A stretch of DNA of 64,000 nt from Prochlorothrix hollandica PCC 9006 = CALU 1027. Its GTDB lineage: Bacteria > Cyanobacteriota > Cyanobacteriia > Prochlorotrichales > Prochlorotrichaceae. The DNA lies in contig NZ_KB235933.1 in NCBI RefSeq assembly GCF_000332315.1, forward strand, positions 655,236 to 719,235, in the 5' to 3' direction. The notes beneath the pieces are model-generated. The model was not told the DNA's origin. It did no database searches and was given only the letters and a program-made list of their open reading frames with translations. The number at the start of each line of letters is the position of its first letter. Positions within the stretch are counted from its first letter, which is position 1. The position numbers were made by a program, and so were the translations under genes. Of the stretch, positions 1 through 64,000 are shown one piece after another.

Positions 1-294
1 ATCTTAGAAACCTGCTGAATGTGGGCTCGACCGACTTTACGATGGATTTTTCAGGGTTTTCAATCGATTCATGTAGTCTTGATAGATGGGGTCAAGTCTT
101 TGATTAAATTGACTGAATTTCAACGTCTAGTCTTGAGATTTTTGGGAAGCCACTGTCAAAAATACTATTGCTTGAGTTGAGCATCCTGCTCTCTCAAGGG
201 AGGAACAGCTCTATCCCCTTGATCTTGCTCTATCCCCCTCTGGCTCTGGGTTCCCTTAATTTTCTGTTTATCTTAGAAACCTGCTGAATGTGGG
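1..294. repeat. Upstream region of first porin with 25-bp direct repeat
   Basis: No gene is seen in roughly the first 400 bases. The 25-bp sequence ATCTTAGAAACCTGCTGAAT followed by GTGGG occurs at 1-25 and again at 270-294, so a 269-bp unit may have been duplicated or the two copies may bound a small element. A short CTTGAG/CTCAAG inverted repeat lies at about 171-198. No promoter could be assigned with confidence. Confidence 0.5.
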
Positions 295-401
295 TTCTAT
301 GCAAACACAAAGGAATTTCAAAGGAACTGTGGCCCAAAACTAGGTCAGTAGCGGAAGAATGCACTACATTGGGCCTATACGATTTTTCTGCGGATCCATC
401 T

Positions 402-2384
402 ATGCTTTGCTCCCTCCGCTCCACCCCTGCAATGATCACCGCTCAAGCCTTTAGTTTCTACGTCGGGTGTTGTGGAGTCCTGGGACTGCTCCCGATCGCC
501 CCAGGGCTAGCCAGTCCCCTCAGCCAAAACCGGGTGCCCCCGGTTATAGCAGCCAGAACCACAGAAGCAGTCGCCGCAGAAACTAGAGCCACAGAAGCAA
601 TCGCTACAGAAGCAATCGCTACAGAAGCAATCGCTACAGAAGCCAGACCCCTTCTCCCGACCCAACCCCTGAAACTGGGGCAGGCTCTCCCCACCTCTCC
701 CAATTTTGACCCCTCCCACCCCCTCACCCCTCAGCCCGCCGTCCACCAACTTCAGACCATCACCCCAGACCACTGGGCCGCCCAAGCCCTAGACACCCTG
801 GCCGATCGCTACAATTGCCCAACCCCCGATATCCGGGTCACCAGCCAAAACGGCCTGAGCCGCAGTGACTTTGCCCTGCTGATCGATCGCTGCCTAGACC
901 ACCTGCAACAGACCCATCCCCTCTTCCAAACCGCTGACGGAACCAGTCCCTACGTTTCCCGCACCCAAACCCAGACCGACACCCCCATTGATGCCGCCAG
1001 CCTCAACCGAGGTGCCCTGGAACTGGAGCTAGGGGCATCGGGCCAAAATTCCAACCAAGCGCGATCGAGCATTCTGGATCCGGCCTTTGCAGAGGTGCGT
1101 GGGGTTGATCTAGTACAGCCGCCCCTAGATTTTGTGACCCTCCAGCGGCTGCAAACGGAGTTTGCCCCGGAGCTTCAAGCCCTCGGCGATCGCATTGACA
1201 CCCAAGCAGAGCGGGTTCAAACCCTGGAAGATCAGCAATTCAGCCAGCGCACCAAGCTGTTTGGGATCGCCAGCTTCAGCACCGCAACCGTGTGGGGATC
1301 CCAGCAGGCACGGACCAACCCCCAGCAGCCCGCCCAAGATCTGACCGCAGGCGTTCCCTTTGGCGGCAATGTTTCCCTGAGCTTTGACACTCGCTTTCGG
1401 CAGCAAGACCTCCTGCGGTTGCAAATAGGCGCTGGCTCGGTGCCCAACACCGGACGGCCCCTCACCGGCACCACCATGAGTACGGTTCCCCTGGGGGCCA
1501 ATACCACGGATGAGAACCTGGAAGGTGCCTCGATCGTCCTCCAATCCCTGTGGTACCAAACACGCTTTGCCGATCGCGGCCTGGTGCGCTTTGGTCCCGT
1601 CGGTATTTCCACCATCCCCCTGGCCGGGGACTTAAACCCGGTCAACTCCACCTCCGCCTTTGGCAAGCGCAACCCCCTCCATTTGGTCGCCGGAGGCGGG
1701 GGGGTGGCCGCTAACTATCAATTTAACGACTCCCTCAGTGCCGCCGCCTCCTACACCAGTGTGGCCAATGACGGTTTCAGTCCCGAAGCAGGCATCTTTT
1801 TGGGCCGCTACAGCCTCTTTAGCCAGCTTTTGTTCACCCCAAACCAGCGCCTTGGCCTGGGTCTCTCCCATGTCTACCACTCCAATCCGGGCGATCGGGT
1901 GAACCTCACCGCCGGACGGGGGAGCGCCCTGGCCCAATCTCCCTTTGGCAACAATACCCCCACCACCGCCCATCTGCTGGGGCTGGAACTGGAGGCCAGT
2001 CTCAGCCGCAATTGGGCCTTAGGCGCTTGGGTGGGCTACAACTGGGCCTGGGCCAGTGGGGACGGTGCCATTGGGCGGCAGGCGATCGCATCGGGGGCTA
2101 CGGCCAGCAGTTGGAACTATGCGCTAACGCTGAATCTTCAGGATTTAGGGAAGCGCGGTAGCCAGTTGGGGTTTGTGGTGGGGATGCCGCCCAAGGCAAT
2201 TCATAACTCGATCGCCCATCGAACTGACTTGGATACCACGTACCATCTCGAAGTTTTGTATCGCTATCGCCACAGTAGTTATCTTGCCTTTACGCCTGGT
2301 CTAATCTTACTCCTCAATCCAGAGCACAATGCCAATAACCCTGCCATTTGGATTGCTTCCTTTGCCACAACCCTCCAATTCTAG
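402..2384 (+). CDS. SLH-domain OprB-family outer-membrane porin
   Basis: Predicted outer-membrane beta-barrel porin of the cyanobacterial SLH/OprB type, which binds peptidoglycan or its polymers through one S-layer-homology domain and forms a solute or iron channel. The frame is open from 288, but the ATG at 402 (or 432) is preferred because it puts a hydrophobic signal peptide ending near GLAS at the N-terminus. A low-complexity stretch of TEAIA units (three 15-bp DNA repeats, 591-635) follows. The SLH motif begins with DHWAAQALDTLADRYNC, then a coiled coil (LEDQQFSQRTKLFG), then the OprB barrel ending in an aromatic residue (ATTLQF). About 660 aa, somewhat longer than usual for the family. 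It stands alone, followed within 50 bp by a truncated gene. The family is clear; the substrate is not. Confidence 0.85.
   Translation: MLCSLRSTPAMITAQAFSFYVGCCGVLGLLPIAPGLASPLSQNRVPPVIAARTTEAVAAETRATEAIATEAIATEAIATEARPLLPTQPLKLGQALPTSPNFDPSHPLTPQPAVHQLQTITPDHWAAQALDTLADRYNCPTPDIRVTSQNGLSRSDFALLIDRCLDHLQQTHPLFQTADGTSPYVSRTQTQTDTPIDAASLNRGALELELGASGQNSNQARSSILDPAFAEVRGVDLVQPPLDFVTLQRLQTEFAPELQALGDRIDTQAERVQTLEDQQFSQRTKLFGIASFSTATVWGSQQARTNPQQPAQDLTAGVPFGGNVSLSFDTRFRQQDLLRLQIGAGSVPNTGRPLTGTTMSTVPLGANTTDENLEGASIVLQSLWYQTRFADRGLVRFGPVGISTIPLAGDLNPVNSTSAFGKRNPLHLVAGGGGVAANYQFNDSLSAAASYTSVANDGFSPEAGIFLGRYSLFSQLLFTPNQRLGLGLSHVYHSNPGDRVNLTAGRGSALAQSPFGNNTPTTAHLLGLELEASLSRNWALGAWVGYNWAWASGDGAIGRQAIASGATASSWNYALTLNLQDLGKRGSQLGFVVGMPPKAIHNSIAHRTDLDTTYHLEVLYRYRHSSYLAFTPGLILLLNPEHNANNPAIWIASFATTLQF
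591..635 (+). repeat. 15-bp in-frame tandem repeat (x3) in porin
   Basis: Three perfect copies of ACAGAAGCAATCGCT encode TEAIA repeats between the signal peptide and the SLH domain. This is a likely site of slipped-strand length variation that keeps the reading frame. Confidence 0.9.
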
Positions 2385-2429
2385 GCTGCTGCGGAAGGGC
2401 ATTGTGCCGTGAGAACCTAGCCCGACTTT

Positions 2430-3011
2430 TTGCCTCGAAAACAATCGGGGGCGTTTGTGGTCTATTTGGGCGTAACCGAGGCGGCTCTGCCCCCTGACTG
2501 TCCGCCCCATTTACAGTTTTTGTACGATGCAGCGGGATCGATCGGCGAAAATAATGCTCTGTTTGTCTCCATGAGTCGGCCCGGTGATGGACGGGCACCG
2601 GAGGGCTGTGCCACGATCGTGGCCTCTTCCTTCACTGCTGTGGAGCGCTGGCAGAATTTGGATCGATCGGCCTATAAAGCCTTAAAACAACAGTACACCG
2701 CCCAGGCGATCGATCGCCTCGGTCAGTTTTTCAGCCTCAACGCCTCCACAATTCTGCACCAGGAAGCGGGAACGCCCTGTACTTTTGCCCGCTATACTGC
2801 CCGCGATCGGGGTATTGTCGGCGGAATTGGCCAGCGGGTGCCCACGTTTGGCCCCTTTGGCTTTGCCACGCGCACCCCTGCCCCCGGTCTCTGGCTCGTG
2901 GGCGACTCAACCCACCCCGGCGAGGGCACTGCTGGGGTCAGTTATGCGGCTTTAACGGTCGTGCAGCAGTTGGAACGCGCCCTGTCGCCCCTAGGCCCAT
3001 TGTCCCGTTAG
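2430..3011 (+). pseudogene. 5'-truncated carotenoid desaturase (CrtD-like) remnant
   Basis: The 193 codons match only the C-terminal part of the FAD-dependent carotenoid desaturase/isomerase family. The flavin-binding tail PGLWLVGDSTHPGEGTAGVS and the upstream GAFVVYLGV motif are diagnostic, and resemblance is closest to cyanobacterial C-3',4' desaturase CrtD. Intact members are about 500 aa and start with a GxGxxG dinucleotide-binding fold, which is missing here. The frame opens with a TTG directly after an in-frame stop at 2418, only 45 bp after the porin stop codon. The N-terminal 300 or so codons have therefore been lost, probably by the rearrangement that brought the porin gene here. Not expected to be functional. 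The exact desaturase subtype is an inference. Confidence 0.7.
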
Positions 3012-3144
3012 CCAGTTCACGAGTACAGCATAGTAGAAATGGGCGTACCATTCACTAGTACCCGTTGGCAGATCCCTGAAGAGGGCCGGAAGACCCGGCC
3101 CCTACCCAACATCTTCCCCCGCATTACGGTCCCTGCTGCACTAG

Positions 3145-3165
3145 TTCCCACGCTCTGCGTGGGAA
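3145..3165. terminator. Perfect hairpin between convergent genes
   Basis: TTCCCACGC-TCT-GCGTGGGAA is a 9-bp perfect stem with a 3-nt loop. It sits between the 3' ends of the convergent crtD-like remnant and the minus-strand porin, and a second stem (GGCGCTCCAGCGCC) follows. Neither has a clear T-run, so it is a weak terminator or a dispersed palindrome. Confidence 0.45.
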
Positions 3166-3222
3166 TTCCTCCCTAGGCGCTCCAGCGCCCTCTGGGGTGA
3201 ATTTCATAAACTATTGCCTTTT

Positions 3223-4779
3223 TTAGAAAGAAAATGTGGTTTTAAGGGCAAAAACACCCACTGGAGAAGCGTCTGTCCCTTGGTTGAGCAGCACAAAACC
3301 ACCGGGAGTAATCGTAATCGCGTCACTGATGCGGTAGTTAAAGTAGGCATCCACAATCAGGGGCACAGAGGAGTCTGTCCCCACGATCGCATTCTCATTG
3401 CTGACGATCGTCGGATTAATTCCCAAGGCAAAGCCCCCCTCGTGACCTTCACCAAAAAGGTCCGGAAACACCAGCCCTAGCCCTGCGCTATAAGATCTTG
3501 CTAGATCGCCATTCACCTGATCTTTGAGCCAAGCATAGGTTCCAAAGGCAGAGAGCAGAAAATTTGGTGTAACTTGGTAACTCAAGCCGATCCCCACCTC
3601 ATCCAGGGTGGCCGCATCGGCCCCCGCAAAGGGATTCTGGCTTTTGAGGGTGCCCAGTCCCGCAAAGAAACCATCATTGCTGTCTTTGTCATATTCATGG
3701 AGATAGGAGACTGCCATCTGAAATCGGTCTTTTGTCAGGGATAACTGGGTAAATGCACTCCAATCATCGTTAAAAAAGCCGAATTCCGGCTCATCGCTCC
3801 CCTGACCTGATAAATAGGCTGCGGCAATATTCACCGTCTCTGTGATTTGGTAATTGCCCCCAAGACCCGCCCACTCACTCACATCGTCGTACATCGTCCA
3901 AGCCCCTTCTAGGAAGTCGGCAAAGCCGCCGTATTCCCAGGCTGTGGTTGGGGTAATTTCGTCCAGTTCCATGCCCATAGGACCGACTTGAATCTCCGCC
4001 CGATCGCCCACGGGAAAGCGATACCACAGGTCATCTAATCGCACCGTTACCTCGTTTCCAGTGACGGTATCCGTTGCATATTCAAGCTGACCGCTGCGAT
4101 CGCCGACATTTCCAGCAAAAAGACGGGTATATAGCAAATCCTCACCGCTAAAGCTGGTGCTGAGGCCCAAGCGGATCCGACTGCCAAAAACAGCATTATC
4201 CGCATCCGGACCACTACCATCGACGTTATCTCCCAACGTATCATTGAGGGAGAAAATCACTTCGCCCTGAATCTGGGTCGTGGTGGAAAACTGGTTAGCC
4301 TCTAACTCCGCTGTGCGAGCCTCTAGGGTATCCACCCGGCCCCGCAGGGTTGCCAGTTCAGCCTGAAACTCTTCCTGTAGGCGTTGCAAAATCCCTAGGT
4401 CTTCATCTGTCACAGCGGTTGCCGTAGCTGCTGTAATTAGATCATTAACGGTGTCCATGCAAGCATTGACGAGGGCGGCAGCTTCAGCACGGGTTAGGGC
4501 GCGATTTCCCCTAAAGGTTCCGTCAGGGTAGCCCGCGACGCAGTTGTAACGCTCCACTAAGGCGCGAATGGCCTGGTAGCTCCAGTCGGTGGGACGAAGA
4601 TCGCTCAGTTGGCTCACGGAGCGCAGTTGCCCCTGTTCTGTTACCCAACCCCTAGCAGACTGGTCCATGGAACCGGAGATCTCTTCAGCGCTGAACTCCT
4701 GAGCAGCGGCCTGATCGGCCCCTAGGGCGGCACCCAGAATCACGGGCGCAATGGATAGGGCTTGCCATGGTTGTTTCAT
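3223..4779 (-). CDS. SLH-domain OprB-family (iron-uptake type) porin
   Basis: A second SLH/OprB porin of about 518 aa. The ATG at 4779 is chosen: it has a GAGGA ribosome-binding site 8 nt upstream and starts a signal peptide (MKQPWQALSIAP through a cut near AAAQ). The SLH domain (DWSYQAIRALVERYNC, then GYPDGTFRGNRALTRAE) is canonical. A coiled-coil spacer (EEFQAELATLRGRVDTLEAR) leads to a beta-barrel ending in F (LKTTFSF), typical of outer-membrane porins sorted by the BAM machinery. Family members are implicated in iron or small-solute uptake, but nothing here shows the substrate. It lies next to an extracellular phosphatase island, so a role in passing released phosphate is possible but speculative. 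Confidence 0.88.
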   Translation of the reverse strand: MKQPWQALSIAPVILGAALGADQAAAQEFSAEEISGSMDQSARGWVTEQGQLRSVSQLSDLRPTDWSYQAIRALVERYNCVAGYPDGTFRGNRALTRAEAAALVNACMDTVNDLITAATATAVTDEDLGILQRLQEEFQAELATLRGRVDTLEARTAELEANQFSTTTQIQGEVIFSLNDTLGDNVDGSGPDADNAVFGSRIRLGLSTSFSGEDLLYTRLFAGNVGDRSGQLEYATDTVTGNEVTVRLDDLWYRFPVGDRAEIQVGPMGMELDEITPTTAWEYGGFADFLEGAWTMYDDVSEWAGLGGNYQITETVNIAAAYLSGQGSDEPEFGFFNDDWSAFTQLSLTKDRFQMAVSYLHEYDKDSNDGFFAGLGTLKSQNPFAGADAATLDEVGIGLSYQVTPNFLLSAFGTYAWLKDQVNGDLARSYSAGLGLVFPDLFGEGHEGGFALGINPTIVSNENAIVGTDSSVPLIVDAYFNYRISDAITITPGGFVLLNQGTDASPVGVFALKTTFSF

Positions 4780-4940
4780 CGGTGAATTCCTCAGTAAATG
4801 CCTCACAGGACCGGGGTCTGAGCCTCGGCTTTAGTAAAAATTATTCTTAATAAGCCTTGTAGCATTCCCAGGGCAAAAACACAATCTTCAGCCTGTCGTA
4901 TTGGGTCAAAATTAAGAATATTCCTGTTTCAGGAGGGCCA

Positions 4941-4990
4941 AAAAAGACTAACCCCCCTCGCCCGGTTGTTGGGCGAAGGGGGTGAGGGGG
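4941..4990 (-). terminator. Rho-independent terminator of nuclease/PhoD gene
   Basis: Read on the minus strand, the stop at 5007 is followed by CCCCCTTCGCCC-aacaacc-GGGCGAGGGGGG and then TTAGTCTTTTTT. This is a strong GC stem with a T-run, placed correctly to end transcription of the gene at 5007-10319. Confidence 0.8.
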
Positions 4991-5006
4991 GGAGTTAGGC
5001 TAAGGG

Positions 5007-8000
5007 TTAGGCAAAGGTGACCTGGATGATCATGTCATCAAAGTCTTGGTCACCGCCGCCTACTTGGTCTTCTACGGCGAAGGTTGTGCTTCCTAAAAGT
5101 CGGAAATGGTCTACACCGTCGCGGTTCACCGATCGGAAGGGGGTAAAGATGCGATCGGCGCTGTAATTGCCAAAATCCCCATCGGCGATGATGAAGGGGG
5201 AGAGAATCGTCCCCCCGGCAAAGAGGAATTTGCTGTCGGTGGTGGATTTGAGGGTAATCGCCAGTTCCTGGGCCTGTTGGATCAGCACATCAAAGTAGTT
5301 ATCATCTCCCACGCTAGCTAGGCGGGTTTTGCCATCGCCTGCCAGAATATTGCCCGTTGTATCGGTGCGGTAGAAGCCCACCAGGTTATCGAAGGCGGCT
5401 TCACTAAAGACGCGAACCTGGCCCGTTAGCCCACCTTCATCACGCCGATCGAGCAATTCCAAGAACTCGCGGCCCGTTTGCAGCCCAAAGCGCTTTTTCG
5501 CCAAACCCGGAGCATCGTCCTTGGCTGCGATCTCCAGGCTAAACTCTAGGTCACTGCCTGCAAAGCTCAACTCAAAACCCGTTTCGCTAAAGTTATCTAC
5601 ACTAAAGCTGCTGGAGTGCGAGAAGGAAACCTTGGCGTTAGCATCCCCTAGCTGGCCATTTTCCACCAACAGGAACCCAAAGCTCTGGCTAGCTTCCAGG
5701 TCAATGATTTGGCTGAAATCGTAGATATTCAGGCCACCGGGGAGACCACTGGCATCGAACTCCGAACCCGCCAAGAGACTGAGGGATCCGAGAACCTTCT
5801 CCTTGTCGAGGATGGCATCCAGGTAACCACTGGATCCCGGTGCTTTGCCATCAACGTAACCACTGGCATCATCCACCTCAAAAATCACCAATTCACTGGC
5901 AAATTTGATTTTGGTGGCGGCTTTGATGTTGATCTCAAAGCTGAGCGCCGTCTGCGCCTTCAGGAAGCCATTGCTGCCCGTTGCGCTGGGGGCAAAGCCA
6001 AAGGGCAGTTTCACAGTGATTGGAGCCGTTGCGCTGAGCTGTGTGGGGTCCGTGACGGTGGCGTTAAAGGTGAATTCCGTGGCACTGCCTAACCCTGTGG
6101 CATTCACTAGGGTAATGACACCGGTAGCCGCATCGACAGCAAAGCGGCCCGTGGGGTCGTCAATACTGTAAACCAGGGCTTCGCTGTGGCCCGTGTTGGC
6201 ATCGGTGGCGGAGATCGTCCCCACCACTAAACCCGCCGTCAACTCCTCCGGCAGATTAAAGATTTGGGCCGCAAGTTCCGGTGCCACATTGGGATTGACC
6301 CGAAATTGGCTCAGAATCGTCGGTTCACTGGCCAGAATCTCATCCAGTCGGTTATTGGGATTACTCGCATCCACATCCTCCTCCGTGTAACCATCAATGC
6401 CGTAGGTGGTGACCGTCAGAACCTGGGTTTGGGCATCAATGTCGAACTCGGTCCAGGAGTAGCTATGGCTGATGAAGTAATCTCCCTGGAGCAATTCTGC
6501 GTCAATCAAGCCCTCAGCCTGGGAGAGGTTGTTATTTAGGCCGATCGGGTCAAAGGCCGAAGGAAACCGGGTATAGATGCTATTGAAGCCCGTCTTCACA
6601 AAGTCGTCTTTGTCATTGACGAGATCATCCCCATCGGGGGCGATCGGGAGGCTATTGTAAGCCGCTAGGGCCGCAGCGGGATCGAGACTGAGGGCTGCAA
6701 TGCCCTGGGCAAAGGCAACACCGGAGGGGGCATCATAGGCGACGGATCCTGTGGTGATCTCAAAAATACTGGTGGCCTTTTGTTCACTGGCGAGGTCACC
6801 GGTTTGATAGGTGAGATTGTTCACAGTTGTAATGTGAATATCCGCCGCCACGAAAACCACATTCTCAATGTTGCTTTCATCGATAAACCGCAGCAAATCC
6901 GCCCGTTCCTGGGCAAATCCTTCGTAATTATCGGTATTCACCCCCACCAGGATGTTCTGGATTGGCTCTGGAATCATAATGAACTTCCAGGTAATCCCTG
7001 CGGCATCGGCGGCTAGCAAGTCGGCCTTGAGTTGCTCCAGTTGGACCGCGCCTAGGAGCGTGCGATCGGGGGTGAGCAAACTGGCCGCATAGGAGACCGC
7101 AACGGCGTTGAGGTCGGCGGGATTGGGAGCAGGCAGGTTCTGACTGCGGAAAGAACGGGTATCTAGGGTAATAACGGCGGCATCGTTGCCGTAGGTGTTA
7201 AAGCGGTAGAGCTTGCGTTCACCATCGAACAGGTCGTTCCCCGGCGTATTGTAGAACTCATCCCGCAGGGGGTTGTATTCCTGGTAGACCTGGAGACCAT
7301 TTTCAAACAGGGCCGTGTCGTTAATCAAACCGCTGGTTTCGGAGAAACGAGCGTCGCTGGCGGCATTGGCTCCCCCCTGGAAGTTATTGGTGACTTCGTG
7401 GTCGTCGATCGTGCTTAAAATCGAAGTGGAGGCGCGGGCAGCGGCCCAGAAGTTTGCGCCGAAGCGATCGCCATAGACCTCCTGGTGCTTGAGGCGGAAG
7501 TCCTCGACGGTTTCGGCTTGGTTTTTGTTGAGGATAGGAGAGCGATCGTCGGCATAGACCGTATCGCCCAGGGCGACGAAAAAGTCGAGGTTGCGATCGG
7601 GAATATTGCGAATGGCGGGGTAGGGGGTGACTTCGCCGCGCCAGTCGCCGGAGACCCCAAAGGTCAGGCCCGCCGTCGTGCCCGCTGCTGCCGCCGTGAC
7701 AAAGCGACCGGTTGCATGGCTCCCTGAGGCATCGGTAGCCCGGTAGAAATATTCAGTCCCAGCCGTTAAGCCGCTGATTTCCACCTTAACGGGCAAATCT
7801 GCAGCGGTGACAGCGGCGGTGGTGCTCCCGACGATCGTGGTAAAGCTGGCATCGGTGGCATACTCAAAGGTGACGGTTCCCAGGGTCGTGCTTCGGGTCC
7901 ACAGGACAGCGGAGTCCTGGTCTACGTCACCACTGGCAACCCCATTGGGCAGGGAAGAGACGAGATTAAGGCCAATCAGAACTGGGTCGTGGTCGGAAGT

Positions 8001-10319
8001 CCGAATCGGGCTATTCAGATCCGCTATGGCGGGGTCTCGCCCAAAATCAAGGTTATAGTCGATCGCGTCGGCTTCGTCGCTGTTAATGCCCCACTCCGTG
8101 GCTCCCGTCACCTGTTGGTTTAAGCTAGCACTGGCAAAGGCATAGTCCAAGGTGCCGGTTTGACCATCAAACACGTAGGACGTGGCCGTTCCCCCACTAA
8201 ACTGGGCAGCTAGGTCCACATAGCCCGCTGCTTCCAGGACTTTAATCGGGTCTTCCTGGGCATAGGCATTAAAATCACCCAACAGCAAAAAGTCCGGGTC
8301 ACCGCTGCCCGTGGGGTCTGTATTGAGCCAGTCCACCAGGGCTTGGGCCGCTTTGGTGCGGGTGTCGTTCCAGAAGCCTTGGCCATCGTTTTGGTCGTAG
8401 TCGGGGGAAGCGGTATTTGTCAGTTCAGAGGCTCCCTTAGACTTGAGGTGATTGACAACCGCTGTGAAGGTGGCACCAGTGGCTACATCCTCGAAGGTTT
8501 GCGCCACTGCCGGACGGTTGCGATCTTGCCCGGTACTGTTGGGATCGAGGAATGCCGGGGTGTCGAGGATGGCCATGTTGCCCACAGGGCTGACGGCAGC
8601 GGGTTTGTAGATGAGACCCACAGCGATCGCGTCACCACCCACAAATTGTGTACCGGGATCTACCCAGGCATAGGTACCAGGGGCGGTTGCAGCATTGAGT
8701 TGAGCCACGAGGTACTCGATCGCGTTGCCACTGGATCCGGGTGAGAAGTCATTTTCCAGTTCCACCAAGCCCAAAACATCGGCATCGATCGCTAACAAAG
8801 CAGTAATCAGTTTGTCGGTTTGGCGATCGAACTCATCAGCACTGTCCGCACCACGGGGATCTTGACCAATAACGGTATTCACCCCAGATAGGTCGATCGT
8901 CTTGAAGTAGTTCAGGACATTAAAGCCGGTCACCTTCAGGGAACCGCCCACATCGTCCGGGGTTGCGGGACGGTTGTTGACCTTGGTAAAGCTATTTTGG
9001 CCATTTTCCGTGGAACGAACCCGCCAGGTGGCACCACTGGCAGAATTTCCAGCCCATTGGTAGCTCAGCACGCCGCTCAGACCGGTAATCGTATCCCCCA
9101 TGCGGATATCGCTGGCGGTGCTGAAGGTGGGACCAAAGCCATCCAGATTGCCAATCAGGGCATTTTGCACACTCAACCCATCGTCATAGGTGATGGTACG
9201 AGCGCCAACTTCCTCCCGGTGAGCGGCATAACCCGCTACATCTGGGTCATTAAACTGGGTGAACTGCTGGGGTCGATCGCCCTGAACTAACTTGATCTCA
9301 TTAAAGCGATCGAGTTGGAACATCTCATTAATAGTCAGGGTATCGGTGAAATTCACCAACATCCCTTCAAATGCTTCCAAATCCGGCTGCGGTGTTCCCC
9401 CTTGACTGAGGCTGGTACCGGCAGCGGGCAGGGTAATGTTTGCCGCCGTGGGCAGGGAATTACCGGAACTGATAACGGTAACTGTGGTGGGCGTAAGTTG
9501 GGTTTCCCCAAAAAACTCGCTAATGGTGCCTGTGATTTGAACTTTATCTCCCCGACTGACCGCTACACTAGGACTGGCACCATCAAAGATAAAGAGTCCC
9601 TCGGACGTTAGGGCATTGCCATCGGCATCGATATTTTCTTCTTGGACATAAAATCCGCGCAGATTGCGACTGGTATCGCTATCTCCATCCTGAAAGTCAC
9701 CCACCACGATCGCCTCGATCGTCACCGTCTGGCCAGCTAAAGCACTGGCATCCCCATTGCCTTGAATCCCGTGAATTTTGGTAATTGCCACATCATTATC
9801 GGTAATGACAATATTCTGAGAGGTGGTAGCGCCTAATGTGATGCCAGCCGATGGGGTGCTGATAGTTAATACGGCGGTTTCGCTTCCTTCAACTAATGCA
9901 TCATCGACAATAGTAAAGGTGACTGAGCCTGTGGTCTGTCCGTTGGGGATGGTAATCGTGGAACTGCTGAGGGTGTAGTCACCTGCGGTGATACCTGTGC
10001 CAGTGACAGCTAAGTTAACGGTTTGAGCGCCAGAAACAGCACTAGAGGCGGTGGCGGTGACGGTGATTGCGGTTGTTCCTGCTTCTGTGCCAGTGTTAGA
10101 ACTCACAGATAAATTGACGGTGGGAGTAGCTAAGGCAGCAGCCGTGGTGAAGTTCCAAGTTGAGTTACCGCTGATCCCTGCAAAATCGTTACCAGCAGTG
10201 TCTTCGATCGCCCCCGCCGCAATTTCCACATACAGCAACCCTAAATCAGTTGTAAGGATCTCGATGGCTGAAACCCTTGGTGTGGTGTGCCCCCGGAGGG
10301 GGCACACCACACGACCCAT
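5007..10319 (-). CDS. Extracellular nuclease + PhoD phosphodiesterase, 3' part of MITE-split gene
   Basis: A 1770-codon multidomain secreted phosphoesterase. In order: end of an SwmA-type Ig-like domain (VEIAAGAIEDTAGNDFAG), a Calx-beta domain (residues about 65-180), an ExeM/NucH-like nuclease with its OB-like entry (about 180-790; GLVELEN, NHLKSKG, LLLGDFNAY and SDHDPVL of the endonuclease/exonuclease/phosphatase fold), a PhoD alkaline phosphatase/phosphodiesterase (about 793-1320; GDTVYADD, STIDDHEVTN), a cadherin-like domain (about 1340-1430) and a C-terminal DUF4114 (about 1610-1770). It would break down extracellular DNA and phosphodiesters for phosphate. The first 25 or so codons, including the ATG, come from a 103-bp MITE; the true 5' half is the gene at 10241-11110. 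Joined across the target TA, the Ig-like domain reads STGYYVEIAAG without a break. No Sec signal is seen in either part, so type I secretion is possible. Confidence 0.85.
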   Translation of the reverse strand: MGRVVCPLRGHTTPRVSAIEILTTDLGLLYVEIAAGAIEDTAGNDFAGISGNSTWNFTTAAALATPTVNLSVSSNTGTEAGTTAITVTATASSAVSGAQTVNLAVTGTGITAGDYTLSSSTITIPNGQTTGSVTFTIVDDALVEGSETAVLTISTPSAGITLGATTSQNIVITDNDVAITKIHGIQGNGDASALAGQTVTIEAIVVGDFQDGDSDTSRNLRGFYVQEENIDADGNALTSEGLFIFDGASPSVAVSRGDKVQITGTISEFFGETQLTPTTVTVISSGNSLPTAANITLPAAGTSLSQGGTPQPDLEAFEGMLVNFTDTLTINEMFQLDRFNEIKLVQGDRPQQFTQFNDPDVAGYAAHREEVGARTITYDDGLSVQNALIGNLDGFGPTFSTASDIRMGDTITGLSGVLSYQWAGNSASGATWRVRSTENGQNSFTKVNNRPATPDDVGGSLKVTGFNVLNYFKTIDLSGVNTVIGQDPRGADSADEFDRQTDKLITALLAIDADVLGLVELENDFSPGSSGNAIEYLVAQLNAATAPGTYAWVDPGTQFVGGDAIAVGLIYKPAAVSPVGNMAILDTPAFLDPNSTGQDRNRPAVAQTFEDVATGATFTAVVNHLKSKGASELTNTASPDYDQNDGQGFWNDTRTKAAQALVDWLNTDPTGSGDPDFLLLGDFNAYAQEDPIKVLEAAGYVDLAAQFSGGTATSYVFDGQTGTLDYAFASASLNQQVTGATEWGINSDEADAIDYNLDFGRDPAIADLNSPIRTSDHDPVLIGLNLVSSLPNGVASGDVDQDSAVLWTRSTTLGTVTFEYATDASFTTIVGSTTAAVTAADLPVKVEISGLTAGTEYFYRATDASGSHATGRFVTAAAAGTTAGLTFGVSGDWRGEVTPYPAIRNIPDRNLDFFVALGDTVYADDRSPILNKNQAETVEDFRLKHQEVYGDRFGANFWAAARASTSILSTIDDHEVTNNFQGGANAASDARFSETSGLINDTALFENGLQVYQEYNPLRDEFYNTPGNDLFDGERKLYRFNTYGNDAAVITLDTRSFRSQNLPAPNPADLNAVAVSYAASLLTPDRTLLGAVQLEQLKADLLAADAAGITWKFIMIPEPIQNILVGVNTDNYEGFAQERADLLRFIDESNIENVVFVAADIHITTVNNLTYQTGDLASEQKATSIFEITTGSVAYDAPSGVAFAQGIAALSLDPAAALAAYNSLPIAPDGDDLVNDKDDFVKTGFNSIYTRFPSAFDPIGLNNNLSQAEGLIDAELLQGDYFISHSYSWTEFDIDAQTQVLTVTTYGIDGYTEEDVDASNPNNRLDEILASEPTILSQFRVNPNVAPELAAQIFNLPEELTAGLVVGTISATDANTGHSEALVYSIDDPTGRFAVDAATGVITLVNATGLGSATEFTFNATVTDPTQLSATAPITVKLPFGFAPSATGSNGFLKAQTALSFEINIKAATKIKFASELVIFEVDDASGYVDGKAPGSSGYLDAILDKEKVLGSLSLLAGSEFDASGLPGGLNIYDFSQIIDLEASQSFGFLLVENGQLGDANAKVSFSHSSSFSVDNFSETGFELSFAGSDLEFSLEIAAKDDAPGLAKKRFGLQTGREFLELLDRRDEGGLTGQVRVFSEAAFDNLVGFYRTDTTGNILAGDGKTRLASVGDDNYFDVLIQQAQELAITLKSTTDSKFLFAGGTILSPFIIADGDFGNYSADRIFTPFRSVNRDGVDHFRLLGSTTFAVEDQVGGGDQDFDDMIIQVTFA

Positions 10320-10333
10320 TTAGGACTGCTGTA
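10231..10333 (-). mobile_element. 103-bp palindromic MITE, copy 1 (splits nuclease/PhoD gene)
   Basis: Bounded by TA on both sides and ending in TACAGCA(G/A)(T/C)CCTAAAT inverted repeats, with an internal palindrome of GTGTGGTGTGCCCCC and its complement. On the minus strand it reads like copies 2 (42261-42363) and 3 (52546-52648), all exactly 103 bp counting both TAs. Removing 101 bp restores the reading frame of the host gene, which proves insertion with TA duplication, as for IS630/Tc1-type MITEs. No transposase is encoded. Confidence 0.9.
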
Positions 10334-11110
10334 ATAGCCAGTGGAGTTAGCCAGATCATTGGTGGGATTGATGGTGACAGTAGAACCACTAACGGTGACT
10401 TGAGCGGAGGTAACGTCGATCGTTTCGACTACGGCATTATCTGATGATTGCTTAATAACGATGTTGCCAGTGCCTTTTTGGACGTTCTCGCTGAACTGCA
10501 CCTGTAAGTTATTACCAACGACTACATTGCTGGAATCGTCTACGGGGGTGAGTGTAGCGATCGTGGGTGCAGTTGTGTCAGTCCCACCAGCAGTAAATGT
10601 ACCGATCGGCCAAGATGGTGTAGCCGTTGCATTCACATTTGAAGCATCATCATCAAGGGCATTTACTCCGCTGAATGTCCACTCGGATGCGTTAAAAGTG
10701 CTACTCGGATCAACGTCATTATTACGATAAGCCCAACCGTCAAGGTGTTCCCAAGGTCTGCCCGTACCATCGACACCAATTTCACCAAAGACATCTACGA
10801 TCGAGTTATTTTCAAACAGAATGATCGTGTCATCTCCATTGATGTTCGCTACAGCATTGACGAAGGTTGGATTAAACCCAAAATAGGCATTAAACTGTGT
10901 TGTTTCACTGGCAACATAGATATAGTCACCTGCTGTTGCAGAGCCAGTTAAGGTAAAATCTACACCAGTACTTGCACTGCCATTGGTTGCAGCTTCAATG
11001 CCATAGATGCTGAGATCAGCAATGTCGTTTAGAGCATATAACTCGATCGCTTTCGGGGTACCCCCTGTGAGTGGGCCGTCAATAACACCCGTAATAATTA
11101 AGTTAGACAC
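10241..11110 (-). CDS. N-terminal part of MITE-split extracellular nuclease/PhoD gene
   Basis: This 289-codon frame holds the original start and N-terminal domains of the split phosphoesterase. The GTG start at 11110 has a perfect AGGAGG 8 nt upstream. Residues 1-165 form a lamin-tail-like/ExeM-type N-terminal domain (GGTPKAIELYALND, GDYIYVASE, DDTIILFEN). Residues about 178-265 start an SwmA-type Ig-like domain (PVDDSSNVVVGNNLQVQFSE, NPTNDLANSTGYY). The last 27 or so residues are MITE sequence and end at a MITE stop codon. With the MITE removed, the frame continues into the gene at 5007-10319 for a total of roughly 2,000 aa. A truncated protein of this part alone would lack all catalytic domains. 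Confidence 0.85.
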   Translation of the reverse strand: MSNLIITGVIDGPLTGGTPKAIELYALNDIADLSIYGIEAATNGSASTGVDFTLTGSATAGDYIYVASETTQFNAYFGFNPTFVNAVANINGDDTIILFENNSIVDVFGEIGVDGTGRPWEHLDGWAYRNNDVDPSSTFNASEWTFSGVNALDDDASNVNATATPSWPIGTFTAGGTDTTAPTIATLTPVDDSSNVVVGNNLQVQFSENVQKGTGNIVIKQSSDNAVVETIDVTSAQVTVSGSTVTINPTNDLANSTGYYSSPKWVVWCAPSGGTPHQGFQPSRSLQLI

Positions 11111-11142
11111 GATCGTTCCTCCTGTATTGGTTCTTGTAAAAT

Positions 11143-11460
11143 TTCAGGTAGCAGGGTCGCTCATGCCAGCAAAATCATTACCCGCCAGGTTGTCGATCGC
11201 GCCCGCTGCAATTTGCACAGAGTAAGCGGTGCCTGGAGCCAGAGAACTCGTCAGATCGATCGTGACGGTATCGTTGCTAACATTGACTTGGCTAGAGGTA
11301 ATCGAGATCGTTTCAACGATCGAACTATTGGAGACCTTATAATTTTTACACTTCTAGTGCCTTTTTTATATCCGCATTAAACTGAATTTCCAGGCTGCTA
11401 TTCAATCCTATTTCCGTTGAATTATCCGTAGGTGTAAACTGGACTACACCGGGGTTCATA
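11143..11460 (-). pseudogene. Degenerate SwmA-type Ig-like domain remnant
   Basis: On the minus strand, one frame around 11360-11450 gives VQFTPTDNSTEIGLNSSLEI and QFNADIKKALE then a stop. Another frame around 11145-11220 gives VQIAAGAIDNLAGNDFAGMS then a stop. Both match the Ig-like domain of the neighbouring gene (residues about 178-290 of the joined protein). A second copy of that domain or gene therefore existed here and decayed through frameshifts and stops. No start codon or complete domain remains. Confidence 0.7.
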
Positions 11461-11563
11461 ATATTGACCACAGCCAGATCAATCTCAGTTCAGTATCGGA
11501 CAAAAAAAGGGATCAGAATGATCCCAAATTCTCACGGGTTAAGCATTTGAGACTGATCAGCTA

Positions 11564-11727
11564 ATACCAAATCCGACTAATCTCGATTCGTTTTGGTAGG
11601 GGCAATCCCCCCGTGCTTGCCCCTGTATTTGGCGGTCAGAGGGTCGGCACCCTTCGGCACCGCTCAGGACAGGCAGGGGCACGACCTCTACCCGTTTATT
11701 CTGTTTCAGGCTCAACGGATTTGGTAT
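11564..11727. mobile_element. 164-bp MITE-like element with 12-bp inverted ends
   Basis: The ends are ATACCAAATCCG and CGGATTTGGTAT, a perfect 12-bp inverted pair. The interior carries GGTAGGGGCAATCCCCCCGT and GAGGGTCGGCAC, which recur at about 60996-61065 in the window. It is non-coding and has the form of a small non-autonomous element or dispersed cyanobacterial repeat. No clear target duplication was found. Confidence 0.6.
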
Positions 11728-11822
11728 AAGACCCTTGTATAGTCAGTGCTTCCAAGATTTTGTCTGGTACGAAGTCAGGTCAGTTCATTCATTGGTTGTA
11801 CGTCAACCCATCATGAAAAGCA

Positions 11823-11863
11823 GAAAAAAGCCCTTGCTCTAAGTTTAAGTCTGAGCAAGGGCT
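11823..11863 (-). terminator. Rho-independent terminator of PhoX/DUF4114 gene
   Basis: On the minus strand AGCCCTTGCTC-loop-GAGCAAGGGCT is followed directly by TTTTTTCTG. It is an 11-bp perfect stem with a T-run, 43 bp after the stop codon at 11906. Confidence 0.88.
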
Positions 11864-11905
11864 AGAGTGGGTAGTCCACTCTAAAACACTTTAAGTCGAT
11901 AGACC

Positions 11906-13594
11906 TTAGGCGAAATTGACTTGGATGATCATGTCATCGAAGTCCCGATCGCCGCCGCCAAATTGGTCTTCCACCGCAAAGGTGCCACTGCCCAGCAGAC
12001 GGAAGTGGTCCACCCCGTCGCGGTTCACCGATCGGAAGGGGGTAAAGATGCGATCGGCGCTGTAATTGCCAAAATCTCCATCGGCGATGATGAAGGGGGA
12101 AAGAATGGCGTTACCCGCAAAGAGGAAGTTGCTGTTGGTGGTGGATTTGAGTTCGATCGCCAGGGTTTGAGCCTGTTGAATCAGCACCTCAAAGTAGTTA
12201 CTCGCTCCCACGCTAGCTAGGGTTTGGCCATTGCCTCCCAGGATATTGCCCGTTGTATCGGTGCGGTAGAAGCCCACCAGGTTATCGAAGGCGGCTTCAC
12301 TAAAGACGCGAACCTGGCCCGTTAGCCCATCTTCACCCCGCCGATCGAGCAATTCCAAGAACTCGCGGCCCGTTTGCAGCCCAAAGCGCTTTTTCGCTAG
12401 CCCCGGAGCATCGTCCTTAGCTTCGATTTCCAGGCTAAACTCTAGGTCACTGCCTGCAAAGCTCAACTCAAAACCCGTTTCGCTAAAGCTACCTACACTA
12501 AAGCTGCTGGAGTTCGAGAAGGAAACCTTGGCGTTAGCATCCCCTAGCTGGCCATTTTCCACCAACAGGAACCCAAAGCGCTGGCTAGCTTCCAGGTCAA
12601 TGATTTGGCTGAAACTGTAGATATCCAGGCCACCGGGGAGACCACTGGCATCGAACTCCGAACCCGCCAAGAGACTGAGGGATCCGAGAACCTTACTGTC
12701 ATTGAGGATGGCATCCAGGTAACCACTGGATCCCGGTGTTTGGCCCGCAACGGAACCACTGGCATTCTCCACCTTAAAAATCACCAATTCACTGGCAAAT
12801 TTGATTTTGGTGGCATTGGCTTTGATTTTGATCTCAAAGCTCAAGTTCGTCTGGGCCTTGAAGAAGCCCCCGCTGACCGGTTCCGTGGTGTCAAAGCCAA
12901 ACTCATCCTCCACGGGGGGTTCCGGATCAATGGTGGGTGGCATAGCCGGAGGTGCAAGATCATCGGGAGCTTCTAGGAAAGCAAGTTGACCGCCTTGCAC
13001 TAAACCAGCGTTAGCAATAATGCCATCGCGTAAGCTGTGGGCCTGCACATCAAAGAGGAACAGTTGACCGGGATCTTCCCCAAAGAGGGTAGACACATCA
13101 ATGATGCCGGAGGATTCCCAGTTTCCAATGTCATCAGGAGAGCTATCGGTTTGTCCATCGGGAAGTGCAGAGCGATCCATTTGTGCAACACGGATCAATT
13201 CACCCGTGTTGGGGTTTAAGCGCCAGATCGAGGCTTCTTCCCCGGAGGTTAAGCCAAACTCGTCATAGCTGCTGTCTTCCTGAAGATAAACCCAACCATC
13301 ATCCGCCCAATCCAGGTTGTCAGGACTACGCAGACCAAAATCAGGATCAGTAAACTGACCCGCACCGGCATCGTCACCATCATAGATAGCGTTGACATCG
13401 GCGGTGATGTTATCCAGGTCACTGAAGTCTGTATCAATGATGTAGGTCGTGCCCCAACGATCAGACGGGAACAGGCTATCCCGACCGGTGGAAGCCAGCA
13501 CGGCCACAGTACCATCCGTAGGATTGGTGGCTAAGAACGTGTTTGAAAAGTCGGTCGTGTAAAATTGAGAGGCTAATCTGTAGCCCCTCAACAC
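11906..13594 (-). CDS. 3' part of IS-split PhoX-like phosphatase, with DUF4114
   Basis: This is the C-terminal part of the giant phosphatase whose 5' part is 14388-19676. The first 20 codons (GTG start) come from the IS element at 13535-14399; native sequence starts at LATNPTDGTVAVLASTGRDS, which continues the SRPED motif of the upstream part. Residues about 21-215 are the last part of a PhoX/DUF839 beta-propeller (SPDNLDWADDGWVYLQEDS, FLFDVQAHS). After a Pro-rich linker, residues about 235-562 are nearly identical to the C-terminus of the gene at 5007-10319, ending in DUF4114 (DHFRLLGSGTFAVEDQFGGG, DRDFDDMIIQV). It could be expressed only as a fragment from a promoter in the IS; otherwise it is the dead half of a broken gene. 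Confidence 0.82.
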   Translation of the reverse strand: MLRGYRLASQFYTTDFSNTFLATNPTDGTVAVLASTGRDSLFPSDRWGTTYIIDTDFSDLDNITADVNAIYDGDDAGAGQFTDPDFGLRSPDNLDWADDGWVYLQEDSSYDEFGLTSGEEASIWRLNPNTGELIRVAQMDRSALPDGQTDSSPDDIGNWESSGIIDVSTLFGEDPGQLFLFDVQAHSLRDGIIANAGLVQGGQLAFLEAPDDLAPPAMPPTIDPEPPVEDEFGFDTTEPVSGGFFKAQTNLSFEIKIKANATKIKFASELVIFKVENASGSVAGQTPGSSGYLDAILNDSKVLGSLSLLAGSEFDASGLPGGLDIYSFSQIIDLEASQRFGFLLVENGQLGDANAKVSFSNSSSFSVGSFSETGFELSFAGSDLEFSLEIEAKDDAPGLAKKRFGLQTGREFLELLDRRGEDGLTGQVRVFSEAAFDNLVGFYRTDTTGNILGGNGQTLASVGASNYFEVLIQQAQTLAIELKSTTNSNFLFAGNAILSPFIIADGDFGNYSADRIFTPFRSVNRDGVDHFRLLGSGTFAVEDQFGGGDRDFDDMIIQVNFA

Positions 13595-14399
13595 TCAAAT
13601 GACACGACAAGCCTACGATACTGACCTCACCGATGGCCAGTGGCAGATTCTAGAACCCCTGCTCCCCCCTGCCAAATCAGGGGGACGACCTCGCACCACT
13701 GACCTGCGTGAGATCCTCAATGCTATTTTCTACCTCCTCCGAGCCGGGTGTGCATGGCGACTGCTCCCCCACGACTTTCCCAATTGGCACACGGTCTACA
13801 CCTATTTCCGAGGCTGGGAAGCAGATGGAACCTGGGAGCATCTCAACCAAGCCCTTCGAGAACAAGTCCGCCTCCAAGCTGGACGCAATCCAGACCCTTC
13901 TGCGGCCTGTATCGACTCTCAATCCGTGAAAACGCCAGGGGCTGCTCAAGAAACTGGCTACGATGCAGGTAAAAAGGTGAAGGGCCGTAAACGGACGATT
14001 TTAGTCGATACCATGGGTTTACTCTTGTGCGTTAAGGTTCACAGTGCTAAATCCTCAGACCATGCAGGATTGAACCTCTTAGGTCTGTGCTTTGCCACAG
14101 CTTGGCAGTGTTTACAGATTATTTGGACTGATAGCACCTTTGGGGGCAAAGCCTTTATTGCCTGGGTTAAGCAAACGTTTGGCTGGACTCTAGAGGTTGT
14201 GAAACGTCCCGCTGACCAGCAAGGGTTCCAAGTGTTGCCCAAGCGTTGGGTTGTGGAGCGCACCTTCTCCTGGTTTGGTCGGTATCGCCGCTTGAGCAAA
14301 GATTATGAATATTTGCCCACCACCAGTGAGATGATGCTGTATGCTGCCATGGTCAATCTGATGGTCAGAAGGCTTGCCTAAAACTTTTCAAACACGTTC
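13535..14399 (+). mobile_element. IS5-family insertion sequence (865 bp) in PhoX gene
   Basis: Inverted ends GAACGTGTTTGAAAAGT / ACTTTTCAAACACGTTC flank one transposase gene. The host triplet TAA is present at 13532-13534 and again at 14400-14402, a 3-bp TNA-type duplication typical of the IS1031 subgroup of IS5. Removing IS plus one TAA restores the host frame as ...SRPEDLATNPTDG. The IS looks intact and recent. Confidence 0.92.
13599..14381 (+). CDS. IS5-family transposase
   Basis: A 260-aa DDE transposase with the N-terminal DUF4096-type segment (YDTDLTDGQWQILEPLLPP, then GGRPRTTDLREILNAIFYLL) followed by the RNase H-like catalytic domain. Candidate catalytic residues are D in CIDSQSVKTPG, D in IWTDSTFGGKAF and E in VVERTFSWFGRYRRLSKDYE. 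It is a single uninterrupted frame, the usual length for IS1031-like members, filling most of an 865-bp element with matching inverted ends. It moves the IS by cut-and-paste. It reads opposite to the phosphatase gene it interrupts. Confidence 0.95.
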   Translation: MTRQAYDTDLTDGQWQILEPLLPPAKSGGRPRTTDLREILNAIFYLLRAGCAWRLLPHDFPNWHTVYTYFRGWEADGTWEHLNQALREQVRLQAGRNPDPSAACIDSQSVKTPGAAQETGYDAGKKVKGRKRTILVDTMGLLLCVKVHSAKSSDHAGLNLLGLCFATAWQCLQIIWTDSTFGGKAFIAWVKQTFGWTLEVVKRPADQQGFQVLPKRWVVERTFSWFGRYRRLSKDYEYLPTTSEMMLYAAMVNLMVRRLA

Positions 14400-17300
14400 T
14401 AAGTCTTCAGGACGGGAGAATTGGAAAGCACCTGCTGCTTCAGCGAGGGCATCTTGCTTGTCTTGGGTGGCAAAGCCGAGTTCATCGTATTCCCCATTAC
14501 CCGCCAAATCAGGACGGTAGTAATCGATCGCAACGAAGGCACCATCGCGGCTTTCACCAGTACCATTGAACTCTTCGGGGCTGGTTTCACCGCTGTCGGC
14601 CACCCAAACATAGAGTTTGCCACTGGCTAAACCATTGCGTACCAGGAAGTCATCCCCTTCACCTTCCCCTTTGTTACCCACATACAGTAGCAGAGGCGCA
14701 CCACCGCGATCGTCACCGATCAGGAGTGCAATCTTATCGGTTGTACCGGTATCCAGTTCAGTGACACTTTCCCAAGCTGCCCGACCCATCCAGGGCAAGG
14801 CATAGAGGGTGTTGGTGTCAGGATCGAGGGCAAACTCCGTACCACCGTCAGCTTCTTCCCCTGTAAAGAACATGGAGTCCACCAGACCGCGACCCTCACC
14901 AAACTGCTCGGCTTCGATGTACTGGGCAGAGCAGAGGCGATTCAAACCTTCAAATTCCAGGTCACTGGCTTCATCCACCAGTTCACCGGCTCGGTTGTAA
15001 ATCTTGTTGTAGGCCAGACCGGTAGACTCCAGTTGACGAGTGTCTTTGTTGATGTCGAAGTAAGAAACCCGTGCGCCCGTTAACTGCACATCATCGGAGG
15101 TGTCGGCAGTGCCTTGGGTTAAGGTGTAGGTATAGCCAGCATCAGGACGCAGTTCGTGGTTGGCGAGAACCCGTACCGTATCTTCATCCAGGGCAAAGGC
15201 TCCTAAACCATCTAAGATGCCAGGGGGCGTGTAGGCTGCTCCGTTGACACTGAAGCTTTCACCCACGGTGAATACTGGATCCACGGTGTAGCCCTCCAGT
15301 CCAGTCATTTGGGCCGGAGCAGCAGTGTCAAAGGGTGTTTCAGGGGAAAGTTCAGTGTAGGCAATGAGGGGTTCAGTGATGTTGAACAGGAAGATTTGCC
15401 CCCCCTGATCCGCAAGACGATCGGCCACAAGACCACCGGATTCACTGGCCTGTTGCACCACACCGAGGAAGGTCTGTTCCTCCAGAGGCAAGCTACCAAT
15501 GATCTCTTGAATGGCGGTACCCGTGAGTTCTTCCTGGGTATAGAAGGTTCCGTCTTCCTTCTTGGCTACCAGGTGACTGACGTTCCAGGTACCGGAAAAC
15601 TCTGCACCGGTTGCCCGGGAGAAGGTACCAGGGATAGCGGCTACACCAGCTTGGGCGCGGGGGTTGAGGGAACCACCAGCGGAAGCGAGGAAGTAGCCCG
15701 TACCCGGATCGGTCAGTTGCAAGGTCTCGGAATCGATCGGAAGCACGTACTTGCGCTCGCCGTAGTCGTTGCCGGAGTCTTCATCGACAATGAGGTAGTC
15801 GCCATCAGCGGTTTTGACCCACTGAAGACCGTCAGGCTGATCGGCATAGGCTCGATTGCGTTCCACATGGGTGGCATGGGTTGCGGTGCCGTCAGGATTG
15901 TTCGGACCAACAGGAGCTGCGCCCTTGCCATTGGTTTCTAGGGTGAGGGAGCCATCCACACCGGCGAGAATACGGGTAACATCGGCGGACAGGTAATCTG
16001 GCAAGCCGTTATTGTCAAGGTCGTTTTCCAGGTCAGTGACGATGTTGTTAAAGTCAATGCCCAGGATGGCACGAGCGTCGGTCAGGTTGATGACGTAGCG
16101 AGATTGGTTGATGTCGGGGTCAACGGCGGGGTGTTCTACTTTGCTGTCGCCATTGAAGAAGGTGTAACCGTCGGGTTGCTCGTTGGCTTCCACTACACCC
16201 TCTACGGTGTCACCGTCTTGTAACCAGCGGTAAACTTCCGTGTCACCGGCATTTTCCGGGGTGTCGAAACCATTCCAGCGATAGTCCGTAGCGTAGTAGC
16301 GCACACCAAAGGTGTCGGGCGCAGACCCATTGGTGGCGTAGGCGTTGAGCATTTCGGTATCGGCATCTACGTTGGTAATGCCCAGGCCGGCGTAGGTTTC
16401 AGCCGTGGCAGCCATCCCGTAGAGTTGACCGAAGAGCAGACCATTACGAGCTAAGAAGGCATCCCGATCGGACAAACCAGTGTAGTCGGCGATCGCATTG
16501 CCACTGGCATCAAAATCTTTCTTACCGATGTAGATTTTCAGAGGAGCGGGTTCCACTTCCAGGTTGTAACCGGACATGGCCAGCACCACATAGTCCTCAT
16601 GACCGGAGTTGATTGGCATAATTTTTTCGTAGCCCGACTGACCCAACACGGGGGCAGTGTAGGCGACCTCGTTGGCAATATCCACCACCATTGAGGCTAA
16701 GCCCATCGTGTTGTCGGTGAAGAAGTCATTGCCACCGCGACTTTCATACATGGTATCGCCAATGTTCCACTCTTCGCCCATCAGCCACACATCGTCGGCA
16801 AAGCCAATTCCGTCACCATACTTGTTGGCTTGCTCGTAGTAGGCACCGCAGAAGGAGTGGAAGAACCAGTCGGCTTGGGTCAACTGGAAGTCTTCATCAA
16901 ACTCGTAAAGGGTTCCATCGGCTCCGGTCTGGTTGCCCCACTTGGCGCTCAGATCGCTAGTATTGGCATTCTTGCCATCGACAATCTCGCCAAAGACGTT
17001 GTACACCGTGTTAAAGAGGTGACCGGCCCCCTCAAACATTTCGCTAGCAGCGCTGTCGTTGTTGAGGAAGTCCGCAAAGGCGGCGCGGTTGTAGTCGATC
17101 GCGTGGACGTGGGAACCGGTGAAGCTCACTCCACTATCCATGAACCAAGGGTAGGTTTCGTTGGACATCGTGGCGTAGGACTCGGACTGGTAAACCACGC
17201 GGATGGTGTCTTCATCCAGCAGCCAAGCCGCTTGACCATCGGGATAGCCCGTCAGGACGTGACCGGTGTTGGGATCAATTTCACCAACGGTGGCCAGAGC

Positions 17301-19676
17301 CTTGAAGGTACCGTAGGGGAAAGCGGTGTCACCACTTTCACCGTCAACTAAATGCTCAGGCAGAGTAGAACTGCCAGCTTGGGGAATCAGGGCTGTGGTT
17401 TCACCAATCTTGGCACTGAAGTCTAGGGAAATCAGTTGGGTTTCGCCACTGTTGTCATTTACACCATCGTTGTCGTTGATGATCCAAATCTTATTCTCAG
17501 TCACCGCCAGACCTTCTAGCTTTTCGGGCATTAAACCACCCGTAGCGGTGAAGTCTGGAATCAGGTTGCGCACAAATTCCTTCTCGATCGTGTCCCCGTC
17601 GGCTAAACCAGACAGGTTGATGGAATAGAGACGCTTAACTGCTGCATCGGGACCACCCTGGTTGTCCCGCTCTAGGACGAGGAAGTTGTTGTTACCCAGG
17701 GGCGAAATGTCCGATAGACCAACCCAGCCGCCGTTTTGAGACTCAACCGCATCCAGGGGATAGAAGTAATCGCCCACCCACTCGGAGGTTGCAGTGTCAT
17801 AAACCAACACGCGGGGGTTCGGATCCCCATCCCAGGCCCGTTGGAGAATGACGGTCAGCTTGTCTTCATCGTAGGCAACGCCTTCTAAGCCAAAGCGAAT
17901 CTGCTTGGCATTCACATCATCGGGTAGGGTAATGACCTCTGCGATCGTTCCCGTCGCTGCGTCAACCTTGAAGAGGTAGTTGAGAATCTTGTTCGCATCC
18001 CCAGCGGCTCCGGACCCTTCGGAAGCAATCCAGAGGAAACCATCGCCAGTGGCGGCAATGCCTTCGGGGTCGATGTTGACGGTTTTATCCGCATCGGCGT
18101 TGACCCGATCGGGACGCAAAGCCGCAAACACGCCATTGGTGTCTTTGATGGTGGTGGCGGTGGTCAGGCTGGCGGTGGCGGTGGAGGTGTCGATCGTGAA
18201 GAAGCGGTTAGAGCCATAGAAGCTATCTTCCACCGCATAGAGGGTATCGCCTGGGCCAGCAGCCAGACCAGACATCGCGCCCCAGGGAATCGGTGCGCCA
18301 TTGGCTCCGTCTACAGATTGGAGGGTAGGGTAAGTCGCAGCCGCATCAGAGTATTGGTAGATATTGAGAACGGAGCGAATCACGGCACCCCGATCGTCTG
18401 CTTCAGAAGCAACCACCAACAGATTGCGATCGGGAATGGCTTTACCGCCTTCGGGAGCCACACCAGCGGGTAGAACTTGCTCAAATACGGGAGCAGTGGG
18501 ATCGTCCACGTTGTAAACAAAGACCAGGCTGGAGCGCTCGGAGTTGACGAAGAGGTAATCGGTTTCACCGTAGGTGGCAAACTCAATGTTCTCCGGCTCA
18601 TTGCCTTTGTTCTCAGAGCGGGCATCGGGGTAGTGTCCCACCTGGGCGGCAATCTGATCCATCTCATTGCCGGAGGTGTAAACTACGTTGCCTTCGAGAT
18701 CAAAAATGGTGAAGCCTCGGCTACCGCCATCCAGATCCCCTTCGTCAGCGGTGGCAATATACTCGGTACCGATGAAGGTAATCCCATCGGGTTCGCGGGG
18801 GATATCTTCCAGGAAAGAAGTTTGGTCGATGATGGCGGGGTCTTCTTCTACGGTGTCAATGCCATCCAAATCTACCGTGCCAGCGGAGAAGCTGTTAGTC
18901 ACTTCACCCGTTTCCAGGTCGATCAGAACGATCGCGTTGTTCTCTTGCAGGGTTACAGCGGCAATATTATCGGTGCTGATGTCCACAAACTCCGGCTCTG
19001 GGTCAGTGGCTTCCGTCAGCCCGGTCAGTCCAGTTAAAGTAACAACGCTGGTTGTCCAGTTTGCAGGATTCGCATCGGCGGTGTTGACAATAACTACATT
19101 ACCGGCGGGTAGTTGAGGCAGTGCCCCATCGTTGAGATCTTCGTCCCGCTCGTTTTCAATGGCGATGACCGCGTAGGTTCCATCAGGGCTGACGGCGATC
19201 GAGTCCGGTTGACCGCCAATATTCCAAGACTGGACGATTTGCTGGGTTGCCAGATCGATCGCCCGCAATTGGCCAGAGGGGTTCACAAAGTCCGCACTGG
19301 TGTTAACGGCAACTAGGACATAATCTCCCAACACCGTCACACTGGTCGGCTCACCAGCCATGTCCAGTTCCCCTAAGCCAACGGGGGCAGCGGGGTTAGT
19401 AATATCTACAAAGCCGATCGTTCCCTGGGGAGAGTTGGAATACACAAGGGTATTGCCATCGGTACTAGCGGCAACAATTTCAGCAGCAGTCTCGGTATTG
19501 GTGTTGCTGTTGGGTTCAATCTGGCTAGCAACGACAAAAGAGGCGATGCGGTTAAATTGAGACATCTTATCACTCAAAATAGGGTTCAATGTAACCATCT
19601 GGCTAGCAACGACAAAAGAGGCGATGCGGTTAAATTGAGACATTTTATCACTCAAAATAGGGTTCAATGTAACCAT
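14388..19676 (-). CDS. Giant PhoX/phytase-like extracellular phosphatase, 5' part of IS-split gene
   Basis: A multidomain secreted phosphatase of over 1,760 codons, with about 540 more in the 3' part at 11906. In order: a choice-of-anchor/YVTN-type beta-propeller (residues about 65-470; EPTSVTVLGDYVLVAV, GQPDSIAVSPDGTYAVIAIE), an esterase-like phytase domain (about 480-780; NIDPEGIAATGDGFLWIASE, GLEGVAYDEDKLTVILQR), a first PhoX/DUF839-type domain (about 790-1480) and a second DUF839-type domain (from about 1560), which is cut at SRPED by the IS. PhoX enzymes are Ca/Fe alkaline phosphatases; phytase-like domains act on organic phosphate. The frame opens at a GTG at 19706, but four ATGs lie inside a 78-bp tandem duplication; 19676 is taken provisionally. 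No Sec signal peptide is seen. In its present state the protein ends 2-3 residues into the IS. Confidence 0.82.
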   Translation of the reverse strand: MVTLNPILSDKMSQFNRIASFVVASQMVTLNPILSDKMSQFNRIASFVVASQIEPNSNTNTETAAEIVAASTDGNTLVYSNSPQGTIGFVDITNPAAPVGLGELDMAGEPTSVTVLGDYVLVAVNTSADFVNPSGQLRAIDLATQQIVQSWNIGGQPDSIAVSPDGTYAVIAIENERDEDLNDGALPQLPAGNVVIVNTADANPANWTTSVVTLTGLTGLTEATDPEPEFVDISTDNIAAVTLQENNAIVLIDLETGEVTNSFSAGTVDLDGIDTVEEDPAIIDQTSFLEDIPREPDGITFIGTEYIATADEGDLDGGSRGFTIFDLEGNVVYTSGNEMDQIAAQVGHYPDARSENKGNEPENIEFATYGETDYLFVNSERSSLVFVYNVDDPTAPVFEQVLPAGVAPEGGKAIPDRNLLVVASEADDRGAVIRSVLNIYQYSDAAATYPTLQSVDGANGAPIPWGAMSGLAAGPGDTLYAVEDSFYGSNRFFTIDTSTATASLTTATTIKDTNGVFAALRPDRVNADADKTVNIDPEGIAATGDGFLWIASEGSGAAGDANKILNYLFKVDAATGTIAEVITLPDDVNAKQIRFGLEGVAYDEDKLTVILQRAWDGDPNPRVLVYDTATSEWVGDYFYPLDAVESQNGGWVGLSDISPLGNNNFLVLERDNQGGPDAAVKRLYSINLSGLADGDTIEKEFVRNLIPDFTATGGLMPEKLEGLAVTENKIWIINDNDGVNDNSGETQLISLDFSAKIGETTALIPQAGSSTLPEHLVDGESGDTAFPYGTFKALATVGEIDPNTGHVLTGYPDGQAAWLLDEDTIRVVYQSESYATMSNETYPWFMDSGVSFTGSHVHAIDYNRAAFADFLNNDSAASEMFEGAGHLFNTVYNVFGEIVDGKNANTSDLSAKWGNQTGADGTLYEFDEDFQLTQADWFFHSFCGAYYEQANKYGDGIGFADDVWLMGEEWNIGDTMYESRGGNDFFTDNTMGLASMVVDIANEVAYTAPVLGQSGYEKIMPINSGHEDYVVLAMSGYNLEVEPAPLKIYIGKKDFDASGNAIADYTGLSDRDAFLARNGLLFGQLYGMAATAETYAGLGITNVDADTEMLNAYATNGSAPDTFGVRYYATDYRWNGFDTPENAGDTEVYRWLQDGDTVEGVVEANEQPDGYTFFNGDSKVEHPAVDPDINQSRYVINLTDARAILGIDFNNIVTDLENDLDNNGLPDYLSADVTRILAGVDGSLTLETNGKGAAPVGPNNPDGTATHATHVERNRAYADQPDGLQWVKTADGDYLIVDEDSGNDYGERKYVLPIDSETLQLTDPGTGYFLASAGGSLNPRAQAGVAAIPGTFSRATGAEFSGTWNVSHLVAKKEDGTFYTQEELTGTAIQEIIGSLPLEEQTFLGVVQQASESGGLVADRLADQGGQIFLFNITEPLIAYTELSPETPFDTAAPAQMTGLEGYTVDPVFTVGESFSVNGAAYTPPGILDGLGAFALDEDTVRVLANHELRPDAGYTYTLTQGTADTSDDVQLTGARVSYFDINKDTRQLESTGLAYNKIYNRAGELVDEASDLEFEGLNRLCSAQYIEAEQFGEGRGLVDSMFFTGEEADGGTEFALDPDTNTLYALPWMGRAAWESVTELDTGTTDKIALLIGDDRGGAPLLLYVGNKGEGEGDDFLVRNGLASGKLYVWVADSGETSPEEFNGTGESRDGAFVAIDYYRPDLAGNGEYDELGFATQDKQDALAEAAGAFQFSRPEDLERV
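19521..19676 (-). repeat. 78-bp tandem duplication of the gene start
   Basis: 19521-19598 and 19599-19676 are almost identical (one difference seen, C/T in GACATCTTATC versus GACATTTTATC). Each copy encodes MVTLNPILSDK then MSQFNRIASFVVASQ, so the phosphatase gene has two consecutive copies of its N-terminus and of its possible start codons. Confidence 0.92.
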
Positions 19677-19706
19677 TAAGGAAGAATGCAATCTATCGGG
19701 CTTCAC

Positions 19707-19968
19707 CCCTCCGATAACCTGAGGTCATTCCCATTGGACTGGGTGGAACTGGCAAGCATCGGCTGTCATAGTCCGTCGAGTCCCTGGAAAACAGGTATGA
19801 GGCAAGGAGCAGCTTTCATGGAGAAGTGCAGGGGGATAGACGATGTGAGGGGCAGTAACCATGCCCACATCATTTGGATCTGCATCGCGATCTGCATCGT
19901 GATCTGCTACAAAACCAAGGCCGATCTCAAGCAGATGATCGCGCCCTACTCAGGGTTTCATCCCAAGG
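19707..19968. promoter_or_regulatory. Upstream region of the giant phosphatase gene
   Basis: About 260 bp without a gene. It contains GCATCGCGATCTGCATCGTGATCTGC repeats near 19882-19905. At its far end and just beyond, three GGTTAA blocks (minus strand TTAACC) occur at 19968, 19989 and 20011, spaced 21-22 bp or about two helical turns. Cyanobacterial Pho boxes are repeats of CTTAACCT with 11-bp periodicity, so a PhoB/SphR site is possible but weak. Confidence 0.3.
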
Positions 19969-20460
19969 TTAAATCCAGCCCCTCTTTTGGTTAATGTCAG
20001 GGAGAAATTTGGTTAATGTTTGATTAAGACCCATGTTGCCATCCCCATTCAGGTCATACAAGTCAACCCGGTTAGCACTTGCGCCTGTGGGGAACGGATA
20101 GCTGTCACCGCCACCAGCCAGGAAGTTCAGCGTCACACTGAATCGCATCGCCACCCACAATGGCTGACCAGGATCAACCCAGGCATAGGTGCCAGGGGCG
20201 GTTGCAGCATTGAGTTGCGCCACGAGGTACTCGATCGCATTACCACTGGATCCCGCCTGAAAAGCATTCTCTAGCTCCACGAGGCCCAACACATCGGCCT
20301 CGATCGCCAGCACGGCGGTCACGAGTTTGTCGGTTTGGCGATCGAACTCATCAGCACTGTCCGTACCACGGGGATCTTGACCAATATTTGACCAATATTT
20401 GACCAATATTTGACCAATATTTGACCAATATTTGACCAATAACGGTATTCACCCCAGATC
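19969..20460 (-). pseudogene. Fragment of ExeM-like nuclease gene with 11-bp repeat expansion
   Basis: The segment translating as DPRGTDSADEFDRQTDKLVT through ATAPGTYAWVDPG is a near copy of the nuclease domain at about 8650-8870 of the intact-domain gene. It is then joined to unrelated sequence, with an EF-hand/dockerin-like DLYDLNGDGNMG tail, and stops. At its other end the single TTGACCAATAACGG of the parent has grown into an array of GACCAATATTT units. No start, no complete nuclease domain and only about 90 homologous codons remain, so this is a decayed duplicate. Confidence 0.75.
20379..20440. repeat. 11-bp tandem array (GACCAATATTT, 5 full + partial copy)
   Basis: Five perfect copies of GACCAATATTT at 20379-20433, then GACCAAT. 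The homologous place in the parent nuclease gene (about 8867-8880) has a single GACCAATA, so the array arose after duplication, inside a pseudogene. Confidence 0.93.
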
Positions 20461-20617
20461 TATCGATCGTTAGGGCAACCGAACCCTTCTCTGGCTCTCT
20501 ACCCTCCTATCGGGACGGGTTTAACCCAGGAAATTACATGAATTACTTGCTGGTTCCCAGGCTGGAGCGTGGGAACGAGAGGGCTGGGGAGCCGGGGATC
20601 GATCGGGATTGGGGCAA

Positions 20618-21250
20618 TCAGGGGGAGGGAGGGAATTGAACGCGATCGTAGAGTTCCGCGATCGTCAGGGTGGCGGGGATTTGGGTGAGGGTGAGGGTTT
20701 CGTTGGGATTGGTGTAGCGGGTGTAGCGCCAGTGGCGATCGTCCTGTTTGCAGTACTGCTCGACCCAAACTTGGTACTGATCAATCAAGAGATATTCCTG
20801 AAAACTGGCTAGGGTTTGGTAAGCGGCAAATTTCTGGGTTCGATCGTCTTCTTGGGTGGAGGTGGAGAGGATTTCGGCGATTAGCACCGCATCGGTGAGG
20901 GTGTCGGTGCGTCCCGGTAACAGTTGCAGATCGCCCTGGGTGACAAAAATATCGGGGTAGGTGTAGCGGTTGGTTTTGGGGATCTGGAGCCGCTGATCGG
21001 TCATAAAAACATCGTATTCGGTCTTTTTGAGCGCTAAATAGAGAGTTGCATAGAGATTGCCAATGATACGGTTATGGTTGGGGGTTCCTCCGACCATGGG
21101 AGTGATGACTCCGTTGTTGTAGTCGTGCTTGTCGGGGGCGGCGGCTTCGAGGGCGAAGTAGTCTTCGACCGTTGCGCTTGTGGTTACGCTTGCACTTGTG
21201 GTTACGCTTGCGCTTGTGGTTACGCTTGCAGACTGAAGTTGGGCAATCAT
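20618..21250 (-). CDS. Uma2-family (DUF820) restriction-like endonuclease fold protein
   Basis: About 210 aa, a member of the Uma2/DUF820 family that is greatly expanded in cyanobacteria and has the PD-(D/E)XK nuclease fold. Visible marks are HDYNNGVITPMVGGTPNHNR, the acidic YTYPDIFV strand (D of the motif) and LIAEILSTSTQEDDRTQK, where AEILS carries the E and a downstream K lies in RTQKF. Start taken at the ATG at 21250; the frame extends to a TTG at 21271. The N-terminus has a three-fold SVTTSA repeat from an 18-bp DNA unit (about 21173-21231), placed before the domain starts at TVEDYFAL. Function in vivo is unknown; many members are thought to be remnants or parts of mobile elements. Confidence 0.85.
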   Translation of the reverse strand: MIAQLQSASVTTSASVTTSASVTTSATVEDYFALEAAAPDKHDYNNGVITPMVGGTPNHNRIIGNLYATLYLALKKTEYDVFMTDQRLQIPKTNRYTYPDIFVTQGDLQLLPGRTDTLTDAVLIAEILSTSTQEDDRTQKFAAYQTLASFQEYLLIDQYQVWVEQYCKQDDRHWRYTRYTNPNETLTLTQIPATLTIAELYDRVQFPPSP

Positions 21251-21377
21251 GGTTATCCCTTGACAGGCCAAAGAACTGGAGGGCTGTAGGTTGGGCTAGC
21301 CATAGCCTAACCCAACAAGGAACGTGATGCGGTTGCGGAGGTGGGTCAGGTGTTTACCCATAGGGGGCACCGTCCGG

Positions 21378-23216
21378 TTAGGGCCGTGGGTTACAGCGGT
21401 ATAACTGGTAGCGGTAATCACCAATGCGATCGCCATAGGCCGAGTCCGCCACACAGTCCGGTAGGTCTAACGGGCGATTGCCCAGGCTATTGATCAGCCA
21501 CACCTGCAAGGGGGCAGCATCGGGGTTCAGGGTGGTTTGCATCCCTTGCACCGTATCCTCCATGGTTTGGAACGACTGATCGTAATTGAGCCAAGAGGTG
21601 AAGAAAAACTGGGGGCGTTGGGAGTCCGGTAAGGACTGAAACTGCCAGCCCAGACCCATTAAGCCGCCCACTTGGCCATAGTGAATGTGGCCCGTCACCA
21701 CCAAGGCTGGCGCTCCATAGGCCGGTGCCATGGCTTTAAACAGCAAGTCGGGCCGAGCATTTTGCAGATAGCCCCACTGCCCCACACTGGTGATGACACT
21801 GAGGGCCGCCACCCCCCCCACCCACCAGCGCCGTCCCTGGAGTCCATCCACCAGGGCAGCACTGACCAGGATTAACAGGGTCATGGCATAGGGAAACTGA
21901 AATCGGGGCGCTAGGGTCAGGTCTACCCCCAGAACATAGGTGAGCAGGAGGACGATCGCCCCCGTGGCCAGGGTATACCCCCCCAAGATCTGTAGCCCCA
22001 GGGGGATATCGGGGGTTCCTGGGTTCCGATCATCGGGTTGGGTTGCTGGGGGTTCTGCCGAGAATTCTAGCGACCATGGAGCGGGAACCGGGTTGGGCTG
22101 GGGAAGACCGAGGGACTGGAGAACCGACGAGTTGCCCCCGCAGGCTTTGCCCCAGACGGTCAGGCTGGTGCGGGTGAGGTGGACAAACAGATAGAGGGTC
22201 ACACAGCCCACCAACACCAAAATCCCTAGGGGTAGCACATTGAAATCCGACGGCAACATCAAAACCATAGACACCAGCCAGAGCCAGAGTCGTACCAAAG
22301 GATCGACGGTTTGGGAAAAGGGGGCGCTGGAGCGAACCCATTGGGTTAGGGAGGGATCCGTTGGGATGATCCCATAAAAGATCCAGATGGAACTGACGAG
22401 GGCCGTACCCAGAGCCGCCAGCCCCAAGGGACCCAGCCACTGCCGCCAGTGGATCTGGACTTGGCTGCGCCGCTGCACCAAACAGCCCAGCACCACCATG
22501 GCCTCTGCCCCTAGGCCCAGGGCGGAAAAATAATGGGAAGCCATGGCTAAGCCATTGGACAGAACCCAAAGGCCAATCCAACCATAGGACAGGGATCGGC
22601 CCCGATCGATGGCCCGAATCACCCCCACCAAGCCAACGAGGGACAACAGGAGCCACAATTGGGCAAAGCTATAGTGGCGGGCTTGGCGGGACAAAAACAG
22701 GAGCAGGGGAGAGAAGGCGGTGAGGGCTGCTGCTGTCTGGGCCAAGGGGGGCGATCGGAAGGTGAACCAACTGAGACCAAAGGTGGCGGGGATCAGGGCC
22801 ACCCCCATCAAGGCGCTGGGTGCCCGGAGCCAAAACAGGGACAGGGGCCGATCGGGGGTCCCCATCCAGTGCAACCAACCATGCATCATCAGAAAGAAGA
22901 GGGGAGGATGGTTGTCATCATGGCGGAGGCGGGTCACCACATCCATCAAGCTGCGCTGGGGATCCAGGGCCAGGGGATCCAGCAATTTATCCAGACTGAG
23001 AACCTGATTAATGGGGATGGTGTCAAAGCTCCGACCCAAGCTAAAGACCCAAGTGGCACATTCATCCGTCCAGGGGGCAAAATGCCCCAACCACAGGAAG
23101 CGCACGACTGCCCCCAGAACAGTCCACAGGGCCAAGTGGTAGTAATGCCGGGTCGATAATCTGGCGGAAAATACGGTGGGGTGCAAGGGAATAGAGACAG
23201 GCTCAGGCACTGACAT
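21378..23216 (-). CDS. GT-C (ArnT/PMT-like, family 39-type) glycosyltransferase, membrane
   Basis: A 612-aa polytopic membrane protein with the architecture of GT-C glycosyltransferases that use a polyprenyl-phosphate sugar. After a short cytosolic N-terminus and first membrane helix, the conserved acidic loop WTDECATW supplies the likely catalytic Asp/Glu, and DDNHPPLFFLMMHGW is the HPP motif typical of the ArnT/PMT/GT39 clan. At least nine further hydrophobic helices follow, then a soluble C-terminal part. It would transfer sugars in the periplasm or onto lipid carriers. The start ATG at 23216 is preceded by an intergenic region with the omega RNA of the next element reading the other way. 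No operon partner is seen, so the acceptor is unknown. Confidence 0.75.
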   Translation of the reverse strand: MSVPEPVSIPLHPTVFSARLSTRHYYHLALWTVLGAVVRFLWLGHFAPWTDECATWVFSLGRSFDTIPINQVLSLDKLLDPLALDPQRSLMDVVTRLRHDDNHPPLFFLMMHGWLHWMGTPDRPLSLFWLRAPSALMGVALIPATFGLSWFTFRSPPLAQTAAALTAFSPLLLFLSRQARHYSFAQLWLLLSLVGLVGVIRAIDRGRSLSYGWIGLWVLSNGLAMASHYFSALGLGAEAMVVLGCLVQRRSQVQIHWRQWLGPLGLAALGTALVSSIWIFYGIIPTDPSLTQWVRSSAPFSQTVDPLVRLWLWLVSMVLMLPSDFNVLPLGILVLVGCVTLYLFVHLTRTSLTVWGKACGGNSSVLQSLGLPQPNPVPAPWSLEFSAEPPATQPDDRNPGTPDIPLGLQILGGYTLATGAIVLLLTYVLGVDLTLAPRFQFPYAMTLLILVSAALVDGLQGRRWWVGGVAALSVITSVGQWGYLQNARPDLLFKAMAPAYGAPALVVTGHIHYGQVGGLMGLGWQFQSLPDSQRPQFFFTSWLNYDQSFQTMEDTVQGMQTTLNPDAAPLQVWLINSLGNRPLDLPDCVADSAYGDRIGDYRYQLYRCNPRP

Positions 23217-23328
23217 GGATAGGACGGGGGGGTATGGGTGAGAATATCAGTGAGGATATCAATGATTTGACCTGTTATCCTTAGGTCACAGGAGTCTCTA
23301 TGGGACTTTCGCCCGATCGCTGAGTTGG
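23217..23328. other. Spacer upstream of GT-C gene and IsrB element
   Basis: No gene is seen. This should hold the GT-C promoter (minus strand) and the left boundary of the IsrB element. In IscB/IsrB systems the guide is the sequence directly 5' of the omega RNA scaffold, so the bases around 23315-23345 are the candidate guide and flank. Confidence 0.4.
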
Positions 23329-23559
23329 CTGTGTCATGGTTGTCACCAACCCCGAACTAAAGCGACGGGGCTTGTCGAAAGCTAAAGCCAATAGCGGAAA
23401 GCAAGGGTAAGTGGGACTAGACAACGGCTGAGAAGCCAAATTGGAGCGCTGAGGGTGGCACCTCGCTAGACGTTACAGACTCCTCCCTAATCCGTAACCG
23501 CTCTGCGTTTCTAATGTCGAAGGGACTTATATAGCAGCCTTTATCGGGCAACCAAAACG
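23329..23559 (+). ncRNA. Candidate omega RNA (HEARO-type) of the IsrB element
   Basis: The 230 bp directly upstream of isrB have no reading frame but contain compact structure: CCCCG (23350-23354) pairing with CGGGG (23366-23370) around GAACTAAAGCGA, then GCTTGTCGAAAGCTAAAGCC, and GAGGGTGGCACCTC. IscB- and IsrB-family nucleases are known to use an omega RNA encoded just 5' of the protein gene (originally described as the HEARO motif). Position, size and structured, non-coding nature fit. I cannot run a covariance model, so the boundaries are approximate. Confidence 0.6.
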
Positions 23560-23734
23560 ATGCAGTATGTTCCAGTAGTCGATTCCAATCAACGCCCCCT
23601 GATGCCAACAACGCCCAACCGAGCAGAGCGTTGGAGCAAATCGGGCAAAGCGACTCCGTTCTTTCGGAAAGGTATCTTCTGTGTTCGGCTCAACGTCGAG
23701 CCGTCAGGGCGAGTCACCCAGTCCGTCGCTGTTG
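23560..23734 (+). pseudogene. isrB: IsrB (IscB-like RNA-guided nuclease), 5' fragment
   Basis: The first 58 codons carry the PLMP domain that marks IscB/IsrB proteins: VPVVDSNQRPLMPTTPNRA, with PLMP at residues 13-16, then SGKATPFFRKGIFCVRLN. The frame runs up to SVAV and is then broken by the IS at 23735. Joining 23560-23734 with 25204-26048 removes the IS and one 8-bp repeat and gives exactly 340 codons (339 aa), with SVAVGVDPGSKREGF across the junction. That is the length expected of IsrB (about 350 aa). The ATG at 23560 follows the candidate omega RNA. Confidence 0.85.
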
Positions 23735-25195
23735 GGCGCATCCAGAGGTTGGGGGGGTACTACAATAAGAGAAAGAGCGCCCCTATCGAGACGCTCTGAA
23801 AAAACAAAAAAATGTACAACCATGGTAACAAAAATTGAACTTCCTGTGGCCTCCCTCTCAGAGTGGGAAAAACAGATCGGCAGCTTACAGCAAGCAGAAA
23901 CCCTTTCAGGCATGGTCTTTGCCGTGCTGGGAATCCTTCGATACCTAGGGAAAAGCCTCTTAGAAGGGGAACTAAAGCGTCGGAATGAAGCAGAGCAAAG
24001 CACTCCCAAGGCCGATTGTCCTCAGTGTGGTCACCGGTTAGAGAGCAAAGGGCAAGTCAGGCGAACCCTCACCACGCTCCTGGGAAAAATTGCCTGAAAG
24101 CGTCGAGTGTATCGTTGTCCGCAAGGATGTCAAGGGAGTCATCGCAGTCCCCTAGACGAGGCTCTGGGACTCGAACCCTACCAACAGACCTCCTGGGAAG
24201 TCAAGTACCTGGGGACGGTGCTGTGTATCTTTGTTCCCTATGGGCTATCGAGTCAACTCCTCAAACAACTCACCGGAGTGAGCATCAGTGAAAGTACCTT
24301 GTGGAACTGGGTACAGGAGACTGGAGACAAAGCTCGCAAACTTTGGGAAGACCGATTAAACTCCCCAGACGTTGGACGAGAGGAGATGAGTGCTGAGGTG
24401 GCTCAACTGATTATGGTCATTGCAGGGGATGGGGTGATGGTGCCGTTCCGTCCTCACAGCGGAACCGCCCAAGGCAAAACGATTTGGCGAGAGGTAAAAG
24501 TGGCGGTGGTGGCTCGTCTGCAACATCTGACTACCGCAGCCGGAAAACATTACACTCGCTTAGTTCAACGGCGATTAATCGCGATCCAAGGAGATGTAGA
24601 TGACCTGAAACAACGACTGGTGTGGGAAACTCAGTATCAGGGGATTGAGGACGCTCCTAAGGTCGTCTGGTTGAGTGATGGAGGGGTTGGGTTTTGGCGC
24701 ATTTTTCGAGACTGCTTTGCGACCTGTGCCGTGGGGATCCTCGATTTTTATCATGCAGCGAGCCATTTGTGGAAGGCAGCCCAAGCCTATCTTCACCATG
24801 ACCCAGACACGGCCCAAGTCCGCTTCGAGCACTGGCGGCATTTATTACGCCACGGCAAACACAATCAAGTCCTTTGGCAACTCACCCGGTTGGTCAATAC
24901 GGCAGAGCTTCCAGAACCCCAGATGCAGGCTTTGGCTCAGGTTCAGGCTTACTTCACAGAACACCGCCAACACATTGCCTATTCTACGTTTGAAACTGAA
25001 ACCTTCCCCCTTGGCTCTGGGTTGGTCGAAAGTGCCTGTAAGTGGCTGATTCAGCAACGCTTTAAGGGGGTCGGAATGCGATGGAGTGCTAAAGGCTTTG
25101 AGCATCTCCTCTACCTCCGACTCGAATGGGTCAATCATCGCTTTGATGCCCTTTTCCCCTCTTCTTCATCTCCCCCCTAACCTCTGGATGCGCCC
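23735..25195 (+). mobile_element. ISKra4-family insertion sequence (about 1.46 kb) inside isrB
   Basis: Ends are inverted repeats: GGCGCATCCAGAGGTTGGGG on the left and its near-complement CCCCTAACCTCTGGATGCGCC on the right. The host sequence CGCTGTTG occurs at 23727-23734 and at 25196-25203, a target duplication of 8 bp (7-9 given ambiguity). This size fits the ISKra4 family. Removing the IS and one repeat restores the isrB frame exactly. A small hairpin (GAGCGCCCCTATCGAGACGCTC) lies before the transposase. Confidence 0.9.
23822..25180 (+). pseudogene. ISKra4-family transposase with in-frame stop
   Basis: A DDE-type transposase of the ISKra4 family, in one frame from ATG 23822 to 25180 except for a TGA at 24095-24097. 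The N-terminal part (to LLGKIA) has a zinc-ribbon half, CPQCGHRL; the part after the stop resumes with KRRVYRCPQGCQGSH and then the catalytic domain: D in VIAGDGVMVPFRP, D in WLSDGGVGFWRIF and E in GLVESACKWLIQQRFKGVGM. Because both sides are in the same frame and the protein continues without loss, a single base change (for example CGA to TGA) explains the stop. The whole protein would be about 452 aa, normal for the family. Unless read through, this copy is inactive; an internal GTG or ATG could start the second part. Confidence 0.85.
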
Positions 25196-26048
25196 CGCTG
25201 TTGGCGTTGATCCAGGTTCCAAGCGTGAAGGTTTCACGGTCAAGTCTCAAGCGCACACCTATCTCAATCAACAGTTTCAGGCTGTTAATTGGGTGAAGGA
25301 TGCAGAAGAAGCAAGTACAAAGGCACGACGGGCACGACGCTATCGCAAGACTCCCTATCGTGTCAATCGAAAAAATCGCAAGCGTGGCGGAATCCCTCCG
25401 TCAACTAAAGCACGATGGCAACTTAAAGTCAGGGTGGTCAAGGTCTATGCCGCAATCTTTCCGATTTCTCATATCGGGATTGAGGATGTCAAAGCCGAAA
25501 CCCGCAAGGGTTGTAAGACCTGGAACACCTCTTTTTCGCCCCTTGAAGTCGGGAAGCAGTGGTGCTACTCCGAGTTAAGGGAGATTGCCAACCTGACGAC
25601 TTTTAACGGTTACGAAGACACTTACCTGACTCGTCAAGCATTGAGGCTGAAGAAGTCTAAGAATAAGCTGTCTAAAGGGTTTAACGCTCATTGTGTTGAT
25701 TCCTGGGTTCTGGCTTATTTACTTGTCGGCGGTGATTCCTTCCCCGATAACACCGAGGTCATAGAATGCAAACCCATTAGATTGCATCGTCGTCAGCTTC
25801 ATGTTTTCAACCCTGGAGAACGCGGGTATCGCCGTCCTTACGGCGGATCAATGTCTCAAGGACTAAAACGTGGCGGGATTGTCAAACATCCCAAGTATGG
25901 CAAGTGCTATGTTGGTGGCGAGGACATTGTGAAGTCTCGCGTGAGTCTCCACAGTCTTGCTGCAGGCAAACGTCTTTGTCAAAACGCAAAGCCAGAAGAT
26001 TGTAGGTTTTTAGCCTACAACTCATGGCGAACTGTAAAGCCGTCCTAA
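25195..26048 (+). pseudogene. isrB: IsrB, 3' fragment with complete RuvC domain
   Basis: This fragment carries all three RuvC-like motifs: D in VGVDPGSKREGFTV (RuvC-I), E in HIGIEDVKAETRKG (RuvC-II) and D in HCVDSWVLAYLL (RuvC-III). An Arg-rich bridge-helix-like segment (TKARRARRYRKTPYRVNRKN) follows RuvC-I. Between RuvC-II and RuvC-III there are only about 75 residues and no HNH motif, which separates it from IscB and makes it IsrB, a family reported to nick DNA under omega RNA guidance. The C-terminal part (VKHPKYGKCYVGGE, SLHSLAAGKRLCQNAKPEDC) matches the family's target-interacting tail. The PLMP part lies beyond the IS. The reading frame is open from 25086 inside the IS, so a truncated protein could still be made, but without the PLMP domain. 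Confidence 0.85.
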
Positions 26049-26056
26049 AAGGACGG
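26040..26056 (+). terminator. Right-end hairpin of the IsrB (IS200/IS605-like) element
   Basis: CCGTCC-TAAAA-GGACGG followed by GGTTT overlaps the isrB stop codon. This GCCGTCC...GGACGGGGTTT arrangement is typical of the right end of IS200/IS605-type elements that carry IscB/TnpB-like genes. It can also act as a terminator. The next gene starts 22 bp later. Confidence 0.65.
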
Positions 26057-26077
26057 GGTTTCCACCCACATTTTCTG

Positions 26078-27316
26078 ATGAAGCTCGTCCCCCTCGTCCT
26101 CACATCCCTTGCGCCCGTCGCCACTGCAACCCCGGCAGTCGCCCAGAATCCCCTTCCGGCTCCCCCAGTCCTGAATGCCCCAACCCCCCAGATCTTGGCC
26201 CAAAGCAATCAGCTTCCGGCCTCGATCGCCAACGCCGTCCTCCAACAGCATTCCCTGACCACCGGGCGACCGGCCTATGCCTTTCGCCTCGCCAATGCCA
26301 GCCTCGCCACCTGGAGCGATAGCTGCTTGGGTCTGGCGGTGACCAACGAATTTTGTGCCCCGGTGCAGGTGTCTGGCTGGCGGGTCGCCCTGTCCGATGA
26401 TCTGCAACAGTGGATCTATCGCACCGATGCCAGCGGCTTGGTTATCCGCTTAGAAACCACCGCCGCCCTAGCCCCTGGAACCGCTACCCCTCCAGGCTAT
26501 ACCTCTCCCGGCTATAGTCCCCAGACCTATCCCCCCCAGACCTATCCCCCCCAGACCTATACCCCTCCCGGTTATACCCCTCCCGGCTATAGCGCCCCCA
26601 GTCCCGTTGCCCCGACCCCGGCGATCGTCAATGATGGCTGGGATGCAGAACTGCGGTGGTCCCGATTAGTGGACTCCCCCGATCCGGAAGTGCTGTTTCA
26701 GTTGATGGTGTTGCAAAAACCAGAAACCCTCTACGCCAACGTGGTCTACCAGTTTTATGCCCGAGAAAAGGGTAAGTCGGGCTGGACTTATATCTACACA
26801 ACCCTGGGGGCCAGATTATTGCAAAATGGGTCTGGTTCCGTGGAATTACCCCTAGAAAGCTTAAAACTGGATGAAGTGGCCCAAAAGATGGGCTATCAGT
26901 TCAACTGGTCTAATACGGATATTCGGGTCAGTGTGTTGTTGCGCTATGACCTCTCCAAGGAGCAACGGGATCTGCGCCTCAAGTTCCAACATGACAGCAG
27001 CTATACCGCCATTACGCCCCTCAGCCTGACCCAACTGCAACGGACGGCGGGGACCGGTGCTAGTCCTACCCCTGGGGTCAACCCCTACGCCCCCCCACCC
27101 ACCAATCCCTATCTCTATCCCACCCAGCCCGTCACCAATCCTAGCTTCCCCTATCCGGCCTATCCTTACCCCAGCCAACCGGCCACCGTCCCCGTGCAAC
27201 AGGGCTTCACGGTGCCCGGTGCAGCCCCAGTCTATCCCACGGTGCCCACCAGCGCACCTCCTCCCGGTGTCCCCGTCTTGCCCCCCTTAAGTACCCCCTA
27301 TCCCTATATGAATTAG
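26078..27316 (+). CDS. Secreted proline/tyrosine-rich protein of unknown function
   Basis: I do not recognise a named family. The ATG at 26078 is chosen because it starts a signal peptide (MKLVPLVLTSLAPVATAT, cut near AVAQ); upstream in-frame codons belong to the end of the IsrB element. Residues about 60-130 form a conserved-looking region with two Cys (SWSDSCLGLAVTNEFC is close to the visible WSDSCLGLA...EFCAPVQVSGW). Then comes a Pro/Tyr array of (S/T)PPGY and PPQTY units, a central globular part (YANVVYQFYAREKGKSGW, LLRYDLSKEQRDLRL), and a Pro-rich C-terminal tail with NPY and YP repeats. It is likely a periplasmic or cell-surface protein. Because the mobile element ends only 22 bp upstream, its native promoter may be displaced. 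Confidence 0.65.
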   Translation: MKLVPLVLTSLAPVATATPAVAQNPLPAPPVLNAPTPQILAQSNQLPASIANAVLQQHSLTTGRPAYAFRLANASLATWSDSCLGLAVTNEFCAPVQVSGWRVALSDDLQQWIYRTDASGLVIRLETTAALAPGTATPPGYTSPGYSPQTYPPQTYPPQTYTPPGYTPPGYSAPSPVAPTPAIVNDGWDAELRWSRLVDSPDPEVLFQLMVLQKPETLYANVVYQFYAREKGKSGWTYIYTTLGARLLQNGSGSVELPLESLKLDEVAQKMGYQFNWSNTDIRVSVLLRYDLSKEQRDLRLKFQHDSSYTAITPLSLTQLQRTAGTGASPTPGVNPYAPPPTNPYLYPTQPVTNPSFPYPAYPYPSQPATVPVQQGFTVPGAAPVYPTVPTSAPPPGVPVLPPLSTPYPYMN

Positions 27317-27332
27317 GGGTATCACCTTCAGC

Positions 27333-27374
27333 CGGGACAGTGGAGCGCCCCACGCCCCACGCCCCACTGTCCCG
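27333..27374 (+). terminator. Long inverted repeat after secreted Pro-rich protein
   Basis: CGGGACAGTGG (27333-27343) and CCACTGTCCCG (27364-27374) form a perfect 11-bp stem around a GCCCCAC-repeat loop, starting 17 bp after the stop codon. No T-run follows, so a terminator is likely but not certain. Confidence 0.6.
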
Positions 27375-27416
27375 TTAATCTTGTCCTGCTTTAAGCGGTA
27401 GCCCTGCATTAGACCC

Positions 27417-27785
27417 ATGGATTTGCACCTCGAACCCAGTACTCTGCGCATTGTTTGGACCTGGTCAGAGCGGGTCTGGGCCGTCTATTTATCACCAGAA
27501 TTAGCCCTGCCCCTCACTGCCATGACCCAGGTCAGCACCCACCCCCCCACCATGGGTCTCTGGGATCTGCGGGCACCGGGGACGGCTATTCCGGGGGTCA
27601 TGCGGGCGGGCACGTTTTATACCAAACAGGGCCGGGAGTTTTGGTCGGTGACGGCTCCCAGGGATCCTGCTGGCTATTTAGTCTTGGATCTGGCGGGGCT
27701 GTACTATCAGCGGGTGGTCTTGAAGATGGGAAACAATGAATCTTGGGCAATGGCCCTGAAAACGGCGATCGCCCCCACCCCGTAA
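27417..27785 (+). CDS. Conserved-looking small hypothetical protein
   Basis: 122 aa, no recognised domain. The sequence reads as a compact beta-rich fold (LRIVWTWSERVWAVYLS, GLWDLRAPGTAIPGVMRAG, GREFWSVTAPRDPAGYLVLD, YYQRVVLKM), with several Trp residues and a pattern suggestive of a pleckstrin-like or small beta-barrel domain. There is no signal peptide or membrane helix. The ATG at 27417 is the first in frame, with no strong ribosome-binding site. Codon usage is like its neighbours and the frame is uninterrupted, so I take it as a real gene, probably one of the many cyanobacterial orphan families. Confidence 0.55.
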   Translation: MDLHLEPSTLRIVWTWSERVWAVYLSPELALPLTAMTQVSTHPPTMGLWDLRAPGTAIPGVMRAGTFYTKQGREFWSVTAPRDPAGYLVLDLAGLYYQRVVLKMGNNESWAMALKTAIAPTP

Positions 27786-28268
27786 GATCGCAGATGGATT
27801 ACGGGCCTTCCATCATATTTCCATGGTTTGAACCACGCCGCATTTTAGGCACACCGCCCCGACGGACCGGGCGCAACCCAACAGAAACTTTGGCGATCGC
27901 CCCCACCCCTGCCCATGGCCAGGTCCCTTGTTGGATTTCGTTCCTCTACCCAACCTACGGGATGAACACCCTCGCGATTGTACTCGCGATCGTAGGTTGG
28001 GTAGAGCCTTGCGAAACCCAACACAACCATTGGGGCTGTTGGGTTTCGTGCCTCTAGCTAACCTACAGCGACCCTCTTTGGTCAGTTAACCCGGTACAGG
28101 GTAGTCTTCCCCCCAGAGCCAAGTTGTTTGCGATCGTCCGCCACCCTTGGGCAGCAATTGGGGTAAATTAAGGGAATGTAAAGAAATGTTAGGCATCTCT
28201 CATTTAGTGGATTCCCGGTTACCGGACCGCCCCCCTTACCGTGCTGTAGGAGTTTTAAGATAATCCCA
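27786..28268. repeat. Gene-free region with GTAGGTTGGG/CGAAACCCAAC dispersed repeats
   Basis: About 480 bp without a gene. It carries copies of the dispersed element built from CGTAGGTTGGGTAGAG, GCGAAACCCAAC and GTTGGGTTTCG (at about 27925-28062) that also occurs at 32490-32590, 55940-56244 and 61209-61290. The last 100 bp, before 28269, should hold the promoter of the Psb32-like gene. Confidence 0.7.
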
Positions 28269-29066
28269 ATGATCCATCGTTTTTCCCAAGCTGTTATTGC
28301 CGGACTGATCAGCCTGGTTCTGGCCCTGGGGTTGGGGATTCCCGCCGCCCATGCCTATGACAACCCTGAACTGCTGCCGGAGGAGCAAACCCCCATCATT
28401 GACCTGGCCCATTCCTTTGCCGATGGCCAAATCCAAAGTTTAGTCCAGGAACTGGAAGACTTTGAGGTGGAAACGGGGTGGAAATTGCGGGTTCTGACCC
28501 AGTACGATCGCACACCGGGCCGAGCCATTAAGGATTACTGGGACTTGGATGCCCACAGCTTTTTAGTGGTGGCAGATCCACGGGGGGGCAACCTGCTCAA
28601 TTTCAATGTGGGGGGCGATTTCTATCGCATTATTCCCCGCACCTTTTGGGTGGAGCTACAAACCCGATTTGGTAATCTGTACTATGTGCGGGACAACGGC
28701 GAAGATGGCGCAATTTTGGGGGCGTTACGGGCGGTGGAGACCTGTGTTCGCCAAAATGGCTGTAGTGTCGTGCCCGGTTTACCCCAAGAGCAATGGGTTT
28801 TGACCTTTGTCAGTTCGATCCTGGGGGGGATTATTTGTGGCCTCGCCGGTTATCCCCGCAAGCCGGGACAGAGTTTCGCATGGCAGTGGGTGTTGGTGCT
28901 GTCTCCCCTGTGGGGCATTTTGTTTTTAGCCTTTGGGGTGGGTCCGATCGTCACCCGCACCTCAGACTGGTTACCCTTAGCCCAAAATGCCGGGGGCTTT
29001 GTGGTAGGAGCGCTGGTGGCCTATCTGCCGTCCCAGTTCCGCAATGCATCCCCTTCGGAGACCTAA
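28269..29066 (+). CDS. psb32: TPM-domain membrane protein, Psb32/TLP18.3-like
   Basis: 265 aa. A Sec signal (residues 1-29, ending in AHA before YDNPELLPEEQTPIIDLA) leads to a TPM domain at about 35-160 (LVQELEDFEVETGWKLRVLT, LVVADPRGGNLLNFNVG). Two or more hydrophobic helices at about 175-255 anchor it in the membrane. This arrangement is that of cyanobacterial Psb32 and plant TLP18.3, thylakoid-lumen proteins that protect and help repair photosystem II. Two Cys (TCVRQNGC) could form a disulphide in the lumen. The ATG at 28269 has TAAGATAATCCC before it, without a clear Shine-Dalgarno site. It is monocistronic as far as can be seen. Confidence 0.85.
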   Translation: MIHRFSQAVIAGLISLVLALGLGIPAAHAYDNPELLPEEQTPIIDLAHSFADGQIQSLVQELEDFEVETGWKLRVLTQYDRTPGRAIKDYWDLDAHSFLVVADPRGGNLLNFNVGGDFYRIIPRTFWVELQTRFGNLYYVRDNGEDGAILGALRAVETCVRQNGCSVVPGLPQEQWVLTFVSSILGGIICGLAGYPRKPGQSFAWQWVLVLSPLWGILFLAFGVGPIVTRTSDWLPLAQNAGGFVVGALVAYLPSQFRNASPSET

Positions 29067-29787
29067 CCCCCTAATCACTAGGTTCAACCGACCCCTAGCC
29101 CCACCAGGCCGGGGAACAAGATTGCATTTCCCCCCAGCATTGGGGGCATCGGGGGGCCAAGATCAGGACTTCGAGGTTTGGATCAAATAGGTGGGTACAC
29201 GGTAGCTCCCACCAGGGGAGATGGGGAGCAAGCATTCTTCAACGTCCGTTTCCCGTTCTGGGAGAGGGATTTAGGGTGAGGGTCTTCGGCTTAAGAGACC
29301 GATCGCCGGGGATCATAGGGTTCATAGGTCTGGCTTATGTCATGATTTGGTGACATGAAGATCCCCGATCGCCGTAGAATTAAGGCATCACTAGGCTAGT
29401 GTCATCATCACTGCCCTGAGTCGCTGGAGGGCTACACCCTAGGCTGTGACTATCATCTAACGGTTTTTCAGGGGTAATCATGGCGGTCAGTCTACCCTAG
29501 CGCCTGTTAGAGATCGGGCGGATCATGGGGATCACCCCCCTCAACCCCCAATCTAGGTCTATCTAGGTTCAACCCTGAATCTAGGCTCAATGTCTATCTA
29601 GGTTCAACCCTGAATCTAGGCTCAATATATTTAAGCTCAGTATATCTAGACTCAGTATCTAGACTCAGTATCTAGGCTCAGTTCTGCATCCCCTAGCCTG
29701 TGGCATTGCCATCCTGCCCGTGGTTTGGGTTCTAGGATCCCTGGTCTGTACCGCAATTCCGCACGAGGTCTCTCGGAGAGTCAACCC
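29067..29787. other. Long leader/spacer upstream of DUF4912 gene
   Basis: About 720 bp without a supported gene. It contains a REP-like GGGAGAGGGATTTAGGGTGAGGG (about 29260-29283), an imperfect inverted pair GGGGATC (near 29310) and GATCCCC (near 29363), and an AT-rich tandem repeat at 29551-29681. A long 5' UTR for the DUF4912 gene is possible. Confidence 0.55.
29551..29681. repeat. Tandem repeat of ATCTAGG(T/C)TCA-type units
   Basis: Two 35-bp copies of ATCTAGGTTCAACCCTGAAT + CTAGGCTCAATGTCT (29561 and 29596), followed by shorter TATCTAGACTCAG units (13 bp) to about 29681. The array ends about 105 bp before the ATG of the next gene. Confidence 0.8.
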
Positions 29788-31059
29788 ATGGTTAGCAAAC
29801 ATCCCCCCTTAGAAGATATGACCCTGCGGCAGTTGCGGCGGGTGGCCAGTGGCCATAACATCGCCCGCTATAGCCGGATGCGGAAGTCCCAACTGTTGAC
29901 GGCCATTCGCCAACTGGAGCAAACTGATGTAGTACCCAATATTCCCCGCCGCTTAGAGGCCCAGGAAGAAGTGGAAGCGGCCAAGTTTAATCTGGGACCC
30001 AGCGCAACGGTTGGGGTCAGCCAAGTTTCCCTCAATGCCTTGAGTTCTGTCGATGAGGGGTTGCCAGTCTTACCGGAAGGCTATGGGGAAAGTCGCATTA
30101 TTTTGATTCCCCGTGATCCCCTCTGGGCCTATGTCTACTGGGATGTGCCCAATGATCACCGAGAGCATCTGCGCCGTCTGGGGGGCCAGGATCTGAAGCT
30201 GCGGGTCTATGATGTGACCCAAATTGACCTGGATACCCAGCAGCCCCATGCCCTCCTGGAATATGCCTGCGATGAAATGGCCCGGGATTGGTATTTGCCC
30301 ATTGCGGTGAGCGATCGCGATTATCTCGTGGAAATTGGCTATACGTCCCGCGATGGGGGCTGGCTGGTGTTGGCCCGATCGACCCCCATCCACATGCCCC
30401 CCGTCTATCCGTCGGAGTGGGCCGAGGAACATTTTGTCGCGGTGCAATGGCACGATGATTTGGTCGATCGCCAGGTCTATGTCTTAAATCCCCCCAATGG
30501 CTTGGTGGGCAGTGACGTAGCTAGCTTAGGTGCCCGCCACTTCCAGTCCCACAACCCCAGTTCCAGCCACCAACTCCAGCCCGCCTCCTCCCACACCAAC
30601 GGCGCAGGGTATCTTCAGGGACTGGTGGCCCTCTCGTCCGGGACCGGCACCCCTGCCACCCGTGCTACCCGCCCTGAGGGGGTGGCTTCCTGGGAGACCT
30701 CCCCGTTGACCCCTCCATCCCCCAACGCCTTGAACCCCACGTCCCCCAGCCGGGGCGGAAATCCAGGGAACCCGGAGCAGACGGGATGGGTTCAGCCCAC
30801 CAAGGAGCGACCCAGTGGGCTTCCTGCTAGTTCTGCTAACGGCAGAGATCGCCGATCGTCATCCCCAGTGACCCGCCCCCAGTGGTCGATCGCGGCCCAA
30901 GGCACAGCCTATGCCCTGGCGCTGACGGTGAGCACCAGTGACCGCTGGGGTTGGTGGCCCACCCTGGATTTGTCCTGGGCCGATGTCCCCCTCCCCAGTC
31001 TCAAGACTGTCGCTGTGGCTGCGTTGACCTGGGGTAAGCGGTGGTTTGTTTCCGGTTAG
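29788..31059 (+). CDS. DUF4912-domain protein with N-terminal Rho_N/SAP-like motif
   Basis: 423 aa from the ATG at 29788, which has GGAGAG 7 nt upstream. Residues about 6-45 (LEDMTLRQLRRVASGHNIAR, YSRMRKSQLLTAI) are a Rho N-terminal/SAP-like helix-extended-loop-helix that could bind nucleic acid. Residues about 95-215 are DUF4912 (RIILIPRDPLWAYVYWDVPN, DRDYLVEIGY, GWLVLARSTPIHMP), a domain common in cyanobacteria and close to carbohydrate-binding folds. The rest is Ser/Pro-rich, likely disordered, with a Trp-rich end. Function is not known. The next gene overlaps its 3' end by 19 bp if the GTG at 31041 is used, so the two are probably co-transcribed. Confidence 0.82.
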   Translation: MVSKHPPLEDMTLRQLRRVASGHNIARYSRMRKSQLLTAIRQLEQTDVVPNIPRRLEAQEEVEAAKFNLGPSATVGVSQVSLNALSSVDEGLPVLPEGYGESRIILIPRDPLWAYVYWDVPNDHREHLRRLGGQDLKLRVYDVTQIDLDTQQPHALLEYACDEMARDWYLPIAVSDRDYLVEIGYTSRDGGWLVLARSTPIHMPPVYPSEWAEEHFVAVQWHDDLVDRQVYVLNPPNGLVGSDVASLGARHFQSHNPSSSHQLQPASSHTNGAGYLQGLVALSSGTGTPATRATRPEGVASWETSPLTPPSPNALNPTSPSRGGNPGNPEQTGWVQPTKERPSGLPASSANGRDRRSSSPVTRPQWSIAAQGTAYALALTVSTSDRWGWWPTLDLSWADVPLPSLKTVAVAALTWGKRWFVSG

Positions 31060-32462
31060 GGTTGCGCGGCAGGTGGCAACGGTGGGCCTTAGTGCTGGGG
31101 TTGGGGAGCCTCAGTGGCTGTAGCCTGGGAACCGATGCCGATCCCCAGCTTCCCCCATTACCCCAAGACTCCCTGATTCAGGCTTATTTCAACCATTCCC
31201 AGGCCCATCGCTACCGGGAACCCTACCGGCGGCAACGGCGATCGGGGGATGACCTAGAACAGGTGTTGGTGGAGTCGATCGCAGCGGCCCAAACCAGTGT
31301 GATCGTGGCGGTGCAAGAGTTGCGCCTGCCCCTGGTGGCTCAAGCCTTGGCCGATCGCCAACGGGCGGGGGTGCGGGTGCGGGTGGTGTTGGAAAATAAC
31401 TACAGCAGCCCCATTCAGGACTCCCCCCAGTCCCAGGGGGATGATGCGGAAGATCGCGATCGTCGCCGCTACCAGGAACTGGTGCAACTGGTGGATCAGA
31501 ACGGGGATGGCCAACTGTCCCCGGAGGAACTGAGCCAGGGGGATGCCCTCGTGATCTTGGATCAAGCCGGGGTGCCCCGCTTGGATGACACCGCTGATGG
31601 TTCCAAGGGTTCGGGACTAATGCACCATAAATTTGTTGTCATTGACGGACGCACCGTCATCACCGGATCCGCCAACTTCACCCCCAGCGGCACCCATGGG
31701 GACTTTAGCAGTGCGGCCAGTCGGGGCAATGCCAATCATCTCCTGCGCATCACTAGCCCTGAACTGGCGGCAGTCTTGACCCAAGAATTTGATCTGCTGT
31801 GGGGCGATGGCCCTGGGGGGAAGCCCGATAGCCGTTTCGGCCTGAAAAAGCCGCGCCGTGCCCCTAAAACCGTCAATGTGGGCAGTACTGCCCTAACCGT
31901 TCACTTTTCCCCCACGTCCCCTTCGGTGGGCTGGCCCAACAGTAGCAATGGTCTGATCGGAGCCACCTTGGCCAAGGCCCAAACCCAGGTCGATCTGGCC
32001 TTATTTGTCTTTTCGGAGCAGCCCCTGGCCAATATTCTCCAAACCCGCCATCAACAGGGGGTGCGCCTGCGGGTACTGATTGATGGGGGCTTTGCCTTCC
32101 AGGACTATAGTGAAGGGCTGGATCTGTTGGGGGTGACCCTGGGGCAAGCCAATTGTCAGGGGGAAGCGGGCAACCAACCCTGGGCGCAACCCATTACGAC
32201 GGTGGGGGTGTCCCAGTTGCCGGAGGGGGATCTGTTACACCATAAGTTTGGGGTGATCGATGGCCAAACGGTGATCACGGGGTCCCACAACTGGAGCGCA
32301 GCGGCCAACCATGACAATGATGAAACCCTGCTGGTGTTGACCAATCCCACGGTAGCAGCCCATTTTAACCGGGAGTTCGATCGCCTGTACGCCATCGCCC
32401 GCCTGGGTCTCCCTAAAACCGTAGAAACGAAGGTGCAGGAGTATCAACAGCGCTGTTTTTAG
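31041..32462 (+). CDS. PLD-like (HKD) lipoprotein with EF-hand insertion
   Basis: 473 aa with two HKD motifs of the phospholipase D/nuclease superfamily: HHKFVVIDGRTVITGSANFT (about 193) and HHKFGVIDGQTVITGSHNWS (about 400). The N-terminus is a lipoprotein signal with lipobox LSGC (LGLGSLSGCSLG), so the enzyme should be anchored on the periplasmic side. Within the first PLD half, DQNGDGQLSPEE is a canonical Ca-binding EF-hand loop, an unusual insertion that could make activity calcium-dependent. The start is uncertain: GTG at 31041 overlaps the upstream gene, and a TTG at 31062 gives a more typical short lipoprotein signal. Substrate may be phospholipid or nucleic acid. Confidence 0.85.
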   Translation: MVCFRLGLRGRWQRWALVLGLGSLSGCSLGTDADPQLPPLPQDSLIQAYFNHSQAHRYREPYRRQRRSGDDLEQVLVESIAAAQTSVIVAVQELRLPLVAQALADRQRAGVRVRVVLENNYSSPIQDSPQSQGDDAEDRDRRRYQELVQLVDQNGDGQLSPEELSQGDALVILDQAGVPRLDDTADGSKGSGLMHHKFVVIDGRTVITGSANFTPSGTHGDFSSAASRGNANHLLRITSPELAAVLTQEFDLLWGDGPGGKPDSRFGLKKPRRAPKTVNVGSTALTVHFSPTSPSVGWPNSSNGLIGATLAKAQTQVDLALFVFSEQPLANILQTRHQQGVRLRVLIDGGFAFQDYSEGLDLLGVTLGQANCQGEAGNQPWAQPITTVGVSQLPEGDLLHHKFGVIDGQTVITGSHNWSAAANHDNDETLLVLTNPTVAAHFNREFDRLYAIARLGLPKTVETKVQEYQQRCF

Positions 32463-32808
32463 GCAAGGGAGCATCCCAGTTTCCGTAGTTTCCGTAGGTT
32501 GGGTTGAGGAATTAGGGCGATCGCCCCCACCGCTGCGTATGGCAAGGTTGCTCGTTGGGTTTCGTACCTCAACCTAACCTACGGTGGCTACGGTGGCTAC
32601 GGTGGCTACGGCGACTTTGTTCAGTCAACCAGGTCTTAGCCAGTCTGGTGTTGCCCCTATTTCCCTGGTTCCTTGCCCTCCGCCCAGCGCCCCCGCCAAA
32701 CCTTAAAATCCTCTGTGCCTGTGTCAGTTGGAGGGGGGAGGGGTTACCATAGCTCCACAAGCACTCGGTAACACCCGTTACGCATTTGGCCAGAGGACCT
32801 CGATATCT
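32463..32808. repeat. Spacer with dispersed and 9-bp tandem repeats
   Basis: No gene is seen. It contains a GTAGGTTGGGTTGAGG...GGGTTTCGTACCTCAACC dispersed element (about 32490-32582) and a CTACGGTGG unit repeated three to four times (about 32579-32608). The ribosome-binding site AGAGGA of the next gene is at its end. Confidence 0.7.
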
Positions 32809-35043
32809 ATGTTGCGTCCAGACAAAACACGGATTCTGTTAATGGTGGGGGGAATTGGGATCATCGCCTTGGCGGGAGCCGTGGGGGGGCGGTTCTTGGG
32901 GTTGGGTACCATTCCCTCCACCTGGTCCTCGGTCTCAACGCTGCTGACCCTAGACAACGGCGGCGTTGAGCCGGTGCAAACCCTGGGGAACTTATCCCCA
33001 GAGGAACTCACCGATCTGGCCCGCCAGTCTTCTTCCCGCGTCGATCGCAATCGTGCCCGTTATCTCCTGGCCCAACAACTGCTGCCCCTGCGTCCTGCCG
33101 ATGCCCTGGAGTGGATCGATGGCCTGGAGAAGGATTACCCGGTGCTGGCTCCCCATATCCTCAGCCTGCGGGCACAACTCCAGGGCAAACTGGGCAACAC
33201 CACCGCCGCCACCCAAACCTGGCAAATCCTTTTGCAGGACCATGGCACCAGTCCCGTGGCCGCTGAAGCCCTCTCTGCTTTAGCCCAAACCGATAGCCGC
33301 TATCGCGATCGCCTGATCCAAGAGTGGCCCGCCCATCCCTTGGCGGTGGAACTGGCCCTCAACACCCTAGAAGATCCCGATGCCGCTACCCCACCAGCCA
33401 ATGCCCCAGACCGCCGCGCCTTGATGTTGCTGGTGGCTCGCCATGGTCTCTACACCTACCAACTACCGGGGATTCTCGATCGCCTGGTGGATCAATACAG
33501 CGCCGAGTTAACCCCCGCTGACTGGGCCGCCATTGGGTTTGCCCACTGGGAGAAACTCAACTACCCGAAGGCCGCCAAAGCTTACGCTAAAGCCGAAGCG
33601 ACTCCCCTCCATCTGTACCGAGCTGCCCGCAGTTTCCAGATTGCAGAACAACCAGAATCGGCTATTACCTACTACAAAAAGCTGGTGGCCACCTTTCCCC
33701 AGGCTCCCGAAACAGCCCAAGGGCTAGCTAAATTGGCCCCTTTGCTGGAGGAACGGGATCTGCGGGCCGCTTTGCCCTATTGGGATCAACTGTATAAAAC
33801 CTTTCCCGACTCTGCTGCCGCCGCCCTCCTGGGCAAAGCGGAAACCCTGTCCTTGCTGGGGAGCCAAGTCTCAGCGGATCAAGCGCGACAGTCGGTGCTG
33901 AGTCAATATGGGGACTCGGATGCCGCCGCAGAGCTGCGCTGGCGACAGGCCCAGGCCCAGGTCAAAACCAAGAACTTAGATAAAGCTGCGGCCCTGGCCC
34001 AAACCATTCAGGATCGCAATCCCCACAGCCCGATCGCCCCGGAAGCAGGCTTTTGGGCCGGTCGCTGGTGGCAGACGGCGGGCAACAATGCCAAGGCCAA
34101 AGCTGTCTTTGAACAGGTGCTGCGGGATCACCCGGACTCCTATTTTGCATGGCGATCGGCGGTGTTTTTGAACTTACCCGTGGGGGATTTCCAATCCGTC
34201 TGGCAGGTAAACCCCGCTGTGCAGGTGGATCCCGTCCCCGCCGATCTCCCCGCTGGCTCCGAGGCGCTCCAGGAACTCTATCAACTGGGGCAATATGGGG
34301 ATGCGTGGCGGTTGTGGCAGGTGGAGCTGACCAATCCCGTGGAACCCACCGTGGCCGAGCAATTTACCGATGGCTTAATCCGCATCGGCATTGGCGATTA
34401 CCTGGATGGGATTTTCATGTTGGATAGTTTGAGTTTTCGCACGGATCCGGCGGAGCAAACGGCGGTGCAGGATCTGCACCACGGGGTTATTTTTTGGCAC
34501 AATCTCTATCCCTTCCCGTTCCAGGACATTATCGAAACCTGGTCTAGCCAGCGCCAGGTCAATCCCCTGTTGGTGACGGCCCTCATGCGCCAGGAATCGC
34601 GGTTTATGCCGGGGATCGAGTCGGTGGCGGGGGCCATGGGGTTGATGCAGGTGATGCCCAGCACGGGGGACTGGATTGCGGGACAGGTGGGGTTAACGGG
34701 CTATGACCTGCGGGAACCGGACACCAATGTTAGCCTGGGCACTTGGTACCTCAACTATACCCATGAGGAATGGCAGGGCAATTCCATGTTGGCGGTGGCG
34801 AGTTATAACGCAGGTCCCGGCAATGTGGCCGACTGGCTCGATCGCTACAGCCTGGAGGATGCCGATCTCTTTGTGGAGGATATCCCCTTTGGTGAGACCC
34901 AGGGCTATGTCAAATCAGTGTTTGAAAACTATTGGAATTATCTACGGCTCTATAATCCAGAGATTTCCGACTTAGTGGGCCAATATTCCCCAGATCATGC
35001 CAAGATTACGTTGATTCATACCGATCAGTCTGGAAAACCCTAA
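32809..35043 (+). CDS. slt: Soluble lytic murein transglycosylase (Slt70-like)
   Basis: 744 aa from the ATG at 32809 (AGAGGA upstream). An uncleaved signal anchor (ILLMVGGIGIIALAGAVGG) leads to a long alpha-helical TPR-like superhelix (residues about 60-560, for example FQIAEQPESAITYYKKLVAT and FPQAPETAQGLAKLAPLL) and a C-terminal SLT lysozyme-like domain. The catalytic Glu is in LVTALMRQESRFMP (about residue 593), followed by GAMGLMQVMPSTGDWIA and SYNAGPGNVADWL. It cleaves glycan strands with formation of 1,6-anhydromuramic acid during wall turnover. Length is slightly above that of E. coli Slt70. The gene is followed closely by moaB in the same direction. Confidence 0.9.
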   Translation: MLRPDKTRILLMVGGIGIIALAGAVGGRFLGLGTIPSTWSSVSTLLTLDNGGVEPVQTLGNLSPEELTDLARQSSSRVDRNRARYLLAQQLLPLRPADALEWIDGLEKDYPVLAPHILSLRAQLQGKLGNTTAATQTWQILLQDHGTSPVAAEALSALAQTDSRYRDRLIQEWPAHPLAVELALNTLEDPDAATPPANAPDRRALMLLVARHGLYTYQLPGILDRLVDQYSAELTPADWAAIGFAHWEKLNYPKAAKAYAKAEATPLHLYRAARSFQIAEQPESAITYYKKLVATFPQAPETAQGLAKLAPLLEERDLRAALPYWDQLYKTFPDSAAAALLGKAETLSLLGSQVSADQARQSVLSQYGDSDAAAELRWRQAQAQVKTKNLDKAAALAQTIQDRNPHSPIAPEAGFWAGRWWQTAGNNAKAKAVFEQVLRDHPDSYFAWRSAVFLNLPVGDFQSVWQVNPAVQVDPVPADLPAGSEALQELYQLGQYGDAWRLWQVELTNPVEPTVAEQFTDGLIRIGIGDYLDGIFMLDSLSFRTDPAEQTAVQDLHHGVIFWHNLYPFPFQDIIETWSSQRQVNPLLVTALMRQESRFMPGIESVAGAMGLMQVMPSTGDWIAGQVGLTGYDLREPDTNVSLGTWYLNYTHEEWQGNSMLAVASYNAGPGNVADWLDRYSLEDADLFVEDIPFGETQGYVKSVFENYWNYLRLYNPEISDLVGQYSPDHAKITLIHTDQSGKP

Positions 35044-35080
35044 CTTTTTCCTGAATCCCCCATCTGCTCCCCCATTACCT

Positions 35081-35620
35081 ATGGATCATCTGGATCATTC
35101 CCCCCCATCCCCCACCCCCCACCCGCTGGCCATTGCCCTGTTGACGGTGTCCGATAGTCGCACTGCTGCCACGGATCGATCGGGCCAGTTTCTGGCGCAC
35201 CAGGTGACCCAAGGGGGCTATTGCCTACGGGAGCAAACCCTGGTCAGTGACGATCGCTATCAGGTGCGGGCGATCGTCTCCCGCTGGATCGCAGACCCCC
35301 AGATCCAGGTAATCATCACCACGGGGGGCACCGGGCCAACGGGGCGGGACATTACCCCCGAAGCGGTGCAGGTGTTGCTGGACAAAGAATTACCCGGTTT
35401 TGGGGAACTGTTCCGCTGGCTGTCCTATGGGGAGATTAAAACCGCCACCATCCAATCCCGCGCCCTGGGGGGGGTGGCCAATGGCACCTATGTCTTCTGT
35501 TTACCGGGTTCCACCGCTGCCTGTCGCCTCGCCTGGGAGCAGTTGATTGCGCCCCAGTTCAACCCCCAAGATTCAGCCTGCAATCTGGTGTCCCTGCTGC
35601 CCCGCCTCGCAGAATCCTAG
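35081..35620 (+). CDS. moaB: Molybdenum cofactor biosynthesis protein MoaB
   Basis: 179 aa with the MoaB/MogA fold. Signatures are [19 protein letters not shown] at the start, the molybdopterin-binding loop [17 protein letters not shown] and [20 protein letters not shown], then [16 protein letters not shown]. Length and motif order match MoaB-type proteins, which adenylylate molybdopterin or are closely related to enzymes that do. It starts 38 bp after the transglycosylase gene, so co-transcription is possible though the functions are unrelated. No clear ribosome-binding site is visible before the ATG at 35081. Confidence 0.92.
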
Positions 35621-35723
35621 GAAACTGACCAAACCTGAATAACGAACTCTAAACCGTGCAAAAACCGTGCAAGGGCTGGAGTTTAAGGCATGATAGAAGT
35701 CATAGACTCCCGGATCCCCGCCT

Positions 35724-38700
35724 ATGATTCCCCTCCACCTTAGCCTCAAAAATTTTCTCAGTTACCAACAGGTGACCTTAGACCTGCGGGGCTTACACAC
35801 GGCTTGCATCTGTGGCTCCAATGGGGCGGGCAAGTCATCCCTGCTGGAATCCATTACCTGGGTGCTGTGGGGCCAAAGTCGGGCCGTGGCCGAAGATGAT
35901 GTCATCCATGGGCGAGAAGCCGAGGCCCAAGTGGATTTCATTTTTGAGAATCATCACCAAACCTACCGGGTCTTGCGCAGTCGCCACCGCAAACAAACCA
36001 CCAGCCTAGAGTTCCAGGTGTCCCAGGGCTTTGATCCCCACAGCCAAAGCCATCAGTTCCGCAGCTTGACGGAAAAGGGGCTGCGATCGACCCAACAGCG
36101 CATTAACCAAACCCTGAAGCTGGACTATGAAACCTTCGTTAACTCCGCCTACCTGCGCCAAGGGCGAGCCGATGAGTTCATGCTGAAGAAACCCAGCGAA
36201 CGGAAGCAAATTCTGGCGGATTTACTCAAATTACAGGACTATGACGACCTGGCGGAACGGGCTAAGGATAAGGTGCGGGATTACAAGGCTCAAGCCACGG
36301 TCTTAGAGCAAAGCCTAGCCCTCCTGGCCCAGCAGTTGGCCACGGTCTCTACCCTGGCGGAGGACTGTGCCGCCCTCCAGGCCACCATTGCCGACCTGCA
36401 ACAACAGCAGGCCCAGGATCAGCAGCATCTCCAAGCCCTGCAACAGCAGCAACAGGAGCAACAGCACTGGCGACAGACCTTGGACTGGCAACAGCAGCAA
36501 CAACAGCGCCTTGGACAGCTTTTAGCCCAGTTAGATCAGGATTTGGCCCTAGCCGAGGGACAACGGCAGCAGTTGGACCAGATTCTGGGGCAGGGGGAAA
36601 CCATCAGCCAGGGCTATGACCAGTGGCAACAGTTGCAGAGCCAGGAGGAAATCTGGAACCAGCGGGCCAGGGGTTACCAAGAGGCCAGCCAACGGCTCCA
36701 GACCTTGCAGCAGCAGTACCAGGAGCAGACCCACCATCTGCACCAGCAACGGGATCGCCTCCAGCAGCAACAGGAGCAGGTGCAGCAGCAGCAGGCCAGT
36801 TTGCAGCAAACCTTGCAGAAAAAGGTGGAGGTGGCCGTGGCGGTTCAAACCCTGTGTTTGGCCCGCGATCGCCTGCAACAGTTGGATCAGCTCCAGGTGC
36901 AGGTTACGCCCCTGCTGCAACGGCAAACCCAGATCCAGTTACAGCTCCAAGCCAGCCGGAGCCGCCACAGTAGCCGCTTAGAACAGGTGCAGGGCCAACT
37001 CCAGCATCTGGACCAGCAAAAAGCCCAATGGACCCGGCTCCAGCAGGAATTAGAGCAAATTCAGCAGCGCAGCGCCGCCCTGGAACAGCGCCAGGGCTAT
37101 TTGGATCAGGTGCGGGAAAAGGGGTTGGAGCGGCGATCGTTCTGGGAGCGGCTCAAGGCCCACCACCGGGACCACGAAACCCAGTTGGAGGAGTTGGATC
37201 AGAAAATTGCCCAGTTGCAGGAACCGGGAATGCCCTGTCCGTTGTGCGATCGACCCTTGGACGATCAACACTGGGAGATTGTGCAACAACAACAACAGCG
37301 CGATCGCCGGGATATTTTAGACTTGATTTGGGTGGTGAAAGACCAAACAGCGGTTTCTGAACGGGAAATTCAGGTATTGCGCCAAGAATATCGCCAGGTG
37401 GAACAGGAGTTACAGGACTATGGGTCCGTCTTGGAGCGGCGGGGCCAACTGCAACAGCAACTGCGGGCCATAGAGGAGCTGGAAGAACAACGGCAGGCGT
37501 TGGCAACGGAAGCGGAAACTCTAGCCTATATCCTCAGCCAGGAAGAGTTTGAGCCAGAATTACAGCAAGAACTGCGTCATGTCGAGACTACTTTGGCCAC
37601 CTTGGCCTATGACGATCGCACCCATGCCCTGGCACGGGGGGAGGTGGATCGGTGGCGCTGGGGGGAAATTCGCCAAGCGGAAATCCAAAGTGCCGAGCGC
37701 CAGTACCAGCAGTTGGAGGATCAGCGGCCCGTCTTGGCGACCCAACTGCACCAGCTACAACAGCAGGAAGTCGCCCTGGCCCACAGTCCCCTGCACCAAG
37801 AGATGGCCCAAGTGCGCCAGAACCTGGAGGAACTGGACTATGATCTGGATCGCCATACCCAATTGCGGCGATCGCTGCGGGAAGCCCAGGGCTGGCAACT
37901 GCGCTATCAGGAACTAGTCCAGGCCCAACAGACCTATCCCCAGGTGCAGGAGCGGATCCAGTCCTTGGGGCAGCAGCAGCAACTGCGGCAACAGGAACAG
38001 CAGGAATTACAGGGTCAACTGGAGGATTTGCGCCAACGCCTCGGAATGGTCCCCGATCTCCAGGGGGATCTCGATCGCAGCCAACAGCAGATCCAGCACC
38101 GCCGCCAGCATCTGGATCAGCAATTAGCCGCCCTGGGCCGACTGCAACAGCAACAGCGCCAACTGGAAACCCTCGGTCAGCAACAGCAACAGCAGCACAA
38201 CCAACTGCACACCTGCCGCCACCAACAACGGGTTCACCAGGAATTAGTCCATGCTTTCGGTAAAAACGGCATTCAAGCCCTGTTAATCGAGAATTTGCTG
38301 CCTCAGTTGGAAAGTGAGGCCAATAAAATCCTCTCCCGCCTCAGCGGTAACCAACTCCATGTCCAGTTTATTACCCAACGGGCACGGCGCAATAGTCGCA
38401 ATAGCAATGACAAGCTCATTGATACCCTCGATATCTGCATTGCCGATGTGCGGGGGACTCGGCCCTATGAAACCTATTCGGGGGGGGAGGCGTTTCGGGT
38501 CAATTTTGCCATTCGTTTGGCCTTGGCTCGCCTCTTGGCCCAGCGATCGGGGGCATCCCTGCAACTGCTGGTGGTGGATGAGGGCTTTGGTACCCAGGAC
38601 GCGGAGGGCTGCGATCGTTTGATTGCGGCCATCAATGCCATTTCTCCTGATTTTGCCTGCATTTTGGCCATCACCCACATGTCCCAGTTCAAGGAAGCGT

Positions 38701-38762
38701 TCCAAACCCGCATTGAGGTCACGAAAACCGGCCAAGGTTCCCAACTCAGTCTCACGGTTTAA
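35724..38762 (+). CDS. sbcC: SbcC, ATPase subunit of the SbcCD nuclease
   Basis: 1012 aa SMC/Rad50-like ATPase. The N-terminal half of the nucleotide-binding head has Walker A GSNGAGKSSLLESI and the Q-loop region; the C-terminal half has the signature YSGGEAFRVNFAIRLALARL and Walker B LLVVDEGFGTQD. Between them lie two long coiled-coil arms joined at a zinc hook, CPLC (about residue 503), in GMPCPLCDRPLDD. With SbcD it opens hairpins and processes DNA ends. The coiled coil is extremely Gln-rich, with runs of QQQQQ. SbcD is not in the window. Start ATG at 35724 lies 100 bp after moaB. Confidence 0.95.
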   Translation: MIPLHLSLKNFLSYQQVTLDLRGLHTACICGSNGAGKSSLLESITWVLWGQSRAVAEDDVIHGREAEAQVDFIFENHHQTYRVLRSRHRKQTTSLEFQVSQGFDPHSQSHQFRSLTEKGLRSTQQRINQTLKLDYETFVNSAYLRQGRADEFMLKKPSERKQILADLLKLQDYDDLAERAKDKVRDYKAQATVLEQSLALLAQQLATVSTLAEDCAALQATIADLQQQQAQDQQHLQALQQQQQEQQHWRQTLDWQQQQQQRLGQLLAQLDQDLALAEGQRQQLDQILGQGETISQGYDQWQQLQSQEEIWNQRARGYQEASQRLQTLQQQYQEQTHHLHQQRDRLQQQQEQVQQQQASLQQTLQKKVEVAVAVQTLCLARDRLQQLDQLQVQVTPLLQRQTQIQLQLQASRSRHSSRLEQVQGQLQHLDQQKAQWTRLQQELEQIQQRSAALEQRQGYLDQVREKGLERRSFWERLKAHHRDHETQLEELDQKIAQLQEPGMPCPLCDRPLDDQHWEIVQQQQQRDRRDILDLIWVVKDQTAVSEREIQVLRQEYRQVEQELQDYGSVLERRGQLQQQLRAIEELEEQRQALATEAETLAYILSQEEFEPELQQELRHVETTLATLAYDDRTHALARGEVDRWRWGEIRQAEIQSAERQYQQLEDQRPVLATQLHQLQQQEVALAHSPLHQEMAQVRQNLEELDYDLDRHTQLRRSLREAQGWQLRYQELVQAQQTYPQVQERIQSLGQQQQLRQQEQQELQGQLEDLRQRLGMVPDLQGDLDRSQQQIQHRRQHLDQQLAALGRLQQQQRQLETLGQQQQQQHNQLHTCRHQQRVHQELVHAFGKNGIQALLIENLLPQLESEANKILSRLSGNQLHVQFITQRARRNSRNSNDKLIDTLDICIADVRGTRPYETYSGGEAFRVNFAIRLALARLLAQRSGASLQLLVVDEGFGTQDAEGCDRLIAAINAISPDFACILAITHMSQFKEAFQTRIEVTKTGQGSQLSLTV

Positions 38763-38880
38763 GCCCGAAGTCCCTCACCCTAAATCCCTCTCCCAGGGCG
38801 GGAGAGGGACTTTAGACGCATTGGTTGCCCATCGCCTTACTCTGAACCGGGAAGGTTATCGGGTTCAATAACCCTAGAAT
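38763..38880. repeat. Intergenic REP-like palindrome between sbcC and CRISPR operon
   Basis: CCCTCACCCTAAATCCCTCT followed by CCCAGGGCGGGAGAGGGACTTT is a copy of the dispersed REP-like repeat also at about 29260, 55895 and 57355. A GAACC...GGTTC imperfect hairpin (38848-38872) lies just after the last CRISPR-operon gene and may act as its terminator. Confidence 0.6.
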
Positions 38881-39594
38881 TTAATCTGCCAATTTCTTAA
38901 ATTTAACGTGCTTTAGCTCATCATCTTTGATTTCAACCCAAACAAGTCCAGAGTCAGGAATTTTATCGTAGCGTTTCTGTTCCGCCTCAATAAACTCAAT
39001 CGTGTCAACTCTATAGACCACCTCTTTCTTTTTAGAGGACTTCTTCTCCACTACCGTAGCCTGAAGTAATGCCCCCACCGATACATCTTGTCCCTGTGCC
39101 TTTAACTTTTCCCGCAACTGTTGCTTAGGATCAGCTATATTCTGTGCTAAAACCGGTTTTTGATGTGAATGTGGGGATTGAGACTCGGGGGGACTCTTAT
39201 ACTGACCTTGGTTACCTCGATCGTGCCCTCTCTCATCCCGGCTTTGATGATAAAAGGCCGCTAGGCGACTGGACCAGCCTAGTAGTTGCAACAACAGATC
39301 CCGATCTTCTCGGTAGGGTTTGAGATGTAAATCAAGGATTTCAGCTATTTTTAAGTAATATTTCTCAATATTTCCCCCATGACCAAAGCTATCCCCCTTT
39401 GTTCTCCAAATCTTCAGATAATTCCAAAGGTTACCCCCATGACCAAGAGACTGGTAATAGCTCAAAACCTTCTTGAACTCTGTCAGTAAGCCTTTATCAC
39501 TCTGTCCATAGCCTCGCTGCGCTTGGGCCAAATCAAAAGCAACAGTCTCTACTAATTCCCATTCCTGGGCTGTAAGCTCCCGAAGTGGACTCAT
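38881..39594 (-). CDS. CRISPR operon-terminal protein, unknown family
   Basis: 237 aa, last gene of the type III-D operon; its start codon directly abuts the stop of the preceding RAMP gene (39595), so it is translationally linked. I do not recognise the family. The N-terminal 100 residues are helical (ELTAQEWELVETVAFDLAQA, KKVLSYYQSLGHGG) with a duplicated GHGGN motif (SLGHGGNLWNYLK and SFGHGGNIEKYYLK). The middle is hydrophilic and probably disordered (RDERGHDRGNQGQYKSPPES). The C-terminal 90 residues read as a small beta-rich domain (SVGALLQATVVEKKSSKKKE, VVYRVDTIEFIEAEQ), possibly OB-like. An extra small effector subunit or an RNA-binding accessory protein are both possible. Confidence 0.7.
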   Translation of the reverse strand: MSPLRELTAQEWELVETVAFDLAQAQRGYGQSDKGLLTEFKKVLSYYQSLGHGGNLWNYLKIWRTKGDSFGHGGNIEKYYLKIAEILDLHLKPYREDRDLLLQLLGWSSRLAAFYHQSRDERGHDRGNQGQYKSPPESQSPHSHQKPVLAQNIADPKQQLREKLKAQGQDVSVGALLQATVVEKKSSKKKEVVYRVDTIEFIEAEQKRYDKIPDSGLVWVEIKDDELKHVKFKKLAD

Positions 39595-40662
39595 TTAGTA
39601 TTGCTCCTTGGGTTGATAGTTAGTTTCAGTTAGGATGTGCGTCAGTTGCTGCAACTGTGGGCCGAGGACATAGTTAGACTGTTTGGCGGCGGCCATACAG
39701 CGCTGCTGAAACTGCCGTAAACCCTCCCCGGTCAGTGATCCTGGTTGCTGGGCATAGGTGCGGTAGCGATCGATCACAGTCTGTGAAGGCGATCCCTCTC
39801 CCGCTAGGGCAGTCCATTCCGTCACCTGCACCGTCAAATTCCCAAACCCCACAGGCTTCCCACTCCCCAGCCGCAGTTTCCAGGGCTGATCCAAATTTTC
39901 TAGCCCTAAGGCCAGCAACAGCGCTCCTATTTCCTGTTCCGAGAGGTTGGTAACCCTCAAACTGGTTTTGAACTGATAACCGGGTTTGGCTGTTTGGGTA
40001 GGAATATTCTTTTTATTTTCCGGCACGGTTTCGGTGGTCGAGACATAAAACTTCCGACCTGTCACCTGTTGCTGGCCATTGTCATAGGCTTGATAGGCGG
40101 GCTGGGGAGACTTCAATGTGGGCATATAGCTGGTTGTCACCTGCCCCGTGCCCACCGCTTCACTAAAACAGGCTAATCCCTGCCAGCCCATGGTTCCAAA
40201 GACCCGACAGGCCGGACAGAGACGACTGTTGCGCTTATCTTGTAGTGTTTGTTCTGGAGAAACCTTGACTGCGCCACACTTGGCTAGCTCTGAGGCAACG
40301 TGCAGCGTCTTTTTGCTGGTTGTTTTGGCTTGGGGTAACCCTAGGCAACTGGCTGTAATGGCTTCAAAGGCCGATCGCACCACCCCTTTGAGGGAGCTAC
40401 CGGGAATTAAAAGCTGGCGATCGCGCTGTATTGCTGTTTTAACCAGAGGTTCCTTGAGACCCACATCAGTGCCTAGGGCAATAATTCCTGAAGCTACCAA
40501 AGTAGCCGTTTCCACGTTTAAGGTGAGGGAGAGTATACCTGTGTAGCGTTGGTGATCAAAGCATTCTTGCCCAGCCGTGACCGGTTGTTTTTTGGCCCGA
40601 TCGGGTAAGCTAACAAAACGGTAGGGCTTATCTGCGGGACTGGTTTGAAGATTTGGGGGCAT
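39595..40662 (-). CDS. Cas7-like RAMP protein (type III, Csm3 group), CxxC-bearing
   Basis: 355 aa. The ATG at 40662 is taken because GAGGA lies 10 nt upstream; the frame is open to 40722. RAMP marks are LLIPGSSLKGVVRSAFEAI near the N-terminus and the Gly-rich loop RLGSGKPVGFGNLTV near the C-terminus. A LCPACRVFGTMGWQGLACFS segment with CxxC fits a zinc-binding insertion as in several type III Cas7 proteins. Where catalytic Cas7/Csm3 proteins have Asp before the PGSS motif, this one reads GLKEPLVKT, with Glu or no catalytic residue. It should form part of the crRNA-binding backbone. It lies between Csx19-like and the unknown 237-aa gene. Confidence 0.85.
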   Translation of the reverse strand: MPPNLQTSPADKPYRFVSLPDRAKKQPVTAGQECFDHQRYTGILSLTLNVETATLVASGIIALGTDVGLKEPLVKTAIQRDRQLLIPGSSLKGVVRSAFEAITASCLGLPQAKTTSKKTLHVASELAKCGAVKVSPEQTLQDKRNSRLCPACRVFGTMGWQGLACFSEAVGTGQVTTSYMPTLKSPQPAYQAYDNGQQQVTGRKFYVSTTETVPENKKNIPTQTAKPGYQFKTSLRVTNLSEQEIGALLLALGLENLDQPWKLRLGSGKPVGFGNLTVQVTEWTALAGEGSPSQTVIDRYRTYAQQPGSLTGEGLRQFQQRCMAAAKQSNYVLGPQLQQLTHILTETNYQPKEQY

Positions 40663-40752
40663 GGGAGTTGTTCCTCGCGATCGCATAGTTTGGGTGGGGG
40701 AAACGGTTAATGGAGGCTGCATTGGGCGCGGAAACCACGCCCCTACAATGGT

Positions 40753-41268
40753 TTAGACCTGGGAGACAAGGGCGACAAAATGGGTGATTCCCGTGTTCTT
40801 ATGGATAAAATGGCGCTGTCGCAGCGATTTTGGATCCAACTCTGGGGAAACTATAAACCCTTTGGGGAAGCGAGTTCCCTCACTGCCGCCCTCCTGGGGT
40901 AGCACTGCGTTATAGTCCACCGTTTTCCAGGGAATTACGGCTTGATGCTCCTGAAGCGGGGTAAACCCAGGGAAAGGGGTCTCACTGTCCGCCCGTCCTA
41001 ACAGCAACAAATGATACTGGGGCGGCTTCTGGGCGAGACGACGCGATCGCCGCTCCCAGCGCAACTCCAAACTCTGGGTAAATACCTGCCCTACCGGACT
41101 GAGACCTTTGGGTAAATACTGGGTCTCAAAGGTGGACTGATCGATCAAGCCACTGACCCGGTGATGCCAGCGCAGGAAATAGTAGGGCGAAAAATTCCCT
41201 AATGGCTTGAGAGTTGCCAAAACCGTTTCTGGGTCGTCCACCAATTGCCATCCCACAAATCCATTCAT
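40753..41268 (-). CDS. csx19: Csx19-like type III-D accessory protein
   Basis: 171 aa. The ATG at 41268 overlaps the stop of the upstream RAMP gene as ATGA, showing translational coupling. The sequence (GNFSPYYFLRWHHRVSGLID, QSLELRWERRSRRLAQKP, FIHKNTGITHFVALV) has no catalytic motif that I can point to. Its size, position between RAMP genes and general pattern fit the Csx19 family (TIGR03984), which is a marker of subtype III-D and a component of the effector complex. The assignment is by context and overall resemblance rather than a decisive motif. Confidence 0.55.
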   Translation of the reverse strand: MNGFVGWQLVDDPETVLATLKPLGNFSPYYFLRWHHRVSGLIDQSTFETQYLPKGLSPVGQVFTQSLELRWERRSRRLAQKPPQYHLLLLGRADSETPFPGFTPLQEHQAVIPWKTVDYNAVLPQEGGSEGTRFPKGFIVSPELDPKSLRQRHFIHKNTGITHFVALVSQV

Positions 41269-42215
41269 GCCGCTTTCTCCTCTGACAAAACTATACTCCA
41301 GGACTTGACGGCTAGCCCAAACAACGTTTTGACGAGTACCTCTCCGCTCCAGACCTGTTCCACCCCAAACCCTAAATCCATCGATTTAGCTCCAACGGGG
41401 GTTTCCGTTTGGCGATCGGGCTTGGGAAATCCATACTCCCCGGCTTCAGCCGCCGTCAGAAACTCTCCTGCTCCCAACAGCGTCCGATATTCCCAGCGTT
41501 TCTCGGCATTCCCCAAAAGCTGAAACTCGCTGTTTCTTTCCTCCCGAATACAGCCCGGATAGGCCACCGTTGCTTTCTCCAACGTCACCGACACCAACCC
41601 CAACCCCCGCGACTTGGCAAAGCCCAAACTAAACCAGCCTTCCTCCAAATCCCGCAGCACCAAGCCGATTAAGCCCAACTGAGCTAGGCTAAAGTTCTTC
41701 AGGTGGATTTTTGTCTTAAATTGGCCCCCGGTGCAGACTTGGAACTGAAAAAGACTCCCTCCCGCCGTCGAGCCGAAGACCCGATCGATGGCCACCCCAT
41801 TGCGCTCCTCTAGTTGCACCTCCCCCACCGGGTAGGCATCTTCCACCCGAAACCGGCTAGCCATCTCCGTACTGCCAAAAATTTGCTCCGTAAAAGAAGA
41901 GAACTGATAGATTTTCTCCGCTTTGTTTTTTTTAACCGCTTGTTGTAGGGGATCATTTGCCCACAATCCCAAACCGGCACCATTCGGTTTTTCACCGCCA
42001 ACTGTGCGCACAATCCGCTCGGCATGGGCACGAATCGCTCCCTTGAGGCTGCTGCCCGGTAAATAAATACAGCGCTGGCCCCCGTGGTAGGTTTCCACAA
42101 ACTCCATGTCCGGCTTGGTGGGGTCTGCCCCCTGTTTGCCAGACTTAATCAGGATCGGTCCCTGGGGACTGAGGGACAATTCGATCGTGCAATGGTTCAC
42201 TAATTTATTGTGCAT
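41265..42215 (-). CDS. Cas7-like RAMP protein (Csm3 group)
   Basis: 316 aa. N-terminal ferredoxin-like strand CTIELSLSPQGPILIKSGKQ, a candidate catalytic Asp in GADPTKPDMEFVE, then IYLPGSSLKGAIRAHAERIV. A middle segment IFGSTEMASRFRVEDAYP and ERNGVAIDRVFGSTAGGSLF is the conserved Csm3-type thumb and RNA-contact region, and the Gly-rich loop is LGFAKSRGLGLVSVTLEK. It should bind the crRNA backbone and may cut target RNA at 6-nt steps. It is preceded by AAGAGGTG 7 nt before the ATG. Upstream, a 103-bp MITE now separates it from the csm3 gene; before insertion the genes were about 19 bp apart. Confidence 0.85.
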   Translation of the reverse strand: MHNKLVNHCTIELSLSPQGPILIKSGKQGADPTKPDMEFVETYHGGQRCIYLPGSSLKGAIRAHAERIVRTVGGEKPNGAGLGLWANDPLQQAVKKNKAEKIYQFSSFTEQIFGSTEMASRFRVEDAYPVGEVQLEERNGVAIDRVFGSTAGGSLFQFQVCTGGQFKTKIHLKNFSLAQLGLIGLVLRDLEEGWFSLGFAKSRGLGLVSVTLEKATVAYPGCIREERNSEFQLLGNAEKRWEYRTLLGAGEFLTAAEAGEYGFPKPDRQTETPVGAKSMDLGFGVEQVWSGEVLVKTLFGLAVKSWSIVLSEEKAA

Positions 42216-42260
42216 AACACACCTCTTAAGACGATTAAGTTAAGACGATTAAGGCCATAC

Positions 42261-42363
42261 TACAGCAGTCCTAAATGGGTCGTGTGGTGTTCGACCTCCG
42301 GGCGCGCACCACCCAAGGGGTTTCAGGGATCGAGATCCTTACAACTGATTTAGGGTTGCTGTA
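42261..42363. mobile_element. 103-bp palindromic MITE, copy 2 (inside CRISPR operon)
   Basis: TA-CAGCAGTCCTAAATGGG ... CTGATTTAGGGTTGCTG-TA, exactly 103 bp with both TAs, same as copies at 10231 and 52546. The internal palindrome is imperfect here (GTGTGGTGTTCGACC / GGGCGCGCACCACC). It has entered the last codons of the csm3 gene and supplies a new stop codon. Confidence 0.9.
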
Positions 42364-43235
42364 TTAATGAAATCACCTTTAATCTTGTCCATGAGGGCTT
42401 GCGCCCACAACTCTCGATAGATTTCGATGTCTGCATCACTCTTGGCATAGATGTCTGCATCACTCTTAGCATATCGAGCTTGCTGCTGGTTCACTAAAGC
42501 TTGGAGATAGGTCAGTAGGTCGTCTTTCTGGCTATCAAACCACCAAAAATCATCTATTTTGAGCTTTACGACTCCCAATCCCCGCGATCGACCGCCCCCT
42601 AGGGGAATTTGCTCCTGCTCAAATTGGCTTAAGCCCAGGACTAACAAGCCTAGCTCCCATTCTTCGGCATTTTCGACGATGATTTTGACCTTGAAGGGGG
42701 TGCCGGGGGGGACGACTTGGAAGTTGTAGAGTTTGTCGGCGGTTTCGGTGTCTCGATCGATGGCGACCCCATCCCGCTCCTGGTATTGCCCAAACCATGC
42801 CCCATCCTGCACCAACAGATCCCGCACTTGGAATTTGCTGGCTAGCCAGGGGGAGCCAAATAGGGCAGAAATGCGATCGGTTCCCTTCAAAATGTCGTCA
42901 GTGAGGGCTTGATCCTTTTGTTTATGTTCTTTTTGTTTATGTTCTTTTTTGAGGGCAGTTATCTCCTGCGCAGTGATGGACCATTCTTTTTCGTTGCTGG
43001 GGTCGGCCACTTTGTGACGGTTGTTCCCATAGATGCCCCGTAGGAAGCTTTCGAGGCGCGATCGCAGGGCACCTTTGAAGCTGGATCCGGGAATAAAGGG
43101 GTGTCCTAGGGCATCTTTGACAACGGGAATGTCGGAGCCGATGGGTTCGGTCGATCGGCCTGCCCCAATCCGTAGGGCGGTGACGGTGGTCAGGGTGCCG
43201 TTGAGTTCAAGGCGACTAGTAAAGGTATCAAACAT
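42339..43235 (-). CDS. csm3: Csm3 (Cas7), backbone and target-RNA nuclease subunit
   Basis: About 298 aa from the ATG at 43235 (MFDTFTSRLELNGTLTTVTA); an in-frame ATG at 43268 is the alternative. Canonical Csm3 motifs are ALRIGAGRSTEP, then SDIPVVKDALGHPFIPGSSF, where the Asp of SDIPV matches the catalytic Asp of Csm3, then KGALRSRLESFLRG, LFGSPWLASKFQVRDL, RDGVAIDRDTETA and the Gly-rich loop LGGGRSRGLGVVKLK. It forms the crRNA filament and cuts target RNA. Two in-frame microduplications are seen (KEHKQ twice; YAKSDADI twice). The last eight residues (TATLNQL and stop) are MITE sequence; without the MITE the end would read NSMALIVLT. Confidence 0.88.
   Translation of the reverse strand: MFDTFTSRLELNGTLTTVTALRIGAGRSTEPIGSDIPVVKDALGHPFIPGSSFKGALRSRLESFLRGIYGNNRHKVADPSNEKEWSITAQEITALKKEHKQKEHKQKDQALTDDILKGTDRISALFGSPWLASKFQVRDLLVQDGAWFGQYQERDGVAIDRDTETADKLYNFQVVPPGTPFKVKIIVENAEEWELGLLVLGLSQFEQEQIPLGGGRSRGLGVVKLKIDDFWWFDSQKDDLLTYLQALVNQQQARYAKSDADIYAKSDADIEIYRELWAQALMDKIKGDFINTATLNQL
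42426..42473 (-). repeat. 24-bp in-frame tandem duplication in csm3
   Basis: Two copies of GATGTCTGCATCACTCTT(G/A)GCATA encode YAKSDADI twice near the C-terminus of Csm3. A second, 15-bp duplication encoding KEHKQ lies at about 42915-42945. Confidence 0.88.
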
Positions 43236-43282
43236 GAGCGGAAACAGTTTATAGAGGATAGGAACCATGTCAGGGAATTGTT

Positions 43283-44743
43283 CTAGACTATCTCTTCCAC
43301 AAAGATACAATCATTCCAATAGGCTTGGTTCTCAGGCTGAATAGTTTTAAAGATGTCCACCAAACTTTCCACTAGTGTCTTGAAGCTCATGAATGAATTA
43401 TCATTCAAGGGCTTAAAGCCATGGGCAAAGATACTATTGTTCCGTATATTTACCTGATTAGTGATTCTGTTGAGATCTTGATCAATGGCTAAAGGATCAT
43501 CAAGAGCTTTCAGCAACTTGTATCCATTGATTAAGTCAATAATATTTGGCAACTCAGTCATATTCTCAGGCTTAACTCCTTTTTTAGATGTAGATAAACC
43601 ACAAGTAATGTATTTTTCTAGCAATGAATCTGAGCTGATTTTATTTTGTAACTGACTATTATTATAGTCAGGACATTTAGTATCCAGACCATAAGTACTA
43701 AGACGTTGCTGACTTAGTAATTCTAGTAAACGATACCAAAGTAAGGTTGCAACATCTCGTTTACCACGCTTCTCCTGACGAATTGCACAAGCACGTAGTG
43801 TTCCCATTAAAGGTAGATAGAGATTTGGTTTACTTAAAGCTACTGTTTTATTTTCTCCCAATTCATTCAAGGATAGGTCTAGATTCTCTAAGGTTTGAAT
43901 CTGTTGCTCTAGAATCGTTGGGTAAGATGACAAGATAGTAGAATCAGTTTTAAGGCGTAAATATCGTTGAAGACAATCCTTTGATAGTCGAAGATCAGTT
44001 ACTGAATCTTTTATTTTTAGATCATCCCAGTGCGCATAAGCAGAGCAAAGTAATGCCAGTGGTTTATAGCGATCGGGTGTAGATGTTTTGTGTTCTAAAT
44101 TCTCTAGAATTATTTTTGAACTGCTATAGTCTAGCTGTCGAAATAAAGCTTGAGCCTTAGTAAATTCAAGATCTCCAAAGACATCATACGGGTTGTCTAA
44201 TAGAATTAAGGACTCACTGCCCGGATTAGGCTTACGCAGTATTGTGTTATAGTCAGAACTAACATATACTAAATCGGCTCCAATTAGGTTACCTGCAAGA
44301 GTACAACCTGCAACCATTGCTTTGGTTCCACCGGTTGGATCCACTGCAATGCGTGTGGGTCTTTCCCACTTCTCATAGACTTCACGAATCTTTTGATAGA
44401 TATTCTGAAGTCGAGTCTCACTGATTTCAGCCATTTCAATTTGGCTGGCCTTGAGATTTGCCTCATCTATAATTCGATCAAGGAGTTTTTTAGACTCAGC
44501 CGTATATAGTAGGCAAACTTGAGTTGGCCTGAAGGTTAGAACTGACAAAATAATTGGTTCGGGAGATAGACCAACGCTCAAAATTAGACAGTCATAGGCT
44601 TGAGGATGTTTTTGTTGCTCCCGTGGAATGACATATTCTTTTAGGGCAGGAAAAACATGATTATCATAAAATTGACTTCGTTCTTCACTATTATTTAGAG
44701 ACTGCCATTGCTCTATGACCTGATCTAAAGCAGTACGATCCAT
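43283..44743 (-). CDS. CARF-HEPN effector of TIGR02710 family (Csm6/Csx1-like)
   Basis: 486 aa. The N-terminal CARF domain (YDCLILSVGLSPEPIILSVL, then VDPTGGTKAMVAGCTLAGN at about 144, the ligand-binding loop) should bind cyclic oligoadenylate made by Cas10. A helical middle part follows, and near the C-terminus RNNSIFAHG (R434, H441) is the RxxxxxxH motif of a HEPN ribonuclease active site. On activation it would cut RNA non-specifically, causing dormancy or death of the infected cell. The ATG at 44743 has AGGAG 7 nt upstream. It lies inside the effector operon, between the Cas11-like gene and csm3, so it is expressed with the complex that activates it. Confidence 0.85.
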   Translation of the reverse strand: MDRTALDQVIEQWQSLNNSEERSQFYDNHVFPALKEYVIPREQQKHPQAYDCLILSVGLSPEPIILSVLTFRPTQVCLLYTAESKKLLDRIIDEANLKASQIEMAEISETRLQNIYQKIREVYEKWERPTRIAVDPTGGTKAMVAGCTLAGNLIGADLVYVSSDYNTILRKPNPGSESLILLDNPYDVFGDLEFTKAQALFRQLDYSSSKIILENLEHKTSTPDRYKPLALLCSAYAHWDDLKIKDSVTDLRLSKDCLQRYLRLKTDSTILSSYPTILEQQIQTLENLDLSLNELGENKTVALSKPNLYLPLMGTLRACAIRQEKRGKRDVATLLWYRLLELLSQQRLSTYGLDTKCPDYNNSQLQNKISSDSLLEKYITCGLSTSKKGVKPENMTELPNIIDLINGYKLLKALDDPLAIDQDLNRITNQVNIRNNSIFAHGFKPLNDNSFMSFKTLVESLVDIFKTIQPENQAYWNDCIFVEEIV

Positions 44744-44785
44744 GATTGACTCCTATTGTATAAATTTAGATTGAGCATAGACTTT

Positions 44786-45295
44786 CTATCGGGAACTTTC
44801 ACCAATTAAAGCTGTATGCTCTCGCGCCAAGTAACCTAAGTAGAGCTGTGCTAGTTTTAGGTGGGCTTCCTTCTCTAAACGATCCTGCTCTAACTTCAGA
44901 TACTCTTGAATAGTTTGCTGGGCATCCTGGTTAGTTTTAACTAAAGTAGATTGAAGATCCTGAAAAATAGTCTTTGCATTGATCTTTAGATTGTCAAGCC
45001 TTGCTACCAGTTCTTTAGAAAAAGCCCCTTTACCATCTTTCCAGATTGCACTAGAACCCTTCCTACCAACTTGGTAGCGGATATAGTTCTTGATAACTTC
45101 TAAGCTGCTTCCTGGCTCAGTAGCTACAGTTAACACATTCCGAAAAGGAGACTTTTCCTTTGTATCCTGAGCAATCTTAAAGTCCTTTGCAAGCTTTGTA
45201 ATTTGCTCCAGGATGGTGTCTAAATGCTGTCCCATGATCTGAGTTGTGAGCAGGTCAACGCGGCGTTGAATTTCGATAGGTGTCAGTTCGCTCAT
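44786..45295 (-). CDS. Small helical subunit, Cas11-like (type III-D)
   Basis: 169 aa, start overlapping the csx10 stop as ATGA (45292-45295). The sequence is almost wholly alpha-helical (RRVDLLTTQIMGQHLDTIL, KTIFQDLQSTLVKTNQDAQ, EYLKLEQDRLEKEAHLKL). The central FRNVLTVATEPGSSLEVIKN and YIRYQVGRKGSSAIW resemble the small-subunit proteins of type III-D loci, which sit in the inner filament of the complex and contact target RNA. Size and coupling to csx10 support the assignment; there is no catalytic motif. Identification rests mainly on context. Confidence 0.6.
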   Translation of the reverse strand: MSELTPIEIQRRVDLLTTQIMGQHLDTILEQITKLAKDFKIAQDTKEKSPFRNVLTVATEPGSSLEVIKNYIRYQVGRKGSSAIWKDGKGAFSKELVARLDNLKINAKTIFQDLQSTLVKTNQDAQQTIQEYLKLEQDRLEKEAHLKLAQLYLGYLAREHTALIGESSR

Positions 45296-46629
45296 ACAGC
45301 GTTCTCCTGAAAAATGGTGTGAAACGGACTACAAACTTGAACTTGGCCGAAGCCCTCGGTGGTACGCTCCCCCACACCGAGCCACTCCAGGCGCTCCAGA
45401 GCCGGAAGCCAGCGATCGTCAAACCCCTCCTGCGGAACACTGAAGAAAAACACCGAGCCGCTATTCGTCACCAGATCCACATCCTTCATCAGTCCCCAGG
45501 CCGCATTCCAGCCCGATCGATAGTCATGGCTGGTATACACACCACACAGTTGCACATCATGGTCTAGCATCCCTTCAATCCCCAGCATCTCCACCAGCAT
45601 CGCCTCAGAAATCACCGTCGTTCTGCGCCACGGATCCCACAAAATGGCATCAGACTGGAGATCGAGGCTAAAAAAGGTGCGATCTGGATCCAGCGCATCC
45701 TTATCCTTGACCTTGAGACCAAACGCATCAGCCCACTCGCCATAGCGCTTCACCAAAGCCTTGTTAAAATCCCGATGGCGAGCTTGCAGAGAATTTGTTA
45801 GATCTTTAGACCCTTGGTTGGCTAGCTCAACCTTTAAGCAGACCTTACCCAGTCCCCGCGATCGGGACCCCCCTAAGTAAAGCACCTTCAGGTCACTCAA
45901 ATATTCTTGTAAATTCTTAAGGAGCTTCTCATTATTAGAATAGACCTGACTTTTAAGAACCGTGGGATTAAGTTGCTTTTTAGCATTTTGATTCGGTTTT
46001 TCGTCATTTTTGGCTAACTGAACCTCATTTAAGACTTCAATACTGTAGAGAATTTCATCCTCCGCCGTGGCTCGTCGTCGATTAATCCCCACCCGCGTTA
46101 GTAGTCGCGTTTCCAGGGATACTGACTCATAGGTTTGATGGGATTTAACCCCATAGAACCCCAAAAATTGTTCAACGCGATCGTTTTTACGATCCACCGG
46201 GTCATAGACCAAGCCCAACCGCTCTGTACAGAAGCGATCGATCAACGTATCAAACACCCCCAGATTCTCAGGATCATCAGGCTTCGTCTTAAAGCCCGGT
46301 TTTGCCTTAGAACTGACCGCTGTAGCCGGTAAGACCCCACAGCGCTCCACCTTCTGGGGATTATCCGTCCAGGAGTCTTGCTGGGGCAGTGTGGGATAGG
46401 CATGGGTGAAAATTACCGCCTCATCCGCCGTGAACAGCTTCGTAAAATCGCCACCGGGATCCTCGTCAGAATTGGCTTGGTGAGATTGGCGGAGTAGTTG
46501 CCCCGCGATCGTCCCCCGCAGCACTGTTCCCGGTACATACCGCTCCACCTCACTCATCGAACCCCCCGGTTTCTGGCGACCCACGGCTAAAGGAGCTTTT
46601 AAGGTCAACGTTAACTCTAGTTTATTCAT
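45292..46629 (-). CDS. csx10: Csx10, Cas5-like RAMP subunit of type III-D complex
   Basis: 445 aa from the ATG at 46629, which has GGGAG upstream and starts 2 bp after the previous stop (open frame extends to 46659). N-terminal MNKLELTLTLKAPLAVGRQK is followed by the Csx10 signature VERYVPGTVLRGTIAGQLLR. Further RAMP marks are LLTRVGINRRRATAEDEILY and the Gly-rich LGGSRSRGLGKVCLKVE. Csx10 is the marker of subtype III-D and takes the Cas5/Csm4 place, holding the 5' handle of the crRNA and contacting Cas10. The C-terminal part (RTTVISEAMLVEMLGIEGML, WLGVGERTTEGFGQVQVC) carries a second RAMP fold. Confidence 0.88.
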   Translation of the reverse strand: MNKLELTLTLKAPLAVGRQKPGGSMSEVERYVPGTVLRGTIAGQLLRQSHQANSDEDPGGDFTKLFTADEAVIFTHAYPTLPQQDSWTDNPQKVERCGVLPATAVSSKAKPGFKTKPDDPENLGVFDTLIDRFCTERLGLVYDPVDRKNDRVEQFLGFYGVKSHQTYESVSLETRLLTRVGINRRRATAEDEILYSIEVLNEVQLAKNDEKPNQNAKKQLNPTVLKSQVYSNNEKLLKNLQEYLSDLKVLYLGGSRSRGLGKVCLKVELANQGSKDLTNSLQARHRDFNKALVKRYGEWADAFGLKVKDKDALDPDRTFFSLDLQSDAILWDPWRRTTVISEAMLVEMLGIEGMLDHDVQLCGVYTSHDYRSGWNAAWGLMKDVDLVTNSGSVFFFSVPQEGFDDRWLPALERLEWLGVGERTTEGFGQVQVCSPFHTIFQENAV

Positions 46630-46631
46630 GT

Positions 46632-47408
46632 TTACTGCTCTCCCTTCAGTTTCTGCCACTGTTCCGCACTGGGTTTGAGTTTATCAACGTTACCAACCGT
46701 CCAGGTCACCCAGCCCAGTCCCACCGATTTGCTACCACCCAGCGCATGGATTTGGTATAAAGCGCTGAGCAGCAGCGGTAAAGCCTCCTCCGGTGCGTCA
46801 GACGGGAGGAATAACGTCCCCTTAAACATCAAATCGGCATGGGGGGGAGACGTTTCCAGAAAATACAGTTTTTGATCCTCTGCGGTGCCCCGTTGCCGGT
46901 TAAGGGTCACCCCAGGCCGCAGGACTTCCGGTAACAACGCTGGCTCCACCTCACAGACCAAATCCTCCGCGATCAGCCGAGAGGGGAGAACCGGATTGCC
47001 AAAAATCTGGCAAATCAGACAGTGGTGCTTGGGATAGTTCGGAACCTGATAGTCAGGCCGCTCAAATATCTGCAGATCGGAGAGATCCGAGGAGAGATCC
47101 GCCCACTGGGGGCATAGGTTTTCCGCACGGGGTGACTGACACACGGGCCAACCCAGGGCACGGGCCAACCGTTCGCAGCCATGGCGCAACCGCCCCTTCA
47201 GTTGGGAAGCGGGAATCACCAACTGCCCCCTGCCATTGCGCACGATCGGCTTATCGGCCAAGGACCCACTGGATCCCCCAGCCCCCACGCAGAGGGCTGT
47301 TTCTACGGTGGCGGTGAGGTCGATCGGCTGGCCGTAAAAGGGGTTGGAGTCCGTGGTGGAGTCCGTGGTGGAGTCCGTGACCGGTATTAAATTCCTGAGT
47401 CTAATCAT
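46632..47408 (-). CDS. Cas7-like RAMP protein (Csm3 group), next to cas10
   Basis: 258 aa from the ATG at 47408, which overlaps the cas10 stop as ATGA; the open frame runs to 47477. RAMP features: DLTATVETALCVGAGGSSGS, candidate catalytic Asp in ADKPIVRNGRGQ, VIPASQLKGRLRHGCERLA, a CxxC in HHCLICQIFGNPVLPSRL, NRQRGTAEDQKLYFLE and the Gly-rich LGGSKSVGLGWVTWT. A 12-bp DNA unit repeated three times (47346-47381) gives STTDSTTDS near the N-terminus. It should be the backbone subunit nearest to Cas10/Csx10 or the counterpart of Csm5 at the other end; the sequence alone does not tell which. Confidence 0.85.
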   Translation of the reverse strand: MIRLRNLIPVTDSTTDSTTDSNPFYGQPIDLTATVETALCVGAGGSSGSLADKPIVRNGRGQLVIPASQLKGRLRHGCERLARALGWPVCQSPRAENLCPQWADLSSDLSDLQIFERPDYQVPNYPKHHCLICQIFGNPVLPSRLIAEDLVCEVEPALLPEVLRPGVTLNRQRGTAEDQKLYFLETSPPHADLMFKGTLFLPSDAPEEALPLLLSALYQIHALGGSKSVGLGWVTWTVGNVDKLKPSAEQWQKLKGEQ

Positions 47409-49882
47409 GGGTTGATCTCCGGAGTTGTAAGCGGAGTGGAGTCGCTGGGATCGCTCTGCACAGCAGGATAAGAGCAAAATGGCAATAAATCGACTAAATC
47501 CCTCAAAATTGTCGTATAAACTGTATTGCCCTTCTTATTTTGACTGGACATCCAAGGGGCCAAATTGCCTGAATTGCTGTCTGCCTCACACCAGGGACCT
47601 TCAAAATTAGTTTTGAGGAGATTGCCCTTTTCCGCCTTGAGACGGGTGCGGAAGTAGCGGTAGTTGAGCATGGCGGTGCGCTTGCCTTGGGCCAGGAAAC
47701 TGCGGATTTGATAAAGCTGGGACTTGGGAAACTCTGATTGTTTCAATGCGGCCAGCGTCTTCAACAGTCCGCCAATTTCATGGAGGGTATAGGGACCCCC
47801 ATAGAGTTTGAGGCTATGGTTTTTAGCCTTGGGATTTTGGCTGGAAGCTGGCTGATCAATCTCCAAGGCTTGCTTCCGAAAACTGCTAATCTTGGAGGAG
47901 ATCATGGTCACAGATTTAAGTACCATAAAGTCAATTGTCCCACCATAATAATGGTACTCTTTTTTCAGAACTTTAGCACGTTGTTTTGCTGATTTTAGCA
48001 ATTGCTCCACTAGATTTTGAGCATAGTAAATGGGGGTATGATCGCCGGTGATTAAAACTCCGATCGACATACTCAGGTGACAATTTGATGGGGGGGCATT
48101 TAATGGATTGTAATGGTGAGACTTCTGCTGTGTTTTCTTGAGACTATCTTGTTCCGCTACAGATCCTTTCACTTGATAGTTAGGGTTCCTCTCAATCAGA
48201 ATCTTTTCAAATTCTTCACCGATACTCTGGGCAATCGCCAAAGCCTGGTCTGCGGGCACAACCAGGAAAACATCATCCCCACCAATGGTCACAATTTCAA
48301 AGGGATGAATCCAACTCCCATTGCGATTGTCTTCATCTGGGCTTAAGCCTTGAATTTCCCGCACCTGCAAATGCTTCGCTAGGGCCAGATAAACGGCTTG
48401 TTCCGTTGCCTCAGAAATATCTTTACTAAATCGCTGATAGTCCTGGGGTGTTTTCAAGCCCTGAATATAGCCACCTATATTATTACCATCGGCATAGATA
48501 TAGGCAACAAATCCCTGCCCTGGATCAGTGACATTGCCAATTTCTCGCAAACTTCGGGCTTCTGTAATATCTGTAGCATCTGTAACATCTGTAACTAAAT
48601 GCCCTTGATGGTAGCGATCCTTTTCTTGGCTACAAAGACCAGGGCCCGTATCAGTATCTTTAAACGATCGCTCAAACCGCTGTACCCAGCTTTCAAAGAA
48701 GAGCGCTAAGGGTTGCCAAGGGTCTTCACCAATCGGCCTTTGCGACTGTAGGCACTTAAACCAGGCAGGTAATTCACCCTGTCCGTCCTGGCGTTTGGTG
48801 ATTGCCCCGACAACTCGTTTTCGGGCCAGAACCTCCGAGATTTTTGTTTTATTATCAACCGTATTGGTCGCTTCTGGGCGGGCGATCGCCGAGCGACGAT
48901 CGTACTCATCCCGCAACAAATAGGGGTGAGTCTCTAGCATTGGGGGATAACGACGACTCAGGCGATGGGGAGAACTCGATAATCCTGATCCTCCCGATCG
49001 TCGCTGGTTAAAGGCGATGGCCAGCTTTGTCACCAGTTCATTGAAGCTTTTACGGCTCTGGAAATCATCAGAAAACGGTTGATCGTGATGGCGAAAGTAA
49101 GAGGCAACTAAGCCGTGGGTTTTTTGGGTCTCTGGGTGCAGAGTCTCCAGATTTTCCTGCCACCATTGCGCCTTATTTCCCTGCACTTGCCCTTGTAAAC
49201 AGCCCAAGCGCAGTTCTAAGAGGCGGAATCTTTCCCCCACTGCACAGGAGTTGGCCGTCAGGGTTTCCTCGCCATAGCGAGCTTCAATGGCATCCGCCAA
49301 CTCATCCACAAAGGCCGGGGGACAAAATGCTAGGATATTGCCCCCCGTGGAGTAAATTATTAGGTCAGGAATCAGAGCTTCAGCTAGTTTTTCAGATCTG
49401 TTCTTGAGCCACTCCTGAATGGTCAGGGAAACCTGCTCATAGTTCTTGATTTTTACCTTTTTTCCAAAAAATACAGGTAAATCTACTAAGTTAATGCGAT
49501 CGAGCAAGGCCGAAGCACCTCGCACCTCCGGTAACTTTGACCCCTCAAACACATAGGTCTTAATCTTCGTTGCTCCCCCATAGACAAGGCCGATCTTGGC
49601 AGTCCATAGGCTGGAAGGGCTTGGATTGTCTAATAAAGCCTGGAGATCTGACTGAGTTTTGGGATATGGAAGCTGGGAGAGGGCCGTAACTTGATCGACA
49701 AACCGCTGCAAGTCTGCTGGCACATCGTCGGGTTTATTGTTCTCTAAGGCTAGAATTGCGGCCTTTAAGTCATCTAATGGGTACTGGGGGATTTGTTCGG
49801 GTCCCCAGGCCAAACACCAGACTAAAGCTCTGTCCAACGTACTCAAACTGGCTTGGCTTGAATTTTTGCCTTCCGGAGTCAT
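47405..49882 (-). CDS. cas10: Cas10, type III-D large subunit with active GGDD cyclase motif
   Basis: 825 aa. The palm domain has GGDD at about 534-537 (VTIGGDDVFLV), the active site that makes cyclic oligoadenylate, and the first-palm motif YIYADGNNIGGYIQ upstream. N-terminal KIGLVYGGATKIKTYVFEGS and PEVRGASALLDRIN belong to the Cas10/Cmr2-type N-terminal part. No HD nuclease motif is seen at the N-terminus, so it should signal but not cut DNA, as in type III-D. The ATG at 49882 has AGGAG 8 nt upstream. A repeated stretch VTDVTDATDITE (48561-48594) between domains is a microsatellite-like expansion. Its stop overlaps the next gene's start. Confidence 0.93.
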   Translation of the reverse strand: MTPEGKNSSQASLSTLDRALVWCLAWGPEQIPQYPLDDLKAAILALENNKPDDVPADLQRFVDQVTALSQLPYPKTQSDLQALLDNPSPSSLWTAKIGLVYGGATKIKTYVFEGSKLPEVRGASALLDRINLVDLPVFFGKKVKIKNYEQVSLTIQEWLKNRSEKLAEALIPDLIIYSTGGNILAFCPPAFVDELADAIEARYGEETLTANSCAVGERFRLLELRLGCLQGQVQGNKAQWWQENLETLHPETQKTHGLVASYFRHHDQPFSDDFQSRKSFNELVTKLAIAFNQRRSGGSGLSSSPHRLSRRYPPMLETHPYLLRDEYDRRSAIARPEATNTVDNKTKISEVLARKRVVGAITKRQDGQGELPAWFKCLQSQRPIGEDPWQPLALFFESWVQRFERSFKDTDTGPGLCSQEKDRYHQGHLVTDVTDATDITEARSLREIGNVTDPGQGFVAYIYADGNNIGGYIQGLKTPQDYQRFSKDISEATEQAVYLALAKHLQVREIQGLSPDEDNRNGSWIHPFEIVTIGGDDVFLVVPADQALAIAQSIGEEFEKILIERNPNYQVKGSVAEQDSLKKTQQKSHHYNPLNAPPSNCHLSMSIGVLITGDHTPIYYAQNLVEQLLKSAKQRAKVLKKEYHYYGGTIDFMVLKSVTMISSKISSFRKQALEIDQPASSQNPKAKNHSLKLYGGPYTLHEIGGLLKTLAALKQSEFPKSQLYQIRSFLAQGKRTAMLNYRYFRTRLKAEKGNLLKTNFEGPWCEADSNSGNLAPWMSSQNKKGNTVYTTILRDLVDLLPFCSYPAVQSDPSDSTPLTTPEINP

Positions 49883-49951
49883 GATGGCATCTCCTGATTA
49901 GTATTGGAATTATACGTTAAATGACTGGTAATGCTCAGAAAACACAATTCC

Positions 49952-51214
49952 TTAAGTATTAGCCTGGATCCATGCCTTGATGGCTGATCCCAAGTGGGGC
50001 AAGTCCCGACGACCGAACACAGCTACCCGGCGATCGCGGGTTTCCGTCGCCAACTCTTCTTGCAGCCATTCCGGGCGATCGGACAAACAGACAAGTCCGA
50101 CCCGCGCCTCAATACCGCCCAGTTGCCGCGATCGGACTCTAGCCTCTAGCAACTTTTGTTTGCAGCGCTGCTGACTCCCTGTCGTCGAGCAAGATAGGGC
50201 AAAAAGCTGGTAATGGCGTATAAAAGCCACATCAAATTCAAACTTTGGCCCATTTCGTTGAGGATTTTGGGGATCGGTAATATTGAAGGACATTTTAGCT
50301 TCATGAATGCCACAGGAGTCAGCAATCTGCTGCACTTGAGCCAAGGTGTAATGTTCCAACCAGACCCCATCCAGCCACTGACAAAGGGTTGTGAGAGGCT
50401 GCGCTTCTGCGGCAGACAAGCCAACCTTGGACCCCGCCTGTAAATTCCACTGGCCAGACCCACAGGCCAAATGGCGCTGTAGAACCCGTAGCCACTCCAC
50501 AGGTAAGCGATCCACCGCCAGCGGCTCAAGCTGTTCCAATTGCCACTCCTTGCGCCAGTAGGCTTGCTTGGGCGGAACCTTGGCGGTGGCGCAGAGAACC
50601 TGATGGCACCAGGAGCGCCATGCTTGGCCCAACGCCTGATCTTGGTGTAGCGTCGCAAAATCCACCGCCGCAGCAGGGAGCAGGGGCTGGGCACGGGGGG
50701 GAGAATTCCCTTGCCACCGCAGCCCATGCAAGTAGAACAAAGACTTAAATGACAGCTTGAGGGGCACCTTAAAGCGAGGACTCAGGTCTTTCTCGTTATC
50801 AATCACCATTTCCAGGGTGTTGGAGTCTAAATAACTGAAAATCGTATCCGGATAGCGATGGGCGAGGAAGCGATAGGCATGGACAGCCATGACCTTGGTA
50901 CCCCCGGTGTAATTCATCCCCACCCGCCCTGGGAGGTCAGTCGCCACCTCCCTAAGCCGCTGGCGAATCACCGATGGCTCCGCCTGGTAGGTAGCCAAAT
51001 CCACTAAGGTGACCGTCCCAAAGCGGGAGCTGTCCTGGAGGAAGGTTTGCAGGTGTTGGGCTTGGGAGCGGGTGCGATCGGTGTGGATCAGATAAGCCAT
51101 ACCCCTCGGATTGACCAATTCAAGGGCAGCCACTGCGTTAGGAAGATTATTTTCCCCCAGTAACAGGAACAGATGATCGGCCCGGTAGGCATCGGGAATA
51201 TGGAGGGAATTCAT
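49952..51214 (-). CDS. Can2/Card1-like CARF protein with degenerate nuclease motif
   Basis: 420 aa. Residues 1-150 are a CARF domain (DHLFLLLGENNLPNAVAALE, RVGMNYTGGTKVMAVHAYRF), the sensor for cyclic oligoadenylate. The C-terminal third has the outline of the PD-(D/E)XK-type domain of Can2/Card1 (DUF1887): PKFEFDVAF (D328) then QLFALSCSTTG, where the usual E-x-K reads S-C-S (341-343). CKQKLLEARVRSRQLGGIEA and RVGLVCLSDRP follow. With E and K missing, cleavage may be lost, changed, or use nearby residues such as Glu in KLLEARV; cyanobacterial relatives may share this variant. The gene is first after csx3-AAA and 69 bp before cas10. A direct repeat of 22 bp lies upstream (51223-51268). Confidence 0.8.
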   Translation of the reverse strand: MNSLHIPDAYRADHLFLLLGENNLPNAVAALELVNPRGMAYLIHTDRTRSQAQHLQTFLQDSSRFGTVTLVDLATYQAEPSVIRQRLREVATDLPGRVGMNYTGGTKVMAVHAYRFLAHRYPDTIFSYLDSNTLEMVIDNEKDLSPRFKVPLKLSFKSLFYLHGLRWQGNSPPRAQPLLPAAAVDFATLHQDQALGQAWRSWCHQVLCATAKVPPKQAYWRKEWQLEQLEPLAVDRLPVEWLRVLQRHLACGSGQWNLQAGSKVGLSAAEAQPLTTLCQWLDGVWLEHYTLAQVQQIADSCGIHEAKMSFNITDPQNPQRNGPKFEFDVAFIRHYQLFALSCSTTGSQQRCKQKLLEARVRSRQLGGIEARVGLVCLSDRPEWLQEELATETRDRRVAVFGRRDLPHLGSAIKAWIQANT

Positions 51215-51222
51215 AGCAGTCG

Positions 51223-51268
51223 ATCCTCGAAGCGAATGCGGGTTAGTCTCGAAGCGAATGCGGGTTAG
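51223..51268 (-). repeat. 22-bp direct repeat between csx3-AAA and CARF gene
   Basis: TCGAAGCGAATGCGGGTTAG plus TC occurs twice in tandem just upstream of the Can2-like gene. It lies in the only sizeable gap in the first part of the operon. Confidence 0.85.
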
Positions 51269-51283
51269 TCAAGATATAGGGCG

Positions 51284-52234
51284 TTAACTAGGGTTGGAGG
51301 GGGAGAGGCACTGTGATCGGATTCGATCTAACAAGACTGGTGGGATTTTCGAGGTTTGCCCCGCGATCCAAGGACCAGCAGTGAGTTCTAAATAGGGCAT
51401 TTCCTGGTGCAGGCTGAAGCCAGAATCAAGGCTACTGTGGATAACAGCCACGGGTTGGAGGTTGCCCCGATCGCGGCAGAATTCATGCCATGGTTCGATT
51501 TCCCTGGGATTTGAACTAATAATGAGATAGTGGGAGCAAGCCTCTAGCAGGGGCTGCTTTTCTGGTTGCACTTTGCCCCCCACATCGACTATGACTAAAC
51601 GTTGCTGTCGCCGGAGATTGAGAATGGCTTGGGCGTGATAGGGAAAGAACCGATCTGTTAAGGTGCCTTTGTATTGATTTTTCCAAGCCTCTCGTTCTTC
51701 TGGGGTGGTGTCCTCCCCCAGTTCTAACCACCAGTTTCCTTCCCCATCCCACTGGGCACGTTGTAAGTAAACCGCCCCATTGTCTTGCATTAAGGCTTGC
51801 CAAAGGGCATAGGCCAACACACTTTTGCCACTATCCGGTGGTCCCACAATCAACAGCGCGGGACACAGATCCTGGGTAGAGGTCGCGCTGGGATCGACGG
51901 GCAAGACAGCCCCGATCTGGGTTTGGCGGGAGTGGGTTGCCACCACCACGGCCCCCTTCAGGCGTGGGTCATAGCACGCAACCCAAGCTGTTGGATGCAG
52001 TTCATGGACTAAGTATCCATACAGCCAGATGGGTGCCCGCCCTGAAATGACTACTCCTCCTGCCGCATCAATGCCGATCGGTAAGCGTAGTTCCCCTAAA
52101 TCTTGGGGCTGAATCATTCGATCTGGGCTTGTTAACTCGATCGTCAGGACTTGGTAGCTAACATTGTGGAGCCAACGACGTTCACTCAAACCGAGAATAA
52201 TAGGGGAATCCACAGGGGATATAGCAGGGGGCAT
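51284..52234 (-). CDS. csx3: Csx3-AAA fusion: ring nuclease with P-loop domain
   Basis: 316 aa from the ATG at 52234 (GGAG 7 nt upstream; the frame is open to 52345). Residues 1-112 are Csx3: VISGRAPIWLYGYLVHELHP then AWVACYDPRLKGAVVVATHS, with H80, D89 and R91 at the spacing of the catalytic H60, D69 and R71 of the archaeal Csx3 ring nuclease, which degrades cyclic tetra-adenylate. Residues from about 125 form a P-loop domain with Walker A GPPDSGKS (131-138) and a Walker B-like RLVIVDVGGK. Csx3-AAA fusions are known in cyanobacterial type III loci; the role of the ATPase part is not settled. As first gene of the operon it would switch off the signal that turns on both CARF proteins. Confidence 0.85.
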   Translation of the reverse strand: MPPAISPVDSPIILGLSERRWLHNVSYQVLTIELTSPDRMIQPQDLGELRLPIGIDAAGGVVISGRAPIWLYGYLVHELHPTAWVACYDPRLKGAVVVATHSRQTQIGAVLPVDPSATSTQDLCPALLIVGPPDSGKSVLAYALWQALMQDNGAVYLQRAQWDGEGNWWLELGEDTTPEEREAWKNQYKGTLTDRFFPYHAQAILNLRRQQRLVIVDVGGKVQPEKQPLLEACSHYLIISSNPREIEPWHEFCRDRGNLQPVAVIHSSLDSGFSLHQEMPYLELTAGPWIAGQTSKIPPVLLDRIRSQCLSPSNPS

Positions 52235-52545
52235 AACAGACTCCAGTAAAACAGTAATTAGATCAAGAACAACTCTTAGACAAAGATTTTGTATTGGGCA
52301 GGTAAACCCCACCCCTACCGGATTTTGGTTAGCATTAAGTGGCAAAATCCCGCCCCTACTGGGTTTTGGGTTGGTGTAGGGGTCAGGAAACCTGACCCTG
52401 CCGGTGGAATGGGGTTCTAGCTAGTTTTGTCAGTCCCTCAGGGTCAGCGGTGTTCCCTTGAAATTCTCCCTTGAATAACTTGGGGATTCTGCGTAGTATA
52501 CTCCCTGGATTGAAGGGGGGTATTCTAAAGTAGTGCAAACGTTGT
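52235..52545. promoter_or_regulatory. Divergent promoter region of the CRISPR operon
   Basis: About 310 bp without a gene, between the minus-strand operon and the plus-strand regulator. It holds a perfect hairpin GGGTCAGG-AAA-CCTGACCC (52380-52398), a possible operator or dispersed palindrome, and AT-rich stretches near 52240-52300 and 52480-52530. It also contains GCGCCCCTAC-like spaced motifs common to intergenic repeats. No CRISPR repeat was found. Confidence 0.45.
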
Positions 52546-52648
52546 TACAGCAGTCCTAAATGGGTTGTGTGGTGTGCCCCCGGAGGGGGCACACCACACC
52601 AAGGGTTTCAGCTATCGAGATGCCTACAACTGATTTAGGGTTGCTGTA
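52546..52648 (+). mobile_element. 103-bp palindromic MITE, copy 3 (upstream of CRISPR regulator)
   Basis: TA-CAGCAGTCCTAAATGGG ... TTTAGGGTTGCTG-TA with a perfect internal palindrome, GTGTGGTGTGCCCCC / GGGGGCACACCACAC. Same length and orientation as read for copy 2 on this strand. It ends directly at the first of three 13-bp repeats that lead into the regulator's start codon, so it lies in its 5' leader or promoter. Confidence 0.92.
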
Positions 52649-52689
52649 TGTCTAGGAGTTATGTCTAGGAGTTATGTCTAGGAGTTATG
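52648..52689 (+). repeat. Three 13-bp repeats each carrying RBS and ATG
   Basis: ATGTCTAGGAGTT is repeated at 52648, 52661 and 52674, and the gene starts at ATG 52687. Each unit places AGGAG 2 nt before the next ATG, so there are three ribosome-binding site/start pairs in a row, in three different frames. Confidence 0.9.
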
Positions 52690-54177
52690 ATCTCAACCTC
52701 TATCCCCGTCTACCTTCAGTCTCCCCCCGCCCCTGCAACCCTGCACTGGCTGAGTGAAGGACTTCTGGGTTCCCGGTTCCTGCGGACTATGCGCCTGTGG
52801 GACTGTCTCCAGCACTTCTATGGTGCCCCTTCTATTGCCCAGGATCCTTGGCCCGATGCTTTTTCCTATCCTGATTGGCGCGATCGCCGGTTTGCCCCCA
52901 GCCATAACTCCCAGGAACTCGCGACCCCTCACCAAATACATGCAGCCTGCCAAGGCACACCCTGCCTTTGTCAACAAAGTAGTTTGACCCTGCTGTGGGG
53001 GGACGTTCAGCCCCCAGGCTCTTGGTTACAGGACATGGCTCAGCTCGCCCACCTGTCTCAGGCCGATCTAGGGAATTTGCTCCAGCAATCGCCCTTTGCG
53101 GTGGTTCACCGCGTCCTCCGCAATGACCTCCAAGCCCTTGTCCACCAAGGTTTCCTGAGTAAACCGTCTAGGGGACGCTATCGGTGTCTCACCCCTCAGA
53201 CCTTGCCCCTGCCTCCAGCACCGCCCCAATCTGGAGCCATGCAGCATCCCTTGGCGAGTCTCTCTGATAGCCAATGTTGGGATGTGATGCGGGCCTTGGA
53301 AGCCGTTGCTTTTCTTCAGCCCAGCCTTGAACCCATCATTCAGCAAATCTGGGAGCATCAATATCAGCAGTCCCATCCAGCTCTCCCCACCGCAACTGCC
53401 CAACGTGTTTTCTTTGAGGTGAACTACATTTTTGCTGAATCCGATCGCGATCGGGTTGATACCTATCAGTTTCAATTGGAACAACTCTGGCAGTCTGCTG
53501 TCCCTGGTGTCATTCAGTTTGAGTCGTGGTTGCCCCATCAACACGCTTTAGCCACCGCTACGGTTTACCCGGTCTGTATCCATTACACACGGCGGGCGAA
53601 GTATTTGAGTGCCTATGGGACTCATGCGGATGGCACCTGGGGTTGGCATAATTACCGTCTCGATCGCATTCGATCGCAACAACTTCGCCTATTGCCCTGG
53701 GGAGATCCCACCGTTCCCGATCAACTGCGTGACCTCTGGCGTTCCGGTAGCCTCCCCACGCCCACAGCGGTTCTCAGCAGTCTGGAAGAAGCCTGGGGCT
53801 TTAATTTTTATCTGCCTAAGGTGCCGATGATCCTGCGCTTTAACCGCCGCTTTGCTCAGGACTATGTGACCCAAACCCAACGTCATGAAACGTTTCAAGC
53901 GATCGATTACCCTCAGATCCTTCACTGGCTCACCACTGTCCTGGGTTCTAGGGCTGAACTACAGACGACCCGCGAACTTTTAGCCCAACGATCCGCCGAG
54001 GATGCCTATTTCCGAGCTTGGATTCGCCTCGGCGATATTAATATCACGATGCGCCTGCGAGAGTGGCGACCGGCTGGGGAGGTGATTTACCCCCTGGAAT
54101 TGAGGAAGATGATGCTTGAAGAATTGGAACAAGAACAGAACTGGTATAAAGCGATAGACTGCATCAATGAACCGTAA
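52687..54177 (+). CDS. TIGR03985-family CRISPR-associated WYL-type regulator
   Basis: 496 aa, divergent from the type III operon. N-terminal LHWLSEGLLGSRFLRTMRLW is the typical opening of the TIGR03985 family. A middle helix-turn-helix-like part (DLGNLLQQSPFAVVHRVLRN, DLQALVHQGFLSKPSRGRYR) leads to a WYL-type domain (VYPVCIHYTRRAKYLSAYGT, WHNYRLDRIRSQQLRLLPWG), known in other proteins to bind nucleotide or nucleic-acid ligands and to control transcription. It is probably the transcription regulator of the neighbouring cas operon. Start at 52687, within a 13-bp repeat array and 38 bp after a MITE. The 3' end is ordinary. Confidence 0.82.
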   Translation: MISTSIPVYLQSPPAPATLHWLSEGLLGSRFLRTMRLWDCLQHFYGAPSIAQDPWPDAFSYPDWRDRRFAPSHNSQELATPHQIHAACQGTPCLCQQSSLTLLWGDVQPPGSWLQDMAQLAHLSQADLGNLLQQSPFAVVHRVLRNDLQALVHQGFLSKPSRGRYRCLTPQTLPLPPAPPQSGAMQHPLASLSDSQCWDVMRALEAVAFLQPSLEPIIQQIWEHQYQQSHPALPTATAQRVFFEVNYIFAESDRDRVDTYQFQLEQLWQSAVPGVIQFESWLPHQHALATATVYPVCIHYTRRAKYLSAYGTHADGTWGWHNYRLDRIRSQQLRLLPWGDPTVPDQLRDLWRSGSLPTPTAVLSSLEEAWGFNFYLPKVPMILRFNRRFAQDYVTQTQRHETFQAIDYPQILHWLTTVLGSRAELQTTRELLAQRSAEDAYFRAWIRLGDINITMRLREWRPAGEVIYPLELRKMMLEELEQEQNWYKAIDCINEP

Positions 54178-54432
54178 TAACAGCGGCTCTCCTGAGTTGA
54201 TGGCTCAGCGCTCCCACCCTCAAAACCCGTTAGGGGAGGGGTTGCCCCGCCCAACGCAGAGCCTTGGATCAAGCAATCAGGATCAGAACACTGGAGGCAA
54301 GGCTGATGGGGCACTAGCACCAGGGTCATCCGTTGCCAAACCCCTAAGGGTTGAGGACTACCCACCCCCATTCTCCTTCCCCTTTTTAATAAAAAACCTT
54401 AAAATCTCTATAAACTGAACGATTAGCCTGCT

Positions 54433-55842
54433 ATGACTCAATCGACCTGTTCCCAGAACTCTTTACTCCCTGTTGATGCTGTGATCCCCATTATTCAGCG
54501 GCAACGGGACTTCTTTGCCAGTGGCCAAACCCGTCCCCTCCCCCAGCGTCTAGAGCAGTTGCGCCGCCTCCTAGCTGCCCTCGATCGCCATCAAGATCCC
54601 ATCCTCGCCGCCGTAGCGACTGATCTCGGCAAGCCTCACCTGGAAGCCTATGTGGGGGAAGTGGAGGCTATCAGGAGCGAGGTGCGCTATGCCATTAAAC
54701 ATCTAGGGCAATGGGTCAAACCCCGCACCGTGGCCACTAGTCTCTTGCAATTCCCGGCCCAGGCTTGGATCCAGGCGGAACCCCTGGGGGTGGTCTTGAT
54801 CATTGGACCCTGGAACTATCCCATTAGCCTGATGTTGCAACCCCTGGTGGGGGCGATCGCCGCTGGCAACTGTGCCCTCCTCAAACCCTCCGAAGTCACC
54901 CCCAATGCCGCCGCCGTGCTGGCGGAATTAGTGCGGGACACCTTCGATCCGGGTTGGGTTACCGTGGTGGAAGGGGGCATCGACACCTGCCAAGCCCTTC
55001 TCAGCCAGCGCTTTGATCATATTTTCTTCACTGGGGGCAGTGCCATCGGCAAAGTGATCCTCAGGGCCGCTGCCCCCCACCTCACCCCCGTCACCCTGGA
55101 ACTGGGGGGCAAAAGTCCCTGCATTGTGGAGCCGGACAGCGACCTGGACTGTGCGGCCCGTCGCATTACCTGGGGGAAATTCTTCAATGGCGGGCAAACC
55201 TGCATTGCGCCGGACTATCTACTGGTGAACCGGGAAATAGCTCCAGCCTTAATAGCCCGCCTTAAAGCTTGTATTACGGAGTTTTACAGCGACAATCCCC
55301 AAACTAGCCCCGACTATGGTCGCATTGTCAGCGATCGCCACTTCCAGCGCCTCGTCCATCTGCTGGAATCCGGGACTGTGGTGGCGGGGGGCCAGGTGGA
55401 TGCCCGCGATCGCTACATCGCCCCCACTCTCCTGGAGGGGGTCACCTGGGCTGATCCTGTGATGCAGGAGGAGATTTTTGGCCCAATTCTGCCGATTTTG
55501 ACCTATGACCATCTGTCGGTGGCGATCGCCCAAATCCAAGCCCAACCTAAGCCTCTGGCGTTGTACTTTTTTGGCCGCGATCGTCAGCAACAGCAACAGG
55601 TGCTACAAAATACCAGTTCCGGGGGGGTGTGTCTCAATGACACCCTCTTGCAGGTGGGGGTGGTGACTCTGCCCTTTGGGGGGGTGGGTGCCAGTGGCAT
55701 GGGCACCTACCACGGCAAGGCGACTTTTGACACCTTCTCCCATTCTAAAAGCGTTGTCCGCCGCTTCTTCGGCTTCGATCCCAAGTTTCGCTACGCCCCC
55801 TACCAGGGCAAACTCGCCATTTTCAAGCGCCTCCTGCGGTAA
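54433..55842 (+). CDS. Aldehyde dehydrogenase (class 3, fatty-aldehyde type)
   Basis: 469 aa, NAD(P)-dependent aldehyde dehydrogenase without a signal peptide. Active-site marks are IIGPWNYPISLMLQPLVGAI, FFTGGSAIGKVI, ELGGKSP (E223 as general base) and FNGGQTCIAPDYLLV (C257 as nucleophile). The hydrophobic C-terminus (TYHGKATFDTFSHSKSVVRR, FFGFDPKFRYAPYQGKLAIF) and the length match class 3 enzymes such as the cyanobacterial long-chain aldehyde dehydrogenase that oxidises fatty aldehydes in alka(e)ne and detoxification metabolism. The ATG at 54433 is taken, without a strong ribosome-binding site. It is transcribed alone. Confidence 0.92.
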   Translation: MTQSTCSQNSLLPVDAVIPIIQRQRDFFASGQTRPLPQRLEQLRRLLAALDRHQDPILAAVATDLGKPHLEAYVGEVEAIRSEVRYAIKHLGQWVKPRTVATSLLQFPAQAWIQAEPLGVVLIIGPWNYPISLMLQPLVGAIAAGNCALLKPSEVTPNAAAVLAELVRDTFDPGWVTVVEGGIDTCQALLSQRFDHIFFTGGSAIGKVILRAAAPHLTPVTLELGGKSPCIVEPDSDLDCAARRITWGKFFNGGQTCIAPDYLLVNREIAPALIARLKACITEFYSDNPQTSPDYGRIVSDRHFQRLVHLLESGTVVAGGQVDARDRYIAPTLLEGVTWADPVMQEEIFGPILPILTYDHLSVAIAQIQAQPKPLALYFFGRDRQQQQQVLQNTSSGGVCLNDTLLQVGVVTLPFGGVGASGMGTYHGKATFDTFSHSKSVVRRFFGFDPKFRYAPYQGKLAIFKRLLR

Positions 55843-56450
55843 TCACCGGTTACTAACCGCTATGGCTATCTCATCTCAGTTTTGAATAGACCCTCACCCC
55901 TAGCCCCTCTCCCAAGGGAGGAGAGGGGAATCAGTCTCTGTAGGTTGGGTAGAGGCACGAAACCCAACGAGGGACCTGGCAATACCCAGAGTTTTGGGCG
56001 ATCGCCCTAATCCCCTGTTGGGTTTCGCCCGGTAGGTCGGGGCGGTGTGCTTGGGGTCTGGGGCGGCTCAACCCAACCTACGATCGCGAGGTTTTTCATC
56101 CCGTAGGTTGGGTAGAGGAACGAAACCCAACGAGGGACCTGGCAATACCCAGAGTTTTGGGCGATCGCCCTAGTCCCCTGTTGGGTTTCGCCCGTTAGGT
56201 TGGGGTGGTGTGCCTGGGGTCTTGGGCAGCTCAACCCAACCTACGGAAACTACGGAAACTGGTTTTAGGCTCGATCGTTGTGGTGGGGCTACCCAGACTT
56301 TGCCTTGGCAGCCGGGACTATACCCATCTTAAGGGATCAGGGGTGATCAAATTGACGGGTGGGGTTAGTTTTTCTGACCCTCTGACTGGCCTGTATAGGT
56401 TCTTTAGAGTAATTATCTCTGGAGGTCTCAAAATCTGTTACTTCAGTCGT
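55843..56450. repeat. Gene-free region with tandem 163-bp GTAGGTTGGG elements
   Basis: Two near-identical units start at 55940 and 56103 (period 163 bp), each with GTAGGTTGGGTAGAG, CGAAACCCAACGAGGGACCT, CAGAGTTTTGGGCGATCGCC and GTTGGGTTTCGCCCG. Both ends pair (GTAGGTTGGG with CCCAACCTAC), so each unit can fold into a long hairpin. A REP-like CCCTCTCCCAAGGGAGGAGA lies before them (about 55905). No gene is supported. Confidence 0.85.
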
Positions 56451-57191
56451 TTATTTGGGCTTTTTCGTTTCATGGCGAGTTAGATCTTCTTCTTCCTCCA
56501 GTTCACGGGCCTTAGAGAGGGCAGAGGATACCAGACCTGCGGGCACAGAAATGATACCCAGGCCGATAATCAGCACGACAAAGGTGAACATCCGACCCCC
56601 CAGGGTTACGGGATAGACATCCCCATAGCCCACGGTGGTAATGGTGCAAACCGCCCACCAGAGGCTATGGAACACAGAGCCAAAGGTTTCCGGTTGCACC
56701 TCATGTTCAAAGTAATAGATGCCCACCGCAGAGAAAAAGAGTAGAAGGGGCAGCATCATGGCAAAGAGAATAAATTCCTCTTTGGCGATCAGTAAGGCCC
56801 GGTTAAACCGCCGAATGGCCCGGTTATAGCGCATCATTTTGAGAATGCGGAACAACCGGAAGAGACGGAAAATGCGGATCGATCGCAGGTCTACAGTCGT
56901 GGAAATATAGAATGGCAGAATCGACAGGAGATCGATCAAGCCAAAGAAACTAAAAATAAATGAGAGCTTGCGATCGGTCATATACAACCGCAACAAATAT
57001 TCTGCGGTGAAAATGAAGACCGTCACCGCCTCGCTGATGTGGAGAAACCTGTTAACAGACTCTGATAAATCGGGTAGGGTTTCAATGGAAAAGGTGATGA
57101 GGGAAAAAATAATTAGCCCTTGGATCACCATGTCAAAGGTGTTACCCCATTGGGCTTTATAGTGTCGCAGTCTTTTTTTGAGGGTGGACAT
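56451..57191 (-). CDS. Voltage-gated-type potassium channel
   Basis: 246 aa, six transmembrane helices. S4 has positively charged residues every third or fourth position (DLRSIRIFRLFRLFRILKMM, about 101-120), as in voltage sensors, and the pore loop has the K+ selectivity filter TVGYGD (186-191) in AVCTITTVGYGDVYP. S6 (FTFVVLIIGLGIISVPAGLV) is followed by a short charged tail (KARELEEEEDLTRHETKKPK). It is a compact Kv-type ion-transport protein without a cytoplasmic RCK domain. In cyanobacteria such channels help regulate membrane potential and photosynthesis, but this gene's role is not shown by its context. It reads from 57191 alone. Confidence 0.92.
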   Translation of the reverse strand: MSTLKKRLRHYKAQWGNTFDMVIQGLIIFSLITFSIETLPDLSESVNRFLHISEAVTVFIFTAEYLLRLYMTDRKLSFIFSFFGLIDLLSILPFYISTTVDLRSIRIFRLFRLFRILKMMRYNRAIRRFNRALLIAKEEFILFAMMLPLLLFFSAVGIYYFEHEVQPETFGSVFHSLWWAVCTITTVGYGDVYPVTLGGRMFTFVVLIIGLGIISVPAGLVSSALSKARELEEEEDLTRHETKKPK

Positions 57192-57256
57192 AGGTCGGTG
57201 TTACAAATTGAGGAATAGGGCAGTTTTACGGACAATCTTGTGGGAAAAGATCTCTC

Positions 57257-57454
57257 TATAGCAATTCTAAATCGAGTACATCTCACTTTTGCAGATTCAT
57301 GGCCCTCATCCCCCAGCCCCTGCTCCCAAAAGGGTAGAAGGGGGGCCGGATTCAAAGTCCCTCTCCCAGGGAGGGAGAGGGATTTAGGGTGAGGGCTACC
57401 AGGTGGTGTGCGTCTGGATGACGTAGACCACCCGATCGATTTCGGACTGCTGTC
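57257..57454. mobile_element. Longer degenerate relative of the 103-bp MITE
   Basis: TATAGCAATTCTAAAT at the left and ATTTCGGACTGCTGTC at the right match the 16-bp ends of the 103-bp element in about 13-14 positions each. The 198-bp interior carries a REP-like repeat (CCCTCTCCCAGGGAGGGAGAGG). Non-coding; about 270 bp between the channel gene and the next gene contain nothing else. Confidence 0.55.
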
Positions 57455-57462
57455 AAGAGACC

Positions 57463-58179
57463 TTAGGCTGCTTGTAGGACTTTTTCGATGTTTTCCTGAA
57501 TTTTTTGCCCTAAAGACTCGGCTAGGCTCCACATTGAGTCTAAGTTTCCTAGGGGTTCCATGGGGATGACCACGGAGACCGCCACCCACGGCAAGCGCTG
57601 CTTGCGCCACTGCCGTTGCCAGTCTCGCCAAAACCAGACATTGGGGGACCAGTGCCCTCCCCGATCCCAGGCATACCACTGCAACACGGCAAAGGTGGGC
57701 AAGGTGCCATCATTGGCCTGTCGCCAGCCCCGAAACCAACGGGCCGTAACCTGGGATCCCGATCCGGCTACAAAGTCAACCCGATGGTGCTGGTCTTCAG
57801 TCCAGCCCTGTACTCCCTGGAGATCGGTCCATTCCACCTGGGGGCGATCGCTGCCGTGTTTTTGGGGCAAGATCAACAGCAAAACCGGCGGTAACGGTTC
57901 CGCTTCGGCAGTTTGGGGGGAGGCTTGGCCCTGGAGCAGTTGCTGAGACCAACGGCGATCGCCAAACTCCATGGTAGTCGCTTGCACCGTTGTCCAACCC
58001 GGTACCTCCAGCCCCGTCTCCCGCAGATCCCGCAGAATCTTCACCTGGGCCAAGGGCGGTACCTTAGCCCCCGTCCACTTCCCCGCCCCATAGTGGGGCA
58101 CTGCCCCCACCCCCACTAAAAACAGGAGCAGCAGTAAAACAATGATTTGGCTCCATTGGATCCGGTGGCTAGGGTTCAT
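57463..58179 (-). CDS. Cyanoexosortase system-associated protein
   Basis: 238 aa, a single N-terminal membrane helix (IIVLLLLLFLVGVGAVPHYG) followed by a periplasmic domain with several Trp residues (HRVDFVAGSGSQVTARWFRG, VLQWYAWDRGGHWSP, VWFWRDWQRQWRKQRLPW). It lies downstream of the exosortase gene on the same strand. This size, topology and C-terminal pattern fit the cyanoexosortase-associated (EpsI-like) proteins that are always found next to the exosortase. They probably support substrate processing or exopolysaccharide export. The assignment rests on context and overall pattern, as no catalytic motif is known. Confidence 0.75.
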   Translation of the reverse strand: MNPSHRIQWSQIIVLLLLLFLVGVGAVPHYGAGKWTGAKVPPLAQVKILRDLRETGLEVPGWTTVQATTMEFGDRRWSQQLLQGQASPQTAEAEPLPPVLLLILPQKHGSDRPQVEWTDLQGVQGWTEDQHHRVDFVAGSGSQVTARWFRGWRQANDGTLPTFAVLQWYAWDRGGHWSPNVWFWRDWQRQWRKQRLPWVAVSVVIPMEPLGNLDSMWSLAESLGQKIQENIEKVLQAA

Positions 58180-58376
58180 AGGCTGATTTCACGACGGGAT
58201 GGGTGTTGATACTCAAGATGGAGACCTGGTTGACTGAAAGACCTCCTGAAAACCCTTGAAGTCTCGTTATCAGTTTGCGTCACTTCAGGGACTTGTATCC
58301 GTCAGTTAGTGAGGGACAAGGGGCTTAAGCCCCTTGCCTAGCTAACCGTAGTGTTGGCATCGAATTATGCACCGAT
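58180..58376. terminator. Spacer with perfect 20-bp palindrome
   Basis: CAAGGGGCTTAAGCCCCTTG (58317-58336) is a perfect palindrome, about 40 bp downstream of the exosortase stop on the minus strand. It may terminate or attenuate transcription into the associated gene. There is no T-run. Confidence 0.5.
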
Positions 58377-59480
58377 TTAGCCTGATCCTTTTTGTACCTC
58401 CTCGTTTTGTAAATCTCCCCCATTTTGTAAATCTGTTTCAGGGTGGCCCATGCCATCGTTCCACCGTTCTCTAGCTGCAAAGGGATCGAGATCCCCAAGC
58501 TGCGGTGGATCTGGGGGAGAGCTACCGGAATCAGGCGTTGCCATGCCCTGGAACCCCAGCACCAGCTTGAACCACAGCAACAGGGCCAACACCATCAGCG
58601 CCCAATACAGATCCCCGCCCCAGCTTTCATGGAGCCAGTGAAATGCCCCATCGGACCCAGTGCCATGGAACAGGGTCAGCAGGGTATTGCGTATAATGTT
58701 AGCCACCACACTAATGCCCATGGATCCGGCCAGTAGGGTCAGGACCTTGGGTCGATCGCCCCCCACTCCGGCCAACTGAATCCCCACCAAACAAAAGTAA
58801 AAATTAGTCAATAAGGCTTTGAGTCCCGCACAATGGGGGGCTACCTCCACAACCCGACCCCCCACAAACAAATACATATCCCTGAGTTCCACATCCACAT
58901 TGAGTAAGCTCAAAACAAAAGCCGCCACCCCTGCAATGAAAACCTGGAGGGGTTGGGTATAGGGAGCCAGCAAATAGGGCAGATCCGTGGGGGTGGCCAG
59001 GGCCACCAGGACCAGGGGGAAGCCCATCAGGGTTAAGCCCGATCGCCCCTTGCACCACAGACATAGCCCCATCAGCATCAGGGGCAGGGACAGGTTAATC
59101 AGGTCACTGCGGGGGCTGAGGTAGGCCGCAGCGGCCAACCCCAACAGGGCGGATCCCAGGGGATGGGCGCGATCGGGTAACTGCTGCCACTGCGATCGCT
59201 GTTCCCAGGCGAAAAAAGCGGCTAGGGGTAGGCCCAGTACCCCATGGCTAAAATATTCATGCTCCAAATTAATGCTTTTGAAGATCCAGCCTTGGTACCA
59301 GTGCACCAGGAGCGGCAGATAGAGAATGGCCAGCAATAGGGCCAGCAGGGGTCCAAAGGTGGGGCGTTTTAACTGGAAACGGGGTAGGGTCAGGGAAAAC
59401 ATGGCCAGGGATCCCAGGGGGTACTTGGGGGCCGATCGTAGCACGGACTTAGGGAGATCCGGGGATCTACGGGGATCCAA
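58377..59480 (-). CDS. Cyanoexosortase (exosortase family membrane protease/transpeptidase)
   Basis: 367 aa polytopic protein with about eight membrane helices. The exosortase triad can be placed: Cys in APHCAGLKALLTNFYF, Arg in VVANIIRNTLLTLFHGTG and His in FHWLHESWGGDLYW. Exosortases cleave and sort proteins with PEP-CTERM-like tails to the surface, usually along with exopolysaccharide. The pair with the 238-aa associated protein marks it as a cyanobacterial exosortase; subtype A or B cannot be fixed here, B being the better guess. No PEP-CTERM target gene is visible in the window. Frame opens at 59480; a later ATG at about 59402 (MFSLTLPRFQLKRPTF) would remove a hydrophilic leader and is equally likely. 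Confidence 0.85.
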   Translation of the reverse strand: MDPRRSPDLPKSVLRSAPKYPLGSLAMFSLTLPRFQLKRPTFGPLLALLLAILYLPLLVHWYQGWIFKSINLEHEYFSHGVLGLPLAAFFAWEQRSQWQQLPDRAHPLGSALLGLAAAAYLSPRSDLINLSLPLMLMGLCLWCKGRSGLTLMGFPLVLVALATPTDLPYLLAPYTQPLQVFIAGVAAFVLSLLNVDVELRDMYLFVGGRVVEVAPHCAGLKALLTNFYFCLVGIQLAGVGGDRPKVLTLLAGSMGISVVANIIRNTLLTLFHGTGSDGAFHWLHESWGGDLYWALMVLALLLWFKLVLGFQGMATPDSGSSPPDPPQLGDLDPFAARERWNDGMGHPETDLQNGGDLQNEEVQKGSG

Positions 59481-59586
59481 GGTCTTCCCTGCGCCGGGGG
59501 GTCAATTTCCGAACTTTGTCTAAAATTAGGGGGGTCTGGCCCATGGCCTTCCTATGATGGAAAACAGTTGCCCCAGAGGATACCCC

Positions 59587-60639
59587 ATGACCGGGACTTA
59601 TACTCCCACGGACCACGAACGTGCCCTCGATCGCGACTGTACCACCCTCAGCCGCCATGTCCTAGAACAACTCAACAGCTTTGGAGGCGATGCCCAGGAT
59701 CTGAGCGCCCTGATGAACCGCATCGCCCTGGCGGGGAAACTGATTTCTCGCCGTCTCTGTCGGGCGGGGCTGATGGCCGACACCCTCGGCTTTACGGGGG
59801 AGACCAATGTTCAGGGAGAGTCCGTCAAACGCATGGACTTGTATGCCAACCAGGTTTTTATCTCCGCTTTTAAGCAAAGTGGTTTGGTCTGTCGCCTTGC
59901 TTCTGAGGAAATGGAGCATCCCTATTACATTCCCGAAAATTGTCCCATCGGTCGCTATACCCTCCTCTACGATCCCATTGATGGCTCCTCCAATGTGGAT
60001 ATTAACCTCAATGTGGGTTCTATTTTTTCCATCCGCCAACAGGAAGGAATCGATGAAACCGGCGAAGCCTTAGACTTACTGCAACCCGGTCGTAAACAGT
60101 TGGCGGCGGGCTATATTCTCTATGGACCCAGTACCCTCTTAGTCTATTCCATTGGCAAAGGGGTTCATGCCTTTATCCTAGACCCTAGCCTAGGGGAGTT
60201 TGTTCTCTTTGCGGAAGACATCACCATCCCCACCCATGGCCCTGTTTACAGTGTCAATGAAGGGAACTTTTGGCAATGGGAAGAATCCTACCGGGACTAT
60301 ATCCGCTATGTCCATCGCCATGAGGGTTATACCGGGCGTTACAGTGGCGCATTGGTGGGGGATATTCACCGTATTTTGTTCCAAGGGGGGGTGTTTTTAT
60401 ACCCCGGCACCACTAAAGATCCCCTGGGTAAATTACGGCTACTGTATGAGTCTGCGCCCCTGGCTTTTTTGATGGAGCAGGCGGGGGGACGGGCGAGTAC
60501 CGGAACCCAAGACATTATGGACGTGGTGCCCGAGAAGCTCCATGCCCGTACTCCTTTGGTGATTGGCAGTAAGGATAATGTGGCCCTGGTGGAATCCTTT
60601 ATTGGCGAGCGGGCACGGCAGGATCGGGGGGAAGATTAA
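59587..60639 (+). CDS. fbp: Fructose-1,6-bisphosphatase class I
   Basis: 350 aa from the ATG at 59587, which has AGAGGA 6-11 nt upstream; the frame extends to 59554. It hydrolyses fructose-1,6-bisphosphate in gluconeogenesis and the Calvin cycle. Metal-binding signature [20 protein letters not shown] (about 125-145), substrate-binding parts [17 protein letters not shown] and [17 protein letters not shown], and an N-terminal AMP-site-like region with LSRHVLEQL. Length matches cyanobacterial class I enzymes. It is followed by tal and zwf in the same direction, an arrangement typical for cyanobacteria that groups carbon-flow enzymes. Confidence 0.96.
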
Positions 60640-61492
60640 CCCCTGGGGGGCACGGTCTGGCCGTCGATCGGGGTCGGGACAGATTAACCGAGATCCCCGA
60701 TCTCTGCACGATCGATCCCAGGACGATCGATCCCAGGACGATCGATCCCCGTCTGGCCCATGACGCAGCGATCGCAATAACTTCAGAGTTTTATCCTCCA
60801 GAGCTTCATCCTCCAGAGTCCCTTGATTAACGGGGAAAGGCAGCGCAGCCCCTCGCGATAACTCTGATTCTCACCGGGGCACTGGGATGTAATTATTCAG
60901 GGGTCCACAGGAGAATGAGGGTTTCAGGCTCTAGACAACAGACCTTAGGCGATATGAGAGGGTCCATCGCACTGGGGTGGGTTCACCGATGTGGGTAGGG
61001 GCAATCCCCCCGTGGTTGCCCCGGTTGGGGGTCCCCCAGAGGGTCGGCACAGGTCGGCACAGGGGCGAGAACCCTAGCCGAGGTCGATGGTTCCCTGGTG
61101 AAATGCACCCCGTTGATCCGGCTCTGACCGGCGATCGTGGGGCTGAAACCCGACTCACTTTCCCCCTGAATAGTTACCTCCGGGCGCACACCACACGACC
61201 CATTTAGTCGCTGTAGGTTGGGTTGAGGTACGAAACCCAACAGCCACAATGGTTGTGTTGGGTTTCGCAAGGCTCTACCCAACCTACGGAAACATAAGCC
61301 TTTCAGAAGTTGTGTCAGTCAAGGAGGAGGGCTAGTCTTAAATCCTTAATTTCCGCAATAGATTTCTGCAATAGATTTCTGCAATAGATCATCCCAATCC
61401 CTGGACATTTAATCCTAATTTTTTAAGCTTGAACTGTCATCTTGAACCCTGAACCCTGAACACCTGAACCCTAAACCCTGAGGAATGAATCC
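60640..61492. repeat. Gene-free region with mixed repeats between fbp and tal
   Basis: About 850 bp with no supported gene. It contains ACGATCGATCCCAGG tandem copies (about 60706-60745), a repeat shared with 11585-11700 (GTAGGGGCAATCCCCCCGTG, about 60996), a 3' remnant of the 103-bp MITE (61176-61215), a GTAGGTTGGG...CGAAACCCAAC element (61209-61290), three TTTCTGCAATAGA units (about 61350-61388), and GAACCCTGAACC repeats (about 61443-61478). A GAGGA ribosome-binding site for tal lies at its end. Confidence 0.75.
61176..61215 (-). mobile_element. Remnant (about 40 bp) of the 103-bp MITE
   Basis: CCTCCGGGCGCACACCACAC followed by GACCCATTTAGTCGCTGTA matches the inner palindrome arm and one end of the MITE. 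The other half is missing, so this is a decayed copy. Confidence 0.7.
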
Positions 61493-62638
61493 ATGACCAC
61501 CCCTGCTGACAGTCCCATTTTCCACATTAGAGACCATGGCCAAAGTATTTGGATGGATAACCTCAGCCGAGACTTGCTAGAGTCCGGTGAATTGCAAACC
61601 TGGATCACAGATCGGGATGTGCGGGGAATTACCTCCAACCCAGCCATTTTTGAGAAGGCGATCGCGGGCAACGCCATCTATGACCCCGACATTGCCGCAG
61701 GCATTGGGGAAGGCCAATCCATCACTGCCATTTATGAAACCCTGGTGTTTGCCGACATTCAAAAAGCCTGTGATATTTTGCGTCCCGTCTATGAAGCCAG
61801 CCAGGGCTTAGATGGCTACGTCAGCATCGAAGTTTCTCCCCACTTGGCCCACGACACAGAGACCACCCTGGCCGAAGCCCGTCGTTATGCCCAAACCCTC
61901 GATCGCCCCAACCTGATGATCAAAATTCCCGGCACCCCTGCCGGCCTGCCAGCGGTCACCCAGGCCATCAGCGACGGCATTAGTGTCAATGTCACCCTAC
62001 TGTTTGCGGTGGACAGCTATGTCAAAACCGCCTGGGCTTATATTGAAGGGCTAGAGCAGCGGGCCAGCCGGGGGGAAGCGGTGGATGGGATTGCCTCCGT
62101 GGCCAGCTTCTTCCTCAGCCGCATCGACAGCGCCGTCGATCAGCGCCTAGATGCCCTGATCCAGGCCACCGCTGACCCCGATCGCAAGGCCCAACTGGCC
62201 GCTGCCCAGGGCAAGGTGGCGATCGCCAACGCCAAAATCGCTTACCAGGAATACAAAAAGATTGTGGCCAGCGATCGCTGGCAAGCCCTGGCCGCCAAAG
62301 GTGCCCGAATGCAGCGGTTGCTGTGGGCCAGCACTGGCACCAAAAACCCCGCCTACAGTGATGTTCTCTATGTGGATCAACTGGTGGGTCCCGACACGGT
62401 TAATACCTTGCCCCCGGCGACGATCGAAGCCTGCGCCGATCACTGCGACGTGGCCAGCCGAATTGAAACCGATGGGGAAGCAGCCCACGCCCTCCTGGCC
62501 AACCTCCAGGACTGGGGCATTGATCTCGATCACGTCATGGCGGAACTCCTAGAGGATGGCATCACCAAGTTTGTCCAGCCCTTTGACTCCCTCATGGCTT
62601 CCCTCGCGGCCAAGGTGCAGCAGTTGACCCCTACCTAG
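61493..62638 (+). CDS. tal: Transaldolase
   Basis: 381 aa, TalB/TAL subfamily of the long cyanobacterial/mycobacterial type. It moves a dihydroxyacetone unit between sugar phosphates in the pentose phosphate pathway. Marks are QSIWMDNLSRDLLESGELQT, DVRGITSNPAIFEKAI, and the Schiff-base Lys in NLMIKIPGTPAGLPAVTQAI (about residue 143), then GISVNVTLLFAVDSYVK. The ATG at 61493 has GAGGA 9-13 nt upstream. It is followed after a 460-bp repeat-rich gap by zwf. No sign of damage. Confidence 0.96.
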   Translation: MTTPADSPIFHIRDHGQSIWMDNLSRDLLESGELQTWITDRDVRGITSNPAIFEKAIAGNAIYDPDIAAGIGEGQSITAIYETLVFADIQKACDILRPVYEASQGLDGYVSIEVSPHLAHDTETTLAEARRYAQTLDRPNLMIKIPGTPAGLPAVTQAISDGISVNVTLLFAVDSYVKTAWAYIEGLEQRASRGEAVDGIASVASFFLSRIDSAVDQRLDALIQATADPDRKAQLAAAQGKVAIANAKIAYQEYKKIVASDRWQALAAKGARMQRLLWASTGTKNPAYSDVLYVDQLVGPDTVNTLPPATIEACADHCDVASRIETDGEAAHALLANLQDWGIDLDHVMAELLEDGITKFVQPFDSLMASLAAKVQQLTPT

Positions 62639-63096
62639 GGCGGGTGTTTTGGGTCGGTTGGGGGACGCGATCGCCCATGGCCGATCGGGTGCCAGACTCC
62701 CCCCATAGCTAGGGCTACCCCTGACCTAAGCCCCAGGATCTGCCCCGTACCCCCTAGCACCTAACCCCTAGCACCTAACCCCTAGCACCTAACCCCTAAG
62801 CTCCAGTCCCTAAACCCAAGGGAAACCCAAGGGAAACCCAAGGCAAACCCAAGGCAAACCCAAGGTAAACCCAAGGCAAACCCAAGGCAAACCCAAGGTA
62901 AACCCAAGGTAAACCCAAGGTGTAAATCCCAGCGACCCGTGGTCCCTGCCCAGCCTACGGGGACTCAGCAGCAGCCTAAACGGCATCCAGACCAGCTACC
63001 CCTGGCCTAGGTCAATCCGACGGCTCCTAGCCTCTCCGCCCTCGCTTCCCCTTCTCCTTAGCCCCGTTTTCCTTCATCCATCTGTACGTTCCCCCT
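62639..63096. repeat. Repeat-rich leader of zwf (14-bp x3 and 11-bp x10 arrays)
   Basis: Two tandem arrays are found in this gene-free 458-bp stretch. CCTAGCACCTAACC occurs three times (62753-62794). AAACCCAAGG(G/C/T) occurs ten times without a break (62812-62921), with the last base of each unit varying. The final 175 bp before the zwf ATG have no clear promoter or strong ribosome-binding site. Confidence 0.93.
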
Positions 63097-64000
63097 ATGA
63101 CCACCCTCCTCCAAAACCCCCTGCGGGTCGGCCTGCGCCAAGAACGAATTCCCGAACCCCAAATTCTCGTTATCTTTGGGGCATCCGGTGACCTCACCCA
63201 ACGCAAACTGGTGCCTGCCCTCTATCAAATGCACCTAGAGCGCCGCCTTCCCCCTGAACTGACGATCGTCGGCGTGGCGCGGCGGGACTGGAGCCATGAC
63301 TTTTTCCGGGAACACCTGCGCCAAGGCATCGAAGAATTTGGGGAAGGTCTCCAGTCTGAGGAAGTCTGGGAAACTTATGCCCAGGGCATTTACTACTGTG
63401 CCGGGGACATGGATAACCCCGCCAGTTACCAACGCCTCAAAGCCTTTTTAGGGGAACTGGACGAGCAACGGGGGACGCGGGGTAACCGCACCTTTTATCT
63501 GTCGGTGGCTCCCCGCTTTTTTGGGGAAGCGGCCAAGCAGTTGGGCGCTGCCGAAATGCTCAAGGATGCCCGTAAAACCCGCCTAGTCATCGAAAAACCC
63601 TTTGGCCGCGACTTGGGATCGGCCCAAGTCCTCAACCGCATCGTCCGCAGTGTCTGCCAAGAAAACCAGATTTACCGCATTGATCACTACCTGGGCAAAG
63701 AAACCGTCCAAAACCTGCTGGTGTTCCGCTTTGCCAATGCCATCTTTGAACCCCTCTGGAATCGCCAGTTTGTGGATCATGTGCAAATCACCGTGGCGGA
63801 ATCCGTGGGTCTGGAGGGTCGCGCTGGCTACTACGAAACCTCCGGTGCCCTGCGGGACATGGTGCAAAACCACCTGATGCAACTGTTTTGCCTCACCGCC
63901 ATGGAAGCCCCCAACTCCCTGGATGCCGACGCTATCCGCAGCGAAAAGGTGAAGGTGATTGAGGCCACCCAACTGGCCCACCTGGACAACCTCGATCTCT
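63097..64000 (+). CDS. zwf: Glucose-6-phosphate 1-dehydrogenase (partial, cut by window end)
   Basis: The first 301 codons of a G6PD of about 510 aa; the 3' end lies beyond the window. It catalyses the entry step of the oxidative pentose phosphate pathway, giving NADPH at night in cyanobacteria. NADP-binding [20 protein letters not shown] (from about residue 27), [14 protein letters not shown], and the catalytic motif [20 protein letters not shown] (about 194) are intact. Start ATG at 63097 gives [13 protein letters not shown], the normal cyanobacterial N-terminus. With fbp and tal upstream this is the fbp-tal-zwf cluster; opcA is expected next but is outside the window. Confidence 0.96.

Follow-up and report, generated by a model that had tools for sequence, protein, structure and literature searches.

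Positions 23342-23559 of the window, which is the whole analysed stretch of 64,000 nucleotides from Prochlorothrix hollandica PCC 9006 = CALU 1027, are an omega RNA gene of the IsrB type (HEARO) and form part of a cyanobacterial mobile element. The explanation that we regard as highly probable is that an IsrB element inserted between the leader of a host gene and its ATGA start codon, that the RNA is built to guide the IsrB nickase to the empty allele, and that any activity is exerted in trans. The components of the locus are listed in table 1.

Table 1. Features of the IsrB element and its insertion site in the window.
Feature	Positions	Strand	Basis
Guide: final 20 nt of the leader that belongs to the gene at 26078, immediately next to the left end of the element	23322..23341	+	Sequence unique to the window copy
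Omega RNA scaffold (HEARO, IsrB type)	23342..23559	+	RF02033 match 23342-23532; covariation in 36/52 pairs
isrB 5' part, PLMP domain, residues 1-58	23560..23733	+	Pfam RRXRR; start (100%) of the IsrB frame read across the insertion
ISKra4-family insertion sequence within isrB	23734..25195	+	Inverted ends GGGCGCATCC; 7-bp duplication CGCTGTT
isrB 3' part, RuvC I-III without HNH, and C-terminal TAM-interacting domain	25203..26048	+	Pfam RRXRR; DtIsrB alignment
Right end, with the hairpin CCGTCCTAAAAGGACGG and, at the terminus, CACCCACATTTTCTG	26040..26077	+	Shared as far as the ATGA by every family-A copy
ATGA: target-adjacent motif, belonging to the target DNA rather than to the element; also the start codon of the gene that follows	26078..26081	+	Comes after every intact copy; empty sites of relatives read guide and then ATGA
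Gene at the insertion start codon, 412 aa	26078..27316	+	Signal-peptide-like N-terminus

The original prediction proposed a structured omega RNA here and a covariance-model search as its check. The HEARO model (RF02033) does align over its full length at 23342-23532, starting at GTCA, but with 24.7 bits (E 0.061) it falls below the gathering score of 83 bits. Rfam alone would for this reason not settle the identity of the RNA; the alignment of copies does. Independent matches in relatives occupy the same position and score 28-36 bits, also far under 83, and the Rfam cut-off thus misses this branch. A match to a viral frameshift element elsewhere in the window (25702-25739), again far under the cut-off of its Rfam model, was taken as chance.

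Comparison of copies reveals a conserved fold. In an alignment of 17 sequences (the window copy and 16 further copies and relatives), two-sided changes that keep the pairing occur at 36 of 52 base pairs, 94.9% of the cells pair, and none of 500 shuffles reaches the observed covariation. When the partners are slid by one to three columns, paired cells fall to 33-46% and only 8-12 pairs show two-sided change, a contrast that is somewhat favoured by derivation of the structure from the same alignment. Minimum free energy was rejected as proof of the fold, since folding of the single sequence is no better than that of shuffles (z +1.5), and the fold therefore rests on comparison rather than on energy. 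Both the GTCGAAAGCTAAAGCC core and, at about 23350-23371, the CCCCG...CGGGG stem lie where the original prediction placed them, and cross-copy covariation bears out the structured stretch.

The scaffold runs up to the PLMP start of isrB at 23560, and the predicted position of the RNA directly 5' of this gene is correct. The gene itself, however, is interrupted: a 1462-bp ISKra4-family element splits isrB after residue 58, with copies of the target duplication at 23727-23733 and 25196-25202, and the window element is thereby left without an intact isrB. Read across the insertion, isrB encodes 339 aa that align with residues 3-331 of DtIsrB (8DMB; E 2.4e-32). The best full-length relative is IsrB, whereas IscBs match only the N-terminal third to half; between RuvC II and III there is only a short linker in place of the HNH domain that marks an IscB. 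The transposase frame of the ISKra4-family element carries an in-frame TGA at 24095-24097. A second copy of this element (G000:C7:311213) is 100% identical in its first 439 bp, which include the TGA, and five shorter pieces are also present; the element may have spread with transposase supplied in trans.

The boundaries of the IsrB element (23342-26077) are set by alignment of the copies in the genome. At least 13 further copies exist in the host: the HEARO search found 12 places, falling into two families (A and B), and additional searches added locus L015, which carries an intact isrB, together with L032 and a fragment, L027. Intact copies are similar from GTCAC onward (TTCAC in L015) and show no similarity 5' of that point; because the similarity starts so sharply, 23341 is the last base of the guide and 23342 the first of the element. 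Their right ends read ..TTTTCTG or ..TTTTTG and are followed by ATGA every time. The right-end hairpin beats shuffles when folded as DNA (z -2.5). One family-A mini-element (L007 1501-1898; G000:C9:51450) is interrupted by a palindromic repeat of about 100 bp, GTGTGGTGTGCCCCCGGAGGGGGCACACC, and similar sequences lie near L035, L039 and L040. The same right-end hairpin, AAAGCCGTCCT..AGGACGGGG, occurs in the host-genome sequences L035-L040; some of these end in TTTTAGGTAA in place of CTGATGA, which marks them as members of a separate element family whose ends are similar. A Y1 transposase was considered as the mover and rejected: the host genome encodes one intact Y1 protein, a short one of 139 aa (L115), but the stretch read beside it showed no element ends of this kind.

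Six relatives carry an intact isrB that is 80-84% identical, and the joined flanks of the relatives' elements were searched in each other's genomes. Empty sites were found in Microcoleus-type genomes between acpP and fabF (L043), at trxA (L042) and at an ATPase gene (L041). In all three, the upstream flank is joined straight to ATGA, with no base gained or lost at the junction. Since empty sites read guide and then ATGA, the ATGA belongs to the target and constitutes the target-adjacent motif (TAM). Measured IsrB TAMs are NTGA for DtIsrB and NTG for cyanobacterial IsrBs (PMC9581776); the ATGA at the window element agrees with these and with a cyanophage insertion at ATGA (PMC11237433). The aligned copies confirm an omega RNA with its guide on the 5' side. 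They also uphold, together with the empty sites of relatives, the proposal that bases around 23315-23345 record the insertion site, except that the boundary falls between 23341 and 23342 and not at about 23345. Guide, scaffold, element end and TAM are in this way fixed to the base for a cyanobacterial IsrB family.

Being structured and upstream of a gene, the RNA could also be read as a regulatory leader of that gene, akin to a riboswitch, and not as a guide RNA of a mobile element. The same sequence nevertheless stands before unrelated genes with isrB in between, and the sites in relatives are cleanly empty; on the strength of the unrelated downstream genes and the empty sites this reading was rejected, and we consider it extremely improbable.

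The element, at 23342-26077, entered the junction at which the leader of the gene at 26078 meets its ATGA start codon, and the function of its RNA is proposed by analogy with the known IsrB family. The scaffold and the adjoining leader, of which 16-20 nt are expected to be used as guide, would direct an IsrB nickase to the empty allele, in which the guide is followed by ATGA; nicking of that allele would help the element to stay in place or to come back. In the filled allele the guide runs on into GTCA, so that the TAM is missing and this allele would be spared. For the window locus the predicted empty allele reads CATGGTT joined directly to ATGAAGCTC, and a search of the host genome for a second target of the 16-nt guide free of mismatches found none.

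Insertion at start codons recurs among these elements. In the host genome, the ATGA of 8 of 13 elements opens a frame of at least 100 aa: psbV (residues 2-159 fall on profile positions 2-159), trpD, proC, sipA, genes for an S1 protein and an ABC permease, a frame of 121 aa and the gene that starts at 26078, which has no Pfam or NCBIfam match. Cyanobacterial elements that bear isrB, those of the host included, were scored by a fixed rule, which takes the first ATGA from the isrB stop onward; in 15 of 28 it opens such a frame, including those at nadA, cphA and a thioredoxin gene. Start codons make up 12-16% of all ATGAs, and enrichment over that baseline is clear.

Placement at start codons might reflect survivorship alone: insertions inside genes would be lost, and many of the ATGAs left over would be start codons. 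Outside genes, 31% of ATGAs in the window are start-like (24/77, on a crude gene map), and since start codons already account for roughly a third of the ATGAs between genes, much of the pattern may arise in this way. The observed fractions exceed 31% all the same (8/13, p 0.023; 15/28, p 0.011; pooled 23/40, p 5e-4), in small samples that share L015 and against that crude map. We give survivorship as the whole explanation an even chance; enrichment beyond it is suggestive. A more specific idea, which we hold tentatively and think somewhat doubtful, is that the start codon serves IsrB as a landing mark: the ATGA/NTG requirement would settle the element between leader and ATG, the host promoter would make the guide RNA and the right end would keep the gene translated. 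No description of a start-codon preference of IsrB/HEARO elements was found in the literature searched, which did not extend to the founding HEARO and OMEGA papers. The window element is a member of a known IsrB/HEARO kind, and the start-codon pattern is not claimed as new.

In some other lineages (L160, L162, L165 and L168) the ATGA adjoins or overlaps the stop codon of isrB, with SD-like GAGG/AAGG just upstream, and translation of the host gene could be coupled to that of isrB. In L158 the isrB frame runs into CTCATGGCTGAGG, likely the start of another gene, which suggests that this lineage uses an ATGG (NTGG) motif at the start codon.

Start-codon placement bears on how such a guide may be expressed. 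Because the element itself does not contain the guide, transcription would have to begin upstream, from a host promoter. At a start-codon site the guide is the leader of the next gene and would stand behind the promoter of that gene, in the right direction. This suggests a testable way in which a guide external to its element could be transcribed, with start-codon sites behind the psbV, trpD, proC and fabF promoters. At the window locus the upstream neighbour (21378-23216) is divergent, on the minus strand, and because it runs the opposite way any promoter must sit in the 125 bp before the element; a consensus scan of those 125 bp for a promoter upstream of the guide found nothing above chance.

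Use of the window element in cis is not possible, because its isrB is disrupted and L009, the other family-A copy that bears an ORF, situated before psbV, carries a deletion in its interior. With its own isrB dead through the ISKra4-family insertion, any present activity of the window RNA would be in trans. It is slightly less than an even bet that the locus is a dead remnant, whose isrB was lost to that insertion and whose RNA has ceased to be produced or put to use, a reading that departs from the guide-RNA explanation in present activity only. Both ORF-bearing family-A copies are broken, the sole intact isrB belongs to the other family, and the promoter scan gave no match, all in favour of a remnant. 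Set against this, the window RNA is 99% identical to that of L009 and keeps the conserved fold, and the insertion itself looks recent, to judge from the fully identical first 439 bp of the second ISKra4-family copy.

The sole intact isrB in the host genome, that of L015, is a 379-aa open frame and is 44% identical. Many copies without an ORF keep intact ends and scaffold, and the window RNA, like them, could be used now by the L015 protein. The omega RNA of L015, however, is 75-78% like those of ORF-less family-B copies and only about 67% like the window RNA. Working in trans is conceivable for the window RNA, but because the L015 RNA is closer to family B, such use is likelier for family B, and current use of the window copy by L015 IsrB seems unlikely. 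Family B (L001-L006, L012, L032) consists of ORF-less copies of 291-292 bp that are 92-100% alike over their first 205 bp and contain a full omega RNA scaffold.

Four known systems come closest to the element. As in DtIsrB (PDB 8DMB; PMC9581776), the protein combines PLMP and RuvC without HNH and can be aligned over residues 3-331, the omega RNA immediately precedes isrB and has the guide on its 5' flank, and the TAM (NTGA/NTG) fits the ATGA of the window; the window isrB, in contrast, is split by an insertion sequence. HEARO (RF02033) matches over its full length beginning with GTCA and sits in an equal position relative to the ORF, whereas the scores of the window and matching relatives (25-36 bits, far under 83) set them apart as a divergent branch. 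Like ORF-less miniature elements of the IS200/IS605 type, copies of about 292-297 bp keep both ends and have no protein gene, but they retain the whole guide-RNA scaffold and not end sequences alone. Finally, the Microcystis orf2067 IsrB element in cyanophage Mic1, an insertion made up of isrB with 207-bp upstream and 59-bp downstream parts, is likewise inserted at ATGA, but landed within a tnpB-like gene and not at a start codon (PMC11237433).

Follow-up and report, generated by a model that had tools for sequence, protein, structure and literature searches.

A Can2-type CARF nuclease of Prochlorothrix hollandica with serines at the site of the ExK motif

Sequence comparison indicated that the protein encoded at 49952-51214 in the DNA analysed (the window, 64,000 nucleotides from Prochlorothrix hollandica PCC 9006 = CALU 1027) is a further member of the known T. 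brockii type of Can2, termed SxT, and very probably an active cA4-type Can2 nuclease of this subclade that serves as effector of its type III-D CRISPR operon. An earlier note, made from the letters alone, had read S-C-S at the ExK site, with Ser at both the E and K positions and D328 retained; this was confirmed, the motif being S341-C-S343. The note had left the choice between a non-catalytic binder of cyclic oligoadenylate (cOA) and a nuclease with a relocated site, and the analysis favoured the second of these.

The protein and its operon

The gene is an intact ORF of 420 codons on the minus strand with an ATG start. The 420-aa protein matched the Card1-type CARF family PF23400 (28.6 bits, cut-off 24.6, residues 18-142) and the Card1-type endonuclease family PF09002 (36.4 bits, cut-off 26.4, residues 280-417), and PADLOC identified it as CARF4--CARF_PDDEXK (3.7e-147), while no NCBIfam family was found at E up to 1. 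An AlphaFold2 (AF2) model from 34 aligned sequences reached a mean pLDDT of 91.8 and a pTM of 0.91, and placed S341 on a strand (336-342) and E357 on a helix (348-369). The CARF motifs read G20-E-N-x-L-P-N26 and N101-Y-T-G-G-T-K107. The features of the protein, all on the minus strand, are:

49952..51214, minus: Can2-type CARF and endonuclease protein, 420 aa (Pfam, PADLOC, AF2 model)
50768..51181, minus: CARF domain, residues ~12-149 (PF23400 and conserved columns)
49961..50398, minus: PD-(D/E)xK-fold nuclease domain, residues ~273-418 (PF09002 and model elements)
50354..50356, minus: E287, helix Glu, expected metal-site residue (aligns via VC1899 with Cdn1 E274)
50231..50239, minus: E326-F-D328, the E-x-D pair (aligned to residues mutated in solved structures)
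50183..50194, minus: S341-C-S343-T344, which substitutes ExK (alignments, conserved columns)
50132..50155, minus: K354-xx-E357-xxx-R361 on helix 348-369, proposed relocated catalytic residues (conservation and model)

Both Card1-type domains, the E-x-D pair and a locus with a GGDD Cas10 were present, as in Can2/Card1 proteins (DUF1887, the CARF4 PD-(D/E)xK effector), but the strand after the Asp, where orthodox ExK-type members have E-x-K, carried S341-C-S343.

Among solved structures, T. brockii Can2 (8q3y) gave the best sequence match, with 1.5e-22 for the single protein against 1.1e-8 for SthCan2. The clade profile matched 8q3y at 3.9e-57, SthCan2 at 2.9e-16 and Card1 at 4.1e-9. Foldseek and VIA matched Can2 structures to the window model over almost its full length. 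In VIA, 8q3z (T. brockii Can2) scored Z 31.2 (rmsd 3.7, 375 aligned, 25% identity) and was outranked by whole-fold Z by VC1899, an ExK protein (Z 32.3, rmsd 3.1, 357 aligned). VC1899 has been reported to be inactive in vitro (PMC7969007). According to their PDB titles, the T. brockii Can2 entries are cA4-bound, ssDNA-bound (mostly E341A) or, for E364R, oligo-T DNA-bound (8q44). We take 8q3y to 8q44 to be the entries of Jungfer, Sigg and Jinek 2024 (NAR 52:462).

T. brockii Can2 resembles the window protein in its full-length CARF and nuclease parts, E-x-D pair, S-x-T-T in place of ExK and a helix with K..E...R..Q. Its letters in 8q3y are FELD...ISLTTSS, so that S-L-T-T-S stands against S-C-S-T-T of the window protein, and its E364, mutated in 8q44, is Gln349 here. 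On the numbering of T. brockii Can2, E357 and K354 correspond to E372 and K369. SthCan2 (7bdv), VC1899 (1xmx), Card1 (6wxw) and Cdn1 (9u49) share domain order, fold, helix Glu and E-x-D with the window protein, but keep E-C-K and have a Lys in the helix column where the window clade has Glu. Csx1/Csm6-type CARF-HEPN effectors likewise combine a CARF sensor with a type III operon, although their nuclease is a HEPN ribonuclease and that of the window protein a metal nuclease; the operon itself encodes one such effector, at 43283-44743. Papers on cyanobacterial Can2 were not found in the literature search, the available portion of an article on cyanobacterial CARF proteins (PMC9676260) mentioned neither Can2 nor Card1, and the term SxTTS was not found in the literature searched, outside which the T. 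brockii Can2 paper lay.

Gaps of 69 bp separate the Can2 gene both from the Csx3-AAA frame on its upstream side and from Cas10 on its downstream side. The other genes of the operon are:

51284..52345, minus: fusion of the ring nuclease Csx3 (Crn3) with an AAA domain, immediately upstream of Can2 (PF09620 1e-33, PADLOC Csx3-AAA 1.5e-94)
47405..49882, minus: Cas10, GGDD cyclase motif at 48272-48283 (TIGR02577 2.1e-33)
46632..47477, minus: Csx7-like RAMP (PF03787 4.7e-21)
45292..46659, minus: Csx10, type III-D RAMP and marker (TIGR02674 4.4e-112)
44786..45295, minus: Csm2-like small subunit (PADLOC Csm2 2.4e-30)
43283..44743, minus: second cOA effector, CARF-HEPN, R-x6-H at 43421-43444 (TIGR02710)
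42339..43310, minus: Csx7, RAMP (TIGR02581 2.1e-67)
41265..42215, minus: Csx7/Csm3-like RAMP (TIGR02581 7.3e-30, below the curated cut-off; PADLOC Csm3 2.4e-48)
39595..40722, minus: RAMP protein (TIGR03986 7.5e-35, below the curated cut-off; PADLOC Csm3 2.4e-38)

The best NCBIfam model for Cas10 was a III-B one, and GGDD was present. The TTG start of the Csx3-AAA frame is probably too early. A GGDD ORF was present in 36 of 38 homologous stretches with a Can2 gene (L003 and L098 being one place) and was not found in the remaining two, L104 and L118; tblastn with the Cas10 of L120 matched 34 of 39 stretches, with a partial match in L118 and none in L104. Both L118 (genome G245) and L104 (genome G176) carried an SxT-clade Can2 and are possibly eroded loci or loci with a diverged Cas10. 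Csx3-AAA was detected in 22 of 39 stretches, in 16 of them on the strand of the Can2 gene and no more than 300 bp upstream of it. It lay on the opposite strand in four Chloroflexota stretches, and several stretches end at contig ends. Ring nucleases occur in 66% of Can1-2 loci and are tied to effectors without intrinsic ring nuclease activity (PMC12409355), so that a Csx3-AAA neighbour is to be expected. Divergent from the operon, a WYL-like protein (52687-54177, plus strand; PF13280 below cut-off) is a candidate regulator.

A CRISPR array was not found in the window by a scan for exact, regularly spaced 20-mers. Such a scan, together with repeat lists of 4 tandem families in 1-39600 and, for 30000-64000, of the top 20 by size among at least 60 families, would let a degenerate array escape. 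All matches to Cas1 and Cas6 that the genome yielded lay outside the window. Among the families listed, a 104-nt repeat had two copies 10,285 bases apart and 85% alike, of which the copy at 52546-52649 lies upstream of the cas operon and that at 42261-42364 inside it, mainly between two RAMP genes; 11-nt short tandem repeats were listed at 20366-20452 and 62789-62942. Relatives of the protein were not found in one scan of viral contigs, leaving a viral origin unsupported, and the plasmid searches yielded four cyanobacterial plasmids each.

Conservation of the motif in place of ExK

The nuclease core of the window protein reads K324-F-E326-F-D328-V-A-F ... F338-A-L-S341-C342-S343-T344-T345-G346, followed by C351-K352-Q-K354-L-L-E357-A-R-V-R361. 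In HMMER alignments S341-C-S343 fell without gaps on S-L-T of 8q3y, and the S-C-T of the clade on E-C-K of 7bdv and 1xmx. Besides D328, the protein has also retained E326, the first acid of E-x-D, and E287 in the preceding helix, neither of which appeared in the earlier reading. The counterpart of E326 in T. brockii Can2 is E341, present as Glu in 8q3y and replaced by Ala in 8q41 (title: E341A), and D328 aligns via VC1899 with D294 of Card1, which is Asn in 6xl1 (title: D294N). In SthCan2 the E-x-D acids are E276 and D278, and their mutation killed activity (PMC7969007); in Cdn1, E274 belongs to a Mg network with D310, E323 and K325 (PMC12825302). The alignment was also inspected for an intact ExK elsewhere in the domain, which would have overturned the S-C-S reading, and none was found. 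One candidate, E305-A-K307, sits before D328, and E-x-K occurred at that place in only 5 of 35 aligned rows.

The earlier note had suggested looking for an S-C-(S/T) clade. A profile built from the SxT clade itself (E up to 1e-20) recruited 46 unique cyanobacterial and Chloroflexota ORFs, counting that of the window, and 43 of them carried S-x-[ST]. A pseudogene, a sequencing error or a chance occurrence was ruled out, because the ORF is intact and the motif is common to these homologues. The three exceptions read A-C-T (L034), S-C-I (L076) and Q-V-P (a degenerate paralogue in L079). Across the 46 ORFs, residue 328 was always Asp and residue 287 was Glu in 45, with a gap in the remaining one. 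Residue 341 was Ser in 44, Ala in 1 and Gln in 1, never Glu; residue 343 was Thr in 39, Ser in 5, Ile in 1 and Pro in 1, never Lys; residue 344 was Thr in 41, Ala in 4 and Ile in 1. Ser343 of the window protein is thus the minority form at a Ser/Thr position. Strict SxTTS is absent from this protein, whose S-C-S-T-T has Ser/Thr exchanges at positions 3 and 5, and since the fifth position varies within the SxT clade, the strict form is not required for membership. In the helix, K352, E357 and R361 were each present in 45 ORFs and K354 in 43. Residue 326 was more variable (Glu 34, Gln 9, Asp 2, Ser 1), so that in 12 of 46 ORFs the Glu mutated in the T. brockii substrate complexes is missing; either conservation here is less than strict or some relatives have been weakened. 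The nine relatives with a natural Gln belong to several lineages (L005, L019, L020, L022, L023, L031, L032, L069 and L075).

Within the class of the source genome, 32 of 388 genomes, counting that genome, contained a match to the window protein. When 400 genomes of the phylum to which L008 belongs (Chloroflexota) were searched with a profile, 34 had matches, 12 of them of SxT-clade type; the motif was read in 16 of the other 22 and was E-x-K, in shorter frames. A genome search with PF09002 matched 42 of 388 genomes, tallies that are lower bounds, and was used only as a source of ExK rows. It missed the window's own gene despite its 36.4 bits, its first pass being lossy. One Chloroflexota stretch (L079, genome G558) had two adjacent SxT-clade CARF frames of 580 and 469 aa. 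The degenerate one still matched the profile, in the CARF region (profile 7-167), and had lost E287, E326, S341, T343, E357 and R361 together. The pair may form a half-dead heterodimer resembling Can1 with its two halves.

A maximum-likelihood tree of 73 nuclease domains was rooted at its midpoint; it had several long ExK branches, and its bootstrap had not settled. The 45 SxT-clade rows fell on a single side of one branch, with support of 99/97 (98% of 200 bootstrap trees). These rows comprised T. brockii Can2 and 44 of the 46 ORFs, among them L034 and L076, which do not read S-x-[ST]; both L079 rows had been dropped (one degenerate, Arg at 357). T. brockii Can2 fell inside the SxT group, apart from the ExK types. 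The neighbours of the group were VC1899, SthCan2, Card1 and the ExK proteins L045 and L096 (98/85), and Cdn1, on a very long branch, was placed elsewhere. From the spread of ExK we infer that it was the ancestral state.

Helix residues as candidates for a relocated site

The note had pointed to the Glu of CKQKLLEAR as a possible substitute; this residue is E357. All 45 SxT-clade rows had Glu in its column and the 25 ExK rows had none, their residues being Lys in 10, Gln in 9, Arg in 4 and Thr in 2; this association rests on essentially one tree split and hence is not independent covariation. The 25 rows had been picked by a regular expression demanding ExK, with spurious matches removed (L053_527, L059_121, L059_144 and L064_145); ExK-type matches that were not picked include L066, L080, L082, L083, L085 and L089 to L092. 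Lys at 354 was found in 44 of 45 SxT-clade rows against 2 of 25 ExK rows, and Arg at 361 in 45 of 45 against 0 of 25. By alignment, the helix Lys of VC1899, common to SthCan2, Card1 and Cdn1, falls in the E357 column.

E357 follows S341 by 16 residues. The (D/E)xK carboxylate of Cfr10I, NgoMIV and related enzymes has moved to another point of the chain but kept its spatial position, and in COG4636 the Lys has moved to the adjacent helix, from E111 to K127, likewise by +16 (PMC551604). Relocation of this carboxylate in CCGG-family enzymes is described in PMC6344858 as well, and the motif of the family, PDX21-53KX12-13E (PMC4652773), sets the Glu 15 to 16 residues past the orthodox acid position. 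Given this agreement in spacing with Cfr10I/NgoMIV and COG4636, E357 is the leading candidate for a relocated Glu. The window clade shares with the Cfr10I/NgoMIV-type enzymes a helix Glu about 16 residues past the lost strand Glu, but those enzymes keep the strand Lys, where the window protein has S343 (Thr/Ser in 44 of 46 ORFs). Cfr10I/NgoMIV-type restriction enzymes are not known to carry a CARF domain.

That E357 resupplies the lost Glu of ExK is a proposal for which we see an even chance. The looser E326 beside a near-invariant E357 would fit a shifted metal site. More tentatively, both charges of ExK may have moved in the SxT Can2 lineage (Cyanobacteria, Chloroflexota, Thermoanaerobacter), leaving S and T/S on the strand and K354, E357 and R361 on the helix. 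The relocation to E357 may already be described in the study of T. brockii Can2.

Activity and significance of SxT Can2

The proposed response would begin with crRNA-guided binding of target RNA, which would turn on the Cas10 GGDD cyclase, as its motif and its family suggest. Cyclic tetra-adenylate would then bind across the CARF dimer, a step suggested by the conserved motifs and homologous structures. The nuclease domains would rearrange, with a divalent metal held by E287, E326 and D328; S341, S343 and T344 would touch the substrate at the orthodox Glu/Lys sites, and E357, perhaps with K354 and R361, would provide the missing charges from the next helix. Single-stranded DNA and/or RNA would be cleaved, and the adjoining Csx3-AAA ring nuclease, judging from its family, would break down cA4 and terminate the response.

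A second active arrangement, which overlaps with this one and which we consider rather unlikely, would have S-x-[ST]-T alone doing catalysis and K354, E357 and R361 serving dimerisation or a relay from the CARF domain. T. brockii Can2 reportedly cleaves single-stranded DNA and RNA and has SxTTS as a motif of its active site; its study is also reported to name SxTTS as binding substrate and to describe a relay that starts at the cA4 site, both of which would suit this arrangement. Helix residues conserved in a single clade can, moreover, be structural. Against it stand the 16-residue spacing between the lost Glu and E357, which agrees with that of the residues relocated in NgoMIV-type enzymes and in COG4636, and the lack of Glu from this column in the 25 ExK rows, where Lys, Gln, Arg or Thr is found.

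That the domain has lost its activity and only binds cA4, as a sponge, a regulator or a subunit partner, was the other option of the earlier note, and we regard it as improbable. Both ExK residues are missing, as is E326 in 12 of 46 ORFs; one nuclease-like half of Can1 naturally lacks active-site residues (PMC6981274), and one Chloroflexota paralogue, in L079, lacks nearly the whole residue set. That paralogue, however, indicates what decay looks like, namely the joint loss of E287, E326, S341, T343, E357 and R361, whereas in the clade at large S341, T/S343, E287, D328, K352, E357 and R361 are conserved across phyla and the other expected metal-ligand positions are mostly kept, which would be needless in a dead domain. 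Furthermore, T. brockii Can2, the nearest solved relative in sequence, also has S-x-T-T at the ExK site, and its ssDNA complex was crystallised with E341, the counterpart of E326, mutated.

With an active nuclease as the preferred reading, annotation by the ExK motif alone would label the SxT Can2 family dead, although in Cyanobacteria and Chloroflexota its members recur as effectors next to Cas10, and crystals with DNA exist for a member from another phylum. Taking S-x-[ST]-T and the helix Glu as the probable working site would revise effector annotation. A double relocation, if true, would exceed the single move of the Glu in Cfr10I or of the Lys in COG4636, and may underlie an altered substrate preference for single strands over supercoiled duplex. 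SxT Can2 would offer a simple mutational test of how active sites are rebuilt in PD-(D/E)xK enzymes.
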